64,000 nucleotides of DNA from Alphaproteobacteria bacterium LSUCC0396. GTDB lineage: Bacteria > Pseudomonadota > Alphaproteobacteria > Puniceispirillales > Puniceispirillaceae. The DNA lies in NCBI GenBank assembly GCA_041228345.1, contig CP166131.1, forward strand, positions 558,001 through 622,000, in the 5' to 3' direction. The first letter of the stretch is position 1. Every line of letters begins with the position of its first letter. The translations under genes were made by a program, and so were the position numbers. The notes under the pieces were generated by a model. It searched no databases, had not been told where the DNA came from, and saw nothing but the letters and a program-made list of their open reading frames with translations. Below are positions 1-64,000 of the stretch, in pieces.

Positions 1-322
1 TTGCCGTATCTGAACCACCCACTGCCAAGTCATTCAAGTCCAAAGGCTGATTGATGCAGAGTTTAATGTCAGCCAAATTGAAAAAAATTAACCGAGAATT
101 AAAATTATTATAAGACGCGCTTCAGCCAATTATGACACGATTCGTGCAACTTTGGAGGGGTTGCTGAATATTTGAGACAAGCCTCACCGTTCTAGTAAAC
201 TTTTAGAATCAGTTGCTTAATGAAGTGGCTCGCTCTTGTAATAAATCTGCAAAGTTCGGTTAATCTACTCCAATGCGCAGAAACCGTTAACAAATAGTTT
301 TGTTACAAAAATGGAGCTGAAG
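1..322. other. A+T-rich stretch without a recognised gene
   Basis: No convincing gene is visible. A short open frame enters from the left edge and closes within about 50 bases, so it may be the end of a gene lying outside the window. The rest is A+T-rich with scattered A runs and would fit an intergenic or promoter region of the element. Confidence 0.4.
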
Positions 323-541
323 ATGAAAAACGCTGTTCCCCTTAACACCATAGCAAGCACATATAACGTGTCCATTCACGAGTTGTTACTTTTGGTTAGC
401 TCGATGAAGTTAGATTTGACTTATGTAGAGGGTATTGCATTTGTAAACGCCAGCGATTTTGAAGTTTTAAACACTGTAGAAGACATTTTCATCTACACGT
501 TCGCTGACAGGCATAACTTATCGTCTAATGCCGAACTTTGA
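323..541 (+). CDS. small hypothetical protein of the element, possible HTH
   Basis: This 72-aa protein is not recognised. The start at 323 is preferred over the in-frame ATG at 311 because a GGAG lies about seven bases before it. Residues 6-28 contain a hydrophobic helix, a turn around Asn-Val-Ser and a second helix, a layout seen in small DNA-binding proteins such as excisionases and in the N-terminal helical domain of IF2. The second half, with an Asn-Ala-Ser-Asp-Phe turn, looks like a small wing or strand region. Its place upstream of a repeat tract and a polymerase-like gene would suit an element regulator or directionality factor. That role is inference only. Confidence 0.45.
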   Translation: MKNAVPLNTIASTYNVSIHELLLLVSSMKLDLTYVEGIAFVNASDFEVLNTVEDIFIYTFADRHNLSSNAEL

Positions 542-840
542 TTTCGTGAGGGTTTGAGACTGCAAAAGTTTGGTTTGTTTGGTGCCTCAGTGACCCTCGG
601 CCGTTGGTGTAGCCATCAAATATTAAGAAGATGTTATGTTAATATTACAATCAAGTGAAGAGTTGCACTGATTTTTTGACCACAGACCACAGCACACCCC
701 CGTACCCTTCGTAATCTCACAACTTCAAAAAAGGGGCTAAAGGCTCTGGTTCTTGTTGTTCTTTTTGTTTCTGAGAAAATAAACACTAAAAGATAAGACA
801 GCAAACAAAGCTATACTTCTCAGCTTCAGTCTGCCTTGGC

Positions 841-1053
841 CTAAGGTTCACTTAGGTTCCAGTGGCCTTTGGTTACTCTGGTCTGGTCTGTTTAATGGTG
901 GTGTAGGAGGTGTAGGGTCAAGACCTTCATTCCAAAGAACCATTGTTCTTTAGAACCTATAGTTCACCCCTACACCCACTACACCTTTTTGTTTGGACTG
1001 GGGAACTAAGGTTACTTTGGGCCAAGGTTACTCTGGCCTATAGAACCTATGAC
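841..1053. repeat. iteron-like direct repeats, GGTTACTYTGG family
   Basis: GGTTACTCTGG occurs at 871-881 and 1026-1036 and GGTTACTTTGG at 1010-1020; the last two are preceded by AA. A diverged form (AGGTTCACTT) lies near 844. TAGAACCTAT is repeated exactly at 951-960 and 1041-1050, 90 bp apart. Short direct repeats before a replication-type gene are typical of plasmid origins and replication initiator sites. I see the repeats directly; origin function is inferred. Confidence 0.5.
900..985. promoter_or_regulatory. nested inverted repeats, possible origin or structured leader
   Basis: The outer arms 900-917 and 968-985 pair at 16 of 18 positions. Inside them are a perfect 7-bp hairpin (AAAGAAC, loop CATT, GTTCTTT at 934-951) and a 4-bp hairpin (GAAC at 953-956 with GTTC at 962-965). 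Together they would fold into a branched cruciform or RNA junction about 180 bp before the polymerase-like gene. No coding frame explains the symmetry. It could be a replication origin, a transfer origin or an RNA leader. Confidence 0.5.
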
Positions 1054-1163
1054 CTTAGTTTCAGTCTTGATTGTTAATAATTAACTACGACACCTTCTAC
1101 CTACTGCCTATAGTCAGGCAGGGGCGGACCGGAGTATACTAGTACGCATAAGGATGTGTACTC

Positions 1164-2501
1164 ATGGAAGATGATTACGAAGACATCAGCAATGCGGCCT
1201 TTATGGCATTTAGCACCAAAGCAACCTCAGACAAGGCCAAGCAGCTTGTTGTTGAGGTGTTGCATCTCCTTCAGCAATCCGAACAGAGAAAACGCAAGCG
1301 TAAGGCAACAGACCAAGCCTCATTTGAACTTGGTGTTGAATTGGTTGTGTCTGACTTGCTCTCCACGTTAGCCAACAAACGTTCATCTTGGGTTTATCGG
1401 TCTATGTTTAGAAACACCTTCTCTGGTGAACCTATCGGAGCAGACACATTCAACAAAATCATAAACCTGATGCAAGACAATGACCTCCTAGAGACACACA
1501 AAGGCGGAAACGTAACAAACCCCTTCTATGACCCAAGCACAAGTTCACCAAAGTATATTCCAGGCAAAGCCAAGAGGTTCAGGCCATCAGAAGCATTGCT
1601 GTCTCTAGCTGCTTCCTATGAAATTAACGGTGATAACTTCTACGACCACTTCACAGTCTCTCTCCCTAAGAAGCCTATCAGGCTCAGAGCCGCTAAAGGC
1701 AGCTTTAAGTCACGCATGGACCGAGGGCCAGCTATGCGGTTCGAAGAGACAGAGCAAACAAAAGCCTTAACCGGGCAAGTACACAGCCTGAATGAATATT
1801 TGATAGACCACAGTCTCGAAGGTGGAAACTTTAATGGCTACATCAGAGGCTTTAATGAAGGTAATCACCCTGCCTTCAATTGGGATAGAGGTGGACGTCT
1901 ATACGCTGTTGGCGCAGACAGCTACCAGCTGCTAAAGAAAGCCGAAAGGCTAAAGATGAAGATTGATGGCAAGCCAGTAGCAGAAATCGACATCAACGCT
2001 TCATTCTTGAGAATATTCCATAGCCTTATAAACCAGCCCCTGCCAGACCGAGATGACCCCTACACAGTTGATGGCCTTCCAAGGGATGTCGTTAAGGCTT
2101 GGGTCACCGCTACCTTTGGGCACGATAAGTTTCATCAGTCTTGGCCACCTAACTTGAACAAGCGTCTGAGGGACGATGGGATTGACACATCAAAGGGTAT
2201 GTCGATGACCAAAGTCCAAGAAAAGGTGGTTGAAGCCATTCCATCCTTCAAACTCTGGAATCCACAGGAACATGGGTGGCCAAGCCTAATGTTTCTTGAG
2301 AGCGAGCAGATGATTACTTCAATGGGGCAGCTGCGAGACAACCACGATGTGCCAGCGTTTAGCATCCACGACAGCGTTGTTGTTCCAAAGGAAAGCGTTG
2401 AAATTGCTACAGCCGTTTTACGCGAAAGGTTCGAAGGCCGCTTTGGACTAGAGTATCGTTTTACAGCGCATTTTTCCAACAATCAGAGTGTCGCGATTTA
2501 A
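1164..2501 (+). CDS. putative compact single-subunit polymerase of an integrated element
   Basis: The 445-aa protein has, in the right order, the motifs of the T7 RNA polymerase / DNA polymerase A palm and fingers. A DxxGR-type motif (D241-R-G-G-R245, followed by Leu-Tyr-Ala-Val) resembles the one in T7 RNA polymerase. A motif A-like Glu-Ile-Asp-Ile-Asn-Ala-Ser follows, with catalytic-type D276 and R283. A motif B-like helix has R307 and K311 and ends Thr-Phe-Gly (317-319). Motif C is His-Asp-Ser (402-404) within a hydrophobic strand. Residues 60-110 could be a winged helix. There is no room for an exonuclease domain, and the length is about half that of T7 RNA polymerase. The start has AAGGATG nine bases upstream. 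It may be the element's replicase, a primer-making polymerase or a dedicated RNA polymerase; the sequence does not decide. The motif reading is by eye. Confidence 0.6.
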   Translation: MEDDYEDISNAAFMAFSTKATSDKAKQLVVEVLHLLQQSEQRKRKRKATDQASFELGVELVVSDLLSTLANKRSSWVYRSMFRNTFSGEPIGADTFNKIINLMQDNDLLETHKGGNVTNPFYDPSTSSPKYIPGKAKRFRPSEALLSLAASYEINGDNFYDHFTVSLPKKPIRLRAAKGSFKSRMDRGPAMRFEETEQTKALTGQVHSLNEYLIDHSLEGGNFNGYIRGFNEGNHPAFNWDRGGRLYAVGADSYQLLKKAERLKMKIDGKPVAEIDINASFLRIFHSLINQPLPDRDDPYTVDGLPRDVVKAWVTATFGHDKFHQSWPPNLNKRLRDDGIDTSKGMSMTKVQEKVVEAIPSFKLWNPQEHGWPSLMFLESEQMITSMGQLRDNHDVPAFSIHDSVVVPKESVEIATAVLRERFEGRFGLEYRFTAHFSNNQSVAI

Positions 2502-2720
2502 GACTCACTGAAGCCTCTTTATTGGGTGTTTGCTAGCAGAGTATGTCGCAGCCTGTAACACCGCTCAGTGACTCTCAAATCGCCGTTAAATGGCACCCCA
2601 AGTGTTGTGGTTTGGTTGCTTTGTTGGTGACGTCTAATCATTCAGGCTGACAAGGTGCTTGAAACCGCATTTCTTCGTCAAAGACCAACCCCCATCCAAA
2701 TAATTTTCTCAAAAATACAG

Positions 2721-4088
2721 CTAGATAACGACCTGTTCCATGTACCTATGAAGCCTCTCCAGAGACGACCCTTGGCCATAGGTTTGACCAACGCTGGATT
2801 TAGACCATCCACCTATCTCATCCATTACATCTTGAGGACAATCGACCTCTCGCAGCCTATCCCTCATAGCGTGTCTAAAACCATGAAGAACATACTGAGG
2901 CGGAATATGCTCCTTCATCCATTTGTTAAGACCATTGCTAGCAGAGTTACTGTTGGTGCTGGCTTGCTTGTTGTACCTTGGGAAGAGGAACGGCGTATTG
3001 TTTCCAAGAGAGGCTTCTAAAGCCTTCCTAGCGGCCCATAGAGCCACGCCAACAAGAGGGACGCGTCTCTTGCTTGTCTTTGTCTTAAGACGCCTGTTGT
3101 CAGTCTCCTCAACGATAACGTGAGGAACTTCAGCGCCAAGATCAACGTGGCTTCGCTCTAATCCAGCAGCCTCTCCAAGTCTGAGGCCAGTGTCGCTGAT
3201 TAAGGCTATCAACCAACGCATATCATCGTCTATTTCACGACAAAGCCCTTGAATATGAGCAATATGTTCGACTGGTATCGCTGGTCTCTCTTGCGGCTCT
3301 TGTTTCCTATATCGAAGACCAGCAAAGGGGTTATCCAGCTTTAGTGAATGCTCCTGATTCGCTAGATTAAAGACCGAATTAACAGAATCCATGGAGCGTT
3401 TGACGCTGGAAGTAGACAAAGGCGACTTGTTCAGTGCTTGGTCTGTTTCATCGTAAAGCCAGTCTTTGAATTTGTTTGCATCTGTTCTGGTGTACTCAGA
3501 CAAAGGCTTGTCACCTAATACCGACAACAATCGTCTAATCGGTCGCTCTATATGGTTAAGGTCATTCTTGGATTTACCACTACCATTCATCTGATGATGA
3601 AGAGAAAGAGCATCTTCCCAATGCCAAGCCTTTCCATAGTTCAACTGGGTTGCGGCCTCTCTGATGATAGCAGTCTCTTCAGTCTCTTCTCTAGAGCCAT
3701 AGCGAACTTCATCTAGCTTATCCTCGTACAACTCAAGCATAAGTTCGATGGCTGTAAAAGATGTCTCACGGTCAATCTTGCCAAGAGACTTCTTTGCTTG
3801 CCCTGGCTCGAATCCATGGCTCTCAAGGAAGGCTGTTGCCCTTTGACGCAAGGTTAATGGAATAGAACGGTCATCAGGATTACGGAAATAAGCCCACAGC
3901 GTGTCCAACTGCTGAGTAATACGAATTGCCGCAGCTTCTGCTTTAGCAGCCTCATGTGTCTTTAGTGATTGAACAAAGAACGACAGTCCATCATGGTGAC
4001 CCTTGAGGTCATCAGGGATGCGTCTTCTGTAATAATACCGACCAGACGGTTTTCGCAGAACATACTTCAAATCGAGCCAAACTCGCAT
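2721..4088 (-). CDS. tyrosine recombinase / phage-type integrase
   Basis: This 455-aa site-specific recombinase would cut and rejoin DNA at the attachment site in the tRNA-Leu gene. The N-terminal part (1-30) has the basic Tyr-Tyr-Arg-Arg-Arg-Ile-Pro stretch of integrases with an arm-type binding domain. Residues 170-260 form the core-binding domain and 270-445 the catalytic domain. The visible catalytic set is R303 (Thr-Gly-Leu-Arg-Leu-Gly-Glu), K337, H402 and R405 (His-Gly-Phe-Arg-His), W428 in the usual His/Trp position and the nucleophile Y437. All are intact, so it should be active. The start lies 79 bp from the tRNA end. The gene is convergent with the polymerase-like gene, with 219 bp between them. 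Confidence 0.93.
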   Translation of the reverse strand: MRVWLDLKYVLRKPSGRYYYRRRIPDDLKGHHDGLSFFVQSLKTHEAAKAEAAAIRITQQLDTLWAYFRNPDDRSIPLTLRQRATAFLESHGFEPGQAKKSLGKIDRETSFTAIELMLELYEDKLDEVRYGSREETEETAIIREAATQLNYGKAWHWEDALSLHHQMNGSGKSKNDLNHIERPIRRLLSVLGDKPLSEYTRTDANKFKDWLYDETDQALNKSPLSTSSVKRSMDSVNSVFNLANQEHSLKLDNPFAGLRYRKQEPQERPAIPVEHIAHIQGLCREIDDDMRWLIALISDTGLRLGEAAGLERSHVDLGAEVPHVIVEETDNRRLKTKTSKRRVPLVGVALWAARKALEASLGNNTPFLFPRYNKQASTNSNSASNGLNKWMKEHIPPQYVLHGFRHAMRDRLREVDCPQDVMDEIGGWSKSSVGQTYGQGSSLERLHRYMEQVVI

Positions 4089-4166
4089 TTGTGATACCTT
4101 TGTGACACCTGTTATAACAACATAACTGGCTAAACACTAGGGTTTCCGGCACTTTTTGAAGAGAAA

Positions 4167-4253
4167 TGGTGCGGCCGAGAAGACTCGAACTTCCACGGGG
4201 GTTAGCCCACAGCGACCTCAACGCTGCGCGTCTACCAATTCCGCCACGGCCGC
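4167..4253 (-). tRNA. tRNA-Leu (GAG anticodon)
   Basis: The minus strand folds into a class II tRNA. A 7-bp acceptor stem pairs GCGGCCG with CGGCCGC. The anticodon stem-loop CAGCG-TTGAGGT-CGCTG gives anticodon GAG. A long variable arm follows, with a T-loop TTCGAGT, discriminator A and an encoded CCA (4167-4169). The integrase gene begins just beyond its 3' end, so this is the likely integration target. Confidence 0.97.
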
Positions 4254-4438
4254 ACGTTTGAAGCACACCCTATATGTCACCTTCATGCTGAATTATCAAG
4301 CCTGTTTCGCCGGCAATCGGTAAAAAGAAAATCGCGGGGCTTTGCAGCATTCTGCCCAATCCCCAGAGGGATAGCCAGCCGCCCAAAGGCAGGCTATGCT
4401 GTCGTCATCGCCGTTGACGGCTTTTTTGAACCGGATCA

Positions 4439-5125
4439 ATGCCCATGCCGCCCCCAAATCTGCCGCCCCAAAACCTGCCGACCTTATGGCAAAATTACCC
4501 AGATTTACAGCCCTATGCCCCGCTGGTGGCCGCAATGCAGGCGCACGCCGCCGCCATTCGCCATGATGGTGCCAGCGAGGCGATATGGCTGCTTGAGCAT
4601 GAGCCGGTTTATACTGGCGGCACCTCGGCCAAGCCGCATGATCTATTAAACCCGGGCGACGTTCCGGTAATCGAGGTTGGGCGCGGCGGGCAATGGACAT
4701 GGCACGGCCCCGGCCAACGGGTGGCCTATGTCATGCTGGATCTAACCCGCCGCGGTCAGGATGTTCGTGCGCTGGTCCATGCGCTGGAGGGCTGGATTAT
4801 TGCCAGCCTTGCCGCCTTTGACGTTGCCGGTCAGCGGCGCGATGGCCTGCCCGGTATCTGGGTGAAAAGCGGCACAAGTGCCAGCGGCCTTGACAAGATT
4901 GCCGCGATTGGTATTCGCATCAGCCGCTGGGTGAGCTGGCACGGCATCTCGATTAATCTTGACCCCGATCTTGCCGCCTTTGACGCGATTGTGCCCTGCG
5001 GCGTCAGCGATGGCGGGGTGACCTCGTTTGCCCGACTTGGCATCAGCGCCACTATGGATGAGCTTGACGCCGTTCTAAAAGCGCAATTTGACAGGTTTTT
5101 CCCAACCCCTGCTGCCGGATCCTAG
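4439..5125 (+). CDS. lipB: lipoyl(octanoyl) transferase
   Basis: LipB moves octanoyl groups from acyl carrier protein to lipoyl domains of 2-oxoacid dehydrogenases and the glycine cleavage system, for LipA to convert to lipoyl. The 228-aa protein has the family signature Arg-Gly-Gly-Gln-x-Thr-x-His-Gly-Pro-Gly-Gln (82-93). The catalytic lysine is K153, within Lys-Ile-Ala-Ala-Ile-Gly, and the catalytic cysteine is C187 in Pro-Cys-Gly-Val. The N-terminus is Pro-rich, and a second ATG lies two codons in. It is divergent from tRNA-Leu and convergent with the minus-strand operon that ends at 5177. Confidence 0.95.
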   Translation: MPMPPPNLPPQNLPTLWQNYPDLQPYAPLVAAMQAHAAAIRHDGASEAIWLLEHEPVYTGGTSAKPHDLLNPGDVPVIEVGRGGQWTWHGPGQRVAYVMLDLTRRGQDVRALVHALEGWIIASLAAFDVAGQRRDGLPGIWVKSGTSASGLDKIAAIGIRISRWVSWHGISINLDPDLAAFDAIVPCGVSDGGVTSFARLGISATMDELDAVLKAQFDRFFPTPAAGS

Positions 5126-5176
5126 CATCAAGATCAACGGTTTCAGCGATCGGGGAAATTAGGGCAACCAGGACAA

Positions 5177-5581
5177 TCAGGGCAAATCTTGCAGGAAATC
5201 CAACAGCGCAGTCACCGCCCGTTCCGCATCAGCCGTCAGCCAGCGCCCCGCATCGGCCTCGCCCATCAAGCCATCGCTTGGTGCTTCGTGATGCAACAAC
5301 AGATTGCGCCGCCCCCGCAACCAGCCAAGATTGGCCGTGCTGCCGGCATAGGCAAAGGCCGCCCCGTCCAGATACCCCGCCGGACCTGCCTGTTCATGCT
5401 GCACAACATCAATGATCGTGGCGGCAAGAATAATGCTGCTTGCCGGTAATCCACTGGCCGCGCTGGCGATCAGTTCGCCGTACAGCAGGCGCGCATGCGG
5501 GCCTAAATCGCCTGTATCAAAACCCGACAGACGGTGCATTAAAGACGCGCTAAGCGCCATCGTGGCCGCGCCGCGCTTCAT
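5177..5581 (-). CDS. small alpha-helical hypothetical protein with HEPN-like RNxxxH motif
   Basis: This 134-aa protein is not confidently recognised. It is probably mostly helical and ends with an Asp-Ala-Glu-Arg-Ala-Val amphipathic helix. The conspicuous motif is Arg-Gly-Arg-Arg-Asn-Leu-Leu-Leu-His-His-Glu (89-99). R92-N93-x3-H97 matches the Rx4-6H pattern of HEPN domains, but short matches like this also occur by chance. The start overlaps the stop of the ATP12 gene by four bases (ATGA), so it is translationally coupled as the last gene of the operon. That points to a conserved housekeeping role rather than a free-standing toxin. Function unknown. Confidence 0.7.
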   Translation of the reverse strand: MKRGAATMALSASLMHRLSGFDTGDLGPHARLLYGELIASAASGLPASSIILAATIIDVVQHEQAGPAGYLDGAAFAYAGSTANLGWLRGRRNLLLHHEAPSDGLMGEADAGRWLTADAERAVTALLDFLQDLP

Positions 5582-6312
5582 GCGCCCGTACCGCCCACAT
5601 CCGGCGGCGTCAGCAAGCCGAGAAACCGCGCGGCATCAGCCAGTTCAGCCTGCAAAAACCGGTGCCGGTCAGCCGCCTCGAAATCGGTTCCCCATTTTTC
5701 GTTCTGCCAAAGCTCGTCAAGAAAGGCCAGCTCGAACATCTGCACAGGGTCAATCACACCCTCGACAAATCCCAGCCCCAGCACCAGCGATCCTGAAAGG
5801 CTGGTCGCACGGTGTAATATGCCAAGGCGCCAATCGTCAAAAACCGCGATTAGCGGCGGGAATTTCACCGCATCGGCCTGTGTAACCGGCATAATGCCGT
5901 TCACGGTTTCAAGATGAATAGCCCGTTCATCGCCAAGCCGGTCTAGCCAAGGCTGCCACTGGCGATGCTGCCGGCTGGCAAGGTCATCCTGATCATCACG
6001 GTAACATAAAAGGTCGTTCGCACCATAGGCGGCAAGCTCGGTAATAATCGCCTCGCGCTGCGGCGTTACGCGGTCAAGCACAGTGACGGCAAGGCTAAAT
6101 AGCGGCATGGTCGACGGCTCAATATCATCACCCTGCCCGCGCCATTCATCGGCGATGGCGCCGGCCAGTGGCAGGGTTGGCACCAGCAAAAGACTGCCCG
6201 CGGGTGAGCGCAGATCTCGCCCATCAAGCTGTACCGATATTCCATAAGCCGATTTTGTGTCACCCGCATCCCCTATCGTGACGTCTTTATAAAACCGCTT
6301 TTTCGCACTCAT
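5578..6312 (-). CDS. ATP12 family chaperone for F1-ATPase assembly
   Basis: The 244-aa protein matches the ATP12 family, which helps fold or assemble the F1 alpha subunit in mitochondria and alphaproteobacteria. Visible marks are the N-terminal Lys-Arg-Phe-Tyr-Lys, Val-Gln-Leu-Asp-Gly-Arg near residue 30, Asp-Glu-Trp-Arg-Gly-Gln near 55, a Pro-Ser-Thr-Met-Pro-Leu segment with Leu-Ala after it, and the Gly-Ala-Asn-Asp-Leu-Leu-Cys-Tyr-Arg motif near 95. It follows rluC after 112 bp and overlaps the next gene. The family's restriction to Alphaproteobacteria and mitochondria supports the taxonomic call. Confidence 0.9.
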   Translation of the reverse strand: MSAKKRFYKDVTIGDAGDTKSAYGISVQLDGRDLRSPAGSLLLVPTLPLAGAIADEWRGQGDDIEPSTMPLFSLAVTVLDRVTPQREAIITELAAYGANDLLCYRDDQDDLASRQHRQWQPWLDRLGDERAIHLETVNGIMPVTQADAVKFPPLIAVFDDWRLGILHRATSLSGSLVLGLGFVEGVIDPVQMFELAFLDELWQNEKWGTDFEAADRHRFLQAELADAARFLGLLTPPDVGGTGA

Positions 6313-6424
6313 GATATTTAACTTTCTTCAAAACATTCTTTGCCAGACGTCGCTATCCGATGTTCCGCCCCCATTATCGGCAGCACAGAAACCGGCGTAA
6401 GCCGCAACGGCCACCGCGCCCTAT

Positions 6425-7438
6425 TTAATAATCCTGAAACCGCCACCCGGGCACCGGCAGTTCCATGCCCAGATCATCAAGACTGGCTTTTAGATGCGGG
6501 CTAGGCGGCGCGGTGATAACCTTGCCATCGGTTAATTTCAGCTGCCACGCATGGAGATGAAGGCGGCGCGCAATCAGCCCGCCCGGATGCGCATCATCAC
6601 CGGCATATTTGCCATCACCGCAAATCGGGTTACCAAGATGCGCCATATGAACCCGCAATTGATGCGTCCGTCCGGTCAGCGGTCGCAGCGCCATCAGCGC
6701 CATTTTCCGGCCAGCATGATCCAGCCGCCGATAGAGTGTTTGCGCGCTTTGCCCATCATCATGGACTTGCATTTTCTCGCCAGCCTTCCCGCCAAGTTTC
6801 AAAATTGGCGCCCGGATACTGCCAGTTTCAGGCGGCAGGCCGATCACCAGCGCCAGATAGGTTTTCTCGAGCCGGTGCTTTTGAAATGCCTCGGTAAGGC
6901 TGCGCGCAGCCTCGATTGTTTTCGCCAATAGCAAAACCCCGCTTGTATCCTTGTCAATCCGGTGAACCAGCCGCAACCGGCTGCTTGCATCATCACTCAT
7001 CGCGCGCAACATACCGTCAACATGATGATGCGTTCCGGTACCACCCTGCACCGCCAAACCGCTTGGCTTATTCAACGCCAACCAGCCCTTGCCTTCAGCC
7101 AAAAACATATCGTCAAATTGCTGGCGCAGCGAACTGCTGGCAACAATGCGCGGCGCCACAGGCGTGGCGGCGGCAGGCACTGCCGCGGCGATATTCGCTG
7201 GCAATCTTATCATCTGGCCTGCGGCAATCCTCGTTGCCGCCTTGGCCTTTACCCCATCCAGCCGGATCAAACCGTTGCGTAACATCCGCTCGATCTGCCC
7301 CTGACCCAAACCGGCAAAAAGACGCCGCAAAAACCGGTCTAGTCGGGTGCCATCCTCATTTTCTGGTACAGCTTCAAACCGCCATTGCTTATCGGCTTGC
7401 TTCTGAGGCTTTTCTTGTGCTGCGATATCTTTGCTCAT
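6425..7438 (-). CDS. RluC/RluD-type 23S rRNA pseudouridine synthase
   Basis: The protein converts uridine to pseudouridine in RNA, most likely 23S rRNA. An S4 RNA-binding domain lies at about residues 33-80 (Arg-Leu-Asp-Arg-Phe-Leu). The catalytic domain has His-Arg-Ile-Asp-Lys-Asp-Thr-Ser-Gly, with the catalytic Asp at about 162, and later the Gly-Arg-Thr-His-Gln-Leu-Arg motif. I chose the ATG at 7438 because it makes a 4-bp ATGA overlap with the fluC stop; an ATG two codons upstream is also possible. RluC is more likely than RluD given the S4 domain and neighbours, but the site modified cannot be read from the sequence. Confidence 0.9.
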   Translation of the reverse strand: MSKDIAAQEKPQKQADKQWRFEAVPENEDGTRLDRFLRRLFAGLGQGQIERMLRNGLIRLDGVKAKAATRIAAGQMIRLPANIAAAVPAAATPVAPRIVASSSLRQQFDDMFLAEGKGWLALNKPSGLAVQGGTGTHHHVDGMLRAMSDDASSRLRLVHRIDKDTSGVLLLAKTIEAARSLTEAFQKHRLEKTYLALVIGLPPETGSIRAPILKLGGKAGEKMQVHDDGQSAQTLYRRLDHAGRKMALMALRPLTGRTHQLRVHMAHLGNPICGDGKYAGDDAHPGGLIARRLHLHAWQLKLTDGKVITAPPSPHLKASLDDLGMELPVPGWRFQDY

Positions 7439-7833
7439 TGCCATATCCCGCTATGCTTGACCGCCCAAAACGCCGCGCCAAACGCCAAGAGTGATAGAAT
7501 AACCGAGGCCATCACATAGGCTCCCGCCATCAGGGCCCCCTGTTTCTGCCATAGAGTGCCAGCATCAAGCGCAAAGCTGGAAAAAGTGGTTAGCGCCCCA
7601 AGCAACCCAACCGCGAAAAAACCGCGCCACGTTTCGGGCAATACCATGCCAGCCGCAATCAAACCGGCAAGCCCGCCCATCATTGCCGATCCAGCGATAT
7701 TCACCAGTAAGGTTGCCAATGGGCCAGCCATGCCAAAAATGCCCGCACCAACCACAAGGCTGGTCGTATAGCGCAATACCGCGCCAATCGCCCCGCCCGT
7801 CGCAACCGCAGCAATCATCATAGCATTCGCCAT
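7435..7833 (-). CDS. fluC: FluC/CrcB fluoride channel
   Basis: This 132-aa inner-membrane protein has four hydrophobic segments. The family marks are Gly-Gly-Ala-Ile-Gly-Ala-Val-Leu-Arg-Tyr near 13-22, the conserved Asn in helix 2 (Val-Asn-Ile-Ala-Gly-Ser), and the pore motif Leu-Leu-Gly-Ala-Leu-Thr-Thr-Phe-Ser-Ser-Phe near 77-87. FluC dimers let fluoride leave the cytoplasm. The ATG directly follows the rarA stop, and the end overlaps rluC. A single complete copy is consistent with a homodimer. I saw no fluoride riboswitch, which is expected inside an operon. Confidence 0.93.
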   Translation of the reverse strand: MANAMMIAAVATGGAIGAVLRYTTSLVVGAGIFGMAGPLATLLVNIAGSAMMGGLAGLIAAGMVLPETWRGFFAVGLLGALTTFSSFALDAGTLWQKQGALMAGAYVMASVILSLLAFGAAFWAVKHSGIWQ

Positions 7834-9159
7834 CTAACCCTCATCCGCTGGCGCATCTAATTTGCCATCAGCCTGTTTTACCTCTCGCAACCGGTTCCAA
7901 TAGGCGAGCCGCTTGGCAATTTCACGTTCATAACCACGCGCAATCGGCTGATAAAACACCTGCCGCACCATCCCATCGGGGAAACAATTCTGCCCTGAAA
8001 ATCCGTCAGGATCGTCATGGTCATACGCATAATCAGCCCCATAGCCAAGCTGTTTCATCAATTTGGTCGGCGCGTTCAAAATATGCGCTGGCGGGCTAAG
8101 CAATCCAGTTTTGAAGGCTGCCTTGGTGGCGGCCTTAAAGGCCTTATAGGCAGCGTTAGATTTCGGTGCGGTTGCCAGATAAATTACCAAGCCGGCAATG
8201 GCAAGATCGCCCTCGGGACTGCCAAGTCGCTCATAAGCCTGCCATGCAGCCAGCGCACGCGGCTGTGCCTCGGGTTCGGCAAGACCAATATCCTCGGCCG
8301 CAAAGCGCGTCAGCCGCCGCAGGATATAATGTGGATCCTCACCACCCGCCAGCATACGCGCCAGCCAATAAAGCCCGGCATCAGCATCCGAGGCCCGCAA
8401 AGTTTTATGAAGCGCCGACATCAGATTATAATGCTGATCACCGGCGCGATCAAAAGCTGGCGCCCGCCCGGCAACCAGTAACGCCAAAGCGTTGCTGTCA
8501 ATCACCGGTGATGCCGGCAGATCAACCAGCTGGCCCGCCATATTCAAAAGATACCGCCCATCGCCATCGGCCATGCCAATAAGCGCCGTACGTGCCTCAT
8601 CATCCAACGGTAACTCACGCCCGATATGCGCCTCAAGACGGGCCAGAATTGATGCCAGCGCCGCGCGATCAAGCCGGTCGAGTACCAGTACCTGCGCGCG
8701 TGACAATAACGCCCCGTTCAGCGCAAATGACGGGTTTTCCGTGGTCGCACCAACCAACGTAACCGTGCCATCCTCAACATTTGGCAATAACCCGTCTTGC
8801 TGGGCTTTATTAAACCGGTGCACCTCGTCAACGAATAACAGGGTGCGGCGCCCCTGCCGGCGTCGTTGCTGGGCACGCTCAAACACCTTACGCAATTCGC
8901 CAACCCCGTCAAACACGGCCGAGATTGGCTCAAACGCCATATCAGCCGCATCGGCCAATAATCGCGCAATCGTCGTTTTTCCGGTTCCGGGCGGCCCCCA
9001 AAAGATGATCGAGCCAAGCACATTGTTCGCCAGCATCACCCGAAGCCGGCCATTAGGGCCAAGCAACTGATCCTGACCAACAACGTCATCAAGCGTTTTC
9101 GGACGCAATAGTTCGGCCAGCGGTGCGGCAGGCACACTCTCAAGATCGAGTTCATTCAT
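7834..9159 (-). CDS. rarA: RarA (MgsA) AAA+ ATPase, replication-associated recombination protein
   Basis: RarA works at stalled replication forks and is related to clamp loaders and RuvB. The 441-aa form has Walker A Gly-Pro-Pro-Gly-Thr-Gly-Lys-Thr near residue 52, Walker B with Phe-Val-Asp-Glu-Val-His-Arg-Phe-Asn, a sensor Gly-Ala-Thr-Thr-Glu-Asn-Pro, and the C-terminal tetramer-forming MgsA region. The open frame extends 26 codons further up, but that part crosses the rplQ terminator and does not resemble the family, so the ATG at 9159 is chosen. It leads the operon rarA-fluC-rluC-ATP12-orphan. Confidence 0.95.
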   Translation of the reverse strand: MNELDLESVPAAPLAELLRPKTLDDVVGQDQLLGPNGRLRVMLANNVLGSIIFWGPPGTGKTTIARLLADAADMAFEPISAVFDGVGELRKVFERAQQRRRQGRRTLLFVDEVHRFNKAQQDGLLPNVEDGTVTLVGATTENPSFALNGALLSRAQVLVLDRLDRAALASILARLEAHIGRELPLDDEARTALIGMADGDGRYLLNMAGQLVDLPASPVIDSNALALLVAGRAPAFDRAGDQHYNLMSALHKTLRASDADAGLYWLARMLAGGEDPHYILRRLTRFAAEDIGLAEPEAQPRALAAWQAYERLGSPEGDLAIAGLVIYLATAPKSNAAYKAFKAATKAAFKTGLLSPPAHILNAPTKLMKQLGYGADYAYDHDDPDGFSGQNCFPDGMVRQVFYQPIARGYEREIAKRLAYWNRLREVKQADGKLDAPADEG

Positions 9160-9197
9160 AGGCGCTATATTCGCCCAAGCCGGATATTGGTGCAAAG

Positions 9198-9224
9198 AAA
9201 AAAGGGCCACCCGCAGGCAGCCCC
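9198..9224 (-). terminator. intrinsic terminator after rplQ
   Basis: Read on the minus strand, GGGCTGCC pairs with GGTGGCCC (two G-U pairs) around a TGCG tetraloop, followed by six T. It lies 44 bp after the rplQ stop and just before rarA, so it ends the long ribosomal protein transcript. Confidence 0.85.
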
Positions 9225-9267
9225 TTGTCAAATTCAAATTTTACCCGAACGAGGGGCGCGCCCAAAG

Positions 9268-9702
9268 TTAGGCAGCAGCACCTGATTCGGCTGCAACGGC
9301 GTCATCCACTGCAACCGGCCCTGAGTCCTGACCGCGTGCGTCCTCATCGCGATCAACAAGCTCGATCACCGCCATTGGCGCAGAGTCGCCATAGCGGAAA
9401 CCGGCCTTCAATACACGTGTATACCCGCCCGCACGCTCTTGATAGCGGGGGCCAAGCACGTCAAACAATTTCTTTGTCATGGCTTCACAACGGATCCGGG
9501 CAAACGCCAGACGGCGGGCGTGCAGATCACCACGCTTGCCAAGCGTGATAAGACGCTCAACAACAGGGCGCAATTCCTTGGCCTTTGGCAAGGTTGTCAC
9601 GATTTGTTCGTGCTTGATCAGTGCCTGAGCCATGTTGCGGAACAACATTTGGCGATGCTGCGAAGTACGGTTTAATTTCCGACCGGCATTACGATGACGC
9701 AT
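9268..9702 (-). CDS. rplQ: 50S ribosomal protein L17
   Basis: The N-terminus [13 protein letters not shown] and the following Arg-Met-Leu-Phe-Arg-Asn-Met-Ala identify L17, which sits near the exit tunnel of the large subunit. The 144-aa form carries an Asp- and Ala-rich tail of about 25 residues after the conserved body, longer than the E. coli protein (127 aa). It is the last gene of the alpha operon, 42 bp after rpoA, and is followed by an intrinsic terminator. Confidence 0.97.
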
Positions 9703-9744
9703 GATATTTCTCCTAAGTTCCTCTGGGGTGAGACTGGTGTGCCG

Positions 9745-10758
9745 TTAAAACGGCTCATCCAGGCGCCGCGCCAATTCTTCAACATTTTCTGGTGGCCAGT
9801 TGGTGACATCCATACCAAGCTCAAGATTCATACCCTTCAGCACTTCCTTGATCTCGTTTAGGGACTTCCGGCCAAAATTCGGGGTCCGAAGCATTTCATG
9901 CTCGGTTTTTAGAACCAGATCGCCAATATAGACGATATTGTCATTCTTCAGGCAGTTAGCCGAACGAACAGACAATTCAAGCTCGTCAACTTTACGCAGC
10001 AGATTGCGGCTAAACGGCAATTCTGGCTCGCTTGGTGCTGGCTCGCCTTTTGGCTCTTCAAAGTTAATGAAGGTTTGCAGCTGTTCCTGCAAAATACGCG
10101 CTGCATAGGCAACCGCATCTTCAGGTGTGATTGACCCGTCAGTTTCGATGGTCAATAACAGCTTGTCATAGTCGGTGATCTGGCCAACACGGGCGTTTTC
10201 AACCTTGTAGGCAACCTGACGAACTGGGCTGTAAATCGCATCAATCGGAATGAGACCGATCGGCGAATCCTCAACCCGGTGAGCGGTCGCTGGCACATAG
10301 CCTTTGCCCGTATTAACGGTCAATTCCATCGATAATTTTGCGCCCTTATCGAGCTGACACAGCACGTGATCAGGGTTCATGATATCGACATTGGCTGTCT
10401 CGGTGATCATGCCAGCAGTCACAGTCGTCGGACCATCAACATTCAGGCGCAGACGCTTTGGCCCTTCTTCTGCCATGCGAACGGCAACACCCTTGAGGTT
10501 CAGCACAAGGTCGGTAACATCCTCACGAACGCCGGGGATTGACGAGAATTCATGGACAACGCCTTGGATCTGAACCGAAGTCACTGCCGCACCCTGCAAG
10601 GATGATAGCAGCACACGCCTAAGCGCGTTACCAATGGTAACGCCAAAGCCACGCTCAAACGGGCCAACAGCAACAACGGCCTGGCTTGGGTTATATTCGG
10701 AAACCTTAATTTCCATTTCGTCCGGCTTTTTGAGGTCTAGCCAATTCTTTTCAATCAT
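9745..10758 (-). CDS. rpoA: DNA-directed RNA polymerase subunit alpha
   Basis: The alpha subunit dimerises to start core polymerase assembly and binds UP elements and activators through its C-terminal domain. The 337-aa protein has the N-terminal dimerisation domain (Pro-Phe-Glu-Arg-Gly-Phe-Gly with [10 protein letters not shown]). The C-terminal domain shows [14 protein letters not shown]. The ATG at 10758 is preferred to the upstream 10806 because it has AAGGATA in front and gives the usual length. It lies between rpsK and rplQ. Confidence 0.97.
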
Positions 10759-10839
10759 GGCGGTATCCTTTAATTCGAGATGATCCGGCAGATTGCCAAA
10801 GGGCAAAAGCCGAAAATAAATTCAACAATAACGGTCGGA

Positions 10840-11235
10840 TTAAACCCGCCGCCGCTTGCGCGGGCGACAGCCATTATGTGGAATAGGGGTTACGTCACGG
10901 ATTGAAGTGACGTTGAACCCAACTGATTGCAGCGCACGAAGCGCTGACTCACGGCCTGACCCGGGGCCACGTACCTGAACATCCAGCGACTTCATGCCAT
11001 GCTCGGCGGCTTTCTTACCAGCGTCTTCAGCCGCAAGCTGTGCCGCAAATGGTGTCGATTTCCGCGAGCCTTTAAAGCCCATCCCGCCAGCAGATGCCCA
11101 GGCAATTGTGTTGCCTTGCACATCGGTGATTGTCACCATGGTGTTGTTAAATGTTGAATTCACATGAGCAACGCCGCTGGTGATATTCTTCCGCTCGCGA
11201 CGACGAACACGGCCTTGGCTTGGTTGTTTTGCCAT
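10840..11235 (-). CDS. rpsK: 30S ribosomal protein S11
   Basis: The 131-aa protein shows the S11 marks [12 protein letters not shown] near 22-33 and the C-terminal [13 protein letters not shown]. S11 lies on the platform of the small subunit near the mRNA exit. The very basic tail is normal. It follows rpsM by 27 bp in the alpha operon; rpsD, present here in Enterobacteria, is absent, as in other Alphaproteobacteria. Confidence 0.97.
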
Positions 11236-11262
11236 TTGATAAGTCTCCTAGTGTTCGCGTTG

Positions 11263-11631
11263 TTATTTCTTCTTACCAGCAATAGCCTTTGCAGGGCCTT
11301 TGCGGGTACGAGCATTTGTATGGGTGCGCTGTCCACGAACCGGCAGGTTGCGGCGATGGCGAAGTCCGCGCAAACAGCCAAGGTCAAGGTAACGCTTGAT
11401 GTTCATCGAAGTTTGACGACGAAGGTCGCCCTCAACCAGATGGTCTGCATCAATAATGTCGCGAAGACGGGTTAACTCCTCTTCCGACAGGTCATTGACG
11501 CGGCGTTCGTCGGGAACACCCGCCTTTGCACAGATATTTTTAGCACTGGTTGTCCCAATACCATGAATGTAAGTCAGTGCGATCTCGACCCGTTTTTTGG
11601 TCGGAATATTTACACCAGCAATTCGTGCCAC
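11263..11631 (-). CDS. rpsM: 30S ribosomal protein S13 (GTG start)
   Basis: S13 sits at the head of the small subunit and touches the P-site tRNA and bridge B1 elements. A GTG at 11631 is chosen as start because it gives the conserved Ala-Arg-Ile-Ala-Gly-Val-Asn-Ile-Pro N-terminus, the usual 122 aa, and an AAGGAG about nine bases upstream. An open frame runs 20 codons further but does not match the family. The C-terminus [10 protein letters not shown] is canonical. It starts after a 143-bp gap from adk, the largest gap inside the ribosomal block. Confidence 0.96.
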
Positions 11632-11774
11632 AGCCTGGCTCCTTTTTAACTCACGACTATCATCTTTGGTTATCCGCGACGCGGAACCCATTTTCGCCAG
11701 TTTCGTCGGGTTTCCCTTAGAAGGCGGCGAATTATAGGCCTAAACCTGAAACAGTCAACCTTAACGCTATCGCG

Positions 11775-12341
11775 TTATCCCAAAATTCGATCAATTTGTG
11801 ACGCGACATCATCAATTGAATTCATGCCGTCCACAGTCTGCAACACCCCTTTTTCCGCATAATACGGAAGCAGTGGTGCTGTATTCTCATGATACACCGC
11901 CAATCGCTTGCGCAATGTGTCGGCATTGTCATCACTTCTGGCGCCACCAGTTTCGGCAGCGCGGTTTTCGATGCGCGCGAACAGCGCCGCTTCGTCAACC
12001 TTAATCTCAATTACAAAATCAAGGGCAAGACCCTTGCTCATTAACATTTCATCCAGCGCGTTTGCCTGAGCAACGGTGCGCGGAAACCCATCGAGGATGA
12101 CCCCTCTGGCGCAATCATCATCATCAATCCGGGCGGCAATCATACCGACGATGATATCATCTGACACCAAATCGCCCCGATCCATAATATCCTTGGCGCG
12201 AAGCCCAAGTTCGGTTCCCGCAGCAATCGCCGCACGCAGCATGTCGCCGGTTGACAATTGCACCAGCCCGCGACCGGCAACCAGCCGCTCTGCTTGTGTT
12301 CCTTTACCCGCACCCGGTGCGCCAAACAGAATGACATTCAT
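11775..12341 (-). CDS. adk: adenylate kinase
   Basis: Adenylate kinase interconverts ATP+AMP and 2 ADP. The 188-aa protein has the P-loop Gly-Ala-Pro-Gly-Ala-Gly-Lys-Gly-Thr at 7-15, the AMP-site Asp-Gly-Phe-Pro-Arg-Thr motif near 84-89, and a short-form lid without the four-Cys zinc site. It starts right at the end of secY. The secY-adk-rpsM order is widespread in Alphaproteobacteria and supports the class call. Confidence 0.97.
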   Translation of the reverse strand: MNVILFGAPGAGKGTQAERLVAGRGLVQLSTGDMLRAAIAAGTELGLRAKDIMDRGDLVSDDIIVGMIAARIDDDDCARGVILDGFPRTVAQANALDEMLMSKGLALDFVIEIKVDEAALFARIENRAAETGGARSDDNADTLRKRLAVYHENTAPLLPYYAEKGVLQTVDGMNSIDDVASQIDRILG

Positions 12342-13676
12342 TTATCTGCGTCCCTTCAAACGAGACTTCTTCACCAGACCCTCATATTGATGGGCAAGAA
12401 GATGCGATTGGATCTGTCCGACCGTATCCAATGTGACCGTCACCACAATCAGCAAGGACGTACCACCAAAGTAAAACGGCACTGCATATTTACTAATCAG
12501 CAATTCCGGCAGGATACAGATCGCCGACAAATAGGCGGCACCAAGCACGGTCAAGCGGGTCAAGACGAAATCAAGATAATCAGCTGTCGATTTCCCCGGA
12601 CGGATCCCCGGGATATAGCCGCCATATTTCCGCAGATTCTCGGCCGTTTCTTCTGGATTGAAAACAATCGCAGTATAGAAGAACGCAAAGAATACAATCA
12701 TTGAAACATAGATCAACAAATACAGCGGCTGCCCACGACCCAGCATCGCATTCAACGCCACCAACCAATCCGCGCCGCCAGCCTGACCACCCGTAAGGTT
12801 GATAATCGACACCGGCATCAACAAAAGTGATGAGGCGAAAATTGGCGGGATAACACCTGGAACATTGATCTTTAGCGGCAGGAATGACTGATCACCCCCA
12901 AACACTTTATTGCCATGCTGGCGCTTTGGATATTGCACCAGAATTTTGCGAACCGACCGTTCGATAAAGACGATGAACGCGATCACGGCCACAGCCATCG
13001 CCAACAACAGCACGATCAGCAATGAAGACAGCGCCCCTGTGCGACCCAGTTCAAGCGTACCAGCCAAAGCCGTTGGCAGATTAGCCACAATGCCAGCGAA
13101 AATAATCAGCGAGATACCATTGCCAACCCCGCGGCTGGTAATCTGTTCACCAAGCCACATCAAGAACAAGGTGCCACCAACAAGCGTTACAACAGTCGTA
13201 AGGCGGAAAAACAGCCCCGGATCATCAACAACACCGCTGGCCGCCTCGAGACCCAACGCAATACCGTAGCCCTGAACCGTTGCCAACAGCACGGTAAGGT
13301 AACGGGTATATTGATTGATCATCTTGCGACCGGCCTCGCCATCTTTTTTCATGGCTTCAAGCGTTGGCACAATCGCGGTCATCAACTGCATGATAATCGA
13401 AGCCGTAATATAGGGCATGATATTCAATGCAAAAATCGTCATCCGGCTAAGCGCACCGCCCGAGAACATATCAAACATTCCCAAGATGCCGCCTGATTGC
13501 TGCGAGAAAATATCCGCCAGCGCGCCAGGATCAATGCCGGGCAATGGCAAATAAGTGCCAAGCCGGTAAATAATTAAGGCGCCAACAGTAAACCACAGAC
13601 GCTTCTTCAACTCGTCAGCCTTTGCTAACGCGCCAAAGCCTGCGCCTGCTGCCATGCGGTCTGCTGATGATGCCAT
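12342..13676 (-). CDS. secY: protein translocase subunit SecY
   Basis: SecY is the pore of the Sec translocon in the inner membrane. The 444-aa protein has ten hydrophobic segments, the first with Leu-Pro-Leu-Pro-Gly-Ile-Asp, the plug-region Ser-Gly-Gly-Ala-Leu-Ser-Arg-Met-Thr, and the ribosome-contacting loop Tyr-Pro-Lys-Arg-Gln-His-Gly-Asn-Lys near 255. It lies 17 bp after rplO and directly before adk. The partner secE is 26 kb away in the nusG operon; secG is not in the window. Confidence 0.97.
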   Translation of the reverse strand: MASSADRMAAGAGFGALAKADELKKRLWFTVGALIIYRLGTYLPLPGIDPGALADIFSQQSGGILGMFDMFSGGALSRMTIFALNIMPYITASIIMQLMTAIVPTLEAMKKDGEAGRKMINQYTRYLTVLLATVQGYGIALGLEAASGVVDDPGLFFRLTTVVTLVGGTLFLMWLGEQITSRGVGNGISLIIFAGIVANLPTALAGTLELGRTGALSSLLIVLLLAMAVAVIAFIVFIERSVRKILVQYPKRQHGNKVFGGDQSFLPLKINVPGVIPPIFASSLLLMPVSIINLTGGQAGGADWLVALNAMLGRGQPLYLLIYVSMIVFFAFFYTAIVFNPEETAENLRKYGGYIPGIRPGKSTADYLDFVLTRLTVLGAAYLSAICILPELLISKYAVPFYFGGTSLLIVVTVTLDTVGQIQSHLLAHQYEGLVKKSRLKGRR

Positions 13677-13693
13677 ATGCCTTGCCTGCCTAT

Positions 13694-14167
13694 CTATTCG
13701 GCTGAAGCGGTTGGGACAATAATCTTGCCGCCAGCTTTTTCAACTGCCTCAACAGCTGCCTTTGAGGCACCCGCTGCGTGAATCTCGATCTTCTTGGCGG
13801 TCAGTTCACCCTTGGCCAAAATACGAACACCGTCACGCATTTTTGAAATAACGCCGGCCCCAACCATTGCAGCGGCATCAACCGGCTTGCCGGCATCCAG
13901 CTTGCCTGCATCAATTGCAGCCTGCAAACGGCCAAGATTAACCTCGGCATAATTCTTGCGGAAAATATTGTTGAAACCACGCTTTGGCAGACGGCGATGG
14001 ATCGGCATCTGGCCGCCCTCAAAACCGTTGATAGAAACGCCTGAGCGTGCCTTCTGGCCTTTGTGACCACTACCTGATGTCTTACCGGTTCCCGAACCAA
14101 TACCACGGCCAACCCGTTTGGCGTTCTTTGTTGCCCCCGGATTGTCTCTGACTTCGTTCAATTTCAT
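13694..14167 (-). CDS. rplO: 50S ribosomal protein L15
   Basis: The 157-aa protein begins [12 protein letters not shown] and continues with the [13 protein letters not shown] region typical of L15, a late-assembly protein of the large subunit. The glycine-rich basic N-terminal arm reaches into rRNA. It is placed between rpmD and secY as in most bacteria. Confidence 0.97.
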
Positions 14168-14221
14168 TTGTCGCTCCTGCTAGCGCGCCACCTTAAAAGG
14201 CACGCCGCTGATAAAAACCGT

Positions 14222-14410
14222 TTACTGTTGTTCGACCCGAACAAGATGCTTGACCTTGTTGATCATGCCGCGGACAGATGCTGTATCTTCCAGCTCGCGG
14301 GTACGACCAATCTTGTTCAACCCCAGCCCAATCAAAGTTGAGCGCTGGTCAGCCTTCCGGCCAATCGGACTTTTTGTCTGGGTGACGATCACTGTTTCTT
14401 TGGCAGCCAT
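14222..14410 (-). CDS. rpmD: 50S ribosomal protein L30
   Basis: This 62-aa protein of the large subunit has the typical Gln-Thr-Lys-Ser-Pro-Ile-Gly-Arg-Lys segment, followed by Leu-Gly-Leu-Asn-Lys-Ile-Gly-Arg-Thr and the end Val-Lys-His-Leu-Val. It lies 14 bp after rpsE and 54 bp before rplO, the standard spc-operon position. Confidence 0.96.
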
Positions 14411-14424
14411 CTTACTCTCTCCTG

Positions 14425-14991
14425 TTAGGATGCGGCGGCGTCGCCGGCAGCCTTATCTTCGCGTTTCACAAGAATGTCGCCAACGCGCTTGCCACGCTTT
14501 TGCGCCACTGCCCGTGGTGCCTGAATATGATTCAACGCGGAAAATGTTGCCTTGATCATATTATGCGGGTTTGAGCTACCGATTGACTTTGCAACGATGT
14601 CCTGAATGCCAAGCACTTCAAAAACTGCACGCATCGGGCCACCAGCGATAATACCAGTACCAGCCGGAGCCGCCCGAAGCAGAACCTTACCAGCGCCGTA
14701 ATTACCCTTATTGTCATGGTGCAATGTGCGACCATCACGCAGCGGGATGCGAACCATGTTACGCTTGGCGCCTTCAGTTGCCTTGCGAATGGCTTCTGGC
14801 ACCTCGCGCGCCTTGCCTGTGCCAAAACCGGCGCGGCCTTTACCGTCGCCAACCACAACCAAAGCGGCGAAACCGAAACGCCGGCCACCCTTTACAACTT
14901 TGGCAACACGGTTAATGCCAACCAACTTTTCGAGCAATTCGGGCTCTTCGCGCTCCTGGCTACGGTCCCGTCTGTCGTTATTGTGTGCCAT
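14425..14991 (-). CDS. rpsE: 30S ribosomal protein S5
   Basis: S5 helps decoding accuracy and mRNA unwinding at the entry channel. The 188-aa protein has the S5 double-stranded RNA-binding fold ([15 protein letters not shown]) and the C-terminal Gly-Ile-Ile-Ala-Gly-Gly region. The ATG at 14991 is preferred over an adjacent upstream TTG; AGGGAG precedes it. A charged N-terminal extension rich in Arg and Glu is present. Confidence 0.97.
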
Positions 14992-15003
14992 CAATCGTAC
15001 TCC

Positions 15004-15366
15004 CTAGAATTTCAGACCGGCTTCGCGCGCGGCTTCAGCCAGCGCCTTAACCCGGCCATGGAAAATGTAACCGCCGCGGTCGAAAACCACTGCGTCAATG
15101 CCTTTTGCCTTGGCGCGCTCGGCGACCAATTTGCCAACCGCAGACGCTGCGGCGATATCGGCTGTCTTGCTTGTTGCTGATTTAAAACCGGCATCAAGGG
15201 TTGAGGCAGCTGCCAAAGTTTTGCCAGCGACATCGTCAATCACCTGAGCATAGATATGCCGAGACGAGCGATGCACAGACAGCCGCAACTGGCCTTTGCT
15301 TGTTTTACGAAGCTTGGAACGAGTCCGCTGACGGCGGCGTTCGAATAATTCTTTAGCTGTAAACAT
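15004..15366 (-). CDS. rplR: 50S ribosomal protein L18
   Basis: L18 binds 5S rRNA in the central protuberance. The 120-aa protein has the basic start Phe-Glu-Arg-Arg-Arg-Gln-Arg-Thr-Arg, the Arg-Leu-Ser-Val-His-Arg-Ser motif, the Ile-Tyr-Ala-Gln-Val-Ile-Asp-Asp strand, and the end [12 protein letters not shown]. It lies between rplF and rpsE with gaps near 10 bp. Confidence 0.97.
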
Positions 15367-15375
15367 GACTGTTCC

Positions 15376-15909
15376 CTACTTCTTCTTGCCTTCTTTGCGG
15401 ACAATATGCTCTTCAGCATATTTCACACCCTTGCCCTTGAAAGGCTCAGGCGGCCGCTTTGACCGAATTTCAGATGCAAACTGACCTAGCAACTGCTTAT
15501 TTGCGCCGCTGAGAATGATTGTGGTGTTGTTTTCAACAGCCGCAGTCAAACCAGCCGGAACATCCATTTCAACCGGATGGCTAAACCCAAGGCTGAGAAC
15601 GAGCTTATTGCCCTGCATAGCCGCACGATAACCAACACCGTTGATTTCGAGCTTGCGGGTAAACCCAGTCGCCACACCGACAACCATGTTGCTGATCGAC
15701 GCCCGCATGGTTCCCCATAGCGACAATGCCAATTTGGTTTTGCGCTTCGGCTTCAAGGTGGCAACATTATCGGCAACGCTTAACTCAACCTCACTGTGAA
15801 GTGGGGCGCTCAGCTCACCGTTCTTTCCTTTGACGACGACCACACCGTCCTGCTGTGACAAGGTCACATCAGCGGGGATGGTAATCGCACTACTTCCAAC
15901 ACGAGACAT
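15376..15909 (-). CDS. rplF: 50S ribosomal protein L6
   Basis: The 177-aa protein starts Met-Ser-Arg-Val-Gly and shows the two repeated L6 domains and the C-terminal Arg-Pro-Pro-Glu-Pro-Phe-Lys-Gly-Lys-Gly-Val-Lys-Tyr signature. L6 sits near the factor-binding site, close to the sarcin-ricin loop. It follows rpsH by 12 bp. Confidence 0.97.
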   Translation of the reverse strand: MSRVGSSAITIPADVTLSQQDGVVVVKGKNGELSAPLHSEVELSVADNVATLKPKRKTKLALSLWGTMRASISNMVVGVATGFTRKLEINGVGYRAAMQGNKLVLSLGFSHPVEMDVPAGLTAAVENNTTIILSGANKQLLGQFASEIRSKRPPEPFKGKGVKYAEEHIVRKEGKKK

Positions 15910-15921
15910 GCGAACAGCTCC

Positions 15922-16320
15922 TTAAAATACGTGGCAGAGGACTTCACCGCCAACCTTGGCTGTGCGGGCCTCATTGTCAGACAGGACGCCACGCGGAGTT
16001 GACAGTATGGCGATGCCAAGCCCGTTATAAACCCGCGGCAAGTCGCGAAGTCCGTAATAAACACGACGGCCCGGACGCGATACGCGCTTGATCTCGGAGA
16101 TCACCGGTTGACCTTCATGATATTTCAGCTCGATCTTCAGCTCTTTTAAGCCCGGACGGATATCAACGCTTGAATAGTTACGGATATAACCTTCTCGCTT
16201 CAGAACTTCCAAAACATTGCTGCGGAACCGTGATGCTGGGCTAGACACAACGCTTTTGCGCGCGTTCTGGCCGTTACGGATGCGTGTTAGCATATCGCCA
16301 AGAGGATCACTCATAGACAT
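15922..16320 (-). CDS. rpsH: 30S ribosomal protein S8
   Basis: S8 is a primary binder of 16S rRNA helix 21 and, in E. coli, the translational repressor of the spc operon. The 132-aa protein has [13 protein letters not shown] at the start. The usual C-terminal Ser-Thr-x-Arg-Gly motif appears as Ile-Leu-Ser-Thr-Pro-Arg-Gly-Val-Leu. A strong AGAGGAG lies nine bases before the first ATG, so the longer start is kept over an ATG two codons in. Confidence 0.97.
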
Positions 16321-16336
16321 TTTCTTTATCTCCTCT

Positions 16337-16642
16337 TTACCAGCTTGACTTCACAACGCCCGGAACCTGCCCCATTGAGGCAAGGTCACGTAGGGCGATA
16401 CGAGACATTCTGAGTTTACGGTCATAACCACGTGGACGGCCTGAGACCTCACACCGGTTACGAATACGAATTTTTGCACTATCGCGTGGCTCCTGAGCCA
16501 GCTTAAGAACTGCTTGGAAACGCTCTTCAATTGCGACGTTCTTGTCAGCGATGATTGCCTTCAATGCAGCGCGACGAGCACCACGGGCGGCAACGATACG
16601 CTTGCGCTTGTTATTTTTTTCAACGGCGCTTTTCTTAGCCAT
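16337..16642 (-). CDS. rpsN: 30S ribosomal protein S14 (zinc-free type)
   Basis: The 101-aa length and absence of the CxxC pairs mark the zinc-independent long form of S14. The C-terminal body contains [12 protein letters not shown] and ends Gly-Val-Val-Lys-Ser-Ser-Trp, the standard tail. It binds the head of the small subunit. The gene lies between rplE and rpsH. Confidence 0.97.
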
Positions 16643-16660
16643 GATTAAACCCCTTTGCTC

Positions 16661-17206
16661 TTACGCTTTAACGAACGGGAAGGCAAAACCAGCGAGCAAT
16701 TCGCGGGCCTCATCATCCGTCGTTGCCGATGTCACCACAATGATATCCATACCGCGGATTTCATCCACCTGATCATAATCAACTTCTGGGAAAATGATCT
16801 GTTCTTTGATACCCATGGCATAGTTGCCACGTCCGTCAAAGCTCTTACCATTCAATCCGCGGAAGTCACGAACCCGTGGAAGGGCAATATTCACCAGCCG
16901 GTCAAGAAATTCATACATATGCTCGCGGCGCAACGTTACCTTACAGCCAATCGGCATCCCTTCGCGCAGTTTAAAGGCAGCGTTTGCCTTTTTTGAGCGA
17001 GTGATAACCGGCTTTTGGCCAGTGATTGCAGCGAGTTCACGGGCAGCATGTTCGACTTTTTTAGAGTCGCGTACCGCTTCACCCACACCCATATTAATGA
17101 CAATCTTCTCGAGCTTTGGCGCCTGCATAGGATTGGCATAACCAAATTTCTCAATCAGAGCCGGGCGAACTGCCGTCAGATAGTGTTCTTCTAAACGCGT
17201 CTTCAT
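16661..17206 (-). CDS. rplE: 50S ribosomal protein L5
   Basis: L5 binds 5S rRNA and contacts the P-site tRNA. The 181-aa protein carries the L5 signature [12 protein letters not shown] near 32-43 and the C-terminal [10 protein letters not shown] segment. The order rplX-rplE-rpsN is that of the spc operon. Confidence 0.97.
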
Positions 17207-17235
17207 CTCAGCTTTTTCACTCCTTACCCTTGGCC

Positions 17236-17553
17236 TTACGCCAGGGCTTTTCCAGACCGACGAGCGACCCGGACTTTTTTACCATCTTTTTCCTCATAAC
17301 CGACACGCGTTGCGGTGCCGCTATCTGGATCGATATGCGCAACGTTGGAAATATGCAAAGGCGCTTCCATCGAAATAATACCGCCCGTGTCAGTCTGGGT
17401 GGCACGACGATGGCGCTTGACCATGTTTACACCCTGAACCCGAACACGTGACTCGGCGCGAAGAACTTCGAGAACCTCGCCCTTCTTGCCCTTATCACGA
17501 CCGGTGATAACAATCACCTGATCGCCTTTTTTGATTTTAAACTTCTCAGCCAT
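17236..17553 (-). CDS. rplX: 50S ribosomal protein L24
   Basis: L24 starts assembly of the large subunit and lies near the tunnel exit. The 105-aa protein has the KOW motif [16 protein letters not shown] near 8-23. Its ATG shares one base with the rplN stop, so the pair is translationally coupled. Confidence 0.97.
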
Positions 17554-17921
17554 TATAGCACCTCCGGTGCCAGAGAAATGATCTTCATGAACTTGCGACC
17601 GCGCAACTCGCGGGTCACAGGGCCAAAAATACGAGTGCCAATCGGCTCGTCCGACTTGTTCAGCAAAACCGCTGCGTTGCGGTCAAAGCGAATGGCACTG
17701 CCGTCGGCCCGGCGAATTTCCTTGGCCGTACGAACGATCACCGCGCGGTGAACATCACCCTTTTTTACCTTGCCCCGTGGGATGGCTTCCTTGACCGAAA
17801 CAACGATCACATCACCAACGCCCGCAACCTTGCGACCGGAACCGCCTAGCACTTTGATACACTGGACGCGGCGCGCACCAGAATTATCGGCAACTTCAAG
17901 ATTTGACTGCATCTGAATCAT
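17553..17921 (-). CDS. rplN: 50S ribosomal protein L14
   Basis: The 122-aa protein begins Met-Ile-Gln-Met-Gln-Ser and has the conserved Ala-Asp-Asn-Ser-Gly-Ala-Arg motif and the end Ile-Ile-Ser-Leu-Ala-Pro-Glu-Val-Leu. L14 forms inter-subunit bridges. It follows rpsQ by 11 bp and overlaps rplX by one base. Confidence 0.97.
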
Positions 17922-17932
17922 GTCAGTCTCCC

Positions 17933-18178
17933 CTAATTCTTAGCTGCATCGTCATAGACCACTTCAAAGGTCTTTGACTTAGACATTGGCGCGCATTCGC
18001 GGATACGCACGGCATCACCTTCCTTGAAACGGTTTTCAGCGTCATGAGCTGCAAACTTTTTCGATTTTGTGATGAACTTCTTATACACCGGATGCATGAT
18101 ACGACGCTCGACGCGGACGGTTACCGTCTTGTCGGCCTTATCGCTCACAACAGTGCCTTGCATGGTACGCTTTGGCAT
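17933..18178 (-). CDS. rpsQ: 30S ribosomal protein S17
   Basis: The 81-aa OB-fold protein shows [14 protein letters not shown] and the later Gly-Asp-Ala-Val-Arg-Ile-Arg-Glu-Cys, which are S17 marks. It is an early-binding protein of the small-subunit body. Position between rpmC and rplN is standard. Confidence 0.97.
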
Positions 18179-18190
18179 AACTAGACTTCC

Positions 18191-18406
18191 CTATTTAGCT
18201 GCATTTTCTGAACTGGCCTTTTGACCAAGTACAGTTTTGATGCGGGCGATCTCACGGCGCACAATCTTGGCCCGTGTTGGATTTTCGACCTGACCACCAG
18301 CGGCCTGAAAGCGCAGATTGAACTGCTCTTTCTTCAGGTCAACGAGCTGTGTTTTCAACTCATCTGGGGTCTTTGCGCGAAGCGCTTCAGCTTTAACAAT
18401 TGCCAT
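18191..18406 (-). CDS. rpmC: 50S ribosomal protein L29
   Basis: The 71-aa two-helix protein carries the L29 core [11 protein letters not shown] near 24-34 and the Arg-Arg-Glu-Ile-Ala-Arg-Ile-Lys-Thr end helix. L29 forms part of the binding site for SRP and trigger factor at the tunnel exit. Confidence 0.96.
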
Positions 18407-18420
18407 CGGTGCTTCCCTTC

Positions 18421-18840
18421 TTAATAACTATCGCCTAAGCGACGAACAATCCGCGTATCCAGCGGTAATTTAGCGGCGGCAAGCGTAAACGCCTCTTTCG
18501 CCAAATCCCACGGAACACCATCAATCTCAAACATGATCCGGCCAGGCTTTACGCGCGCTACCCAATATTCAGGTGAGCCCTTACCCTTACCCATCCGAAC
18601 CTCGGCTGGCTTGCTTGAAACCGGCACATCAGGAAAGATGCGGATCCAGACACGGCCGGAACGACGCAGGTGGCGCGTGATAGCACGGCGCGCTGCCTCA
18701 ATCTGGCGTGCTGTTACACGCTCTGGCGTCACGGCCTTTAAACCGTAAGAGCCGAAATTCAACTGCGTGCCACCCTTGGCAAGACCGTGGATCCGGCCTT
18801 TATGGGCTTTACGAAACTTTGTACGCTTTGGCGAAAGCAT
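18421..18840 (-). CDS. rplP: 50S ribosomal protein L16
   Basis: L16 helps shape the A site and peptidyl transferase centre. The 139-aa protein starts [11 protein letters not shown]. It has [12 protein letters not shown] near 84-95, including the Arg-Met-Gly-Lys-Gly-Lys-Gly loop. It lies between rpsC and rpmC. Confidence 0.97.
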
Positions 18841-18858
18841 CTACTTATCTCCTAAGAC

Positions 18859-19554
18859 TTAACCGTTGCCGCGTGGCGCTGGGCCAGACTGCTGCTCGGC
18901 CATCCGCTTATCCTGAGCCATTGGGTCATGAGCCATGACCTCGCCCTTAAATACCCAAACCTTGATGCCACAGGCACCATAGGTGGTGAATGCTGTTGCT
19001 TCACCGTAATCAACCTCGGCGCGCAATGTGTGAAGCGGCACCCGGCCTTCGCGGTACCATTCGGTACGGGCAATCTCGGCACCGCCCAAACGGCCAGCAC
19101 AATTGATCCGGACACCCAATGCACCAAGGCGCATGGCTGACTGAACTGCACGCTTCATCGCACGGCGGAAACCAACGCGGCGCTCAAGCTGCTGTGCAAT
19201 ATTCTCGGCAACCAGCTTGGCATCAATCTCGGGCTTGCGTACCTCAACGATGTTCAGGCTTACCTCACCGCCAATACGGCTAGCGAGATCGGCGCGCAGT
19301 TTTTCGATATCCTGCCCCTTCTTACCGATGATAAGACCCGGGCGGCCAGCGTGGATGGTCACACGGGCGCGGCCTGCCGGACGTTCGATGACGACGCGGC
19401 TAATCGCAGCCTGCTTGAGGCGATCCATCAAATATTCACGAAGTTTGATATCCTGATGAAGAAGCTGTCCATAGTTACGGCCAGCATACCAGCGCGAGTC
19501 CCATGTCCGGTTGATACCGACACGCAGGCCGATTGGCTTAACTTTCTGACCCAT
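18859..19554 (-). CDS. rpsC: 30S ribosomal protein S3
   Basis: S3 lines the mRNA entry tunnel and has helicase activity with S4 and S5. The ATG at 19554 gives the standard [11 protein letters not shown] start and 231 aa; an upstream frame of nine codons is rejected. The KH domain has [10 protein letters not shown]. The stop of rplV nearly touches the start, which implies coupling. Confidence 0.97.
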
Positions 19555-19555
19555 C

Positions 19556-19933
19556 CTACTGCTCTCCTCTTTCACCGACAATGATTGTCAGGTGTGAAAA
19601 TGGCTTTAAAATCCGTGCGCCGCGACCCTTTGCCCGTGCCCGAAACCGCTTCATGACAAGACCTTTGCCGACATGAGCTTCTTTGACAAACAACCGATCA
19701 ACATCCAACGAATGGTTGTTTTCGGCGTTGGCGATGGCTGATTGCAGCGCTTTTTTCACGTCACCGGCGATGCGGCGGCGCGAAAATGACAACGTCGCAA
19801 TGGCCTTATTCACGTCCATACCGCGGATCATTGTCGCAACAAGGTTCAGCTTTTGTGGGCTGACGCGCAAATTGCGCACGACAGATTTTGCTTCACTGTC
19901 GGCCAAGCTGCGTGGATTTGATTGCTTACCCAT
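19556..19933 (-). CDS. rplV: 50S ribosomal protein L22
   Basis: L22 lines the exit tunnel through its long beta hairpin. The 125-aa protein has [12 protein letters not shown] near 22-33 and the tip region [11 protein letters not shown] near 94-104. No deletion of the macrolide-resistance kind is visible in the hairpin. Confidence 0.97.
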
Positions 19934-19942
19934 AACCTACCC

Positions 19943-20218
19943 CTAACGCTTTGATTTCTTGTCGGCGGCGTGGCCGTAATAAGTGCGGGTTGGCGCAAAT
20001 TCACCAAGCTTGTGCCCAACCATTTCCTCAGAAACAGACACAGGGATGAATTTGTTGCCGTTATGCACACCAAAAGTAAGCCCGACAAATTGCGGCATGA
20101 TGGTTGAACGCCGTGACCATGTTTTGATCACTTCATTGCGACCAGACTCGCGAACCTTGTCCGCTTTTTTCAATAGATGCCCATCAACAAACGGGCCTTT
20201 CCAAACTGAACGTGCCAT
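19943..20218 (-). CDS. rpsS: 30S ribosomal protein S19
   Basis: The 91-aa protein begins [12 protein letters not shown] and contains Lys-Thr-Trp-Ser-Arg-Arg-Ser-Thr-Ile and [11 protein letters not shown], all S19 marks. S19 forms a head complex with S13 and bridges to the large subunit. Confidence 0.97.
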
Positions 20219-20233
20219 GATTAAGAATGACCC

Positions 20234-21058
20234 TTATGGCTTGCGACGCCGCACAATCAGGCGGTCAGTCTTCTTGTTAGAACGAGTACGCTTGCCCTTG
20301 GTTGGCTTACCCCAAGGTGTTACCGGATGACGGCCACCTGAAGTACGACCCTCACCACCACCATGCGGGTGATCGACAGGGTTCATGACAACGCCGCGGA
20401 CGTGCGGACGACGGCCTAGCCAACGACTACGGCCAGCCTTACCAATTTTAATATTCTGCTGATCAGGATTTGATACAGCGCCGATAGACGCCATACATTC
20501 CGAACGCACGAGGCGAACCTCGCCTGACGTCAGGCGCAAAATCGCATAGCCGCGGTCACGACCAACCAGCTGGATATATGTGCCGGCTGAACGCGCCAAC
20601 TGGCCGCCCTTACCCGGCTTAAGCTCTACGTTATGGATCAATGTTCCGACTGGAATATTGGCCAATGGCAGCGCATTACCCGGTTTGATGTCAGAAGCGA
20701 TACCCGAGCTAACCTTATCGCCAACAGACAGGCGCTGCGGTGCAAGGATGTAGCTTTGCTCACCATCTTCATAAGTGATCAGCGCAATAAATGCAGTCCG
20801 GTTTGGATCATATTCGATCCGCTCGACAGTCGCGAACATACCGGTTTTGGTGCGCTTGAAGTCAATCAGGCGATACCGGCGCTTGTGTCCGCCACCCTTT
20901 TGCCATGCCGTCACGTGACCAGAATTGTTACGGCCACCTGTCTTGGTAAGACCCTCGGTCAGCTTTTTAACCGGCCCACCCTTATAAAGGGCAGATTTGT
21001 CGACAAGGACAAGGTTCCGCTGGCTTGGGGTTGTTGGATTAAATTTCTTTAACGCCAT
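20234..21058 (-). CDS. rplB: 50S ribosomal protein L2
   Basis: L2 is required for subunit joining and peptidyl transferase formation. The 274-aa protein has the Gly-Arg-Asn-Asn-Ser-Gly-His-Val-Thr region near 40 and the C-terminal [14 protein letters not shown], including the conserved His implicated at the active centre. It is placed between rplW and rpsS. Confidence 0.97.
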
Positions 21059-21062
21059 CTTA

Positions 21063-21389
21063 TTACACTCCCATCAGGTCAATATTCTGACCCTCAGCCA
21101 ATGTGACCATTGCTTTTTTCATGTCTGAACGACGACCGGGACGACCCTTGAAGGTTTTTGTCTTACCCTTTTGGACGATCGTATTCACCGCAGTGACCTT
21201 GACATTAAACAGCATTTCAACCGCTGCCTTGATCTGTGGCTTTGTTGCATCAATGGCAACAGCAAAGGTCACCTGGCCGTTTTCATTCGCCATCGTCGCC
21301 TTTTCGGTGATGATCGGGCGAAGGATTGTGTCATAGGCAGCTGCCTTTGAGACAACAGTTTTTACGGGCTTGCGCGCACGAACACTCAT
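21063..21389 (-). CDS. rplW: 50S ribosomal protein L23
   Basis: L23 is the docking site for trigger factor and SRP at the tunnel exit. The 108-aa protein has [11 protein letters not shown] near 22-32 and the [14 protein letters not shown] segment near 79-92. The ATG overlaps the rplD stop by four bases. The N-terminus carries about a dozen extra basic residues. Confidence 0.97.
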
Positions 21390-22015
21390 TTCAGGCGCTC
21401 CTCAAGATGGGCCGCAGCATCCTTGGAAAGAACCAGAACGTCACGACGCAGGATGTCATACACATTGATGCCTTGCTGGGGCAGCACATCAACCAGCGGA
21501 ATGTTGCGCGCTGCCTTTACAAAGGCTGCATCCAACTCGGCACCGCCGATGATCAGCGCGTTTTCAGCGCCAAGCTTGCTCAGCTGCTCACGAAGTTTAG
21601 CTGTCTTACCAGCAGATTTGCCAGTTGATGCCAAGCTGTCGATAACCAGCAACTTGCCCTCTGCTGCCTTGGTAGACAGGGCAGACCGCAGACCAAGCTG
21701 GCGTACCTTTTTCGGCAATGCGTGACCATGATCACGAACGACCGGACCATGCACAACCCCACCACCACGGAACTGAACAACAGCGGCAGAACCGTGACGA
21801 GCGCGGCCAGTGCCTTTCTGCTTGAACATCTTCGCTGTGGTAATAGAAACCTCAGCGCGTGACTTCACCTTATGTGTCCCGGCGCGGCGTTTTGCAAGCT
21901 GCCACTTCACCACACGCGCAACAATGTCAGCGCGCGGTGCGACCCCAAAGACAGCATCAGCAAGCGTAATGTCGCCAGCCGCCTTGTTGTCGATTGTTTT
22001 CACATCAATCTTCAT
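21386..22015 (-). CDS. rplD: 50S ribosomal protein L4
   Basis: L4 extends a loop into the exit tunnel and, in E. coli, represses its own operon. The 209-aa protein shows [11 protein letters not shown] near 69-79, the tunnel loop, and the following Gly-Gly-Gly-Val-Val-His-Gly-Pro. It sits between rplC and rplW with a 4-bp overlap at its end. Confidence 0.97.
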
Positions 22016-22020
22016 GACCC

Positions 22021-22845
22021 TTATTCCTTCTCGGCTTCCGCGTCCGCAGCGGCAGGTGCCTCAGCAACGGTCTCGTCAGCAACAGTCTCGTCAGCGGGCG
22101 CTGCGTCAGCGCCAGCGTCTGCAGCAATAACATCTTCGGCCACAGCGGCTTGCTCGCTTGCCGCAGCAAGGTCAGACAGCAAACCGGCAGGGAACGGCGC
22201 CTCATCAGGGCGCTTGACCTTGATCGCGTCGCTGATCAGTACCCAGCCATTCTTTGGGCCAGGAACCGCGCCGCAAAGCAGAACAACGCCTTCTTCATTA
22301 TCAACGGCAACAACCTCGATATTCTGCGTGGTGTTGCGGACCGCGCCCATATGGCCGGCCATCTTCTTGCCTTTGAACACCTTGCCCGGATCCTGACACT
22401 GGCCAGTTGAACCGTGCGAGCGGTGAGATACGGACACACCATGCGATGCACGCAGACCGCCAAAGTTGTGACGCTTCATCGCACCGGCAAAACCCTTACC
22501 TTGGGTTGTGCCTACAACGTCAACCTTCTGACCAGCAACGAAATGTGAGGGAACCAATGTTGATCCAACCTCAAGTACCGCATCGTCACCAACCCGAAAT
22601 TCGGCCAGCTTTGACTTTGGCAATACATTCGCTTTGGCAAAGTGACCACGCATCGGCTTTGATACATTCTTTGCCTTGGCAACACCCGCACCAAGCTGAA
22701 CGGCTGTATAGCCATCCTTTTCCTTGCTACGAACTGCCACAACCTGAACATCGTCGAGTTTAAGCACGGTAACCGGCACATGGTGGCCAGCATCGTTAAA
22801 CACTCGTGTCATTCCCATCTTACGGGCGATAATGCCGCTACGCAT
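22021..22845 (-). CDS. rplC: 50S ribosomal protein L3 with acidic Ala-rich C-terminal tail
   Basis: L3 organises the peptidyl transferase centre. The ATG at 22845 gives the family start [13 protein letters not shown]; 14 upstream codons are rejected. The methylated-glutamine region Gly-Ser-Thr-Gly-Gln-Cys-Gln-Asp-Pro is present. After the conserved body the protein runs on for about 50 residues made mostly of Ala, Asp and Glu, giving 274 aa against roughly 210 in E. coli. The tail has imperfect repeats (Asp-Glu-Thr-Val-Ala twice) and is expected to be disordered. Confidence 0.96.
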
Positions 22846-22861
22846 AACTCTGGTCCCTTCC

Positions 22862-23170
22862 CTAGAGCTTGATCTCGACGTCAACACCAGCCGCGAGATC
22901 GAGCTTCATCAGCGCATCAACGGTTTGTGGTGTCGGGTCGATAATGTCCAGCAGACGCTTGTGCGTACGAATTTCGAACTGCTCACGGCTCTTTTTGTCG
23001 ATGTGCGGCGAGCGAAGAACGGTCATACGACGCATATTGGTCGGCAGCGGGATCGGCCCACGCACTTCAGCACCTGTACGCTTGGCCGTATTCACGATTT
23101 CTGCCGTGGACTGGTCAAGAATACGGTGATCGAATGCCTTCAATCGGATTCGGATATTCTGGGTTTCCAT
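22862..23170 (-). CDS. rpsJ: 30S ribosomal protein S10 / NusE
   Basis: S10 is part of the small-subunit head and, as NusE, of antitermination complexes with NusB and NusG. The 102-aa protein has [11 protein letters not shown] near 5-15, Gly-Pro-Ile-Pro-Leu-Pro-Thr near 38-44 and the [14 protein letters not shown] motif. It opens the S10 gene group 67 bp after tuf, so str and S10 groups are joined here. Confidence 0.97.
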
Positions 23171-23237
23171 AACTGCTTTACCTCGTCTGGATAAACAAAG
23201 AAGGGCGAAACACCGCCCCCCTCTAACTTTAGACTAT

Positions 23238-24428
23238 TTACTTAATGACCGTAGCAACGACGCCGGCACCAACGGTGCGGCCACCTTCACGGATCGCAAA
23301 GCGCAGACCTTCATCCATCGCAATTGGTGCGATCAATGTCACGGTCATTGCAATGTTATCGCCAGGCATAACCATCTCGGTGCCTTCCGGCAATACCACT
23401 GATCCGGTTACGTCTGTTGTCCGGAAATAGAACTGTGGGCGATAGTTCGAGAAGAATGGTGTATGACGACCACCCTCATCCTTGGTCAAAACATAGGCCT
23501 CACACTTGAACTCGGTATGCGGTGCGATTGAACCCGGCTTACACAATACCTGACCGCGCTCAACCTCTTCACGCTTGGTACCACGAAGCAGAACACCAAC
23601 GTTATCGCCAGCTTCACCCTGATCCAACAGCTTGCGGAACATCTCAACACCGGTGCAGGTTGTCTTTTGTGTGTCTTTCAGACCAACAATCTCGATCTCT
23701 TCACCAACATTCACGATACCGCGCTCAATACGGCCAGTCACAACTGTACCACGACCCGAAATCGAGAACACATCCTCAATCGGCATCAAGAATGGCTGAT
23801 CCTTCGGACGCTCTGGCTGGGGAATATAGCCATCAACCGCATCCATCAGCGCCTTGATCGCTTCACGACCAATGGTCTCGTTGCTGTCTTCCAATGCTGC
23901 CAATGCTGAACCACGAACAATCGGAATATCATCGCCAGGGAAGTCATATGATGACAACAGCTCACGAATTTCCATCTCAACCAGCTCAAGCAACTCTTCG
24001 TCGTCAACCTGATCAACCTTGTTCATGAATACGCACAAAGCAGGCACACCAACCTGACGCGCCAACAAAATATGCTCGCGGGTTTGTGGCATCGGGCCAT
24101 CAGCCGCTGATACAACCAAAATCGCGCCATCCATCTGCGCCGCACCAGTGATCATGTTCTTCACATAATCGGCGTGGCCCGGACAATCAACGTGGGCGTA
24201 GTGACGGTTGGCTGTCTCATACTCAACATGCGCTGTTGAAATCGTGATGCCGCGCGCACGCTCTTCTGGCGCCTTGTCAATCTGGTCATATGCTGAAAAC
24301 TCAGCGCCACCAGACTCAGCCAAAATCTTTGTGATCGCTGCGGTCAATGAGGTCTTGCCGTGGTCAACATGGCCAATCGTGCCAATGTTACAATGCGGCT
24401 TGGAACGGTCAAACTTTGCCTTGGACAT
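23238..24428 (-). CDS. tuf: elongation factor Tu, copy 1 (str group)
   Basis: EF-Tu brings aminoacyl-tRNA to the ribosome as a GTP complex. The 396-aa protein has the G1 loop Gly-His-Val-Asp-His-Gly-Lys-Thr-Ser at 18-26, G2 Arg-Gly-Ile-Thr-Ile, G3 Asp-Cys-Pro-Gly-His and G4 Asn-Lys-Val-Asp. The [10 protein letters not shown] end includes the region of kirromycin contacts. It lies between fusA and rpsJ. Its protein is identical to copy 2 at 44267-45457, and I saw no DNA difference between the two. Confidence 0.98.
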
Positions 24429-24458
24429 CTTATCTGCTCTCCTATTTCTTAAGTTCGG

Positions 24459-26597
24459 TTAGGCCATCTTGGCACGGACTTCATCCGCAACCGCCTGAGG
24501 CACTTGTTCGTAATGGTCAAAAGTCATTGAATATTGGGCGCGACCTTGGCTCATTGAGCGTAAGGTATTGATATAGCCAAACATATTAGCCAGCGGTACC
24601 ATCGCATCAATTGCACGCGCATTACCGCGCTGGTTCATCCCGCCAACGTTACCACGGCGGCTATTCAGATCGCCGATGATATCGCCCATATATTCTTCAG
24701 GGGTGATTACCTCAACCTTCATGACCGGCTCAAGCAGCTTTGGACTTGCCTTATTCATTGCCTCGCGGAACGCCGCACGGCCAGCAATCTCAAAGGCCAG
24801 AACTGATGAATCGACATCATGGCTGGCGCCGTCAATAAGCTCGGCTTCAAAGTCAATCACAGGGAAGCCAGCGATTGTGCCAGATTCTTTCGCCTGATTA
24901 ATGCCCTTTTCAACACCCGGTACATATTCTTTTGGAACCGATCCACCAACGACAGAGTTGCTGAACTGGAACCCGCCCTCGGCCAAAGGCGCAAACCGGA
25001 TTTTAACCCGTGCGAACTGACCTGAACCACCAGACTGCTTCTTGTGGGTGTAATCGACTTCAACTTCTTTGGTGATGGTCTCACGGTAAGCCACCTGCGG
25101 CGCACCGATGTTTGCCTCAACCTTGAACTCGCGCCGTAGGCGATCAACCAAGATATCCAGATGCAATTCGCCCATACCACGCATAATGGTCTGGCCCGAC
25201 TCAAAGTCAGTGCTGACCTGGAAAGACGGATCTTCAGCCGCAAGACGCGCAAGACCGGCACCCATCTTTTCCTGATCGTTCTTTGTCTTTGGTTCAATCG
25301 CGATTTCGATAACCGGATCCGGGAACGTCATTGTCTCAAGAACAACTGGCTTTGCAGGATCGCACAAAGTGTTTCCTGTTGTGCTGTCCTTCATTCCGGC
25401 GAGCGCCACAATGTCACCAGCAAAGGCCTCTTCGATCTCTTCACGGTTGTTCGAATGCATCATCATCATCCGGCCAACGCGCTCGCGCTTGCCTTTTGTT
25501 GAATTTAGCAGGCTGTCGCCTTTTTTCAAAACACCAGAATAGATGCGGACAAAGGTCAATGAGCCGACAAACGGGTCATTCATAATCTTAAAGGCCAAGC
25601 CAGAGAATGGCTCAGCATCGTTTGCACGACGCTCAATGTTCCGGGTTTCAGTCACATCATCAGGCGAGAAACCGGTGTAGGCAGCAACGTCCAATGGACC
25701 CGGCAAATAGTCGATAACCGCGTTCAACAGAGGCTGCACACCTTTGTTCTTAAAGGCAGAGCCACAAAGAACCGGGACAAATGACATATTCAATGTGCCT
25801 TTGCGGATCAGCCGCTGGATTGTCTCAACATCAGGCTCTTCACCGTCAAGAAACTTTTCCATGACATCATCGTCCTGTTCGACGATCAGCTCGATCAACT
25901 CGGCGCGCATTTCAGCCGCCTTGTCAGCCAATTCAGGACGAATATCAGACAAGCGCCATGTCGCACCCAAATCTTCTGAGTCCCAAACCCATTCCTGCAT
26001 GGTGACAAGATTAACCAAGCCAGCGAATTCGTTTTCCGCGCCAATCGGCATATGGATTGGTAAAGGCTGGGCACCGGTACGATCTTTGATCATATGGACA
26101 CAGTTAAAGAAGTCTGCGCCGATCTTGTCCATTTTATTGACGAACACAATCCGCGGCACTTTGTAACGGTCAGCCTGACGCCAAACTGTCTCGGTCTGCG
26201 GCTCTACACCGGCATTCGCATCAAGCACACAAACCGCGCCATCAAGAACCGCCAATGAACGCTCAACCTCAATCGTAAAGTCAACGTGTCCGGGGGTATC
26301 GATAATGTTGAAACGGAATTTGGCCGCATCAGCATCAGTACCGTGCTCACCTGATGGGTCACTGCCATTTTCAGTGCGGAACCAGAAACAGGTTGTCGCA
26401 GCAGATGTGATCGTGATGCCACGCTCTTGCTCTTGCTCCATCCAGTCCATGGTAGCGTTGCCGTCATGCACTTCACCGATCTTGTGCGAACGGCCTGTAT
26501 AATAAAGGATACGCTCGGTCGCAGTGGTCTTGCCAGCGTCGATATGCGCCATAATGCCAAAGTTACGATAACGATCTAATGAATATTCGCGTGCCAT
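24459..26597 (-). CDS. fusA: elongation factor G
   Basis: EF-G drives translocation and, with RRF, ribosome recycling. The 712-aa protein has G1 Ala-His-Ile-Asp-Ala-Gly-Lys-Thr-Thr near 17-25, Arg-Gly-Ile-Thr-Ile, Asp-Thr-Pro-Gly-His-Val-Asp-Phe and Asn-Lys-Met-Asp. Domain IV contains [12 protein letters not shown]. It follows rpsG by 22 bp, the standard str order. Length is normal for the bacterial housekeeping form. Confidence 0.98.
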
Positions 26598-26619
26598 GAT
26601 CTAGCTCCTACTAACCCAA

Positions 26620-27102
<483 letters not shown>

Positions 27103-27474
27103 TTACTTAGGACGCTTGGCGCCATATTTTGAACGACGCTGGCGGCGATCACCAACACCTTGTGTGTCCAAAGTACCGCGAATGATGTGATAACGCACAC
27201 CCGGAAGGTCTTTTACACGGCCACCGCGAATCATCACCACTGAGTGTTCCTGCAGATTATGCCCTTCACCAGGGATATAGCTGGAAACTTCAAACCCATT
27301 GGTAAGGCGCACGCGGGCGACCTTACGAAGAGCCGAGTTCGGCTTCTTCGGTGTTGTTGTGTACACTCTGGTGCATACGCCACGCTTTTGTGGACATGCT
27401 TCCATAGCCGGAACTTTGGTACGTGCTACCGGACGCTTGCGCCCGTGACGAATCAACTGGTTAATCGTTGGCAT
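27103..27474 (-). CDS. rpsL: 30S ribosomal protein S12
   Basis: S12 controls decoding accuracy at the A site. The 123-aa protein starts Met-Pro-Thr-Ile-Asn-Gln-Leu and contains [13 protein letters not shown]. The lysine position tied to streptomycin resistance is wild type there, and so is the later [10 protein letters not shown] loop. It leads the str group after a 304-bp gap from rpoC. Confidence 0.97.
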
Positions 27475-27778
27475 TCCTGCCCCTTTTTTCTCGACCTAAA
27501 CGCACAAAACGTGCAACAGGGCGGTTCTGCTCTCGATAAACATGAGCAGAACACCCATCCTTCTCCGCGTACGGAGCCTAATTTTCGACACCTAATATTC
27601 TGACTTAGCGTCTGGAACGACCACTGCGAAACGCTGGGTGATCCACCACCTAAGTCCAAAAGGTTGCCGGATACTATTTTTTGCAGGCCGAGCGGTCAAG
27701 CGGTTTTTACGCCTTCGCCTCGGTTATCCGCATTTTTTTTAATTCACCACCAGATTCATCGGATCTGGCGGCGATTTC
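27475..27778 (-). promoter_or_regulatory. str operon leader / rpoC-rpsL gap
   Basis: A 304-bp region without a supported gene. On the minus strand it ends with two successive hairpins before rpsL. GTTCTGCTC pairs with GAGCAGAAC over a perfect 9-bp stem (27524-27552), and GCAC-GTTTT-GTGC follows (near 27501-27513). A 9-bp imperfect hairpin lies just after the rpoC stop (about 27748-27772), with no U tract after it. The gap is large enough for a promoter driving the ribosomal block, but I could not place one confidently. Confidence 0.55.
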
Positions 27779-31969
<4,191 letters not shown>

Positions 31970-32028
31970 CTATTTATCTCCCCAACATTAGTTGGTGTCG
32001 TGTGAGTCAATTGGGTTTGGGTCAGCCA

Positions 32029-32055
32029 GACCAGCCTTTTCTGAAAAGGCTGGTC
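32029..32055 (-). promoter_or_regulatory. perfect 12-bp hairpin between rpoB and rpoC
   Basis: GACCAGCCTTTT and AAAAGGCTGGTC pair without mismatch around a 3-base loop, 11 bp after the rpoB stop (minus strand). No U run follows on the minus strand, so it is not an ordinary terminator. An RNA-processing site or an mRNA-stabilising element are possible roles; both are inferred. Confidence 0.7.
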
Positions 32056-32065
32056 ATAAGCCGGT

Positions 32066-35000
32066 TTAATATTCGGCCTCGTGGAGATCGACATTCAGGC
32101 CAAGTGAGCGCAGCTCTTTGACAAGAACGTTGAAGGATTCCGGAATGCCGGACTCAAAATCATCATCGCCGCGGACAATCGCTTCATAAACCTTGGTACG
32201 GCCTGAAACATCGTCCGATTTCACCGTGAGCATTTCCTGTAAGGTGTAGGCCGCGCCATAGGCCTCCAATGCCCAGACTTCCATCTCACCAAAGCGCTGA
32301 CCACCGAATTGCGCCTTACCACCAAGCGGCTGCTGGGTGACAAGCGAATAGGGGCCAATCGAGCGGGCATGAATCTTGTCATCAACAAGGTGATGCAGCT
32401 TCAGCATATAGATGTAGCCAACGGTTACCTGACGATCAAAGACCTCGCCAGTACGGCCATCGGTTAACCATTCCTGCCCGGTTTTGCTAAGCCCAGCCTT
32501 TTCCAGCAGCGAAATGACATCGGCCTCGCGCGCACCATCAAAGACAGGGGTTCCCATTGGGACGCCGCGTGCCAGAATACCGGCCTGCTCGATGATCTGA
32601 TCATCATCCATCACCGCCAGCTCAGAGCTATATTGCTCGTTACTATAGATATCAGCCAGCATCGTGCGGATTGGCTTGGTGTCGAGATTGGCGCGTGCAG
32701 CCTCGGCGGCGGCGCCGATCTGTTTACCAAGGCCGCGAGCAGCCCAGCCAAGATGCGTTTCGAGAATCTGACCGACGTTCATCCGCGACGGCACCCCAAG
32801 CGGGTTCAGCACGATATCAACAGGTGTACCATCATCCAGATACGGCATGTCTTCCATTGGCACGATGCGGGAAATCACCCCTTTGTTGCCATGACGGCCA
32901 GCCATTTTATCACCGGGCTGAAGCTTACGCTTGATCGCCACAAAGACTTTTACCATCTTCATCACGCCCGGCAGCAATTCATCGCCGCCCTGCAGCTTGT
33001 CTACCTTGTCGGTAAAGCGTGCCTGCAATGCAGCAACAGCTGAGTCAAAGTTGGCAACCTGCGCCTCGACCAGTTTTTGGACATCATCATCCTTAACGGC
33101 GATCTGCTGCCATTGCGACTTTGGCAATTCATCAAGAATTTCCTGCGTCAGCACGGTGCCGGCTTTCATGCCCTTTGGCCCGCTGGCAACGGTTTGCCCA
33201 TCAAGCAATTCACTCATCCGGCCATGGAAACCACGCTCCAAAATAGCGCGCTCGTCATCGCGGTCCTTGCCAAGACGGTCAATCTCCGCCCGGTCAATCG
33301 CCAATGCCCGCTCGTCCTTTTCAACGCCGCGGCGCGAGAACACCCGCACCTCGACAATTGTGCCAGACCCACCCGGTGGCAGCTTGAGTGATGTGTCACG
33401 AACATCCGACGCCTTTTCACCAAAGATCGCCCGAAGCAACTTTTCTTCAGGTGTCATTGGTGACTCGCCCTTTGGCGTAACCTTGCCAACAAGAATATCA
33501 CCCGGCCCGACCTCGGCACCAACATAGACGATGCCAGCCTCATCAAGATTTTTCAGAGCCTCTTCACCGACGTTCGGGATATCGCGCGTGATTTCTTCTT
33601 GTCCAAGTTTGGTATCGCGCGCCATGACCTCATATTCCTCGATATGGATCGAGGTGAAAACATCATCGCGGACAATACGCTCAGAAATCAGGATTGAATC
33701 CTCAAAATTGTAACCATTCCAAGGCATGAACGCGACCAGCACGTTCCGGCCCAAAGCCAATTCACCATCCTCGGTAGACGGGCCATCGGCAATAATATCA
33801 CCGCGGCGAACCGTATCACCAACCTTCACGAGCGGACGCTGATTGACAGTTGTGTTCTGGTTTGAGCGCTGGAATTTCAACAGGCTGTATATATCAACAG
33901 GCGATACGTTGCCTTCGGTATCTTCACTGGCGCGAACCACGATACGGGTTGCATCAACCTGATCGATAACACCGGCACGATGCGCAACGATTGTAACACC
34001 AGAATCCCGCGCCACACGCGCTTCCATACCCGTGCCGACGATCGGTGCTTCGGCGCGCAAAAGCGGCACTGCCTGACGCTGCATGTTCGATCCCATAAGG
34101 GCGCGGTTCGCATCATCATTCTCTAGGAACGGGATCAATGCCGCCGCAACTGAAACTAGCTGCTTTGGCGATACATCCATCAGTTCAATATCGGTTGGCC
34201 GGGCAAGGCCAATATCACCTGAACGGCGAACCGGGATCAATTCGCCAACAAATTTATTGTCGCCATCCAGTTCGGCATTCGCCTGCGCAATTGTGTAGCG
34301 GCCCTCTTCCATCGCTGAAATATACCGCACCTCAGCCGTCACCTGACCGTCAACAACCTTGCGATAAGGTGTTTCGATAAAGCCATAGCGGTTGATCTTG
34401 GCAAAGGTTGCCAACGAGTTGATCAGACCAATATTTGGCCCTTCAGGTGTTTCAATCGGGCAGATACGGCCATAATGGGTTGGGTGAACATCGCGCACCT
34501 CAAAGCCCGCACGCTCGCGGGTCAGACCGCCCGGCCCAAGGGCCGAAACGCGGCGTTTATGGGTAATTTCAGACAATGGGTTTGTCTGGTCCATAAACTG
34601 TGACAATTGTGATGAGCCAAAGAATTCACGAACCGCAGCGGCGGCTGGCTTGGCATTAATCAGATCGGCAGGCATAACCGTGTCGATTTCAACTGATCCC
34701 ATACGCTCACGAATGGCACGCTCCATGCGAAGCAAGCCAATCCGGTACTGGTTTTCCATCAATTCACCAACCGAACGCACACGGCGGTTGCCAAGATGGT
34801 CAATATCGTCAATGTCGCCCTGACCGTCTTTCAGACCGACCAGAACCTTCAGAATTGCCATGACGTCCTGTTTGCGCAGGATGCGGAGATTGTCCTCGGT
34901 TTCAAGATCGAGGCGCGAATTCATTTTTACCCGACCGACTGACGACAAATCATACCGATCAGAGTTAAAGAACAAGCTCTGGAACAGGCCATGCGAGCTT

Positions 35001-36244
35001 TCCAATGTTGGCGGCTCGCCCGGGCGCATGACACGGTAGATATCAACCAGCGCCTCTTCACGGCAGGTGTTACGATCAGCCGCCAGCGTGTTGCGCAGAT
35101 GCGGGCCAAAATTAACATTGTCAATGAACAGAGTGCTGATTTCCTTGGTGCCATTGGCATCCAGCTTGGCAAGCAAATCCTCGGTGATTTCATCACCAGC
35201 CTCGGCAAAGACCTCGCCAGTTGTCATATTGACAACATCTTCAGCAGCAAACCGGCCCAGCAAATCTGAATCACCAACAAGAACCGACTTCACCCCGGCT
35301 TCGGCCAGCTTGTTCAGCGACCGCGGGGTCATTTTGGTACCAGCGCTAGCAATGACCTTTTTGGTTTTCGCATCGACCAGATCACGGATCAGCTTGCTGC
35401 CTTTCAACGCATCGACATCAAAATCATAGGCCCAGCCATCGCCCCGACGGCGATAATTCACTGACTTGTAAAAATTGCCCAGAATTTCTTCACGGCTCAT
35501 GCCAACGATCCGGCTTGGATCAACGGCTTCACCGCTTTCCTCACAGCTTGCCATATAGGCAGCCGAATCTTCATCAGGCAGTGCCATCATAAAGGTTGTT
35601 GCCGGCAGCTTGCGCTTGCGGTCGATCCGTACGTTCAAGATATCTTTGGCGTCAAATTCGAAATCCAGCCACGAGCCGCGGTAAGGAATTACCCGTGCAG
35701 CAAACAGCAATTTGCCAGAAGCATGCGTCTTGCCGCGATCATGGTCGAAAAACACCCCCGGTGACCGATGCATTTGCGATACGATTACGCGCTCGGTGCC
35801 GTTCACGATGAAGGTACCATTCGATGTCATCAACGGCATATCGCCCATATAGACATCCTGTTCCTTGATATCGCGGATTGAACGCGATCCGGTATCTTCA
35901 TTTTCTTCCCAAACAACCAGACGAAGTGTGACGCGCAGCGGCGACGCAAAGGTCAAACCGCGCTGCTGGCATTCTTCGACGTCATATTTTGGGGTTTCAA
36001 GGTCATAGGAAACAAATTCCAGAATTGACCGACCGGCGAAATCCTCAATTGGAAATACCGATTTGAAGGTTTCCTGCAAACCCAGATCAGCCCGCTCGTG
36101 TGCGGCCACATCCATCTGCAAGAAAGTATCATAGCTTGAGCGCTGAACATCAATAAGGTTGGGCATTGGGGTCACTTCTTCAAGTTGACCGAAAGTGCGG
36201 CGTACCCGTTTGCGGCTGTCCAGAGTGCTTACATGCGATACCAT
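32066..36244 (-). CDS. rpoB: DNA-directed RNA polymerase subunit beta
   Basis: The ATG at 36244 gives 1392 aa and the family start Met-Val-Ser-His-Val; 22 upstream codons are rejected. The rifampicin region reads [16 protein letters not shown], followed by Thr-His-Lys-Arg-Arg and Ser-Ala-Leu-Gly-Pro-Gly-Gly-Leu. All the common resistance positions are wild type. The C-terminal [14 protein letters not shown] clamp motif is present. It follows rplL after 179 bp with several hairpins. Confidence 0.98.
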
Positions 36245-36353
36245 CAGTGATCCCTCGTCATAACTCAAGCCGCCAGTGGCAAAATCTACAAGCCATAGGC
36301 GCTTTTTCAAGTGGGTTTCGGACCGGTTAAAAACCGCCGATTATTAAACGACC

Positions 36354-36385
36354 TTGCACCGGACAGCCGAAACCGCCCGGTGCAA
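36354..36385 (-). promoter_or_regulatory. hairpin in the rplL-rpoB gap
   Basis: TTGCACCGG and CCGGTGCAA form a perfect 9-bp stem with a 14-base loop. A second small hairpin (CAGCT with AGCTG, 36397-36414) lies between it and rplL. In E. coli this gap holds an attenuator and an RNase III site that set the ratio of ribosomal protein to polymerase. The same role is plausible here, but no U tract follows the large stem directly. Confidence 0.5.
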
Positions 36386-36423
36386 ATATTTTAGACAGCT
36401 AAAAAACCAGCTGTACTGCCAAG

Positions 36424-36801
36424 TTATTTAACTTCGACAGTTGCGCCAGCTTCTTCAAGCTTTGCTTTGATCTGGTCGGCTTCGTCCTTAGACACGCCTT
36501 CCTTAACAGCCTTTGGTGCGCCTTCAACCAAATCTTTGGCTTCTTTCAGACCAAGGCCGGTGATGCTGCGTACTTCTTTAATGACGTTGATCTTTGACGA
36601 ACCTGCGGACGCCAGAACAACATCAAATTCAGTCTTTTCTTCGGCTGCGCCGCCGGCGTCACCACCAGCAGGCATTGCAACAGCCATAGGAGCAGCAGCG
36701 GCAGAAACGCCCCACTTCTCTTCTAGCATGGTTGCCAATTCAGCAGCTTCAAGAACTGTTAGGTTAGAGAGGTCTTCTGCGATTTTTGCGATATCAGCCA
36801 T
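36424..36801 (-). CDS. rplL: 50S ribosomal protein L7/L12
   Basis: L7/L12 forms the flexible stalk that recruits GTPase factors. The ATG at 36801 gives 125 aa and the start Met-Ala-Asp-Ile-Ala-Lys; four upstream codons are rejected. An N-terminal dimer domain is followed by an Ala- and Gly-rich hinge (about 37-57), then the C-terminal domain Glu-Lys-Thr-Glu-Phe-Asp-Val-Val-Leu with [12 protein letters not shown]. Confidence 0.97.
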
Positions 36802-36840
36802 TATATACTCCATTAAGGCTTGAACTTCTGATTTTGGGCA

Positions 36841-37362
36841 TTATGCCCCTTGCTGCAATTGGTCTTCGCGTGCCTTGATTACACGAGCGAGTTTGCCGGC
36901 CGGAGCCTGAGTAACCCGTGCAATTTTGGCTGCCGGAGCTTGGATAAGCCCGACAAGCTTGCCACGCAATTCGTCAAGAGAAGGCAATTTGGCCAATGCT
37001 TCAACGCCAGCTTTGTCGAGAATTTTCCCGTCCATGCTGCCGCCAACAATGGTCAGCTTTGTATTTCCCTTGGCAAAATCAACGAGGGTCTTGGCGGCTG
37101 CGACTGGGTCTTGCGACATACCAACGGCTGTTGGTCCAGTAAACAGGCTGTCAAGATCTTCGAAGCGCGTGCCCTTTAGCGCTAGCTTGGCAATCCGATT
37201 TTTGGTTACCTTGAAGCCAGCATCGGCGTCCCGCATTTTTTTGCGCAGGTCACCGCTTTCCGCAACGGTCATACCAACCTGATGCGCCACAACAATTGTT
37301 GATGACTCATTAAAGGCTGATTGCAGCGTTTCGATCAGTTCGGCTTTTTCTGTTCTATTCAC
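36841..37362 (-). CDS. rplJ: 50S ribosomal protein L10 (GTG start)
   Basis: L10 anchors L7/L12 dimers to the 23S rRNA and autoregulates its operon. The 173-aa protein starts at a GTG with GGAG seven bases upstream. It has the N-terminal rRNA-binding globule (Val-Thr-Lys-Asn-Arg-Ile-Ala-Lys-Leu-Ala near 50-59) and a C-terminal helix for L7/L12. It is preceded by a 277-bp gap holding an L10-type leader. Confidence 0.97.
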   Translation of the reverse strand: MNRTEKAELIETLQSAFNESSTIVVAHQVGMTVAESGDLRKKMRDADAGFKVTKNRIAKLALKGTRFEDLDSLFTGPTAVGMSQDPVAAAKTLVDFAKGNTKLTIVGGSMDGKILDKAGVEALAKLPSLDELRGKLVGLIQAPAAKIARVTQAPAGKLARVIKAREDQLQQGA

Positions 37363-37464
37363 CGATCGTCTCCGCTCTCGATTGGGCAGTGTGGGTCACC
37401 CACTGTCTGCCTAGTTGCAAAATGAACCGACGGTCACCGCCAGTCCGCTGGCCTGCCCATAAGA

Positions 37465-37615
37465 AGTTCAAGCGAAATTCTTCGCCCTTGCTCCCCGTCT
37501 ATTACGGGTTATTAAGTCCTGCCGATGGCAGCACCCCCGTAGTCTTGGACAGGTGCGGGGCATTTGTGTGTAACCACATCTGCCCCTGGTCTCCAACCCA
37601 GCCAATGGCATGAGC
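37465..37615 (-). promoter_or_regulatory. L10 leader (autoregulatory rplJ mRNA element), approximate limits
   Basis: On the minus strand the block around 37494-37516 reads ACTTAATAACCCG followed by TAATAGACGG. This closely follows the conserved core of proteobacterial L10 leaders, where the L10-L7/L12 complex binds to repress rplJ-rplL. Paired GC-rich segments lie on both sides. Limits are estimated by eye. Confidence 0.7.
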
Positions 37616-37639
37616 TGAAGAATTCTTATTACCCCAGCC

Positions 37640-38332
37640 TTATTGGCCGGCTGCTTCCTCAACGAACACACCTGCGCCCATTGTTGATGAAATGGTGATC
37701 TTTTTTACATACTGGCCTTTGGCACCAGATGGACGTGCTTTGCGAACCGCATCAATAAATGCTGATGCGTTCTCGACAATTTTTGCCTCGTCAAAGCTGG
37801 CCTTACCGATACCGGCATGAACAACACCAGCTTTTTCAGCGCGGTACTGCACTTCACCAGCCTTGGCAGCGGCGACCGCGGCTGCAACATCGGCAGTCAC
37901 TGTGCCCAATTTCGGGTTTGGCATCAGGCCGCGTGGGCCAAGAACCTTACCAAGACGACCCACAACACCCATCATGTCAGGTGTCGCAATCACCCGGTCA
38001 AAGCCTGACTCGCCGTTCTGGATTGCTTCGGCCAGATCTTCGGCACCAACAAGATCGGCACCAGCGGCTTTTGCCTCATCCGCCTTGGCGTCTTTTGCAA
38101 AGACGGCAACCCGCATGGTCTTGCCAGTGCCATTTGGCATGGCAACAACGCCGCGAACCATCTGGTCTGCATGGCGTGGATCAACCCCAAGATTCATCGA
38201 AATTTCGATGGTCTCGTCAAATTTTGCCTTGGCATTGCCCTTTACCAGCGCAACAGCTTCGGCAAGTTCATACGCCTTGTTCCGGTCAATCGCCGCGTAG
38301 GCTGCTTTCAAATTCTTGCTATTTCTTGCCAT
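37640..38332 (-). CDS. rplA: 50S ribosomal protein L1
   Basis: L1 forms the stalk that guides E-site tRNA out, and in E. coli represses the rplK-rplA mRNA. The ATG at 38332 gives 230 aa; an upstream GTG frame overlaps rplK and is rejected. The signature Asn-Gly-Thr-Gly-Lys-Thr-x-Arg-Val-Ala-Val-Phe near 69-80 is present, with [10 protein letters not shown] near 130. It starts four bases after the rplK stop. Confidence 0.97.
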
Positions 38333-38336
38333 CTTC

Positions 38337-38768
38337 TTAGCCCTCCACGACTTCGAGGCCCATGGCACGGGCAGAGCCGATCACCATTTGCATTGCGCCT
38401 TCAACGTCAACAGCATTCATATCGCCCATCTTCTGATCGGCAATTTCGCGCACCTGCGCCATTGTTACCTTGCCGGCAACCGAACGGCCCGGCTCTTTTG
38501 ATCCACCCTTCAGACCGGCAGCCTTTTTCAAGAAATAGCTCACTGGCGCAGTTTTGGTGACAAATGAGAATGACTTGTCCTGATAGACAGTGATGACAAC
38601 CGGCACTGGCATATTCTTTTCCAGCGAATCTGTTGCCGCGTTGAACGCCTTACAGAATTCCATGATGTTTACACCGCGCTGGCCCAATGCTGGGCCAACT
38701 GGTGGCGACGGATTGGCCGCGCCTGCCGGAATATTCAGCTTGATGTAACCTTGGATCTTCTTTGCCAT
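38337..38768 (-). CDS. rplK: 50S ribosomal protein L11
   Basis: L11 forms the base of the GTPase-factor stalk and is needed for RelA activation. The 143-aa protein starts [11 protein letters not shown], with [15 protein letters not shown] near 19-33. Its C-terminal domain ends Arg-Ala-Met-Gly-Leu-Glu-Val-Val. The 18 codons upstream of 38768 run into the leader and are rejected. Confidence 0.97.
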
Positions 38769-38793
38769 CTTAATGCTTCCTTGACATAGGTAC

Positions 38794-38842
38794 CGCCTGC
38801 CATCGACAGGCGCGATGTTCATTTGCCGCCCACCGAGTGCGG
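38794..38842 (-). promoter_or_regulatory. two hairpins in the nusG-rplK gap
   Basis: CGCCTG pairs with CAGGCG (38794-38812) and GCCGC with GCGGC (38824-38842) in the 86-bp leader of rplK. L1 feeds back on a structured rplK leader in E. coli; whether these stems form that site is not clear, and no U tract follows, so a terminator is unlikely. Confidence 0.4.
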
Positions 38843-38854
38843 CACTTTAAAAAT

Positions 38855-39385
38855 CTATATTTTTTCGACCTGACTATATTCCAGCTCAACCGGCGTTGAC
38901 CGGCCAAAGATAGAGACCGCCACTTTCAAGCGCGCCTTATCATCATCGGCCTCTTCGACATAGCCGTTAAATGATGCAAACGGCCCGTCAGCCACCCGCA
39001 CCTGCTCGCCGATATCAAAGGTGATGGTTGTCCGTGGACGCTCAACCCCTTCGCTGACTTGCTTGATAAGCCGCTCGGCTTCCTTGTCAGTAATTGGGAT
39101 CGGGCGACCCTTGCCACCAAGAAAACCGGTAACCCGCGGCTGGCTTGTCACCATCTGCCACGCTTCATCGCTTAGTTCTAATTTCACCAGAATGTAGCCG
39201 GGGAAAAATTTACGCTCACCCTCAACGCGGACACCGCGCTTGACCTCGACCACGTTTTCGGTCGGAACCATGACGTCTTCGATCTGATCTTCCAATCCAT
39301 GCGTAGCTGCTTGCTCACGGATAGACTGCGCGACCTTTTTCTCAGATCCTGAGAAGACATGAAGGACATACCAGCGCTTGGCCAT
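38855..39385 (-). CDS. nusG: transcription termination/antitermination factor NusG
   Basis: NusG binds the beta' clamp and links RNA polymerase to Rho or to S10 on the ribosome. The 176-aa protein starts Met-Ala-Lys-Arg-Trp-Tyr-Val-Leu-His-Val-Phe-Ser-Gly. It has the NGN domain with Gly-Tyr-Ile-Leu-Val-Lys and the C-terminal KOW domain Val-Ala-Asp-Gly-Pro-Phe-Ala-Ser-Phe-Asn-Gly. An ATG two codons upstream is also possible. It lies between secE and rplK. Confidence 0.97.
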   Translation of the reverse strand: MAKRWYVLHVFSGSEKKVAQSIREQAATHGLEDQIEDVMVPTENVVEVKRGVRVEGERKFFPGYILVKLELSDEAWQMVTSQPRVTGFLGGKGRPIPITDKEAERLIKQVSEGVERPRTTITFDIGEQVRVADGPFASFNGYVEEADDDKARLKVAVSIFGRSTPVELEYSQVEKI

Positions 39386-39442
39386 TACCATTCTTTCCCG
39401 ATGCGATTCGCCAAGGCGAAACGACAAAAAACCACTTCGCTC

Positions 39443-39640
39443 TTAGCCACCAAGGCCAAGAACAAACTGGACACCATTCGACAACACCCAATCAACCAAC
39501 AGAAAAAACAGCGCGGCAATTGTTGTCATTATAAACACAGTTAGTGTGGCCGTGCCCGTCTCACGCTTAGTAGCCCAGGAAATCCGGTTGATTTCCTGAC
39601 GGACCTGCCTAACAAATTGTGCGGGCGACACTTTAGCCAT
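39443..39640 (-). CDS. secE: protein translocase subunit SecE
   Basis: This 65-aa single-span SecE has Arg-Gln-Val-Arg-Gln-Glu-Ile-Asn-Arg-Ile-Ser-Trp-Ala, the conserved amphipathic helix, followed by one membrane helix (about 33-58). It clamps SecY. The ATG at 39640 gives the usual short alphaproteobacterial form; eight upstream codons are rejected. tRNA-Trp, its usual upstream neighbour, is 4.5 kb away, so the 190 bp upstream of secE probably hold a new promoter. Confidence 0.95.
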   Translation of the reverse strand: MAKVSPAQFVRQVRQEINRISWATKRETGTATLTVFIMTTIAALFFLLVDWVLSNGVQFVLGLGG

Positions 39641-39830
39641 CGATATCTGCCAATTCAAGTTCAAATTTAGTCAAGGCAAAGCAATCAGCACCCGACGGTT
39701 TTCGTGGGTTTTCTATCAGGCTAATGGCCAGCGCCCTCGCAAAAAGGGTCTGGCTATTTATACCGTGAAAGGCTGGTCGCACATCCTTGGATAGCGGCTT
39801 CTATCAAAACCACCGCAGGAAGGCAACCAT

Positions 39831-41036
39831 TTATCGCGCGTCCGGCGCCATAAAAGATGACAATGCCGCGCATAACGACATGATCAAGAGGCCGGTTGCG
39901 GTCACGACAAATTGATTAGCACCACCAAGCGCGATAATCACGCTGCCTGCAACGGCGCCAAACAGCATCTGCATCGCGCCTAAAATACCAGCCCCCGCCC
40001 CACTATTTTTGCCCGCTGCCTGCATGCTGCAAATCATCGAATTGGCAATGACCAAACCATTACAACAGCCAAAGCAGAAGCATAAAAAAGACAACAGCAA
40101 CGGCGTCATAACCCCGCCAAGCGCCACTAACAGCATCGTCAACGGCACCAGAACCGTCAGCAGGCTGCCTAAAAACGCCATGCGGACAACGCCAACAGAA
40201 CCAACCAGCTGGCGATTGGCAAAATTCCCGAAAACATAGCCAACCGAGGTCATCGCAAAGAACAGTCCATATTCCAGCGGGCCAACACCCATACGGTCGA
40301 ATTCATAGGGCATCGCACCGCCCATGGCGAAAAACATCCCAACCGCCAGACCACCGGTTAACCCGTGAAACATCACCCCCGGCGTGCGAAGTAACTGCAA
40401 ATAGGCTGTAATCGCCGATATCGGAGCGGTTGGGGCGGGGTCACGCTGGTGCGATTCGTCAATGAACAGATATGACGTGACGGTGATCAAAAGCGCGCCC
40501 ATGACCATGATGCCAATGCTGCCGCGCCATCCGATAAATTCGGCAATCACCCCACCAAAAGCAAAACTTAATGCAGGAACAATAGCCTGCGCGCTGCTGA
40601 CGATTGATAATTTACGCGCCGCCTCGGCCCCCTTGTAGACATCATTTACGATGACCCGTCCCATGGTCATACAGGCTGCCGCCCCAACCCCTTGCAAAAT
40701 ACGGAACCAAATCAACATATCGATATCGCCAGAAAACAGCGCACCAAAGCCGCCAACGGCAAAGATGACCGCGCCGCCGACAAGAACGCGTTTCCGGCCG
40801 AACCGGTCAGATAGTGATCCACTAATTAACTGGCTGATGGCAACCGACAGCATAAAGGCACTAAGCACCAGCTGTGCCTGATTGGCCGAGGCGTCAAGAT
40901 CATCGCGAAGACCGGTGATAACCGGCGATAATATGGACAGACCAAGATTGGCGCTAGACGCGGCCAAAATCAGCACCCCAATGGGCGGCATCCTTACGGG
41001 CAGTGCCTTGACGGCAGGCGGGGCAGATTTTGACAT
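39831..41036 (-). CDS. MFS multidrug exporter, Bcr/CflA type
   Basis: The 401-aa protein has twelve hydrophobic segments and the MFS motif A Gly-Ser-Leu-Ser-Asp-Arg-Phe-Gly-Arg-Lys-Arg near 70-80. The Ile-Leu-Gln-Gly-Val-Gly-Ala-Ala segment (near 115) is typical of the 12-helix drug:proton antiporters such as Bcr and CmlA. The substrate cannot be read. The ATG at 41036 has GGAG just upstream; 48 further codons are rejected as non-membrane and unlike the family. It is the first gene of the block between secE and tRNA-Trp. Confidence 0.9.
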   Translation of the reverse strand: MSKSAPPAVKALPVRMPPIGVLILAASSANLGLSILSPVITGLRDDLDASANQAQLVLSAFMLSVAISQLISGSLSDRFGRKRVLVGGAVIFAVGGFGALFSGDIDMLIWFRILQGVGAAACMTMGRVIVNDVYKGAEAARKLSIVSSAQAIVPALSFAFGGVIAEFIGWRGSIGIMVMGALLITVTSYLFIDESHQRDPAPTAPISAITAYLQLLRTPGVMFHGLTGGLAVGMFFAMGGAMPYEFDRMGVGPLEYGLFFAMTSVGYVFGNFANRQLVGSVGVVRMAFLGSLLTVLVPLTMLLVALGGVMTPLLLSFLCFCFGCCNGLVIANSMICSMQAAGKNSGAGAGILGAMQMLFGAVAGSVIIALGGANQFVVTATGLLIMSLCAALSSFMAPDAR

Positions 41037-41226
41037 GAGAACTCCACAGAAAATGGCATCCGATGCATCCGGTGCGCCCGGTGTAACGAAAAAACCCAAA
41101 AAATCCGGCCAAACATGACGCTCCCGAAATAGGACGCCAACCCAACCTTTGGAACTTCTTAACGGCAATTTCAAGATCACATTGGCCGCCGTTACGTCAA
41201 ACCATATACCGGCACCTCATCACCGG

Positions 41227-41871
41227 TCACGCCCGCAATTCGTCATAAGATACGATGATATTGTTTTGATAGGCTGGCCGGCGACACAGCAACTCGTAAT
41301 AGCGCCGTAGATGCGGCAAATCACGCCGCACCACATCAATATCGTAATAGCGGTAGAGGCAATAGCCAAAGGCGATATCAGCAAGGGTAAACGCATCACT
41401 GGCAAGATAGGTGCTGGTGGCAAGCCTAGCATCAGCCATCGCCAGAATATCTTCGAGGGTGACCAGCGCCGCCCGAACCGCATCATGATCAACCTTATCA
41501 GCTGGCGTGCGCACCAATTTCCAGAATGCCGTCATGATAAAGGCGTGACCAAAATTCCATTTCGCCCATTCGGCCCATTTATCGACCTGCGCCCGCGCCG
41601 CCGCCGCCGATGGCCAGAAACTTTCATCACCATATCGGCCAGCAAGATAGCGCAGGATCACCGCCGACTCAAAAATTGGCGGCGCATCGCCATCAATCAA
41701 TACCGGCACACGGCCATTCGGGTTCATCGCCCGAAATTCGTCAGTATCGACCACCCCATAGATAAAACCGGCGTCGAGGCGTTGATATGGCAGGCGCATC
41801 TCGTCAAGCGCCCATAACACCAATTGGACATTGACCGAGGATTTACGCCCCCAAACGGTGATTTCACTCAT
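41227..41871 (-). CDS. glutathione S-transferase family protein
   Basis: The 214-aa protein has an N-terminal thioredoxin-like domain (Ile-Thr-Val-Trp-Gly-Arg-Lys-Ser-Ser-Val-Asn-Val, then Asn-Gly-Arg-Val-Pro-Val-Leu and Glu-Ser-Ala-Val-Ile-Leu-Arg-Tyr-Leu). An all-helical C-terminal domain contains Phe-Thr-Leu-Ala-Asp-Ile-Ala-Phe-Gly. Ser at about position 10 is the likely glutathione-activating residue. AGAGAGG lies six bases before the ATG at 41871. Substrate unknown; neighbours suggest a general stress or detoxification role. Confidence 0.9.
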   Translation of the reverse strand: MSEITVWGRKSSVNVQLVLWALDEMRLPYQRLDAGFIYGVVDTDEFRAMNPNGRVPVLIDGDAPPIFESAVILRYLAGRYGDESFWPSAAAARAQVDKWAEWAKWNFGHAFIMTAFWKLVRTPADKVDHDAVRAALVTLEDILAMADARLATSTYLASDAFTLADIAFGYCLYRYYDIDVVRRDLPHLRRYYELLCRRPAYQNNIIVSYDELRA

Positions 41872-42187
41872 CAAAAACCTCTCTTGGACGGGCATCTTTA
41901 CGCATTGTCATACGCATTCTCATATGATCGTCTCGCTTGGCCGGCTGTTTCCGATTTTGAACGGCGACGAGCACATCTTGGCAAGCGGTGCATCTTGGCG
42001 GCAGGCGCCGGAAAGATCAAGCCTAACTGGCGTTCGTAATTTGCGCAGATGGCAGCATGTAAAGCTGCAAAACAGCGTTTACCAGCGATATCAAAATAGG
42101 CTAGCGTGCTATATCAATTATTTTTCATAAAAACCATCACCTGCTCAAACGGACTGGCTGGGCGATCCGAAAAAGGAACTGTAAAAC
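41872..42187. other. divergent promoter region between GST and dehydrogenase genes
   Basis: 316 bp separate the GST start (minus) from the dehydrogenase start (plus). The stretch becomes A+T-rich near 42100-42135, where a promoter for the plus-strand gene would be expected. I see no tRNA, terminator or convincing ORF in it. Confidence 0.4.
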
Positions 42188-43036
42188 ATGAAATCAATTG
42201 GGTTTGTTGGATTGGGCGCGATGGGATCGGTTATGGCGCCTTTGCCTGTTCAGGCAGGGTTTAGCGTAACCGGATTTGATCCGGCGGCGCGGCTTGACGA
42301 TGACACTGGCGTCATCATGGCGAACCAGCTCGTTGATCTTGCTGGCTGCGATGCAATCGTCTTAATGCTTCCCGACGGCAACGTTGTTACCAAAGTTGCG
42401 ACCAGTCTGGCTGATGCTGGCTTTTCCGGCTTGATCATTGATATGTCGTCCAGCCAACCCGAAGGCACCATCGCCCTTGGCAAGCAGCTAGCCGACCGCG
42501 GCATTCGCCTGATTGACGCGCCGGTATCAGGCGGGCGCAAGAAAGCTGCGCTTGGCACATTAATGGTGATGGCTGGCGGCGATGCTGGCGATCTGGAAAC
42601 GGCTGGCAAGCTGCTTGCTTGTTTCGGTGAGGTCGCCCATGTCGGGCCATTGGCCGCTGGTCATGCAATGAAGGCGCTAAACAACTATGTTTCAGCCGCC
42701 GGATTACTGGCCAGCATGCAGGCACTCGCAACCGCACAATCATTTGGCATCGCGCCAGAAACATTTACCAAGGTGATTAACGGATCGACCGGCCGCAACA
42801 ATACCACCGAGGTCAAGCTTGAGCCATTTATCATTTCACGCCGATACGATTCCGGCTTTTTCCTGCGTTTGATGGCGAAAGATGTCGGTATTGCCAGCGA
42901 ATTGATCAAAAATGCCGGATTTGATGCACCAATAACGACAGCATTAAATGAGTATCTAGCGGTTGCTGTTGACCAGCTCGGCCATGACGCCGATCACACC
43001 GGCCTCTATGAAATGGTCAATCCGGCCACATCATAA
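42188..43036 (+). CDS. NAD(P)-dependent oxidoreductase, 3-hydroxyisobutyrate dehydrogenase family
   Basis: The 282-aa protein has the N-terminal nucleotide motif Gly-Phe-Val-Gly-Leu-Gly-Ala-Met-Gly at 5-13. The substrate signature Asp-Ala-Pro-Val-Ser-Gly-Gly lies near 117-123 and the catalytic lysine in Gly-His-Ala-Met-Lys-Ala-Leu-Asn-Asn near 165. Members reduce or oxidise small beta-hydroxyacids such as 3-hydroxyisobutyrate, tartronate semialdehyde, or related compounds. The exact substrate is not clear, and no valine pathway genes lie beside it. AAGGAACTG precedes the ATG. Confidence 0.92.
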   Translation: MKSIGFVGLGAMGSVMAPLPVQAGFSVTGFDPAARLDDDTGVIMANQLVDLAGCDAIVLMLPDGNVVTKVATSLADAGFSGLIIDMSSSQPEGTIALGKQLADRGIRLIDAPVSGGRKKAALGTLMVMAGGDAGDLETAGKLLACFGEVAHVGPLAAGHAMKALNNYVSAAGLLASMQALATAQSFGIAPETFTKVINGSTGRNNTTEVKLEPFIISRRYDSGFFLRLMAKDVGIASELIKNAGFDAPITTALNEYLAVAVDQLGHDADHTGLYEMVNPATS

Positions 43037-43106
43037 CCCTGTTTTGCGCCGCCGCTTGATAGGCTGTCTAAAGATTATTTTGGCGAATGAATATTTTAGC
43101 AGGGCG

Positions 43107-43889
43107 CTAACGATACGCGCCCATCGCCTGCAACGCCTTCTCGCCATATTCCATTAATTCGTACTTTAGCGATAAAGCTCCCATTTTTGCGGTCACCGCA
43201 TCGACCGTTTTAGGTAACGGTGGGATGGGCATAAAAAACCCTGTGGCGAGGCCTCGTGAACCGTTTTTGGGCGCGCCAATCATCCCAAGTAAATGGTCGA
43301 TATGCTGGTTTATCTCGGTCTCGATATGCCGTGTATCACCCGCAAGGCTTTGCACCGCCAACGCGTTTGCAGTGCCCATCATGGCAAGTTCGGCGCGCAG
43401 TTCGTCAAGGTAACGCGGCACATCATCGCGCGAAAATGGGACGCCGGTTTTACGTTCAATCAATTCCATACCGGCAAATTCAAGCCGAAGTTTACGGATA
43501 AAATAACGCTGACGGGGCTTCTGCCGCGTTAGGGTCTTTCGCGCATTTTCTGACGCGTTGAAATTGGTATCGCCGCCGTCGTCGCGTCCCGAATCATTGG
43601 CAGCATCATTGGCCGCATCACTTTGGCTATCATTGGCAGCATCATTGGCCGCATCACTTTGGCTATCATTGGCAGCATCACGGCTACGCGCCGAAGCGCT
43701 GTCATCATCAGCACTCACCGACGCCGATGATGCGTCACTGCTAACACCCGGATATTGGGCTGTCGCCGGCGACAAACCGAGCGCAAAAATCACGCAACTC
43801 ATCCCAATTAAGCAACGCCATTGGCAACGCCGCAGCCAGCACTGGCAAAAACCAGGATCAGCTTGACTGTTTCTTTTGGGCGCGCGCAT
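43107..43889 (-). CDS. predicted exported protein with Asp/Asn/Ala/Ser tandem repeats
   Basis: The 260-aa protein is not recognised. A start at 43889 is chosen because AAAGGATAA lies eight bases before it. A hydrophobic stretch follows and ends Ala-Thr-Ala-Gln at about residue 45, which looks like a signal peptidase site. Next comes a low-complexity region of Asp, Ala, Asn, Ser with a 12-residue repeat present about 2.3 times, and then a helical C-terminal region from about 110. The ATG at 43802 would give a shorter signal peptide. It is probably periplasmic or surface-bound. It ends the four-gene insert before tRNA-Trp. Confidence 0.65.
   Translation of the reverse strand: MRAPKRNSQADPGFCQCWLRRCQWRCLIGMSCVIFALGLSPATAQYPGVSSDASSASVSADDDSASARSRDAANDSQSDAANDAANDSQSDAANDAANDSGRDDGGDTNFNASENARKTLTRQKPRQRYFIRKLRLEFAGMELIERKTGVPFSRDDVPRYLDELRAELAMMGTANALAVQSLAGDTRHIETEINQHIDHLLGMIGAPKNGSRGLATGFFMPIPPLPKTVDAVTAKMGALSLKYELMEYGEKALQAMGAYR
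43594..43680. repeat. 36-bp minisatellite in a coding region
   Basis: A 36-bp unit beginning TCATTGGCAGCATCATTGG is present about 2.3 times in tandem with no visible mismatch in the overlapping part. It codes for a 12-residue Asp/Ala/Asn/Ser/Gln repeat in the exported protein. Because the unit is a multiple of three, copy number could change without loss of frame. Confidence 0.8.
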
Positions 43890-44072
43890 CTGTCGGTTAT
43901 CCTTTACGCCAGCGTTAAATGCGGCTGGCCTGAACATTGTCTGGCTAAGCAGGCTTAACGTCAGAACCAGTCCCATGTTTAGGACAAACCTGTGGCCGTT
44001 GGCGATAAATCACGCCTCGCATCAAAGAACTGGCAACGAAAACCATGTCAGAAAAGGCATCTGGCGACAAAC

Positions 44073-44110
44073 AAAAACCCCCCTCAACCGCTTCGGGCTG
44101 AGAGGGGCTT
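44073..44110 (-). terminator. intrinsic terminator after tRNA-Trp
   Basis: On the minus strand a long GC-rich stem (CCCCTCTCA side pairing with TGAGGGG) is followed by five T, then GTT. It begins about 25 bp after the tRNA-Trp 3' end and closes the tRNA-Tyr, tuf, tRNA-Trp unit. Because of it, secE and nusG downstream would need their own promoter. Confidence 0.8.
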
Positions 44111-44134
44111 TACTGTATGCACTACAGCTTTATC

Positions 44135-44210
44135 TGGCAGGAGTGGAGGGGCTCGAACCCCCAGCCCCCGGTTTTGGAGACCGGTGCTCTACCAATTGAG
44201 CTACACTCCT
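44135..44210 (-). tRNA. tRNA-Trp (CCA anticodon)
   Basis: A 76-nt cloverleaf on the minus strand. The acceptor stem pairs AGGAGTG with CACTCCT, the anticodon arm is CCGGT-CTCCAAA-ACCGG, the T-arm has TTCGAGC, and the discriminator G is followed by an encoded CCA. It lies 57 bp after tuf copy 2, the classical tuf-trpT order. Confidence 0.97.
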
Positions 44211-44266
44211 AAATGATCAGTGCCTGATAATAAGACACATAAATCACCGTTCGTCGATAGGCGGCC

Positions 44267-45457
44267 TTACTTAATGACCGTAGCAACGACGCCGGCACCA
44301 ACGGTGCGGCCACCTTCACGGATCGCAAAGCGCAGACCTTCATCCATCGCAATTGGTGCGATCAATGTCACGGTCATTGCAATGTTATCGCCAGGCATAA
44401 CCATCTCGGTGCCTTCCGGCAATACCACTGATCCGGTTACGTCTGTTGTCCGGAAATAGAACTGTGGGCGATAGTTCGAGAAGAATGGTGTATGACGACC
44501 ACCCTCATCCTTGGTCAAAACATAGGCCTCACACTTGAACTCGGTATGCGGTGCGATTGAACCCGGCTTACACAATACCTGACCGCGCTCAACCTCTTCA
44601 CGCTTGGTACCACGAAGCAGAACACCAACGTTATCGCCAGCTTCACCCTGATCCAACAGCTTGCGGAACATCTCAACACCGGTGCAGGTTGTCTTTTGTG
44701 TGTCTTTCAGACCAACAATCTCGATCTCTTCACCAACATTCACGATACCGCGCTCAATACGGCCAGTCACAACTGTACCACGACCCGAAATCGAGAACAC
44801 ATCCTCAATCGGCATCAAGAATGGCTGATCCTTCGGACGCTCTGGCTGGGGAATATAGCCATCAACCGCATCCATCAGCGCCTTGATCGCTTCACGACCA
44901 ATGGTCTCGTTGCTGTCTTCCAATGCTGCCAATGCTGAACCACGAACAATCGGAATATCATCGCCAGGGAAGTCATATGATGACAACAGCTCACGAATTT
45001 CCATCTCAACCAGCTCAAGCAACTCTTCGTCGTCAACCTGATCAACCTTGTTCATGAATACGCACAAAGCAGGCACACCAACCTGACGCGCCAACAAAAT
45101 ATGCTCGCGGGTTTGTGGCATCGGGCCATCAGCCGCTGATACAACCAAAATCGCGCCATCCATCTGCGCCGCACCAGTGATCATGTTCTTCACATAATCG
45201 GCGTGGCCCGGACAATCAACGTGGGCGTAGTGACGGTTGGCTGTCTCATACTCAACATGCGCTGTTGAAATCGTGATGCCGCGCGCACGCTCTTCTGGCG
45301 CCTTGTCAATCTGGTCATATGCTGAAAACTCAGCGCCACCAGACTCAGCCAAAATCTTTGTGATCGCTGCGGTCAATGAGGTCTTGCCGTGGTCAACATG
45401 GCCAATCGTGCCAATGTTACAATGCGGCTTGGAACGGTCAAACTTTGCCTTGGACAT
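44267..45457 (-). CDS. tuf: elongation factor Tu, copy 2 (tRNA-linked)
   Basis: This is a second EF-Tu of 396 aa with all G motifs intact (Gly-His-Val-Asp-His-Gly-Lys-Thr, Asp-Cys-Pro-Gly-His, Asn-Lys-Val-Asp). The protein equals copy 1 at 23238-24428, and the DNA reads the same from the stop codon to three bases before the start codon, after which flanks differ at once. It lies between tRNA-Tyr and tRNA-Trp, the usual place of tufB. Two copies, kept alike by gene conversion, are common in Proteobacteria. Confidence 0.98.
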
Positions 45458-45592
45458 CTTGTTTCGCCCTTTATCTCGCTTTAGTGGGCCGACGCTATGC
45501 TAACGTCTTCCAGCCCCATGTGATTTCAACTTTTGACGCCGGCGCAGGCACCACCGTCATTCCGCGCACCCACGCAGTAGTCAGATTGGCGG

Positions 45593-45677
45593 TGGTGGTG
45601 GGGGTAGGATTCGAACCTACGTACGCTACGCGGGCAGATTTACAGTCTGCTGCCTTTAACCACTCGGCCACCCCACC
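45593..45677 (-). tRNA. tRNA-Tyr (GTA anticodon)
   Basis: An 85-nt class II tRNA on the minus strand. The acceptor stem pairs GGTGGGG with CCCCACC, the anticodon arm is GCAGA-CTGTAAA-TCTGC, and a long variable arm is followed by a T-loop TTCGAAT, discriminator A and an encoded CCA. It lies upstream of tuf copy 2 and is probably cotranscribed with it. Confidence 0.97.
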
Positions 45678-45773
45678 GGCTCGCCATTTTATCGCGCGCT
45701 CTTTGCTTGCAATGACGCGGCGATCCTGCGAGATAAAAAGGCACAGCTAATTTGTCAACAAAGAAGTCGTCTC

Positions 45774-46748
45774 ATGGCCCCAAAAAGCGCGAAAAAACAA
45801 CATTCGGCGAAAAACCCGCACCGAAACCGGCAAAAGCCAAATGCTAATCGCGGTGCTGCGGCCGATCCTAACGGCCGGCATAATCCTGCCAAGCGGCCGG
45901 CGCAATCGGGAAATATGGGTCATGCAGGCGGCAAGACCGTGCCAAAACCCCCACAGAACGGCTATTTCATCTGGGGGCGCCACGCCGTTTTTGCGGCACT
46001 TGCGAATCCGGATCGGCGCATCCAGCAGCTCTATATCACCAATGATAGCAGCGATGCGCTGACGGCCGTGATCACTGATCTGCCAGCACAGCGTCAGGCC
46101 GAACTGCCGACACCGCAGCTGACAGACCGCAGCCGCCTTGATCCTATCGGCGATGCCGGTGAAAAAGCTGTGCATCAGGGGATTGCCGCGGCGGTTTGGC
46201 CGTTAGACCCACCGCATCTTGATGATTTTCTTGCCAATCTTGCAATCCATCTTCGACCAGATAATGACCAAGAACAGGCAGAACCGGTTCGCCTGCTGCT
46301 GCTTGATCAATTATCTGATCCGCGCAATGTTGGGGCAATCATGCGTTCGGCGCGGGCCTTTGGTGTTGCCGCACTGATCACGACCTTTCGCAATGCCGCC
46401 GAGGAAAATGGCGTCTTGGCACGAACCGCATCTGGCGCGCTGGATCATGTGCCCCTGATCCGAGTGGTTAATCTGGCCCGCGCTATCGAGCAATTACAGG
46501 ATCACGGGTTTCTGGTTGCCGGTCTTGCTGGCGAGGGTGATGTCGAAGTGAGCGCCCTTGGCACGCATCAGCGGCTTGCCATTATGCTTGGTGCCGAAGG
46601 GAGCGGCCTGCGGCGTCTCAGCCGTGACCATTGCGACATGCTGGTTCGGATTAATATCAATGAAGATGCCGAAAGCCTGAATGTTTCGAATGCCGCTGCG
46701 ATCGCGCTTTATGCGGCAAGCCTCTATAAACCGGACGCGAACAAATGA
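45774..46748 (+). CDS. rlmB: 23S rRNA (guanosine-2'-O-)-methyltransferase RlmB, SPOUT family
   Basis: The 324-aa protein is a TrmH-type SPOUT methyltransferase that probably modifies G2251 of 23S rRNA. After a basic, low-complexity arm of about 60 residues comes a substrate-binding domain (Trp-Gly-Arg-His-Ala-Val-Phe-Ala-Ala-Leu). The knot domain has motif 1 Asn-Val-Gly-Ala-Ile-Met-Arg-Ser-Ala, motif 2 Leu-Gly-Ala-Glu-Gly-Ser-Gly-Leu and motif 3 Leu-Asn-Val-Ser-Asn-Ala-Ala-Ala-Ile. A tRNA target cannot be excluded. It is divergent from tRNA-Tyr. Confidence 0.92.
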   Translation: MAPKSAKKQHSAKNPHRNRQKPNANRGAAADPNGRHNPAKRPAQSGNMGHAGGKTVPKPPQNGYFIWGRHAVFAALANPDRRIQQLYITNDSSDALTAVITDLPAQRQAELPTPQLTDRSRLDPIGDAGEKAVHQGIAAAVWPLDPPHLDDFLANLAIHLRPDNDQEQAEPVRLLLLDQLSDPRNVGAIMRSARAFGVAALITTFRNAAEENGVLARTASGALDHVPLIRVVNLARAIEQLQDHGFLVAGLAGEGDVEVSALGTHQRLAIMLGAEGSGLRRLSRDHCDMLVRININEDAESLNVSNAAAIALYAASLYKPDANK

Positions 46749-46842
46749 TCAGTATGGTTGGGTAATCGGGCGAGCCAGCTCAAGAGAGGTGGCCTTGAGC
46801 TGACCCACAGGACGTTGGTCGAAATTAGGCAAAATGGCCTCG

Positions 46843-47262
46843 CTAAGGGCTGCCGGCCAATGCCCAAAACCTTCTATCAGAACTGGCGTTCTTGGCCGGT
46901 ACCGGAGGTGAAACGCCGATCAGGACAGCCCGTTCTGATACGCCATGATCATCATTTTTTTTTGCGCTGTAGCTGACACCTGCAATTTGGCTCTGCCACG
47001 GCACCCGCCCCACCCATGAACCGCGGCTGGCTTCGGTTTTGGCGGCGACCCGATCAATACCGATATCGCGGCGCTGCCATTCAGGCATATGGGCAAGGTG
47101 CCGCCGCTGGCGCGCCAATTCAATACGCATCGAATAAGCACGTAAACACGCACCGCACAGCCGCCGTGCCTTTGTGCCAATAGCGGCCAGCAACAATGCG
47201 CTTTTCACCGCACGAATTGCGCTGGTTCTGTATGTTTCATGGCTGTGATCTAACTGGGTCAT
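46843..47262 (-). CDS. DUF1127 domain protein with A9 slip site
   Basis: DUF1127 proteins are small, Arg-rich and common in Alphaproteobacteria; some bind RNA or affect phosphate and stress responses. The domain signature Leu-Ala-His-Met-Pro-Glu-Trp-Gln-Arg-Arg-Asp-Ile-Gly-Ile is at about 57-70. The ATG at 47262 is preferred because GAGGAG precedes it. The frame then continues through a run of nine A (minus strand, near 46955-46963) into a tail of about 37 residues that does not resemble the family. One more A would give a stop at once, so the tail may be an artefact or a slippage product. It faces a LysR gene. Confidence 0.8.
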   Translation of the reverse strand: MTQLDHSHETYRTSAIRAVKSALLLAAIGTKARRLCGACLRAYSMRIELARQRRHLAHMPEWQRRDIGIDRVAAKTEASRGSWVGRVPWQSQIAGVSYSAKKNDDHGVSERAVLIGVSPPVPAKNASSDRRFWALAGSP

Positions 47263-47423
47263 GTCCCGCTCCTCGCTGCTGATAGGCTCGTGATCATTTG
47301 CGATCGATGCCCCGGCCAAGTGACCAGATCATCGCGACAAATTTATCGTGTTGGGTGATTTTGGTTAATTGAACCTATTTTGAATAATGATAAATCTTGG
47401 ATGAAATCATCAAGGATATTGAT

Positions 47424-48277
47424 ATGAACAGAACCCTTGATCTGACGGCGCTTCGTTCGTTCGTTGCTGTTGCGGAAATTGGCGGTGTAACTGCGGCTGC
47501 TGATCGCCTACACCTCACCCAATCAACTGTTTCAATGCAGATAAAGCGCCTTGAATCGATGCTTAATCTCGACCTGATTAGCCGGTCTGGGCGCGGCATT
47601 GAACTGACCCCGCATGGCGAACAGCTCGCCCGCTATGGCAGGCAAATTCTGGGCATCAACGACGAAGTCTGGAACCGGATGACCAATACGCAATTTGAGG
47701 GCACGCTTGTCATGGGGGTGCCGCCAGATATTCTATATCCGCATATTCCGAACATTTTGAAAGCGTTCAGCGATGCATTTCCGCGCGTCCAGATCAAGCT
47801 GGTTTCAACCCGGACAAGTGAGTTAAAGGAAGAATTGGCGAAAGGCACACTGGACTTAATCCTCACCACCGAGGCAGATGATGCGAGGGGCGGCGAATTT
47901 CTATCCTCGCAGCCACTAAAATGGTTTTGTCAACGCGGTAACAAGCAGATATGGCGACGGCGCCCCTTGCCACTGACCTACGAAAGCACTGTATGTTCCG
48001 CAAAACAGTGATCGAAAAGCTGGACGCTGAAAATATCGAATGGGACATGACCTTCACCACAGCCAGCTGTCTTGATAGCATCCCATATGTCAGCGCCGGT
48101 CTCGCCGTTGTCGCGGTCTTGGAACAAAGTCGCCATGAGGATTGGGAAGAAATTCCCGCCGCTGCTGGCCTGCCAGAGCTGCCCGAATTTCGGATCCTCC
48201 TTTACCTGAACGATGGGCCGCAGAGCCTCCTACCGCATCATCTGGCTAGCATCGTGCGGGATGCCTATCACCATTAA
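47424..48277 (+). pseudogene. LysR-type regulator, broken by a single-base frameshift
   Basis: The first part, to a stop at 48009-48011, has the LysR helix-turn-helix (Leu-Asp-Leu-Thr-Ala-Leu-Arg-Ser-Phe-Val-Ala-Val, then Thr-Gln-Ser-Thr-Val-Ser-Met-Gln-Ile-Lys-Arg-Leu-Glu) and the beginning of the effector domain. The rest of the effector domain (Phe-Arg-Lys-Thr-Val-Ile-Glu-Lys-Leu-Asp onward) continues in another frame to 48277. The join is between about 47980 and 48001 and needs one extra base. The start has AAGGA eight bases upstream. The gene faces the DUF1127 gene across 161 bp, so that gene is a likely target. It may be a real null allele or a sequence error. Confidence 0.85.
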
Positions 48278-48440
48278 TGCACTGTTTCAGCCGAAATATG
48301 ACGGCCGAAAATGACCGCTTGGCGACGGCAATAACATGATTAGGTTGGCCGCCAGAAATGGCGTTGATTTCACCAAAAGCCAGATTTTTAGCATTACGGC
48401 TATTGACCGCACGGAAATCTCTGGTAAAAAGCCCGAGATC

Positions 48441-48516
48441 GCTGGCGTGGCTCAATTGGTAGAGCACCCGATTTGTAATCGGGCGGTTGGGAGTTCGAGT
48501 CTCTCCGCCAGCACCA
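48441..48516 (+). tRNA. tRNA-Thr (TGT anticodon)
   Basis: A 76-nt cloverleaf. The acceptor stem pairs GCTGGCG with CGCCAGC, the anticodon arm is CCCGA-TTTGTAA-TCGGG, the T-loop is TTCGAGT, and the discriminator A is followed by an encoded CCA. It stands alone on the plus strand, although tRNA-Thr often joins tRNA-Tyr and tuf in other bacteria. Confidence 0.97.
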
Positions 48517-48719
48517 TCTACCCCTCATGAAAATGGTGATACCCGCCCCGCATTCTCAAGCCTGATTTGGCTCATGTCAGCAGTTGATTTGGCGGTCTGA
48601 TTTGGCGATCTTATTTGGCACGATATGGCGGTGAAACTACCCACCCCCCCTTGCGGTTACTATATTGTCGTGGCCGCCGTAAAACTGGTTTCAGTTTGAA
48701 AAACGGCGAAACCTCACAG

Positions 48720-48923
48720 ATGCTAAAGATCATTCTCATCTCTGTTCTGGCCTTCCTCTTGGTCGTGGCCGCGATCAAGGCGGTGACGCGGTTGCGCGCA
48801 TCAAGCCACGCCGCCGGTAAACCGCGCGCTTTGGCCCAACGCCTCTTGCAAAACCCGATTGTTCGGGCAATCTTGATCCGGGGGATATGGCGTTTGATTA
48901 GGCTGTTTATATTCAAGCGTTAA
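48720..48923 (+). CDS. small membrane-anchored hypothetical protein
   Basis: A 67-aa protein with an N-terminal hydrophobic helix (about 3-20) and a basic remainder that ends in Ile-Arg-Leu-Phe-Ile-Phe-Lys-Arg. Start at 48720 is chosen because the protein then begins at the membrane segment; a longer frame from 48615 is possible. No family is recognised. The size and charge suit a small inner-membrane protein facing the cytoplasm. Confidence 0.5.
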   Translation: MLKIILISVLAFLLVVAAIKAVTRLRASSHAAGKPRALAQRLLQNPIVRAILIRGIWRLIRLFIFKR

Positions 48924-48973
48924 ACGCCAAAAAGGCGGCGTGAAATCCACAGCACGGGGGGGGGCGCAGGCAC

Positions 48974-49405
48974 ATGACCATTGTCGTGATAATGAAGTTT
49001 TTCCATTACATCTCGCTATTTCTGGCAGGTGGTTTGGGCGTTGCCAATTTGATGCTGTTCAAAAATCATCAAAAAGCCGGTATACCGCCGGCGCTACCAG
49101 TTCAAAAAACCATGATGGCACTGGCACGGCTTGGCCTCGTTGCAATTCTCGCATTATGGATCACCGGCTTTTTGCTGATCCATCAGCTTTATGGCAGTTT
49201 CACCTTGGGCATAGCGTTCCATTTCAAAATGCTTGGCGCGGCAATTTTACTTGGCACCGTGGCTTTTCTGAATATCCACCTAAACATAAGGGCAAGACAA
49301 AACATCCCACCCCACCCCACAGTCATGAAGCTGGTGCCGCCGATTACCCGCGGCGCGCTGGTTTTGGCGCTTGTCAGCGTCGCCGTTTTGACCACATCCG
49401 CATAA
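48974..49405 (+). CDS. four-helix integral membrane hypothetical protein
   Basis: A 143-aa protein with four hydrophobic segments (about 6-25, 46-68, 76-98, 122-141). Single His residues occur in the first and third helices (Phe-Phe-His-Tyr and Ala-Phe-His-Phe-Lys), a pattern seen in small haem-binding or copper-related membrane families, but the family is not identified. A second ATG six codons in is an alternative start. A G9 run lies just upstream and could be a source of sequence error. Confidence 0.6.
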   Translation: MTIVVIMKFFHYISLFLAGGLGVANLMLFKNHQKAGIPPALPVQKTMMALARLGLVAILALWITGFLLIHQLYGSFTLGIAFHFKMLGAAILLGTVAFLNIHLNIRARQNIPPHPTVMKLVPPITRGALVLALVSVAVLTTSA

Positions 49406-49542
49406 CCATGCCGCGCCCCATTTATCGAGAATGTTTTGCCCAATTGAAAATCCTTCAGAACGGATCATCTTGGCAGGCACCAACGGGCAGTATAGGTTAA
49501 CGCTAGTATAGGTTACGAATTCATCAATAAGGGTCCACTCAC

Positions 49543-50349
49543 TTGCAAATTTTTGGAACTTTTGCGCCAACCGGTGTGAACCGGATTATTCTGACCCTTG
49601 CCAAAATTGGATTTGGCCGCGGCCGGTTGAAACTATTATTTTCTCGGCTTTGGAACCGGCTCAATGGCGACCAGCCTGTTGATCTGATCTATCACGCGCT
49701 GAAATTGCGCCTGCAACCTCGCCGAAATACGATTGATGCAAAGATCATGTTCAGCGCAAAACGGCGGGAAGCAGCTGAATTGACGATGATCCGGCATCAT
49801 CTTCTGGGCGGGGGCGTGATTGTCGATATTGGCGCGAATGTCGGCTATTACGCGCTGAATGCGGCGCTGATGAACGCCGATCAGGTTATTGCGGTTGAAC
49901 CAAATCCGCCTATGTTGGCGCGGCTGCGTGATCATATTGCGCTGAATGAGCTTGCGGCAAAGATCACTGTTCACCCGGTTGCCGTTGGCGCGGTTGCCGG
50001 CGTGGCAAAACTAACCGTCTCGGACAGTGATTTTGGCAGTAGCTCGATCGTGAATGACAATGTTGGCACATCGCATATCGAGGTTGGAATTATGCCGCTT
50101 GTTGATATTTTAAAGGCCGATGGCGTTGCCAAGGCTGATATCATCAAAATTGATATTGAGGGCATGGAAGACCGCGCCTTATTTCCGTATTTTGAGGCGA
50201 TTGGTAAAGATCAATATCCAAAATTGATTGTGATGGAGGACGGTATTAATGCCCGTTGGGAACGCGACATTCTGGGCTGGTTGCTGGAAAACGGCTATCA
50301 CGCCGCCGCCCGCACAAGGGGCAATATCATGCTGGAGCTAACCCCGTAA
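49543..50349 (+). CDS. FkbM family SAM-dependent methyltransferase
   Basis: The 268-aa protein has a SAM-binding motif Val-Asp-Ile-Gly-Ala-Asn-Val-Gly-Tyr-Tyr-Ala-Leu near 93-104. The Ala-Val-Glu-Pro-Asn-Pro strand is near 118, and Ile-Lys-Ile-Asp-Ile-Glu-Gly-Met-Glu near 204-212 is characteristic of the FkbM group, which O-methylates sugars and polyketides. The chosen start is a TTG with AAGGGT eight bases before it, which is not certain. No polysaccharide cluster surrounds it, so the substrate is unknown. Confidence 0.87.
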   Translation: MQIFGTFAPTGVNRIILTLAKIGFGRGRLKLLFSRLWNRLNGDQPVDLIYHALKLRLQPRRNTIDAKIMFSAKRREAAELTMIRHHLLGGGVIVDIGANVGYYALNAALMNADQVIAVEPNPPMLARLRDHIALNELAAKITVHPVAVGAVAGVAKLTVSDSDFGSSSIVNDNVGTSHIEVGIMPLVDILKADGVAKADIIKIDIEGMEDRALFPYFEAIGKDQYPKLIVMEDGINARWERDILGWLLENGYHAAARTRGNIMLELTP

Positions 50350-50418
50350 TCGGCGCGAAATATCTTTTATATTCTGGCCGATTTTGGTCTGCCTCGGGTA
50401 AGCGCCAAATGGCATCAC

Positions 50419-51165
50419 TTAGACGCGCAATGCTGGCAACCCGACACCCGTTGCCTCAAAACCACCATCGACAGCCAGTGTTTGGCCGGTGATATAGCTG
50501 GCTTTTTCTGAACCAAGGAACACAATCGCCTCGGCAATTTCAGCCTCGCTGCCATATCGGTTCAGCGGAATAGCATCATGATAGGCATCAATAATCTCCT
50601 GACTATGAACCGCCATTGCCAATTTTGTGCGCACCGGACCCGGGGCCACACAATTCACCCGAATACCATGCTCGCCCATCTCGGCGGCAAATTGCTGGGT
50701 CATTTGAATCACCGCCGCCTTTGACGTGCCATATGCAACGCGCAAGGTTGACGCGCGCAGCCCTGAAATCGACGCTATATTGACGATATTGCCGCGGCTC
50801 TGCTTGAGCCCCCCTAGAACTGCGCGCGAGCACAGATAGACGCCATCCAGATTGGTTGCCATGATTGTCCGCCAGCGCAAAAAGCTTGCCTCTTCGATCG
50901 GGCAAAAATCGGCCACACCGGCGTTATTGACCAGACAATCAATCCGCCCGGAAAATGCCAGCACATCTGCCACCATTGCCTCAACTGCCCCGGGATCTGA
51001 CACATCACAGATAAAAGCCCTGCCCCCGTCAAGCGTTGCCGCCGCCTCGTTTAGTACGTCGGCATCCCGGTCAACCATCGCTACCTGATAGCCCTGATCG
51101 GTAAAAAGCCGCGCTGTGGCAAGCCCGATACCGCGCGCCGCGCCTGTTACAATTACCGTTTTCAT
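50419..51165 (-). CDS. short-chain dehydrogenase/reductase (classical SDR)
   Basis: The 248-aa protein has the dinucleotide motif Thr-Gly-Ala-Ala-Arg-Gly-Ile-Gly at 7-14, Asn-Asn-Ala-Gly near 86-89, and the catalytic Ser, Tyr and Lys in Ile-Ala-Ser-Ile-Ser and Tyr-Gly-Thr-Ser-Lys. Asp in the strand after the first helix suggests NAD rather than NADP. The C-terminus Ile-Thr-Gly-Gln-Thr-Leu-Ala-Val-Asp-Gly-Gly is typical. GGAGG precedes the ATG. Substrate unknown. Confidence 0.92.
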   Translation of the reverse strand: MKTVIVTGAARGIGLATARLFTDQGYQVAMVDRDADVLNEAAATLDGGRAFICDVSDPGAVEAMVADVLAFSGRIDCLVNNAGVADFCPIEEASFLRWRTIMATNLDGVYLCSRAVLGGLKQSRGNIVNIASISGLRASTLRVAYGTSKAAVIQMTQQFAAEMGEHGIRVNCVAPGPVRTKLAMAVHSQEIIDAYHDAIPLNRYGSEAEIAEAIVFLGSEKASYITGQTLAVDGGFEATGVGLPALRV

Positions 51166-51329
51166 TCATCATGCCTCCAAAGCTAGTTTCAGCAACCATC
51201 ACCCGTTCTTTTGGCCATTTCCCGAGCGTCAGCCGGTAAAATAATCGCCTTAGTGACTGTCCTTGATTGACGCCAGCTTGACAAGGTGGATTGATAGAGG
51301 CTCAAAAAAAGCGATCAAGCGAGGAAAAC

Positions 51330-51738
51330 ATGAAGTTAAAGCTGCATCACATTAATCTATCGACCAACAATGTTCCTGGCATGGATCAGTTTTACCGTGA
51401 TGTTTTGGGGCTTAAAACCGAAACCGAAGGCCTGCCCGTTCTGGAAAAAAAAGAAAGGCTATGATGGCGATGTTGCGTTTGTTTCCGACGGTCATATCCA
51501 AACGCATCTCGCGCAAAAGGATCTTAATGTCAGGTTTCGCACTGGCCATATCGTCAATCCACTCGAGCGCGGTCATATTGCCTATCGCACCGATGATCTG
51601 GACGCTTTTAAGGCGCATCTAATCGCCAAGGGCATTGCCTTTTCCGACTGGGGCGAGACGGCAGTTGCCGGCTGGCAGCAGATTTTCTTTTATGACCCTG
51701 ACGGCAATATCATTGAGGTTCATGAGGTCGGATCATAA
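51330..51738 (+). pseudogene. VOC/glyoxalase-fold protein, frame broken at an A8 run
   Basis: A frame from the ATG at 51330 (GAGGA upstream) gives Leu-His-His-Ile-Asn-Leu-Ser-Thr-Asn-Asn and Gln-Phe-Tyr-Arg-Asp-Val-Leu-Gly-Leu, the first repeat of a vicinal-oxygen-chelate domain, and stops at about 51456. The second half, from Gly-Tyr-Asp-Gly-Asp-Val-Ala to Phe-Phe-Tyr-Asp-Pro-Asp-Gly-Asn-Ile-Ile-Glu-Val, is in another frame. Reading the run at 51444-51451 as seven A instead of eight joins them into one 135-aa protein with metal-ligand candidates His (start) and Glu (end). Sequence error, a null allele and transcript slippage all fit. Confidence 0.85.
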
Positions 51739-51765
51739 CCGCGTGGCCGCGCCATGCACCGCCGA

Positions 51766-52242
51766 TTACCCAGCTAGAACTGCAAAGCCAAGCCCGATTG
51801 AAACACCAAAAAGTGAGTGCATCATCAACGCCAACGCACAAACAAGCGGCGGGTTCGGCGTCAGGCGCGCCATTATCCCTTTGCCAAGACAGGGCAGGAA
51901 AAACAGCCATGGCACTAACACGCTGATCACGCCAAAGACCAACCCACCAAGAAATCCGGCGTCAAAAATATTGCGATCCAATAACCATGCAAAAACTGCC
52001 GCATAGCCGATTGCAACGCCATAGTGAACCGCCCAGCCAAGCGCCAATTCATGGCGGCGCTCTGGCCTTGCTTCAAGATCACGGGCAATTAACTGACCAT
52101 TGGTCATTAAACCAAGACTCCAGCGCCCAACCAATGCCCAATTGCTCGGTGGAATGGCCGTCAATTTCTGAAAAATACGTTGCCATAGATCAAAAATGAC
52201 ACAAGCGGCAATGCCCACAATGACAAATTGGAAACTCAACAT
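51766..52242 (-). CDS. DUF2938 family membrane protein
   Basis: The protein has four hydrophobic segments and conserved pieces Ser-Asn-Trp-Ala-Leu-Val-Gly-Arg-Trp near 30-38, Gly-Trp-Ala-Val-His-Tyr-Gly near 68-74 and Leu-Pro-Cys-Leu-Gly-Lys-Gly near 118, which I associate with DUF2938. Function is unknown. The start is uncertain: ATGs at 52242, 52257 and 52299 are in frame, and 52242 is chosen because the protein then begins at the first membrane helix. It converges on the VOC gene with a 27-bp gap. Confidence 0.75.
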   Translation of the reverse strand: MLSFQFVIVGIAACVIFDLWQRIFQKLTAIPPSNWALVGRWSLGLMTNGQLIARDLEARPERRHELALGWAVHYGVAIGYAAVFAWLLDRNIFDAGFLGGLVFGVISVLVPWLFFLPCLGKGIMARLTPNPPLVCALALMMHSLFGVSIGLGFAVLAG

Positions 52243-52601
52243 AACGGCATCTCTCATTTCAGCATTTTTTACTGGCCAGATTTGGTGCGGCGGTGACATT
52301 TTAACAATAACGGCCGGAAAGGATATCCTTTAAACCATGACAATCATGCGGCCAGCTTCAACCATAGCCAGCTTCAACTATAGCCAGCATCATGGGCAAA
52401 AGACAGCAGAGAAAAGATCAAGCATTTGGGCAGATTTTATCATCCGGTCACTGCTGGCTTCATTTCGCCGACATCCTCTCAGTTTCGTCATTACCGGGTC
52501 ACAGGACTTGATCGGCACTCTTGCCTTGTCTAGGCTGGTGATGCTGCGCTGCATTCGGACAAGCGCTGAAACCCACACAACCGCTTATGAGGTTTACCAC
52601 C
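52243..52601. other. 359-bp region without a supported gene
   Basis: The stretch separates the DUF2938 and XRE genes, which are divergent. It has a tandem repeat of a short unit (GGCCAGCTTCAACCATAGCC and a near copy, about 52350-52390). Open frames on both strands lack family resemblance and good ribosome binding sites. Promoters for both genes should lie here. Confidence 0.4.
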
Positions 52602-52976
52602 ATGCCGCATCGGACAATCTTTCATGCAAATGAAGAAGACACCACCCTTGGCGGCCGCATTTCGATGGCGCGCGAAGCCTCTGGCCTTAGCGTTGCAGAT
52701 GTCGTCAAACGCCTCGGGGTGAGGGCGGCAACCTATGAGGCGTGGGAGGCTGACCGGTCCGAGCCACGGGCGAACAAGCTTGTTGCGCTGGCTGGCATTT
52801 TGAATATTTCGCCGCCCTATCTTTTAAGCGGGCTTGGCAGGCAGCCTGTCGGCAATGATGCAGTTGGCCGGAAAATACAGCGGCTAACGGCGCAGATTGA
52901 ACAGCTGGAGCAAAGCTTGAAAGCCGCAACAAGCAGTCTACGTCAAATCAAGAAATCGGTTGCCAAGTTGAAATGA
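52602..52976 (+). CDS. XRE-family helix-turn-helix protein with C-terminal coiled coil
   Basis: A 124-aa protein. Residues 17-75 form a Cro/C1-type domain (Leu-Gly-Gly-Arg-Ile-Ser-Met-Ala-Arg-Glu, Val-Ala-Asp-Val-Val-Lys-Arg-Leu-Gly-Val, Tyr-Glu-Ala-Trp-Glu, Arg-Ala-Asn-Lys-Leu-Val-Ala-Leu-Ala). The last 35 residues are a likely coiled coil with Leu and Ile at heptad spacing. The start at 52602 has GAGG upstream. No toxin or phage gene is adjacent, so it is probably a stand-alone regulator. Confidence 0.88.
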   Translation: MPHRTIFHANEEDTTLGGRISMAREASGLSVADVVKRLGVRAATYEAWEADRSEPRANKLVALAGILNISPPYLLSGLGRQPVGNDAVGRKIQRLTAQIEQLEQSLKAATSSLRQIKKSVAKLK

Positions 52977-53174
52977 CCAAGATTGACCTTGGGCTGAAAA
53001 CTGGCAGCAAACTGGTACTTATCATCCAACAACAGGTTGCTGCCGACTGAACATTCACGCAAAAACCGTCCCAAAGCGACAGGCCCCTGCATTAACATAT
53101 TGATGGCAACAGGTAAAATGCTCTAGCTTGGCGGTCTATTATTTATCGTTTGTTACAAAGGATCGAGACACATC

Positions 53175-53882
53175 ATGGATATTGCAGGTAAAAAAGCCAT
53201 TGTTATCGGGGGTACGTCGGGCATTGGCCTAGCGGCGAGCCTTATGCTTGTTGAGAAGGGCGCAGAAGTTGTTGCCGTGAGCCGTGACCCAAGCAAGGCT
53301 GGCAACGTTCCCGCTGGCATTCGCCTTGCTGCACTGGACACGCGTGATGGCGAAGCGGTTGAGGCCTTTTTCAATGCTGAAGGTGATATCGACATTCTGG
53401 TGAATTCAGCCACTGGCGGCTCACGCGCTTTTGGCCCGTTTATGGAAATGGACGTAAAGGGGTTTCGGGGCTCGTTCGACAAATTATGGGGCTATGCCAA
53501 CGTCGTCCGCTATGGCGCATCGCATGTTCGTGATAATGGCAGCATTGTTCTTGTCAGTGGCAGCCCTGCCCGCAAGCCAAAGCCGGGGCAGATCGCTTTG
53601 TCTGCCGTTGGTGGTGCCGTTGAGGCCTTTACCCGTGCAATCGCCGCGGAAATCGCTCCAAAGCGGGTTAATGTTGTCTCACCGGGCATTATTGACACGC
53701 CAATGGTGGCGTTGAGTGGTGATGACCGCAACAAGCATTATCAGAATGTCACCAAGACCCACTTGATCGACCGGGCCGGCTTGCCAGCCGAGGTTGCATC
53801 AGCGATCATCTTTGCGATTGAGAATGATTTTATTACTGGCACAACAATTGATGTTGATGGGGGCTGGCTAGTTGCGCAATAA
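53175..53882 (+). CDS. SDR-fold oxidoreductase lacking the canonical catalytic Tyr and Lys
   Basis: The 235-aa protein has the Gly-Gly-Thr-Ser-Gly-Ile-Gly nucleotide motif at 12-18 and ends Ile-Asp-Val-Asp-Gly-Gly-Trp, so the fold is clearly SDR. At the YxxxK position it has Leu142 and Gly146 (Ile-Ala-Leu-Ser-Ala-Val-Gly-Gly-Ala-Val-Glu-Ala-Phe), while a Ser-Gly-Ser is kept near 128-130. I recall an SDR subgroup with the same loss, so this may be a lineage feature rather than decay. Its chemistry or binding role is unclear. Confidence 0.85.
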   Translation: MDIAGKKAIVIGGTSGIGLAASLMLVEKGAEVVAVSRDPSKAGNVPAGIRLAALDTRDGEAVEAFFNAEGDIDILVNSATGGSRAFGPFMEMDVKGFRGSFDKLWGYANVVRYGASHVRDNGSIVLVSGSPARKPKPGQIALSAVGGAVEAFTRAIAAEIAPKRVNVVSPGIIDTPMVALSGDDRNKHYQNVTKTHLIDRAGLPAEVASAIIFAIENDFITGTTIDVDGGWLVAQ

Positions 53883-53992
53883 ACGCGCCTAAATCAGACC
53901 GATAGAAACTGTTCCAACCCCAATAATTTGTTCGGGCAATTTGTTTGGGCACATGATTCAAGCAAAGAGACCCAGCAAAAGGGCGGCTCAGC

Positions 53993-54217
53993 ATGGACCG
54001 ACAAAAATGGCTTGAATGGACCGGGGTTGGAACGGCGATCATATATTCGATGTTGATCGCACTGAATATGGGCTACCAAGTTCTCGGCTTTTTCTTGCTG
54101 TTTCTCTCGGCCGTCCTCATTGGCTTATGGGCCCATTTTGGCAAGCACCGCGGCATTTTGTTCCTACAGTTATTTTATGCAACCGCAGGATTAATCGGTA
54201 TGGTACGCTGGTTTTAG
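53993..54217 (+). CDS. small membrane hypothetical protein
   Basis: A 74-aa protein with three hydrophobic segments (about 10-28, 30-46, 51-70) and a conserved-looking start Trp-Leu-Glu-Trp-Thr-Gly and Leu-Asn-Met-Gly-Tyr in the first loop. It resembles small families related to nicotinamide-type transporters, but I cannot name it with confidence. The reading frame is clean and the next gene starts 144 bp later. Confidence 0.6.
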   Translation: MDRQKWLEWTGVGTAIIYSMLIALNMGYQVLGFFLLFLSAVLIGLWAHFGKHRGILFLQLFYATAGLIGMVRWF

Positions 54218-54361
54218 ATGTTATTTTATTGTTTTGAGCGTCGCGTCTGAGGCTGCAACTGTTTAACGTCGCCTTTTAGAAGTCATGTCACCTTTTAGAA
54301 TTCACCAAATCCTCACGTACCAAAGATTAATATTCAAAAAACCCCGAGAGCTTTGACGTAG

Positions 54362-54946
54362 ATGCGAGAACGTTTCGTAAATCTGTGCCTGCATTGGTCG
54401 ACGCTGGTATTCATTGCCTATATTTCCCTCGCGGCAATTCAGATCCTGATCATTATGCCGATCGAGCAAGCAATTATTGGACATAATGTCACACTGGTCA
54501 GCCTGCTCTATTTACCGCATGCGGTGCGTGTCTTGGCGGCGTGGCTGATCGGCCCGCGCGCAATTTTTGTCCTTATTCCCGCCTCCCTAATTGTTTCGCT
54601 AGCCAATCAGGCAGATATCAGCGTGTTAACACAAGCCGACATCGTCATTCCGCTGGTTGGCGCGTTGTGCGCCCCGGTCGCACTTGAATTAATGCGTATT
54701 GTTAAAATCGATGTTTACCCGAATCAAAAAGGCGTCATCAGTTGGCGCACATTGGCATTTGCTGGGTTGTTAAGCTCGATTCTCAACTCTTTTTTCTCGA
54801 CCTTTTTTATGGAAGGTCGCTTCCCTCTCGAGGATACGTTTGACATTCTAACGCGTTTCATCGTTGGTGATGTTATGGGACTTGTGGTAGTGTTAGTGGT
54901 ATTGGTAGTAATATTAAAACTAGTTAGGAGAATTGGACGTGTCTAA
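54362..54946 (+). CDS. integral membrane hypothetical protein coupled to a winged-helix gene
   Basis: A 194-aa protein with about five hydrophobic segments. The motif Leu-Pro-His-Ala-Val-Arg-Val-Leu-Ala-Ala-Trp-Leu-Ile-Gly-Pro near 52-66 is reminiscent of the membrane sensor region of MASE-type domains, which often precede signalling outputs. The gene overlaps the following winged-helix gene by eight bases, so the two are translated together. A membrane sensor with a separate DNA-binding partner is a reasonable inference. Function unknown. Confidence 0.65.
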   Translation: MRERFVNLCLHWSTLVFIAYISLAAIQILIIMPIEQAIIGHNVTLVSLLYLPHAVRVLAAWLIGPRAIFVLIPASLIVSLANQADISVLTQADIVIPLVGALCAPVALELMRIVKIDVYPNQKGVISWRTLAFAGLLSSILNSFFSTFFMEGRFPLEDTFDILTRFIVGDVMGLVVVLVVLVVILKLVRRIGRV

Positions 54947-55226
54947 CCGCCTTGTGTTTGCACGTTTGTTGGAAACCATTACCGACATGGAAAAAGATGT
55001 TGGCTTAGCCGACTTCACCGCAAACGAACAGCAGGTCTATGCAGCGGTCGTATTGTTGTCTAATGATACTAATACACCGGTATCGATACATGACATCCGC
55101 GCGCACTACCTTGTTCGCAACATCCCGATGCCAACCGTTTATCGATCCTTTAACCGGTTGATCAGCGGCGACAAAATCGCCCATATTGGCGGCGAGCGTT
55201 CAGGGCTTTATGCCGTTACCGCCTAG
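54939..55226 (+). CDS. winged-helix (MarR-like) DNA-binding protein, GTG start
   Basis: A 95-aa protein with helix-rich N-terminus, Asn-Glu-Gln-Gln-Val-Tyr-Ala-Ala-Val-Val near 24-33, a recognition helix Met-Pro-Thr-Val-Tyr-Arg-Ser-Phe-Asn-Arg-Leu and a wing Ile-Gly-Gly-Glu-Arg-Ser-Gly-Leu-Tyr. The GTG at 54939 is chosen because AGGAG is eight bases upstream; a TTG two codons earlier is also possible. The start lies inside the end of the membrane protein gene. Confidence 0.75.
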   Translation: MSNRLVFARLLETITDMEKDVGLADFTANEQQVYAAVVLLSNDTNTPVSIHDIRAHYLVRNIPMPTVYRSFNRLISGDKIAHIGGERSGLYAVTA

Positions 55227-55268
55227 CGGTGTGCTAGGCCTATTTCCTGCTGGCGTTAGCGCCATTGG

Positions 55269-55520
55269 CTAGGCCAGAACCCACATACTGCTAATCGTTA
55301 TGGCGGCGCCAATAACGGCACCGATCAGCATTGTGATGATAGTGCCTGATAGCGCGGGCCTGACGAATGCTGTGGGGTTGGTGACCCACAGAAGTTTTTT
55401 AGGCTTAGATTTTCGTGCCAGGGTGCTTTCGAACAGGGCTTTATCGGTGAACGCAGTGATCTCTGCTTCGCTTAAGCCGATTGGTTTTTGCACGCCCGAA
55501 TCCATACAAGAAGTGACCAT
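55269..55520 (-). CDS. small tail-anchored hypothetical protein
   Basis: An 83-aa reading frame with a soluble part and one C-terminal hydrophobic helix (about 58-80) after a basic Ala-Arg-Lys-Ser-Lys-Pro-Lys-Lys stretch. It is convergent with the winged-helix gene. No good ribosome binding site is seen and an opposite-strand frame covers most of it; the charged-then-hydrophobic layout makes the minus-strand frame the better choice. Confidence 0.45.
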   Translation of the reverse strand: MVTSCMDSGVQKPIGLSEAEITAFTDKALFESTLARKSKPKKLLWVTNPTAFVRPALSGTIITMLIGAVIGAAITISSMWVLA

Positions 55521-55660
55521 CCATCAAGAGGCACTAACCCCCCAATAGGTCGCCTATTTTGCCGCTGGTTAACCTTTTTCACCAAATCAGTACGATAAAT
55601 CAGGCGGGCCACTCGGGGCGGGCAATCGGGGGGTAATAAAATCGGCAAAATCGCAAATGC

Positions 55661-56599
55661 CTATGCTGGCGCGTCCGCCGGTGTAACGACATAGCCTAAA
55701 ACCGGAAAATGCACCGCGATTTCCCCAACCTCGTCATGCTGATGATCAATTGAAACCCGCATCTGGTCGCAATAGCGCAGGCGGCCAATAACGTCAGGGT
55801 CGGCAGTGTTGCCCTTGGGCCTTATCCGGACAGTCTGGCCAACGGCAAATCCGCCGCCTCCATTCATGATGCCGATTGGCGATTGCGGCGTGGCCGCCTT
55901 GGCAATGGCCAGCGCATCAATGGCATCTAAATTTTCTGACACGCCCTCACCGCACGCGGCAAGACCTGCCTCTACCGCGCACAAGGCCGGATAATGCGAC
56001 AGCATCTCGCCGCCGCCATCCCAACGCCCCCGCAGAAACCAGCAAATATATGCAAGTGACGCATCGCCATAGCAGGGCTGCTGCCCACCAAGGTAGATAC
56101 CGTTTCCGGCTGCCAGCTGTGCATCAGCCAGCCGCAATGCGGCATGCATCTCAGAAATCACCGAAGGCAGGCTAGCGCGCAGTCCGGCCTCGGTCCAATT
56201 TTGCTCAAAATATAGCGATCCACGATCACGGATGAAGTCATCGGGCACCTGACCTAGCGCATTGGTCAGAACAATACGCACCGCCAAATCAAACAATGTG
56301 GTCTCGGCCCAAGCGCTGATCATCATCGCCATGCCAAATGTCTGGTCCGGGAACAGGCGCGCTGGCTGGCCTGACTGTTCGATGGCAAGCGCGATATTCT
56401 GACTATCGCAATAGATATCAGCCCCGATCTGCAAAACCGGCGTCCGCCGATAACCGGCAGTCAGCGGCATTAACAGCGGCTTTGGCGGCAATCGCGGGAT
56501 TTCAACCGACTGCCAGCTTGCCTTGGCGATGCCGAGCGCCAACCGCACCTTGTGCGCGACCGGCGATTGCGGATAATGATGCAAGATAAGCGATGCCAA
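55661..56599 (-). CDS. glutathione S-transferase-like protein with extra C-terminal domain
   Basis: The 312-aa protein begins with a thioredoxin-like domain (Ile-Leu-His-His-Tyr-Pro-Gln-Ser-Pro-Val-Ala-His-Lys-Val-Arg, then Arg-Arg-Thr-Pro-Val-Leu-Gln and Asp-Ser-Gln-Asn-Ile-Ala). A helical GST domain follows to about residue 225. The last 85 residues form a separate domain with Gly-Gly-Gly-Gly-Phe-Ala-Val-Gly-Gln-Thr-Val-Arg-Ile, a beta-rich pattern. Most GSTs lack this addition. A TTG start at 56599 is proposed, with AAGGGGGG upstream; the longer frame adds unrelated residues. Confidence 0.75.
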   Translation of the reverse strand: MASLILHHYPQSPVAHKVRLALGIAKASWQSVEIPRLPPKPLLMPLTAGYRRTPVLQIGADIYCDSQNIALAIEQSGQPARLFPDQTFGMAMMISAWAETTLFDLAVRIVLTNALGQVPDDFIRDRGSLYFEQNWTEAGLRASLPSVISEMHAALRLADAQLAAGNGIYLGGQQPCYGDASLAYICWFLRGRWDGGGEMLSHYPALCAVEAGLAACGEGVSENLDAIDALAIAKAATPQSPIGIMNGGGGFAVGQTVRIRPKGNTADPDVIGRLRYCDQMRVSIDHQHDEVGEIAVHFPVLGYVVTPADAPA

Positions 56600-56895
56600 A
56601 GCCAAGGCCCCCCTTTTTTTCAATGAGCAGCTGCCCACGGCCGAAGATCGACAGCATAGCAAGCAATGACGAGGCGGCAAGCGCCACCCGCCGGCACGAA
56701 AACCTATCGCTAAAGTCCCAAGAAATACATCTTTTTCAGCGCAACAATGCTAAGCTTAAATTTGCGCTTTTTATTGATTAAACTTTATGTTTTACTCCCG
56801 CCACTTGGGTGAGACTTCTAGTCCCAAAAAATCATATCCACGTTGCAAATATCGCGACTTAACGTTGGAAACGAGCCAGAAAGAGTGCCGCTCTC

Positions 56896-57393
56896 ATGTC
56901 TATTAACCAAAAGATTGTTAGTGATTTTATCAAAAATAAAATCGAATTTGTTACCACCGTCCCTTGCAAGCAATTAGCCGGTGTCATTGACGAGATTGAA
57001 GCCTCAAAGGATATCTTTCATATTCCGTCAAACAAAGAAGATGAAGGCATGGGGCTATGCGCTGGTGCCTATATGGGCGGCAAGCGTTCAGCGATCATTA
57101 TGCAGAACACCGCAATTGGCGTTACCATCAACACGCTGGTAACATTGATCCAATATTATAATATCCCGCTGCCAATGCTGATCAGCTATCGCGGCGAAAT
57201 TGGCGAGCCGGTTGCCTGTCAGGTCGAAATGGCAGTTCACACCAAGGCCTTGTTGAACCAGTTGAACATCCCGACCTATCATTTCCATGAGCAACGCGAT
57301 GCGGATGAGCTGGATGGTATTTTGAACCACAGCTTCATGGCGAAAAAGCCTGTTGCCATTCTTACCGATGCCAGCTTTTGGCAGGGAGCATAA
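56896..57393 (+). CDS. comD: sulfopyruvate decarboxylase subunit alpha-like (ComD)
   Basis: The 165-aa protein is the N-terminal half of a split TPP-dependent decarboxylase. It has the thiamine-activating Glu in Asn-Lys-Glu-Asp-Glu-Gly-Met-Gly-Leu-Cys-Ala-Gly-Ala near 46-58, and Gln-Asn-Thr-Ala-Ile-Gly and Ser-Tyr-Arg-Gly-Glu, which match ComD. With the next gene it would turn sulfopyruvate into sulfoacetaldehyde. In methanogens this serves coenzyme M synthesis; in some marine bacteria it serves sulfonate breakdown. Phosphonopyruvate decarboxylase is the close alternative. Neither xsc nor sulfolactate dehydrogenase genes lie within the window. Confidence 0.8.
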   Translation: MSINQKIVSDFIKNKIEFVTTVPCKQLAGVIDEIEASKDIFHIPSNKEDEGMGLCAGAYMGGKRSAIIMQNTAIGVTINTLVTLIQYYNIPLPMLISYRGEIGEPVACQVEMAVHTKALLNQLNIPTYHFHEQRDADELDGILNHSFMAKKPVAILTDASFWQGA

Positions 57394-57396
57394 TCG

Positions 57397-57960
57397 ATGA
57401 TTAGAAGCGAAGTTCTGAAAACACTGATCCCGATCATTTCTGATCAGTTGGTTGTATCCAACATCGGCCTGCCATCACAAGAACTGCATCTGCTTGATGA
57501 CCAGCCAACCAATTTCTATATGCTTGGCACCATGGGGCTCGCCTCATCAATCGGTCTTGGCCTCGCGCTGGCACAAAAGGCCAAGGTGATTTCCATTGAT
57601 GGTGATGGTTCGGTTCTGACCAATTTTGGCACATTGCCAACAATTGCGAATAATCCGGCCGATAATTTCATTCTGCTGATCATTGATAATGGCAGCTATG
57701 GCTCAACCGGTGACCAGCCAACCTATGCCGGTATGAAGACGTCGCTGGCAAAGGTTGCCACCGCTTGTGGATGCGAGAATGTTGTCGAATGCAGCGCCGA
57801 AGACACCGCCGCCGCCGTTCAGGCAGCATTAGATGGTGATAAAATGACCATCATTGTCAGCAAATGCGAGTCCGGCAACATCAAGGTGCCGGTCATCGAG
57901 ATGGACGCCCCAGTAATCCGCCATCGCTTTATGGCCGAAGTCAGCCGCCGCAACGCATAA
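57397..57960 (+). CDS. comE: sulfopyruvate decarboxylase subunit beta-like (ComE)
   Basis: The 187-aa C-terminal half of the TPP enzyme begins three bases after the comD stop. It has the pyrophosphate-binding motif Gly-Asp-Gly-Ser at 69-72 with the matching Asn98 (Ile-Ile-Asp-Asn-Gly-Ser-Tyr-Gly-Ser-Thr-Gly-Asp-Gln-Pro), and Leu-Gly-Thr-Met-Gly-Leu-Ala-Ser near 43-50. The split into two subunits is usual for sulfopyruvate decarboxylase, while phosphonopyruvate decarboxylases are often one chain, which favours ComDE. Substrate needs testing by comparison with characterised enzymes. Confidence 0.82.
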   Translation: MIRSEVLKTLIPIISDQLVVSNIGLPSQELHLLDDQPTNFYMLGTMGLASSIGLGLALAQKAKVISIDGDGSVLTNFGTLPTIANNPADNFILLIIDNGSYGSTGDQPTYAGMKTSLAKVATACGCENVVECSAEDTAAAVQAALDGDKMTIIVSKCESGNIKVPVIEMDAPVIRHRFMAEVSRRNA

Positions 57961-58016
57961 TGATGATAATTGTCCCGGCCACCCCTAAAAAGCCCACACC
58001 AAAACAGCCCCGGCTA

Positions 58017-58592
58017 ATGTCAAAGCTGTTTCGGCGGTTAGTGGTGCTGGCCGGGCTGATCATCACCATGATTTTTACCGCCAGCCTGCCTGCAACGGCA
58101 GATGACGGCCGCTTTGACGGAACAGTGATTTTCCTGCGCCACGCATTGGCACCGGGCAATGGTGATCCGTATAATTTCAATCTGAAAGACTGCAAGACGC
58201 AGCGCAACCTTGACGAAACTGGCCGGCGCCAAGCACGCGCGATCGGCAAACGTATCGCCGTGGCCAATCTGAAACTTGCCGGCATCTATTCCAGCGAATG
58301 GTGCCGGTGTCTTGAAACTGCATTATTGCTTGATCTTGGCGCGGTTACGCCCTTTAGCGGGTTAAATTCCTTTTATGAGAACCACGCCCCGCGTGAGGCA
58401 ACATTGGCCTCATTAGAGGCCAAGCTTGCCAGCCTACCCCGTGATGGCGCGCCGGTGATTATGGTTACGCATTATGTAACGATACAAGCGATCACCATGC
58501 AATCTGTGCCGTCGGGCGGTGCTGTTCTGTATGATCTGAAAACCGGCTATGCGCGTGAATTATCGCTATCGGCTTTTTCCAGCGCTGATTAA
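58017..58592 (+). CDS. exported histidine phosphatase superfamily protein
   Basis: The phosphoglycerate-mutase-like fold is shown by Val-Ile-Phe-Leu-Arg-His-Ala near 41-47 (phospho-acceptor His) and later Ile-Met-Val-Thr-His-Tyr with the second His. Ser-Ser-Glu-Trp-Cys-Arg-Cys-Leu-Glu-Thr-Ala is near 95. The start at 58017 gives a clear signal peptide (basic start, hydrophobic core, Ala-Thr-Ala at about 25-27), so it is probably periplasmic. An ATG at 57963, just after the comE stop, would add 18 residues. Ends overlap the convergent DUF3422 gene by four bases. Substrate unknown. Confidence 0.82.
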   Translation: MSKLFRRLVVLAGLIITMIFTASLPATADDGRFDGTVIFLRHALAPGNGDPYNFNLKDCKTQRNLDETGRRQARAIGKRIAVANLKLAGIYSSEWCRCLETALLLDLGAVTPFSGLNSFYENHAPREATLASLEAKLASLPRDGAPVIMVTHYVTIQAITMQSVPSGGAVLYDLKTGYARELSLSAFSSAD

Positions 58593-59905
58593 CTGGCATC
58601 CTCGTCTCGGCGCGCTGGCCTGACAACGACATCTTTCACCTGCCGCATGGTCAGCCACACAGCAACGGCAATCGCCGGCACCGATGCCGCCTTGATATAG
58701 GTCAGCGACAATCCCCATTCGGCGATCGGCAGGCTAACCGCTATATACCCGACAAGCCCAACACCATAATAGGTCACCGCCGCAATCGACAGACGCTCGA
58801 CCATTTGTTGGATGCGGAGTTGATGCTTGGCACGCTCATCCATTGATTGCAGCAGATCTCGGTTTTGCCGTTGGATCACCAGTTCGGTCTGGGTGCGCAG
58901 CAATTCGCCAGCACGGCTAATGCGGCGTGATAGGCTGGCCAGCCGTTCAGAAAAGGCCGAACAGCTTTGCATCGCTGGTGCCATTCGCCGGTCAAGAAAT
59001 CCCCGAACCCCCTGAAAGCCCGGCAGGCGCGTCATCTGCATTCGATCCAGCCGCGATGTCAGGATATTGAGATAGGCCGTTGTTGCTGCTAGCCGGTACG
59101 ACGTTTTCGAATAAATATCCTCAACCTCGGCCGCTTGTGATGACAAGATTGATAAAAGTGCCTGTACCTGTCCATCGGGCAGTTTGATCTGTTCAGCCAG
59201 ATCATTCGTCAATGTGCTGACAACATCCTCGATCATGCCAAGCCGAGACGAATATTCCTTGACCGTTGCAAGCCCTAGCAAGGCCAGCAACCGGTAGGTT
59301 TCCACCTCGACAACCCGTTGTACCACGCGCCCCATGCGGCTAGACTCGATCTCCTGATTAAAAATCACCACCCGCGAAAAACCAGCCTGATCAATATCAA
59401 AAGCGAAATGAACCTGTGCCGCATCATCGCTGAATTTATTTGACGCGACGGCACGGCTTTCTAAAATTTCCAGCATACGCGACTGGGCAAGGCCGCGCGG
59501 TGGATTGCCTCCCACTTCGACCCATATCGCATGAAACAACGGGGCTGGCGCATTGCGCGCCCAAGAAAACGGCAGATGCTGCAAACCGGCCTCATCAAAC
59601 GAATTCGCCGGCAACCCATTTTTGGCGCGCAATCCTTTTTCAACAAAGCTGATGGATAAAAACTCTGTGTGACGCTCAATGCGCAGCGCGTAACCATCCA
59701 TGTCCTGACGGCGGAATTTTTCACCCGCATCAATGGGGGCAATTCCAGCACCTGACAGGAATTGATTGACATAGGCAACGACCTTGCCATCATCACTGCC
59801 AACCAGATAGACAAAGCGGATAAACCGGCCAGCCCCCTCAAAATCGTGAAACGCGCGAGCGTGCAATTCATCAGATAAAACGCGCCGAAGGGCATATTCC
59901 TGCAT
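58589..59905 (-). CDS. DUF3422 family membrane protein
   Basis: The 438-aa protein matches DUF3422, common in Proteobacteria and of unknown function. The N-terminal part has Ser-Asp-Glu-Leu-His-Ala-Arg-Ala-Phe, then a long helical region with Arg-Leu-Asp-Arg and heptad-like spacing (about 210-345). A C-terminal pair of hydrophobic helices lies near 365-420, and Gln-Arg-Gln-Asn-Arg-Asp-Leu-Leu-Gln-Ser-Met is just before them. This overall layout resembles magnesium-channel-like (CorA) helical stalks, though the Gly-Met-Asn signature is absent. The ATG at 59905 has AGGAC seven bases upstream and is preferred over 59929. Confidence 0.87.
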   Translation of the reverse strand: MQEYALRRVLSDELHARAFHDFEGAGRFIRFVYLVGSDDGKVVAYVNQFLSGAGIAPIDAGEKFRRQDMDGYALRIERHTEFLSISFVEKGLRAKNGLPANSFDEAGLQHLPFSWARNAPAPLFHAIWVEVGGNPPRGLAQSRMLEILESRAVASNKFSDDAAQVHFAFDIDQAGFSRVVIFNQEIESSRMGRVVQRVVEVETYRLLALLGLATVKEYSSRLGMIEDVVSTLTNDLAEQIKLPDGQVQALLSILSSQAAEVEDIYSKTSYRLAATTAYLNILTSRLDRMQMTRLPGFQGVRGFLDRRMAPAMQSCSAFSERLASLSRRISRAGELLRTQTELVIQRQNRDLLQSMDERAKHQLRIQQMVERLSIAAVTYYGVGLVGYIAVSLPIAEWGLSLTYIKAASVPAIAVAVWLTMRQVKDVVVRPARRDEDAS

Positions 59906-60028
59906 AAAAGCGTCCTTAAAAACAAGCATCCCGGGGGAATCATAAACGGCCCAAGGGTTAGGATGCGTTGTTCCAGCGAGCCTGTCCAGCCCCAATAAAT
60001 GTGCCTGCGGCGATATGCGCCAACCAGA

Positions 60029-60871
60029 TCAGGCCATGCGTAACACAATTACGCCGGAGAAAATCAGCAAAATAATCACCATTTTAAACAGCGTCATCTT
60101 TTCCTTTAAGAACAGAACACCAAGGGCAACAGCGAACAGAACCGAGGTTTCACGAAGCGACGATACCACCGCCACAGGCGCCGATAAACAGGCCCATAAC
60201 ACGGCGACATAGGCAAAATAAGACGCCGCGCCGCCAATGATAAAGGTGCGCGGCGCATCGGCGTACATGCGCTGCAAAACGGTCGGATGAAACCGCGCCA
60301 GATAAATGCCAAACAGAACTGCATTCGCCGTGGTAGAGGCGCCATAATAGCTTAACGCGCTCTGTGTCAGGCGCGTGCCGGTTGCATCAACAATCGAATA
60401 GCTGGCGATAAAGCAGCCGGTAATCACGGCCAGCACAATGCCGGTTATCCCAACCGACTTGTTGCGATATTGGGCGATGCCATATGCCATGATCGCGCCC
60501 GATACCATGACCACGCCCACAATTTCCATTGGTTTTAAAACCCCCGGAACCGTAATCATGGTAAATAGCGTGATCAATAAGGGCGATGCACCGCGCGCAA
60601 CCGGATAAATCTGCGTCAGCTCGCCAAACCGGTAAGCGTTCAGCAGGAACACCTGATACCCCAGATGCAGAAACGCACTCGCCATAACATACGGCCACGC
60701 GCCTTCGGGCGGTAATCCGGCATAGAACAGCCCGACAAAAGCCAGCGGTAAATGGCCGAACATAACCGCCGCCATACCTAACGCCTTGTCAGCAGTGCCC
60801 CGAACCAGAAAATTCCAGAATGCGTGCAAAAAGGCCGCACCAAGAACGACGAGAACAACGCTGATTTCCAT
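60029..60871 (-). CDS. EamA/DMT family transporter
   Basis: The 280-aa protein has ten hydrophobic segments in two repeats of five, the mark of EamA drug/metabolite transporters. Ala-Phe-Leu-His-Ala-Phe-Trp-Asn-Phe near 13-21 and Tyr-Pro-Val-Ala-Arg-Gly-Ala-Ser-Pro-Leu near 89-98 are typical of the first repeat. The C-terminal Leu-Arg-Glu-Thr-Ser-Val-Leu-Phe-Ala and Phe-Leu-Lys-Glu-Lys-Met-Thr mark the second. Substrate cannot be told. Confidence 0.9.
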   Translation of the reverse strand: MEISVVLVVLGAAFLHAFWNFLVRGTADKALGMAAVMFGHLPLAFVGLFYAGLPPEGAWPYVMASAFLHLGYQVFLLNAYRFGELTQIYPVARGASPLLITLFTMITVPGVLKPMEIVGVVMVSGAIMAYGIAQYRNKSVGITGIVLAVITGCFIASYSIVDATGTRLTQSALSYYGASTTANAVLFGIYLARFHPTVLQRMYADAPRTFIIGGAASYFAYVAVLWACLSAPVAVVSSLRETSVLFAVALGVLFLKEKMTLFKMVIILLIFSGVIVLRMA

Positions 60872-60989
60872 AAAATCCCACCCCGCTTGTCATCACTCAC
60901 GGGGTGTTTTTCCTGATCACGCCGCTAATAAAAACGGCAAATCTAGCACAGATATCCGGACTAAACAGCGAAATAGGCCAAGCTGGAAA

Positions 60990-61550
60990 TCACTTAGCCA
61001 GCGCCGCGTCGATTGCTTTGCGAAGGCGGGCGCTATTCGGGCCGGTGGTCGAGGCAAACCAATCAACCAAGGCACCATTACCGTCGATCAAATGCTTGTG
61101 GAAATTCCAGCGCGGAACCGCTAATCCGCCATGCGCCTCGGCAATCCATTTGTAATAGGGATGCGCATTCGGGCCTTTGACATGAACGATATCGGCCATT
61201 GGAAAATCAATGCCATAATTGATCGTGCAGAATTCTTTTACCTGTTTGGCATCGTCCAGTTCCTGCCCGCCAAAATCATCGCTTGGAACGCCGATGACGA
61301 CCAAACCCTTGTCCCTATATTCCGCCCACAGGCTCTGTAACCCCTCATATTGACCGGTAAAACCGCACATTGAGGCAGTATTCACCAGCAAAATGACGTT
61401 CCCCTGAAACTTTGACAATGGTAAATTATCACCATCAATACTAGAAAAACTGAAATCATGGGCAGTGGCAGCAACGGCAGGCATCACGCCTCCTTTAAGC
61501 AGAAAAATGGCAAAAATCAGCAATAGTCGGTGGATCAGTTTTCGTGTCAT
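60990..61550 (-). CDS. exported glutathione peroxidase family protein
   Basis: The family reduces peroxides with glutathione or thioredoxin. The start at 61550 gives 186 aa with a signal peptide ending Ala-Val-Ala-Ala. The peroxidatic Cys lies in Asn-Thr-Ala-Ser-Met-Cys-Gly-Phe-Thr-Gly-Gln-Tyr, the Gln in Phe-Gly-Gly-Gln-Glu, and Trp-Asn-Phe-x-Lys follows later, so the Cys-Gln-Trp-Asn tetrad is complete. The enzyme is Cys-type, not seleno. Export to the periplasm is unusual but known for this family. Confidence 0.9.
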   Translation of the reverse strand: MTRKLIHRLLLIFAIFLLKGGVMPAVAATAHDFSFSSIDGDNLPLSKFQGNVILLVNTASMCGFTGQYEGLQSLWAEYRDKGLVVIGVPSDDFGGQELDDAKQVKEFCTINYGIDFPMADIVHVKGPNAHPYYKWIAEAHGGLAVPRWNFHKHLIDGNGALVDWFASTTGPNSARLRKAIDAALAK

Positions 61551-61657
61551 GCGGTGATAGTTAGGTGCCGCGGTCAGCAAACGCAAGTCCCCAACGCCCC
61601 CGCATCACTAAAAAACACATGACAGCATGGTATTTTACTCATAGGCTATCCTGGCTT

Positions 61658-61681
61658 ATGCAACTTATGAAAAGGAGGTGA
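61658..61681 (+). CDS. possible 7-codon leader peptide ending Arg-Arg
   Basis: ATG CAA CTT ATG AAA AGG AGG TGA encodes Met-Gln-Leu-Met-Lys-Arg-Arg. Its AGG AGG TGA codons are also the Shine-Dalgarno of the next ORF, so ribosomes reading the leader would cover or expose that site. The two tandem AGG codons are rare in many Proteobacteria. Translation is not proven. Confidence 0.3.
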   Translation: MQLMKRR

Positions 61682-61685
61682 TCTG

Positions 61686-61766
61686 ATGTCTAGTGATACA
61701 CGGTTTGGTTCAAACGGCTTGGTTTCTGTTTTGCGGGCTCAGGAGCAGCCTTCTGGGCGCGCCTAG
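61686..61766 (+). CDS. 26-aa small ORF with perfect Shine-Dalgarno
   Basis: The ORF encodes a small, uncharged-to-basic peptide (begins Met-Ser-Ser-Asp-Thr-Arg-Phe-Gly, ends Gln-Pro-Ser-Gly-Arg-Ala) without a membrane segment. AAGGAGGTGATC, a 12-base complement to the standard 16S rRNA 3' end, ends four bases before the ATG. No family is recognised. It is followed after 58 bp by an intrinsic terminator. The strength of the binding site argues for real translation. Confidence 0.5.
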   Translation: MSSDTRFGSNGLVSVLRAQEQPSGRA

Positions 61767-61824
61767 AGCAGAAATTGACAGAGATAACATCCTGAAAAAC
61801 AGGTCTGTTTGATGACCGATCACG

Positions 61825-61852
61825 AAAAGGGGGGCAAACGCCCCCTTTTTTT
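61825..61852. terminator. bidirectional intrinsic terminator
   Basis: GGGGGC and GCCCCC pair around AAAC, flanked by four A on the left and seven T on the right. On the plus strand it ends the small transcription unit; on the minus strand it lies 70 bp after the rhodanese gene and would end that too. Confidence 0.9.
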
Positions 61853-61923
61853 ATCGCCCAAACAAATTTATCGCGTCACTGGCAATCGCGGACAGAAATG
61901 ATCTAACCGTGCATCCGGCGGCC

Positions 61924-62298
61924 CTACGCCTCAGATTTACCGCCAGCCGCAATCCACTCAGAGATGCCGCCAACATTAGACACATTATGATAGCCCATTT
62001 CCCTTAGTGTTTTTCCGGCAAGCGCGGCCTGCCCGCCAGCACCACAAACAAGAACGATGTCGGCGTCTTTGGACAATTTGGCATTGAAATATGGCAGATT
62101 TTCATCAGCGGCAAATTCCAGAAAACCTCGCGGAATGCGAAGCGCACCGGCGATTGTGCCGCTTTTCGCGATATCACCGCTGTCGCGTACATCAATAAAT
62201 AAACTGGCACCAGCGTCATGTTTTGCAATGCCGTCCGCCGGCGAAATGCGCGGCACGATCGCATTGGCTTCTTCAAGATATTGTTTAGCATTTTTCAT
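61924..62298 (-). CDS. rhodanese-like sulfurtransferase
   Basis: The 124-aa single-domain protein has Leu-Phe-Ile-Asp-Val-Arg-Asp near 33-39, Gly-Ala-Leu-Arg-Ile-Pro-Arg-Gly near 51-58 and the active-site loop Cys85-Gly-Ala-Gly-Gly-Gln-Ala. It probably carries persulfide sulfur or has a related role in the cytoplasm. No signal peptide is seen. It ends before a shared terminator. Confidence 0.9.
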   Translation of the reverse strand: MKNAKQYLEEANAIVPRISPADGIAKHDAGASLFIDVRDSGDIAKSGTIAGALRIPRGFLEFAADENLPYFNAKLSKDADIVLVCGAGGQAALAGKTLREMGYHNVSNVGGISEWIAAGGKSEA

Positions 62299-62467
62299 AG
62301 GATGGGCCTTTCAACTCGTATGAGTCCGTAAGAGGAATACGGCTAATAATCACACATGCTATAGCTTGCGCATAGGTAAATCAGGTGGAAATTATAAAAC
62401 TTCACCGCCTCTTCTGGCAAACAGAAAAATGATCACCACTGGTTCCACCCGATGGCATAAACCGGGG

Positions 62468-63406
62468 CTAGCCGTTTAACCGCGCAACCACCTGCCGCAG
62501 ATGATCAGGCGAAATACCGCAACAGCCACCAATAATCCTTGCACCTGACGCCGCCCATTTCACCGCATAATCAGCATAGGCATCGGGGGTGATATCACCG
62601 CGCAATTCATGCAAGGTTTGATTGGCGCCACCATAGGTCTTTTCGATCAGCGGAAAGGCATTCGCCAACACCCCGACAAGCGGCGGCACTTTATCAGCAA
62701 AACCGGCCCTATCATTAAAATTAGCCCTGTCATTAAAATAGGTAACAACTGCCTGCACCGCATCATCCATAATCTCGGGCTGGCTGCAATTAAACAAGAT
62801 CGCGCTCGGCACGGCCATATTAGACCCTGAGCCGATTATCGCCAGAAGATCAGTCAATAATTCACCCGAGCGCAGCATTGGCTTGCCAGCAACCGGGTGT
62901 GCATCCTCCAATGTCAAAGACAGCCATACCGGTTTTGTTGTATCGGCGAACACCTCTAAAAAACAGCGCGCCTCGGCAATCGAGCTATGCGTCTCGGCCA
63001 TAAACAAATCGGCATAAGGGTCAAGATGATGACGGAACAGGGCAATCATATCGGCCGCCCGCTTGGCATCAAACTTGTCTGGCTGATAAGATCCAAACAT
63101 TGGCGGCACACCAGCTGCAACCGTAACCGGGTGCGGCGCCGCATCGGCTGCACCGCGCGCCAATTGACCGGCAAGGTCGAGCAACGCCCCAGCCTGATCA
63201 CGGAACCGATCTTCACCGATATGAAACGGGACGACTGCATAGCTGTTGGTGGTGATGATATTGGCACCAGCCTCAATGAAGGCGGCATGCGCCTCGGCAA
63301 TAAATTCTGGGCCTTCCATCAGCGCAAGCGCCGACCATTCTGGCTGGCGAAACGGCGCACCCATCGCCTGCAACTGTCGGCCCAAGCCACCATCGAGAAT
63401 AATCAT
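62468..63406 (-). CDS. homocysteine S-methyltransferase family protein
   Basis: The 312-aa protein has the barrel-type start Ile-Leu-Asp-Gly-Gly-Leu-Gly-Arg-Gln-Leu and Thr-Thr-Asn-Ser-Tyr near 52-56. The three zinc-binding cysteines are C207 (Phe-Asn-Cys-Ser-Gln-Pro) and C295-C296 (Gly-Gly-Cys-Cys-Gly). It transfers a methyl group to homocysteine, with S-methylmethionine or a betaine-type donor likely; the donor is unclear. A near-perfect short duplication, Phe-Asn-Asp-Arg-Ala repeated at about 224-235, is present. The same strand continues with two small ORFs upstream. Confidence 0.9.
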   Translation of the reverse strand: MIILDGGLGRQLQAMGAPFRQPEWSALALMEGPEFIAEAHAAFIEAGANIITTNSYAVVPFHIGEDRFRDQAGALLDLAGQLARGAADAAPHPVTVAAGVPPMFGSYQPDKFDAKRAADMIALFRHHLDPYADLFMAETHSSIAEARCFLEVFADTTKPVWLSLTLEDAHPVAGKPMLRSGELLTDLLAIIGSGSNMAVPSAILFNCSQPEIMDDAVQAVVTYFNDRANFNDRAGFADKVPPLVGVLANAFPLIEKTYGGANQTLHELRGDITPDAYADYAVKWAASGARIIGGCCGISPDHLRQVVARLNG

Positions 63407-63449
63407 TATCGTGCCTTCTCCAGATAAAGACCCAAAACCTTACAGCAGC

Positions 63450-63659
63450 CTAGTCTAGCGTAAAGCCGCACATAGCCGCAATCTGGCGGACAATTTCACT
63501 GTTACGCAACGCAAATGGCAGCACCGCCACCGCCAGCAACACCAGCCCCAGCCAGATCATCCAGACTGAACGGTCGGCGTGATGCGTCGATTCATTTTTA
63601 TCATTTTGTCGGTTGGCTTGCCCCATTTCCACCTCGGTGGCTGCCCCTCTTATCTTCAT
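63450..63659 (-). CDS. small single-span membrane hypothetical protein
   Basis: A 69-aa protein with a hydrophilic N-terminal half and one membrane helix (about 33-50, Trp-Met-Ile-Trp-Leu-Gly-Leu-Val). The start is uncertain; an ATG at 63626 also exists. It follows the next small ORF by seven bases on the same strand, which suggests an operon. No family recognised. Confidence 0.5.
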   Translation of the reverse strand: MKIRGAATEVEMGQANRQNDKNESTHHADRSVWMIWLGLVLLAVAVLPFALRNSEIVRQIAAMCGFTLD

Positions 63660-63666
63660 CCAATAT

Positions 63667-63864
63667 CTATATCTTCATCAGAAACTCAAGGCCCGATTGG
63701 CTGCCAACATAAAGACCCGGCTTTTTCATCTGCAACGAGATTAAAAGCCCGCCCTGATCCAGCGCCACATCAACCCGGCTGCCCTGAATTCGCACAATCG
63801 TTCCAGCCGCTATTTGATCATTATCAATACAGGTCAAATTCACTTTTTTGTTCAGGCTAAGCAT
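63667..63864 (-). CDS. small beta-rich hypothetical protein
   Basis: A 65-aa protein with alternating hydrophobic strands (Leu-Asn-Lys-Lys-Val-Asn-Leu, Gly-Thr-Ile-Val-Arg-Ile, Arg-Val-Asp-Val-Ala-Leu). It looks like a small beta barrel of the PilZ or SH3 type, but the PilZ Arg-x3-Arg motif is absent. AAGGGGA lies about nine bases upstream of 63864. Function unknown. Confidence 0.55.
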   Translation of the reverse strand: MLSLNKKVNLTCIDNDQIAAGTIVRIQGSRVDVALDQGGLLISLQMKKPGLYVGSQSGLEFLMKI

Positions 63865-63915
63865 CGGCGGCAATCCCCTTTCAATTGGTTATAACAGCGA
63901 CCCAGACTAGCCGGA

Positions 63916-64000
63916 TTAATTCAAATCAATCGCATGCGCCTTCAGATCATCTAGCTGGCACAATGCCAACGTCACCTGATTAGTCGCAGCAAGCCGAACT
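63916..64000 (-). CDS. C-terminal end of a gene entering from the right edge
   Basis: An open frame of 27 codons on the minus strand runs from the window edge to a TAA at 63916-63918 and reads as a plausible amphipathic helix (Thr-Leu-Ala-Leu-Cys-Gln-Leu-Asp-Asp-Leu-Lys-Ala). It is 51 bp upstream of the small beta-rich ORF. Too short to name. Confidence 0.35.
   Translation of the reverse strand, partial: VRLAATNQVTLALCQLDDLKAHAIDLN

Follow-up and report, generated by a model that had tools for sequence, protein, structure and literature searches.

A short unit on the plus strand of the window (the whole 64-kb stretch of DNA that was analysed) combines an unusually complete ribosome-binding sequence with a frame of just 26 codons, promoter-like boxes and a terminator of its own. 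The question that it raises is what such a unit is kept for: the peptide, the RNA, or the act of translation itself. The features on which the argument depends are the following.

61619-61624, plus strand: -35-like box ATGACA, by sequence reading
61642-61647, plus strand: -10-like box TAGGCT, 17 nt 3' of the -35-like box, partly kept in the genus
61672-61683, plus strand: extended Shine-Dalgarno (SD) sequence AAGGAGGTGATC, 12 nt that can pair with the 16S 3' tail as generally found in bacteria; conserved in the class
61686-61766, plus strand: 26-codon frame MSSDTRFGSNGLVSVLRAQEQPSGRA with TAG stop; frame and stop position selected, residues not
61693-61705 (61693-61697 and 61701-61705), plus strand: 5' arm of helix P1, by duplex and covariation
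61737-61745/61750-61758, plus strand: stem of hairpin P2, with loop CAGC at 61746-61749, by folding and comparison
61814-61823, plus strand: 3' arm of P1, immediately 5' of the terminator, by duplex and covariation
61829-61852, plus strand: intrinsic terminator, a GGGGGC/GCCCCC hairpin followed by T7, by sequence and folding
61657-61846, plus strand: full extent of the element in the match to model R1 (66 bits, E = 7.6e-16)

The original prediction had singled out AAGGAGGTGATC as a 12-base anti-Shine-Dalgarno match, and the match is real: it is the sole perfect one in the 64-kb window, where seven sites lie within two mismatches of the SD sequence (mean of shuffles, 3.3). The 2.59-Mb genome likewise holds this 1 perfect site, together with 11 one-mismatch sites (reversed control, 2). 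A search of the source genome assembly (listed completeness, 100%) for an SSU rRNA gene found none, so that the complementarity refers to the 16S 3' tail of bacteria in general, the sequence that was used for the match. The ATG of the 26-codon frame is at 61686, such that the gap to the SD is two bases rather than the four originally given, and the spacing from GGAGG to ATG is 7 nt. The SD does lie at the end of a 7-codon frame (plus strand, 61658-61681), as had been claimed, yet this exact frame is not conserved, being present in 2 of the 29 order copies read. A four-codon mini-frame 5' of the main frame (ATG or TTG, then AAA AGG AGG, with the TGA within the SD) occurs in 15 of these 29 copies (61667-61681 in the window; L001-L016).

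The upstream promoter that had been proposed is represented by the two promoter-like boxes. TGACA stands 49-54 nt 5' of the SD in 12/12 same-genus copies (and in 4/17 other order copies read), but the two boxes are absent from the list given by a consensus promoter scan of the window. The downstream terminator stands as described, a hairpin with T7, which the terminator scan lists on the minus strand only. Folding of the RNA 61650-61856 gave z = -5.15 relative to shuffles, and a Pfam search with the 26-aa peptide gave no match.

The unit is flanked by two minus-strand genes, coding for a glutathione peroxidase (60990-61586) and a rhodanese-like protein (61924-62298), an arrangement that bears on the leader-peptide switch suggested at the outset. 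Were the frame a leader peptide or an attenuator, it would control a gene downstream. Leaders of this kind usually consist of a short frame with a terminator after it, and a same-strand downstream gene is found in 30 of the 85 non-redundant sequences with both neighbours callable (9/94 sequences, at edges, were left out). Against this, the downstream gene runs the other way in the window, as it does in 55/85 sequences. Among the neighbouring proteins of ten diverse loci (10 proteins upstream and as many downstream; 10 of 15 listed loci), nothing recurs save generic methyltransferase domains in two (L207, L094). Since a terminator follows the frame and the next gene lies on the opposite strand, the leader-peptide switch is not supported, and control of a downstream gene must be considered highly improbable. 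The neighbours offer a single functional hint, namely a glutathione peroxidase gene that is adjacent to the element in two of the family's genera (60990-61586 in the window and L013:1890-2483).

Homology to RF01867 and distribution in relatives

By sequence comparison, the unit and the RF01867 (CC2171) family of Rfam are divergent homologues, and the homology is solid. A search of the window at the Rfam gathering score returned four tRNAs only, and an E-value scan of the region gave 12 weak matches, which include CC2171 and otherwise lie mostly on the terminator. The window scores 12.9 bits against RF01867 (E 1.6, model 1-159), far below the gathering score of 75, and hence is not a member of the family by the Rfam rule. 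The link is provided by relatives. Model R1 was built from alignment A1, comprising 35 sequences chosen from 57 listed and intended to lie outside the window's order, among them L183, L153, L130 and L205, all of which are above the RF01867 cut-off. R1 matches the element over its full length (model 1-179 of 179), the next match in the window being 2.7 bits. Six A1 rows (L119, L129, L155, L164, L182, L207) are not clearly outside the window's order by title, and a sequence-only profile of the remaining 29 rows finds 61671-61834 at E = 2e-13 (next, 0.29).

The model matches 27/41 genomes, the source genome included, at E <= 0.1; two of these matches, at 16 bits, are likely due to chance. Half of the relatives tested against RF01867 itself (10/20) reach its gathering score, with 75-92 bits, and 11 of 18 further relatives match it full length at 29-54 bits (E <= 0.023). 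The consensus line of RF01867 can itself be read as an open frame, which begins at its GUG and reaches a UAA after 22 codons. CC2171 was reportedly detected as a Caulobacter transcript by Landt in 2008. A 215-nt RF01867 transcript is listed from Mesorhizobium RNA-seq in the accessible part of PMC5596092. In the portions of the literature searched, the relevant mentions of CC2171 are the Rfam 15 paper and this Mesorhizobium list; CC2171 is nowhere treated there as coding, and neither the coding nature nor the wide spread of the family was found described in them.

Conservation of the frame and the binding site in relatives, which the original prediction had set beforehand as its refutation test, was found. 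In a DNA search of 61 genomes, strong matches (E < 1e-20) appeared in 12 of the 15 genomes of the genus, its own included, and the three genomes without a match (G001, G005, G012) are 51-72% complete. Outside the genus, it is mainly the SD-start block that aligns. When as many as two mismatches are allowed, 82/136 genomes of the order contain the core pattern, including 34 of the 43 near-complete ones, against 1 match for the reversed control. Of the 385 genomes sampled from the class, 71 carry the strict core pattern, AAAGGAGGTGATCNNNTGTC (reversed control, 0), and 314 lack it; in a phylum sample, the strict pattern is found in 44/86 genomes of the class and in 0/213 others of the phylum.

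A pattern scan of named genomes matched at least 118 stretches, and among the matches listed are those of Sphingomonadales, Rhizobiales, Caulobacterales, Acetobacteraceae and other alphaproteobacteria, as well as a few MAGs titled only Proteobacteria. Two matching MAGs are titled Gammaproteobacteria (L182, L207), and may represent either misnamed bins or true exceptions. Single genomes with two core copies were seen in two cases (G072, G491). A separate two-mismatch pattern search was rejected for counts as noisy, with 47 of 142 genomes matching and 7 in the reversed control. Five copies, L141, L180, L197 (Azospirillum), L226 and L272, keep the SD and an MSHG start (with one SD base changed in L272), and their frame continues to a total of 56-59 aa, in which the N-terminus is signal-peptide-like and the tail rich in serine and alanine; judging from the sequences, these Azospirillum-type copies are possibly cases of a regulatory frame turned protein.

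Reading frame and RNA structure

Removal of near duplicates left 94 sequences for analysis of the frame (77 for the blind alignment and the folding ensembles). The first in-frame stop follows after 17-31 codons in 89/94 of them and in none before codon 14, while the other two frames have their first stop in the 17-31 range in 15 and 16 of 94, and shuffled sequences in 24%. Within the 18-aa set, the stop is kept at the same position in the form of different codons (TGA 18, TAA 17, TAG 2). The start is kept in a similar manner, the base before TG at 72 strict-pattern sites being A in 39, G in 29, T in 4 and C in 0.

These features of start and stop are relevant to the proposal of a trans-acting sRNA or sponge, in which the G-rich 5' end would pair with other RNAs, such as sRNAs with CCUCC loops, and the frame would be secondary. 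RF01867 is indeed listed as an sRNA gene, conservation is highest in the 5' region of the element, and rhizobial sRNAs with CCUCCUCCC loops exist, as reported in the available text of PMC3927594. A sponge, however, has no need of a start base before TG that is A, G or T and never C, nor of a conserved stop, and the conservation covers GUGAUCC, a fit for the 16S tail and not for CCUCC loops. This alternative is thus considered improbable.

The residues encoded by the frame behave differently from its boundaries. The pN/pS ratio is 0.79-1.33 in seven clades, every interval including 1, and the intervals are wide in small clades (0.40-7.40 in meso). Third codon positions account for 25-35% of the changes in five clades, and both the length and the sequence of the peptide vary by group, from 18 aa beginning with MSHG to 26 aa beginning with MSS. 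From these comparisons, the start, the frame and the stop are under selection, without detectable selection on the residues. RNA-level constraint can lower pS, which may mask weak selection on the protein.

In P1, codons 3-8 pair with a box directly 5' of the terminator. The helix starts seven bases from the start, and in the window is composed of 61693-61697/61819-61823 and 61701-61705/61814-61818. For the structural comparison, 35 of 188 sequences had no recognised terminator and were dropped; in the 153 sequences that were kept, the P1 arms of the same RNA pair at -10.2 kcal/mol, versus -6.0 for swapped and -6.4 for shuffled arms. A count of the longest pairing run proved a weak test of P1 and was set aside (own arms 5.9, swapped 4.5, shuffled 4.5), and covariation was therefore tested on a blind alignment. 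In this 3' alignment of 77 sequences, blind to the 5' arm, frame positions 8 and 10-13 track consecutive partners with z 4.4-8.2, and position 9 is invariant. In A1, 86.3% of the P1 cells are paired, the covariation score is 0.633 versus 0.246 (sd 0.026) in shuffled and at most 0.130 in slid alignments, and two-sided changes number 61 versus 22.6 in shuffles. The number of A1 pairs with a two-sided change, 6 versus 4.9 in shuffles, is not above chance (116 of 500 shuffles reach 6). The outermost pair fails in 15/35 A1 sequences, and thermodynamic folding places P1 above 50% in just 34/77 RNAs. On this comparative evidence, P1 is a helix with covariation across the class.

Of the 45 sequences of the MSS/MSN/MSR type, 30 have the second element, the P2 hairpin, with a CARC loop shortly 5' of the stop, compared to 0.8% of shuffles. 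Its box is in frame 0 in 22/30, where it codes for EQP-like residues, and in other frames in 8/30. Between the SD and the body of the RNA, complementarity shows no more than a slight enrichment (mean z -0.53; controls 0.03 and 0.12).

Translation and the peptide

A Rhizobiaceae-type form of the element, matched by records of Rhizobium, Sinorhizobium and Shinella, has the SD GGAAGG, a weaker match. In its exact form it occurs in 15 of 121 genomes of the family and is missing from 106/121. A CCUUCC complementary to this SD is found no more than 30 nt 3' of the stop in 17/18 distinct frames (raw count; L289-L307, L313, L314). The Sinorhizobium meliloti copy, L313, lies at CP090106.1 1061115-1061293, in a record labelled pSymB and with no annotated feature beneath it. 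It encodes MSNEISDLVMDMGEVKESRQPSA, a peptide of 23 aa with a pI of 4.18.

A peptide of the same length and pI, SEP1, is described in the accessible sections of PMC10117765 as conserved in Rhizobiaceae. It had the highest translation efficiency (TE) of 54 unannotated translated sORFs and was represented by one peptide spectrum; tagged SEP1 gave a Western signal, plus a slow band which was called non-specific (PMC10117765). Because both length and pI match, the S. meliloti homologue is likely to be SEP1, and its efficient translation is supported through this match, within what the excerpted source reports. In Caulobacter, two earlier ncRNAs are in fact translated, according to the available passages of PMC4117421, whose text does not name them.

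The evidence on translation also bears on a second alternative, an ordinary small-protein mRNA, whose functional peptide would tolerate sequence change as long as, for example, charge or length is kept, and whose RNA structure would merely tune translation. This proposal gains from the likely identity of the S. meliloti homologue with SEP1, translated and with a detected tagged product in the published excerpt (PMC10117765), as well as from the kept frame and stop, the predominance of frame 0 in the P2 box and the extension of Azospirillum-type loci to a signal-peptide-like protein. On the other hand, pN/pS is near 1 in all seven clades, third positions take 25-35% of the changes in five clades, the P2 box is out of frame 0 in eight cases, and lengths and sequences differ by group. 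A functional peptide of this kind therefore appears rather unlikely, though it is the more credible of the alternatives to a translated regulatory RNA. The original suggestion of a small protein made at high level is supported with respect to translation, via the SEP1 match, but the residues of the peptide are not conserved.

Proposed mechanism and comparison with known systems

The reading preferred here, tentatively and as somewhat short of probable, is that the unit gives a stand-alone RNA, some 190-200 nt long, which works as a micro-mRNA or translated sRNA and in which ribosome loading and termination matter more than the peptide. Among the three roles put forward originally, that of an RNA which engages ribosomes directly fits best. 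Since the residues drift and yet start, frame and stop are maintained, ribosome traffic is proposed to set the state of the RNA. We infer a conformational switch and a purpose for it, as follows. The near-perfect SD would capture a 30S subunit despite the closing of P1 right behind the start codon, whereupon the ribosome would open P1, read some 18-30 codons and terminate 5' of the 3' box. P1 and P2 would thus be open in a translated RNA, and P1 closed in an idle one. In the Rhizobiaceae, an idle RNA, or one with no terminating ribosome, would have its SD free to pair with the CCUUCC just after the stop. With its state set by ribosome traffic, the RNA would therefore report ribosome availability, as a sensor, or buffer it.

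A more general form of this mechanism, possible and on the whole doubtful, would be that of a class-wide RNA with a content-free frame, kept for the act of translation, in which conformation and lifetime report free 30S subunits and the peptide is a by-product. In nearly all copies, the peptide is too short to leave the exit tunnel, given the length of the tunnel. If translation itself is the function, the element would represent a natural bacterial example of a content-free frame as a regulatory part, and it would sit in a class in which many start codons are without an SD (75.4% of Caulobacter genes, as stated in the accessible part of PMC4117421). The family had been filed as a Caulobacter sRNA; it is wide in Alphaproteobacteria, and its frame boundaries are selected, its residues not. 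Three separate records, CC2171, SEP1 of S. meliloti and the unit in the window, are thereby joined into one testable object.

The closest known system is RF01867, which shares with this unit the 5' end AACAA..GAAAGGAGGUGAUCC.NUGUC, a long-range helix between the segment following the start and the box preceding the terminator, the size and the terminator. The two differ in that the family is an sRNA gene by its Rfam type, whereas a selected reading frame is seen here. The SEP1-like S. meliloti copy departs from the window in its SD, GGAAGG rather than GGAGG, and in the CCUUCC 3' of its stop. A likeness to rnTrpL/peTrpL, a dual-function sRNA as presented in the excerpts of PMC10117765, is found in the combination of a small RNA with a translated short frame; rnTrpL, however, is leaderless and derived from an attenuator, while in the window an extended SD is accompanied by promoter-like boxes and a terminator that belong to the unit itself. 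The rhizobial sRNAs SmelA075 and SmelA099, as far as the accessible text of PMC3927594 describes them, are similarly small alphaproteobacterial RNAs built on the SD/anti-SD code, yet they carry anti-SD loops, CCUCCUCCC, and the unit in the window is of the opposite sign, an SD with a start codon. Relative to the class of dual-function sRNAs in general, the family to which the unit belongs displays both selection on the frame and selection on the structure, with a putative separate function at the RNA level.
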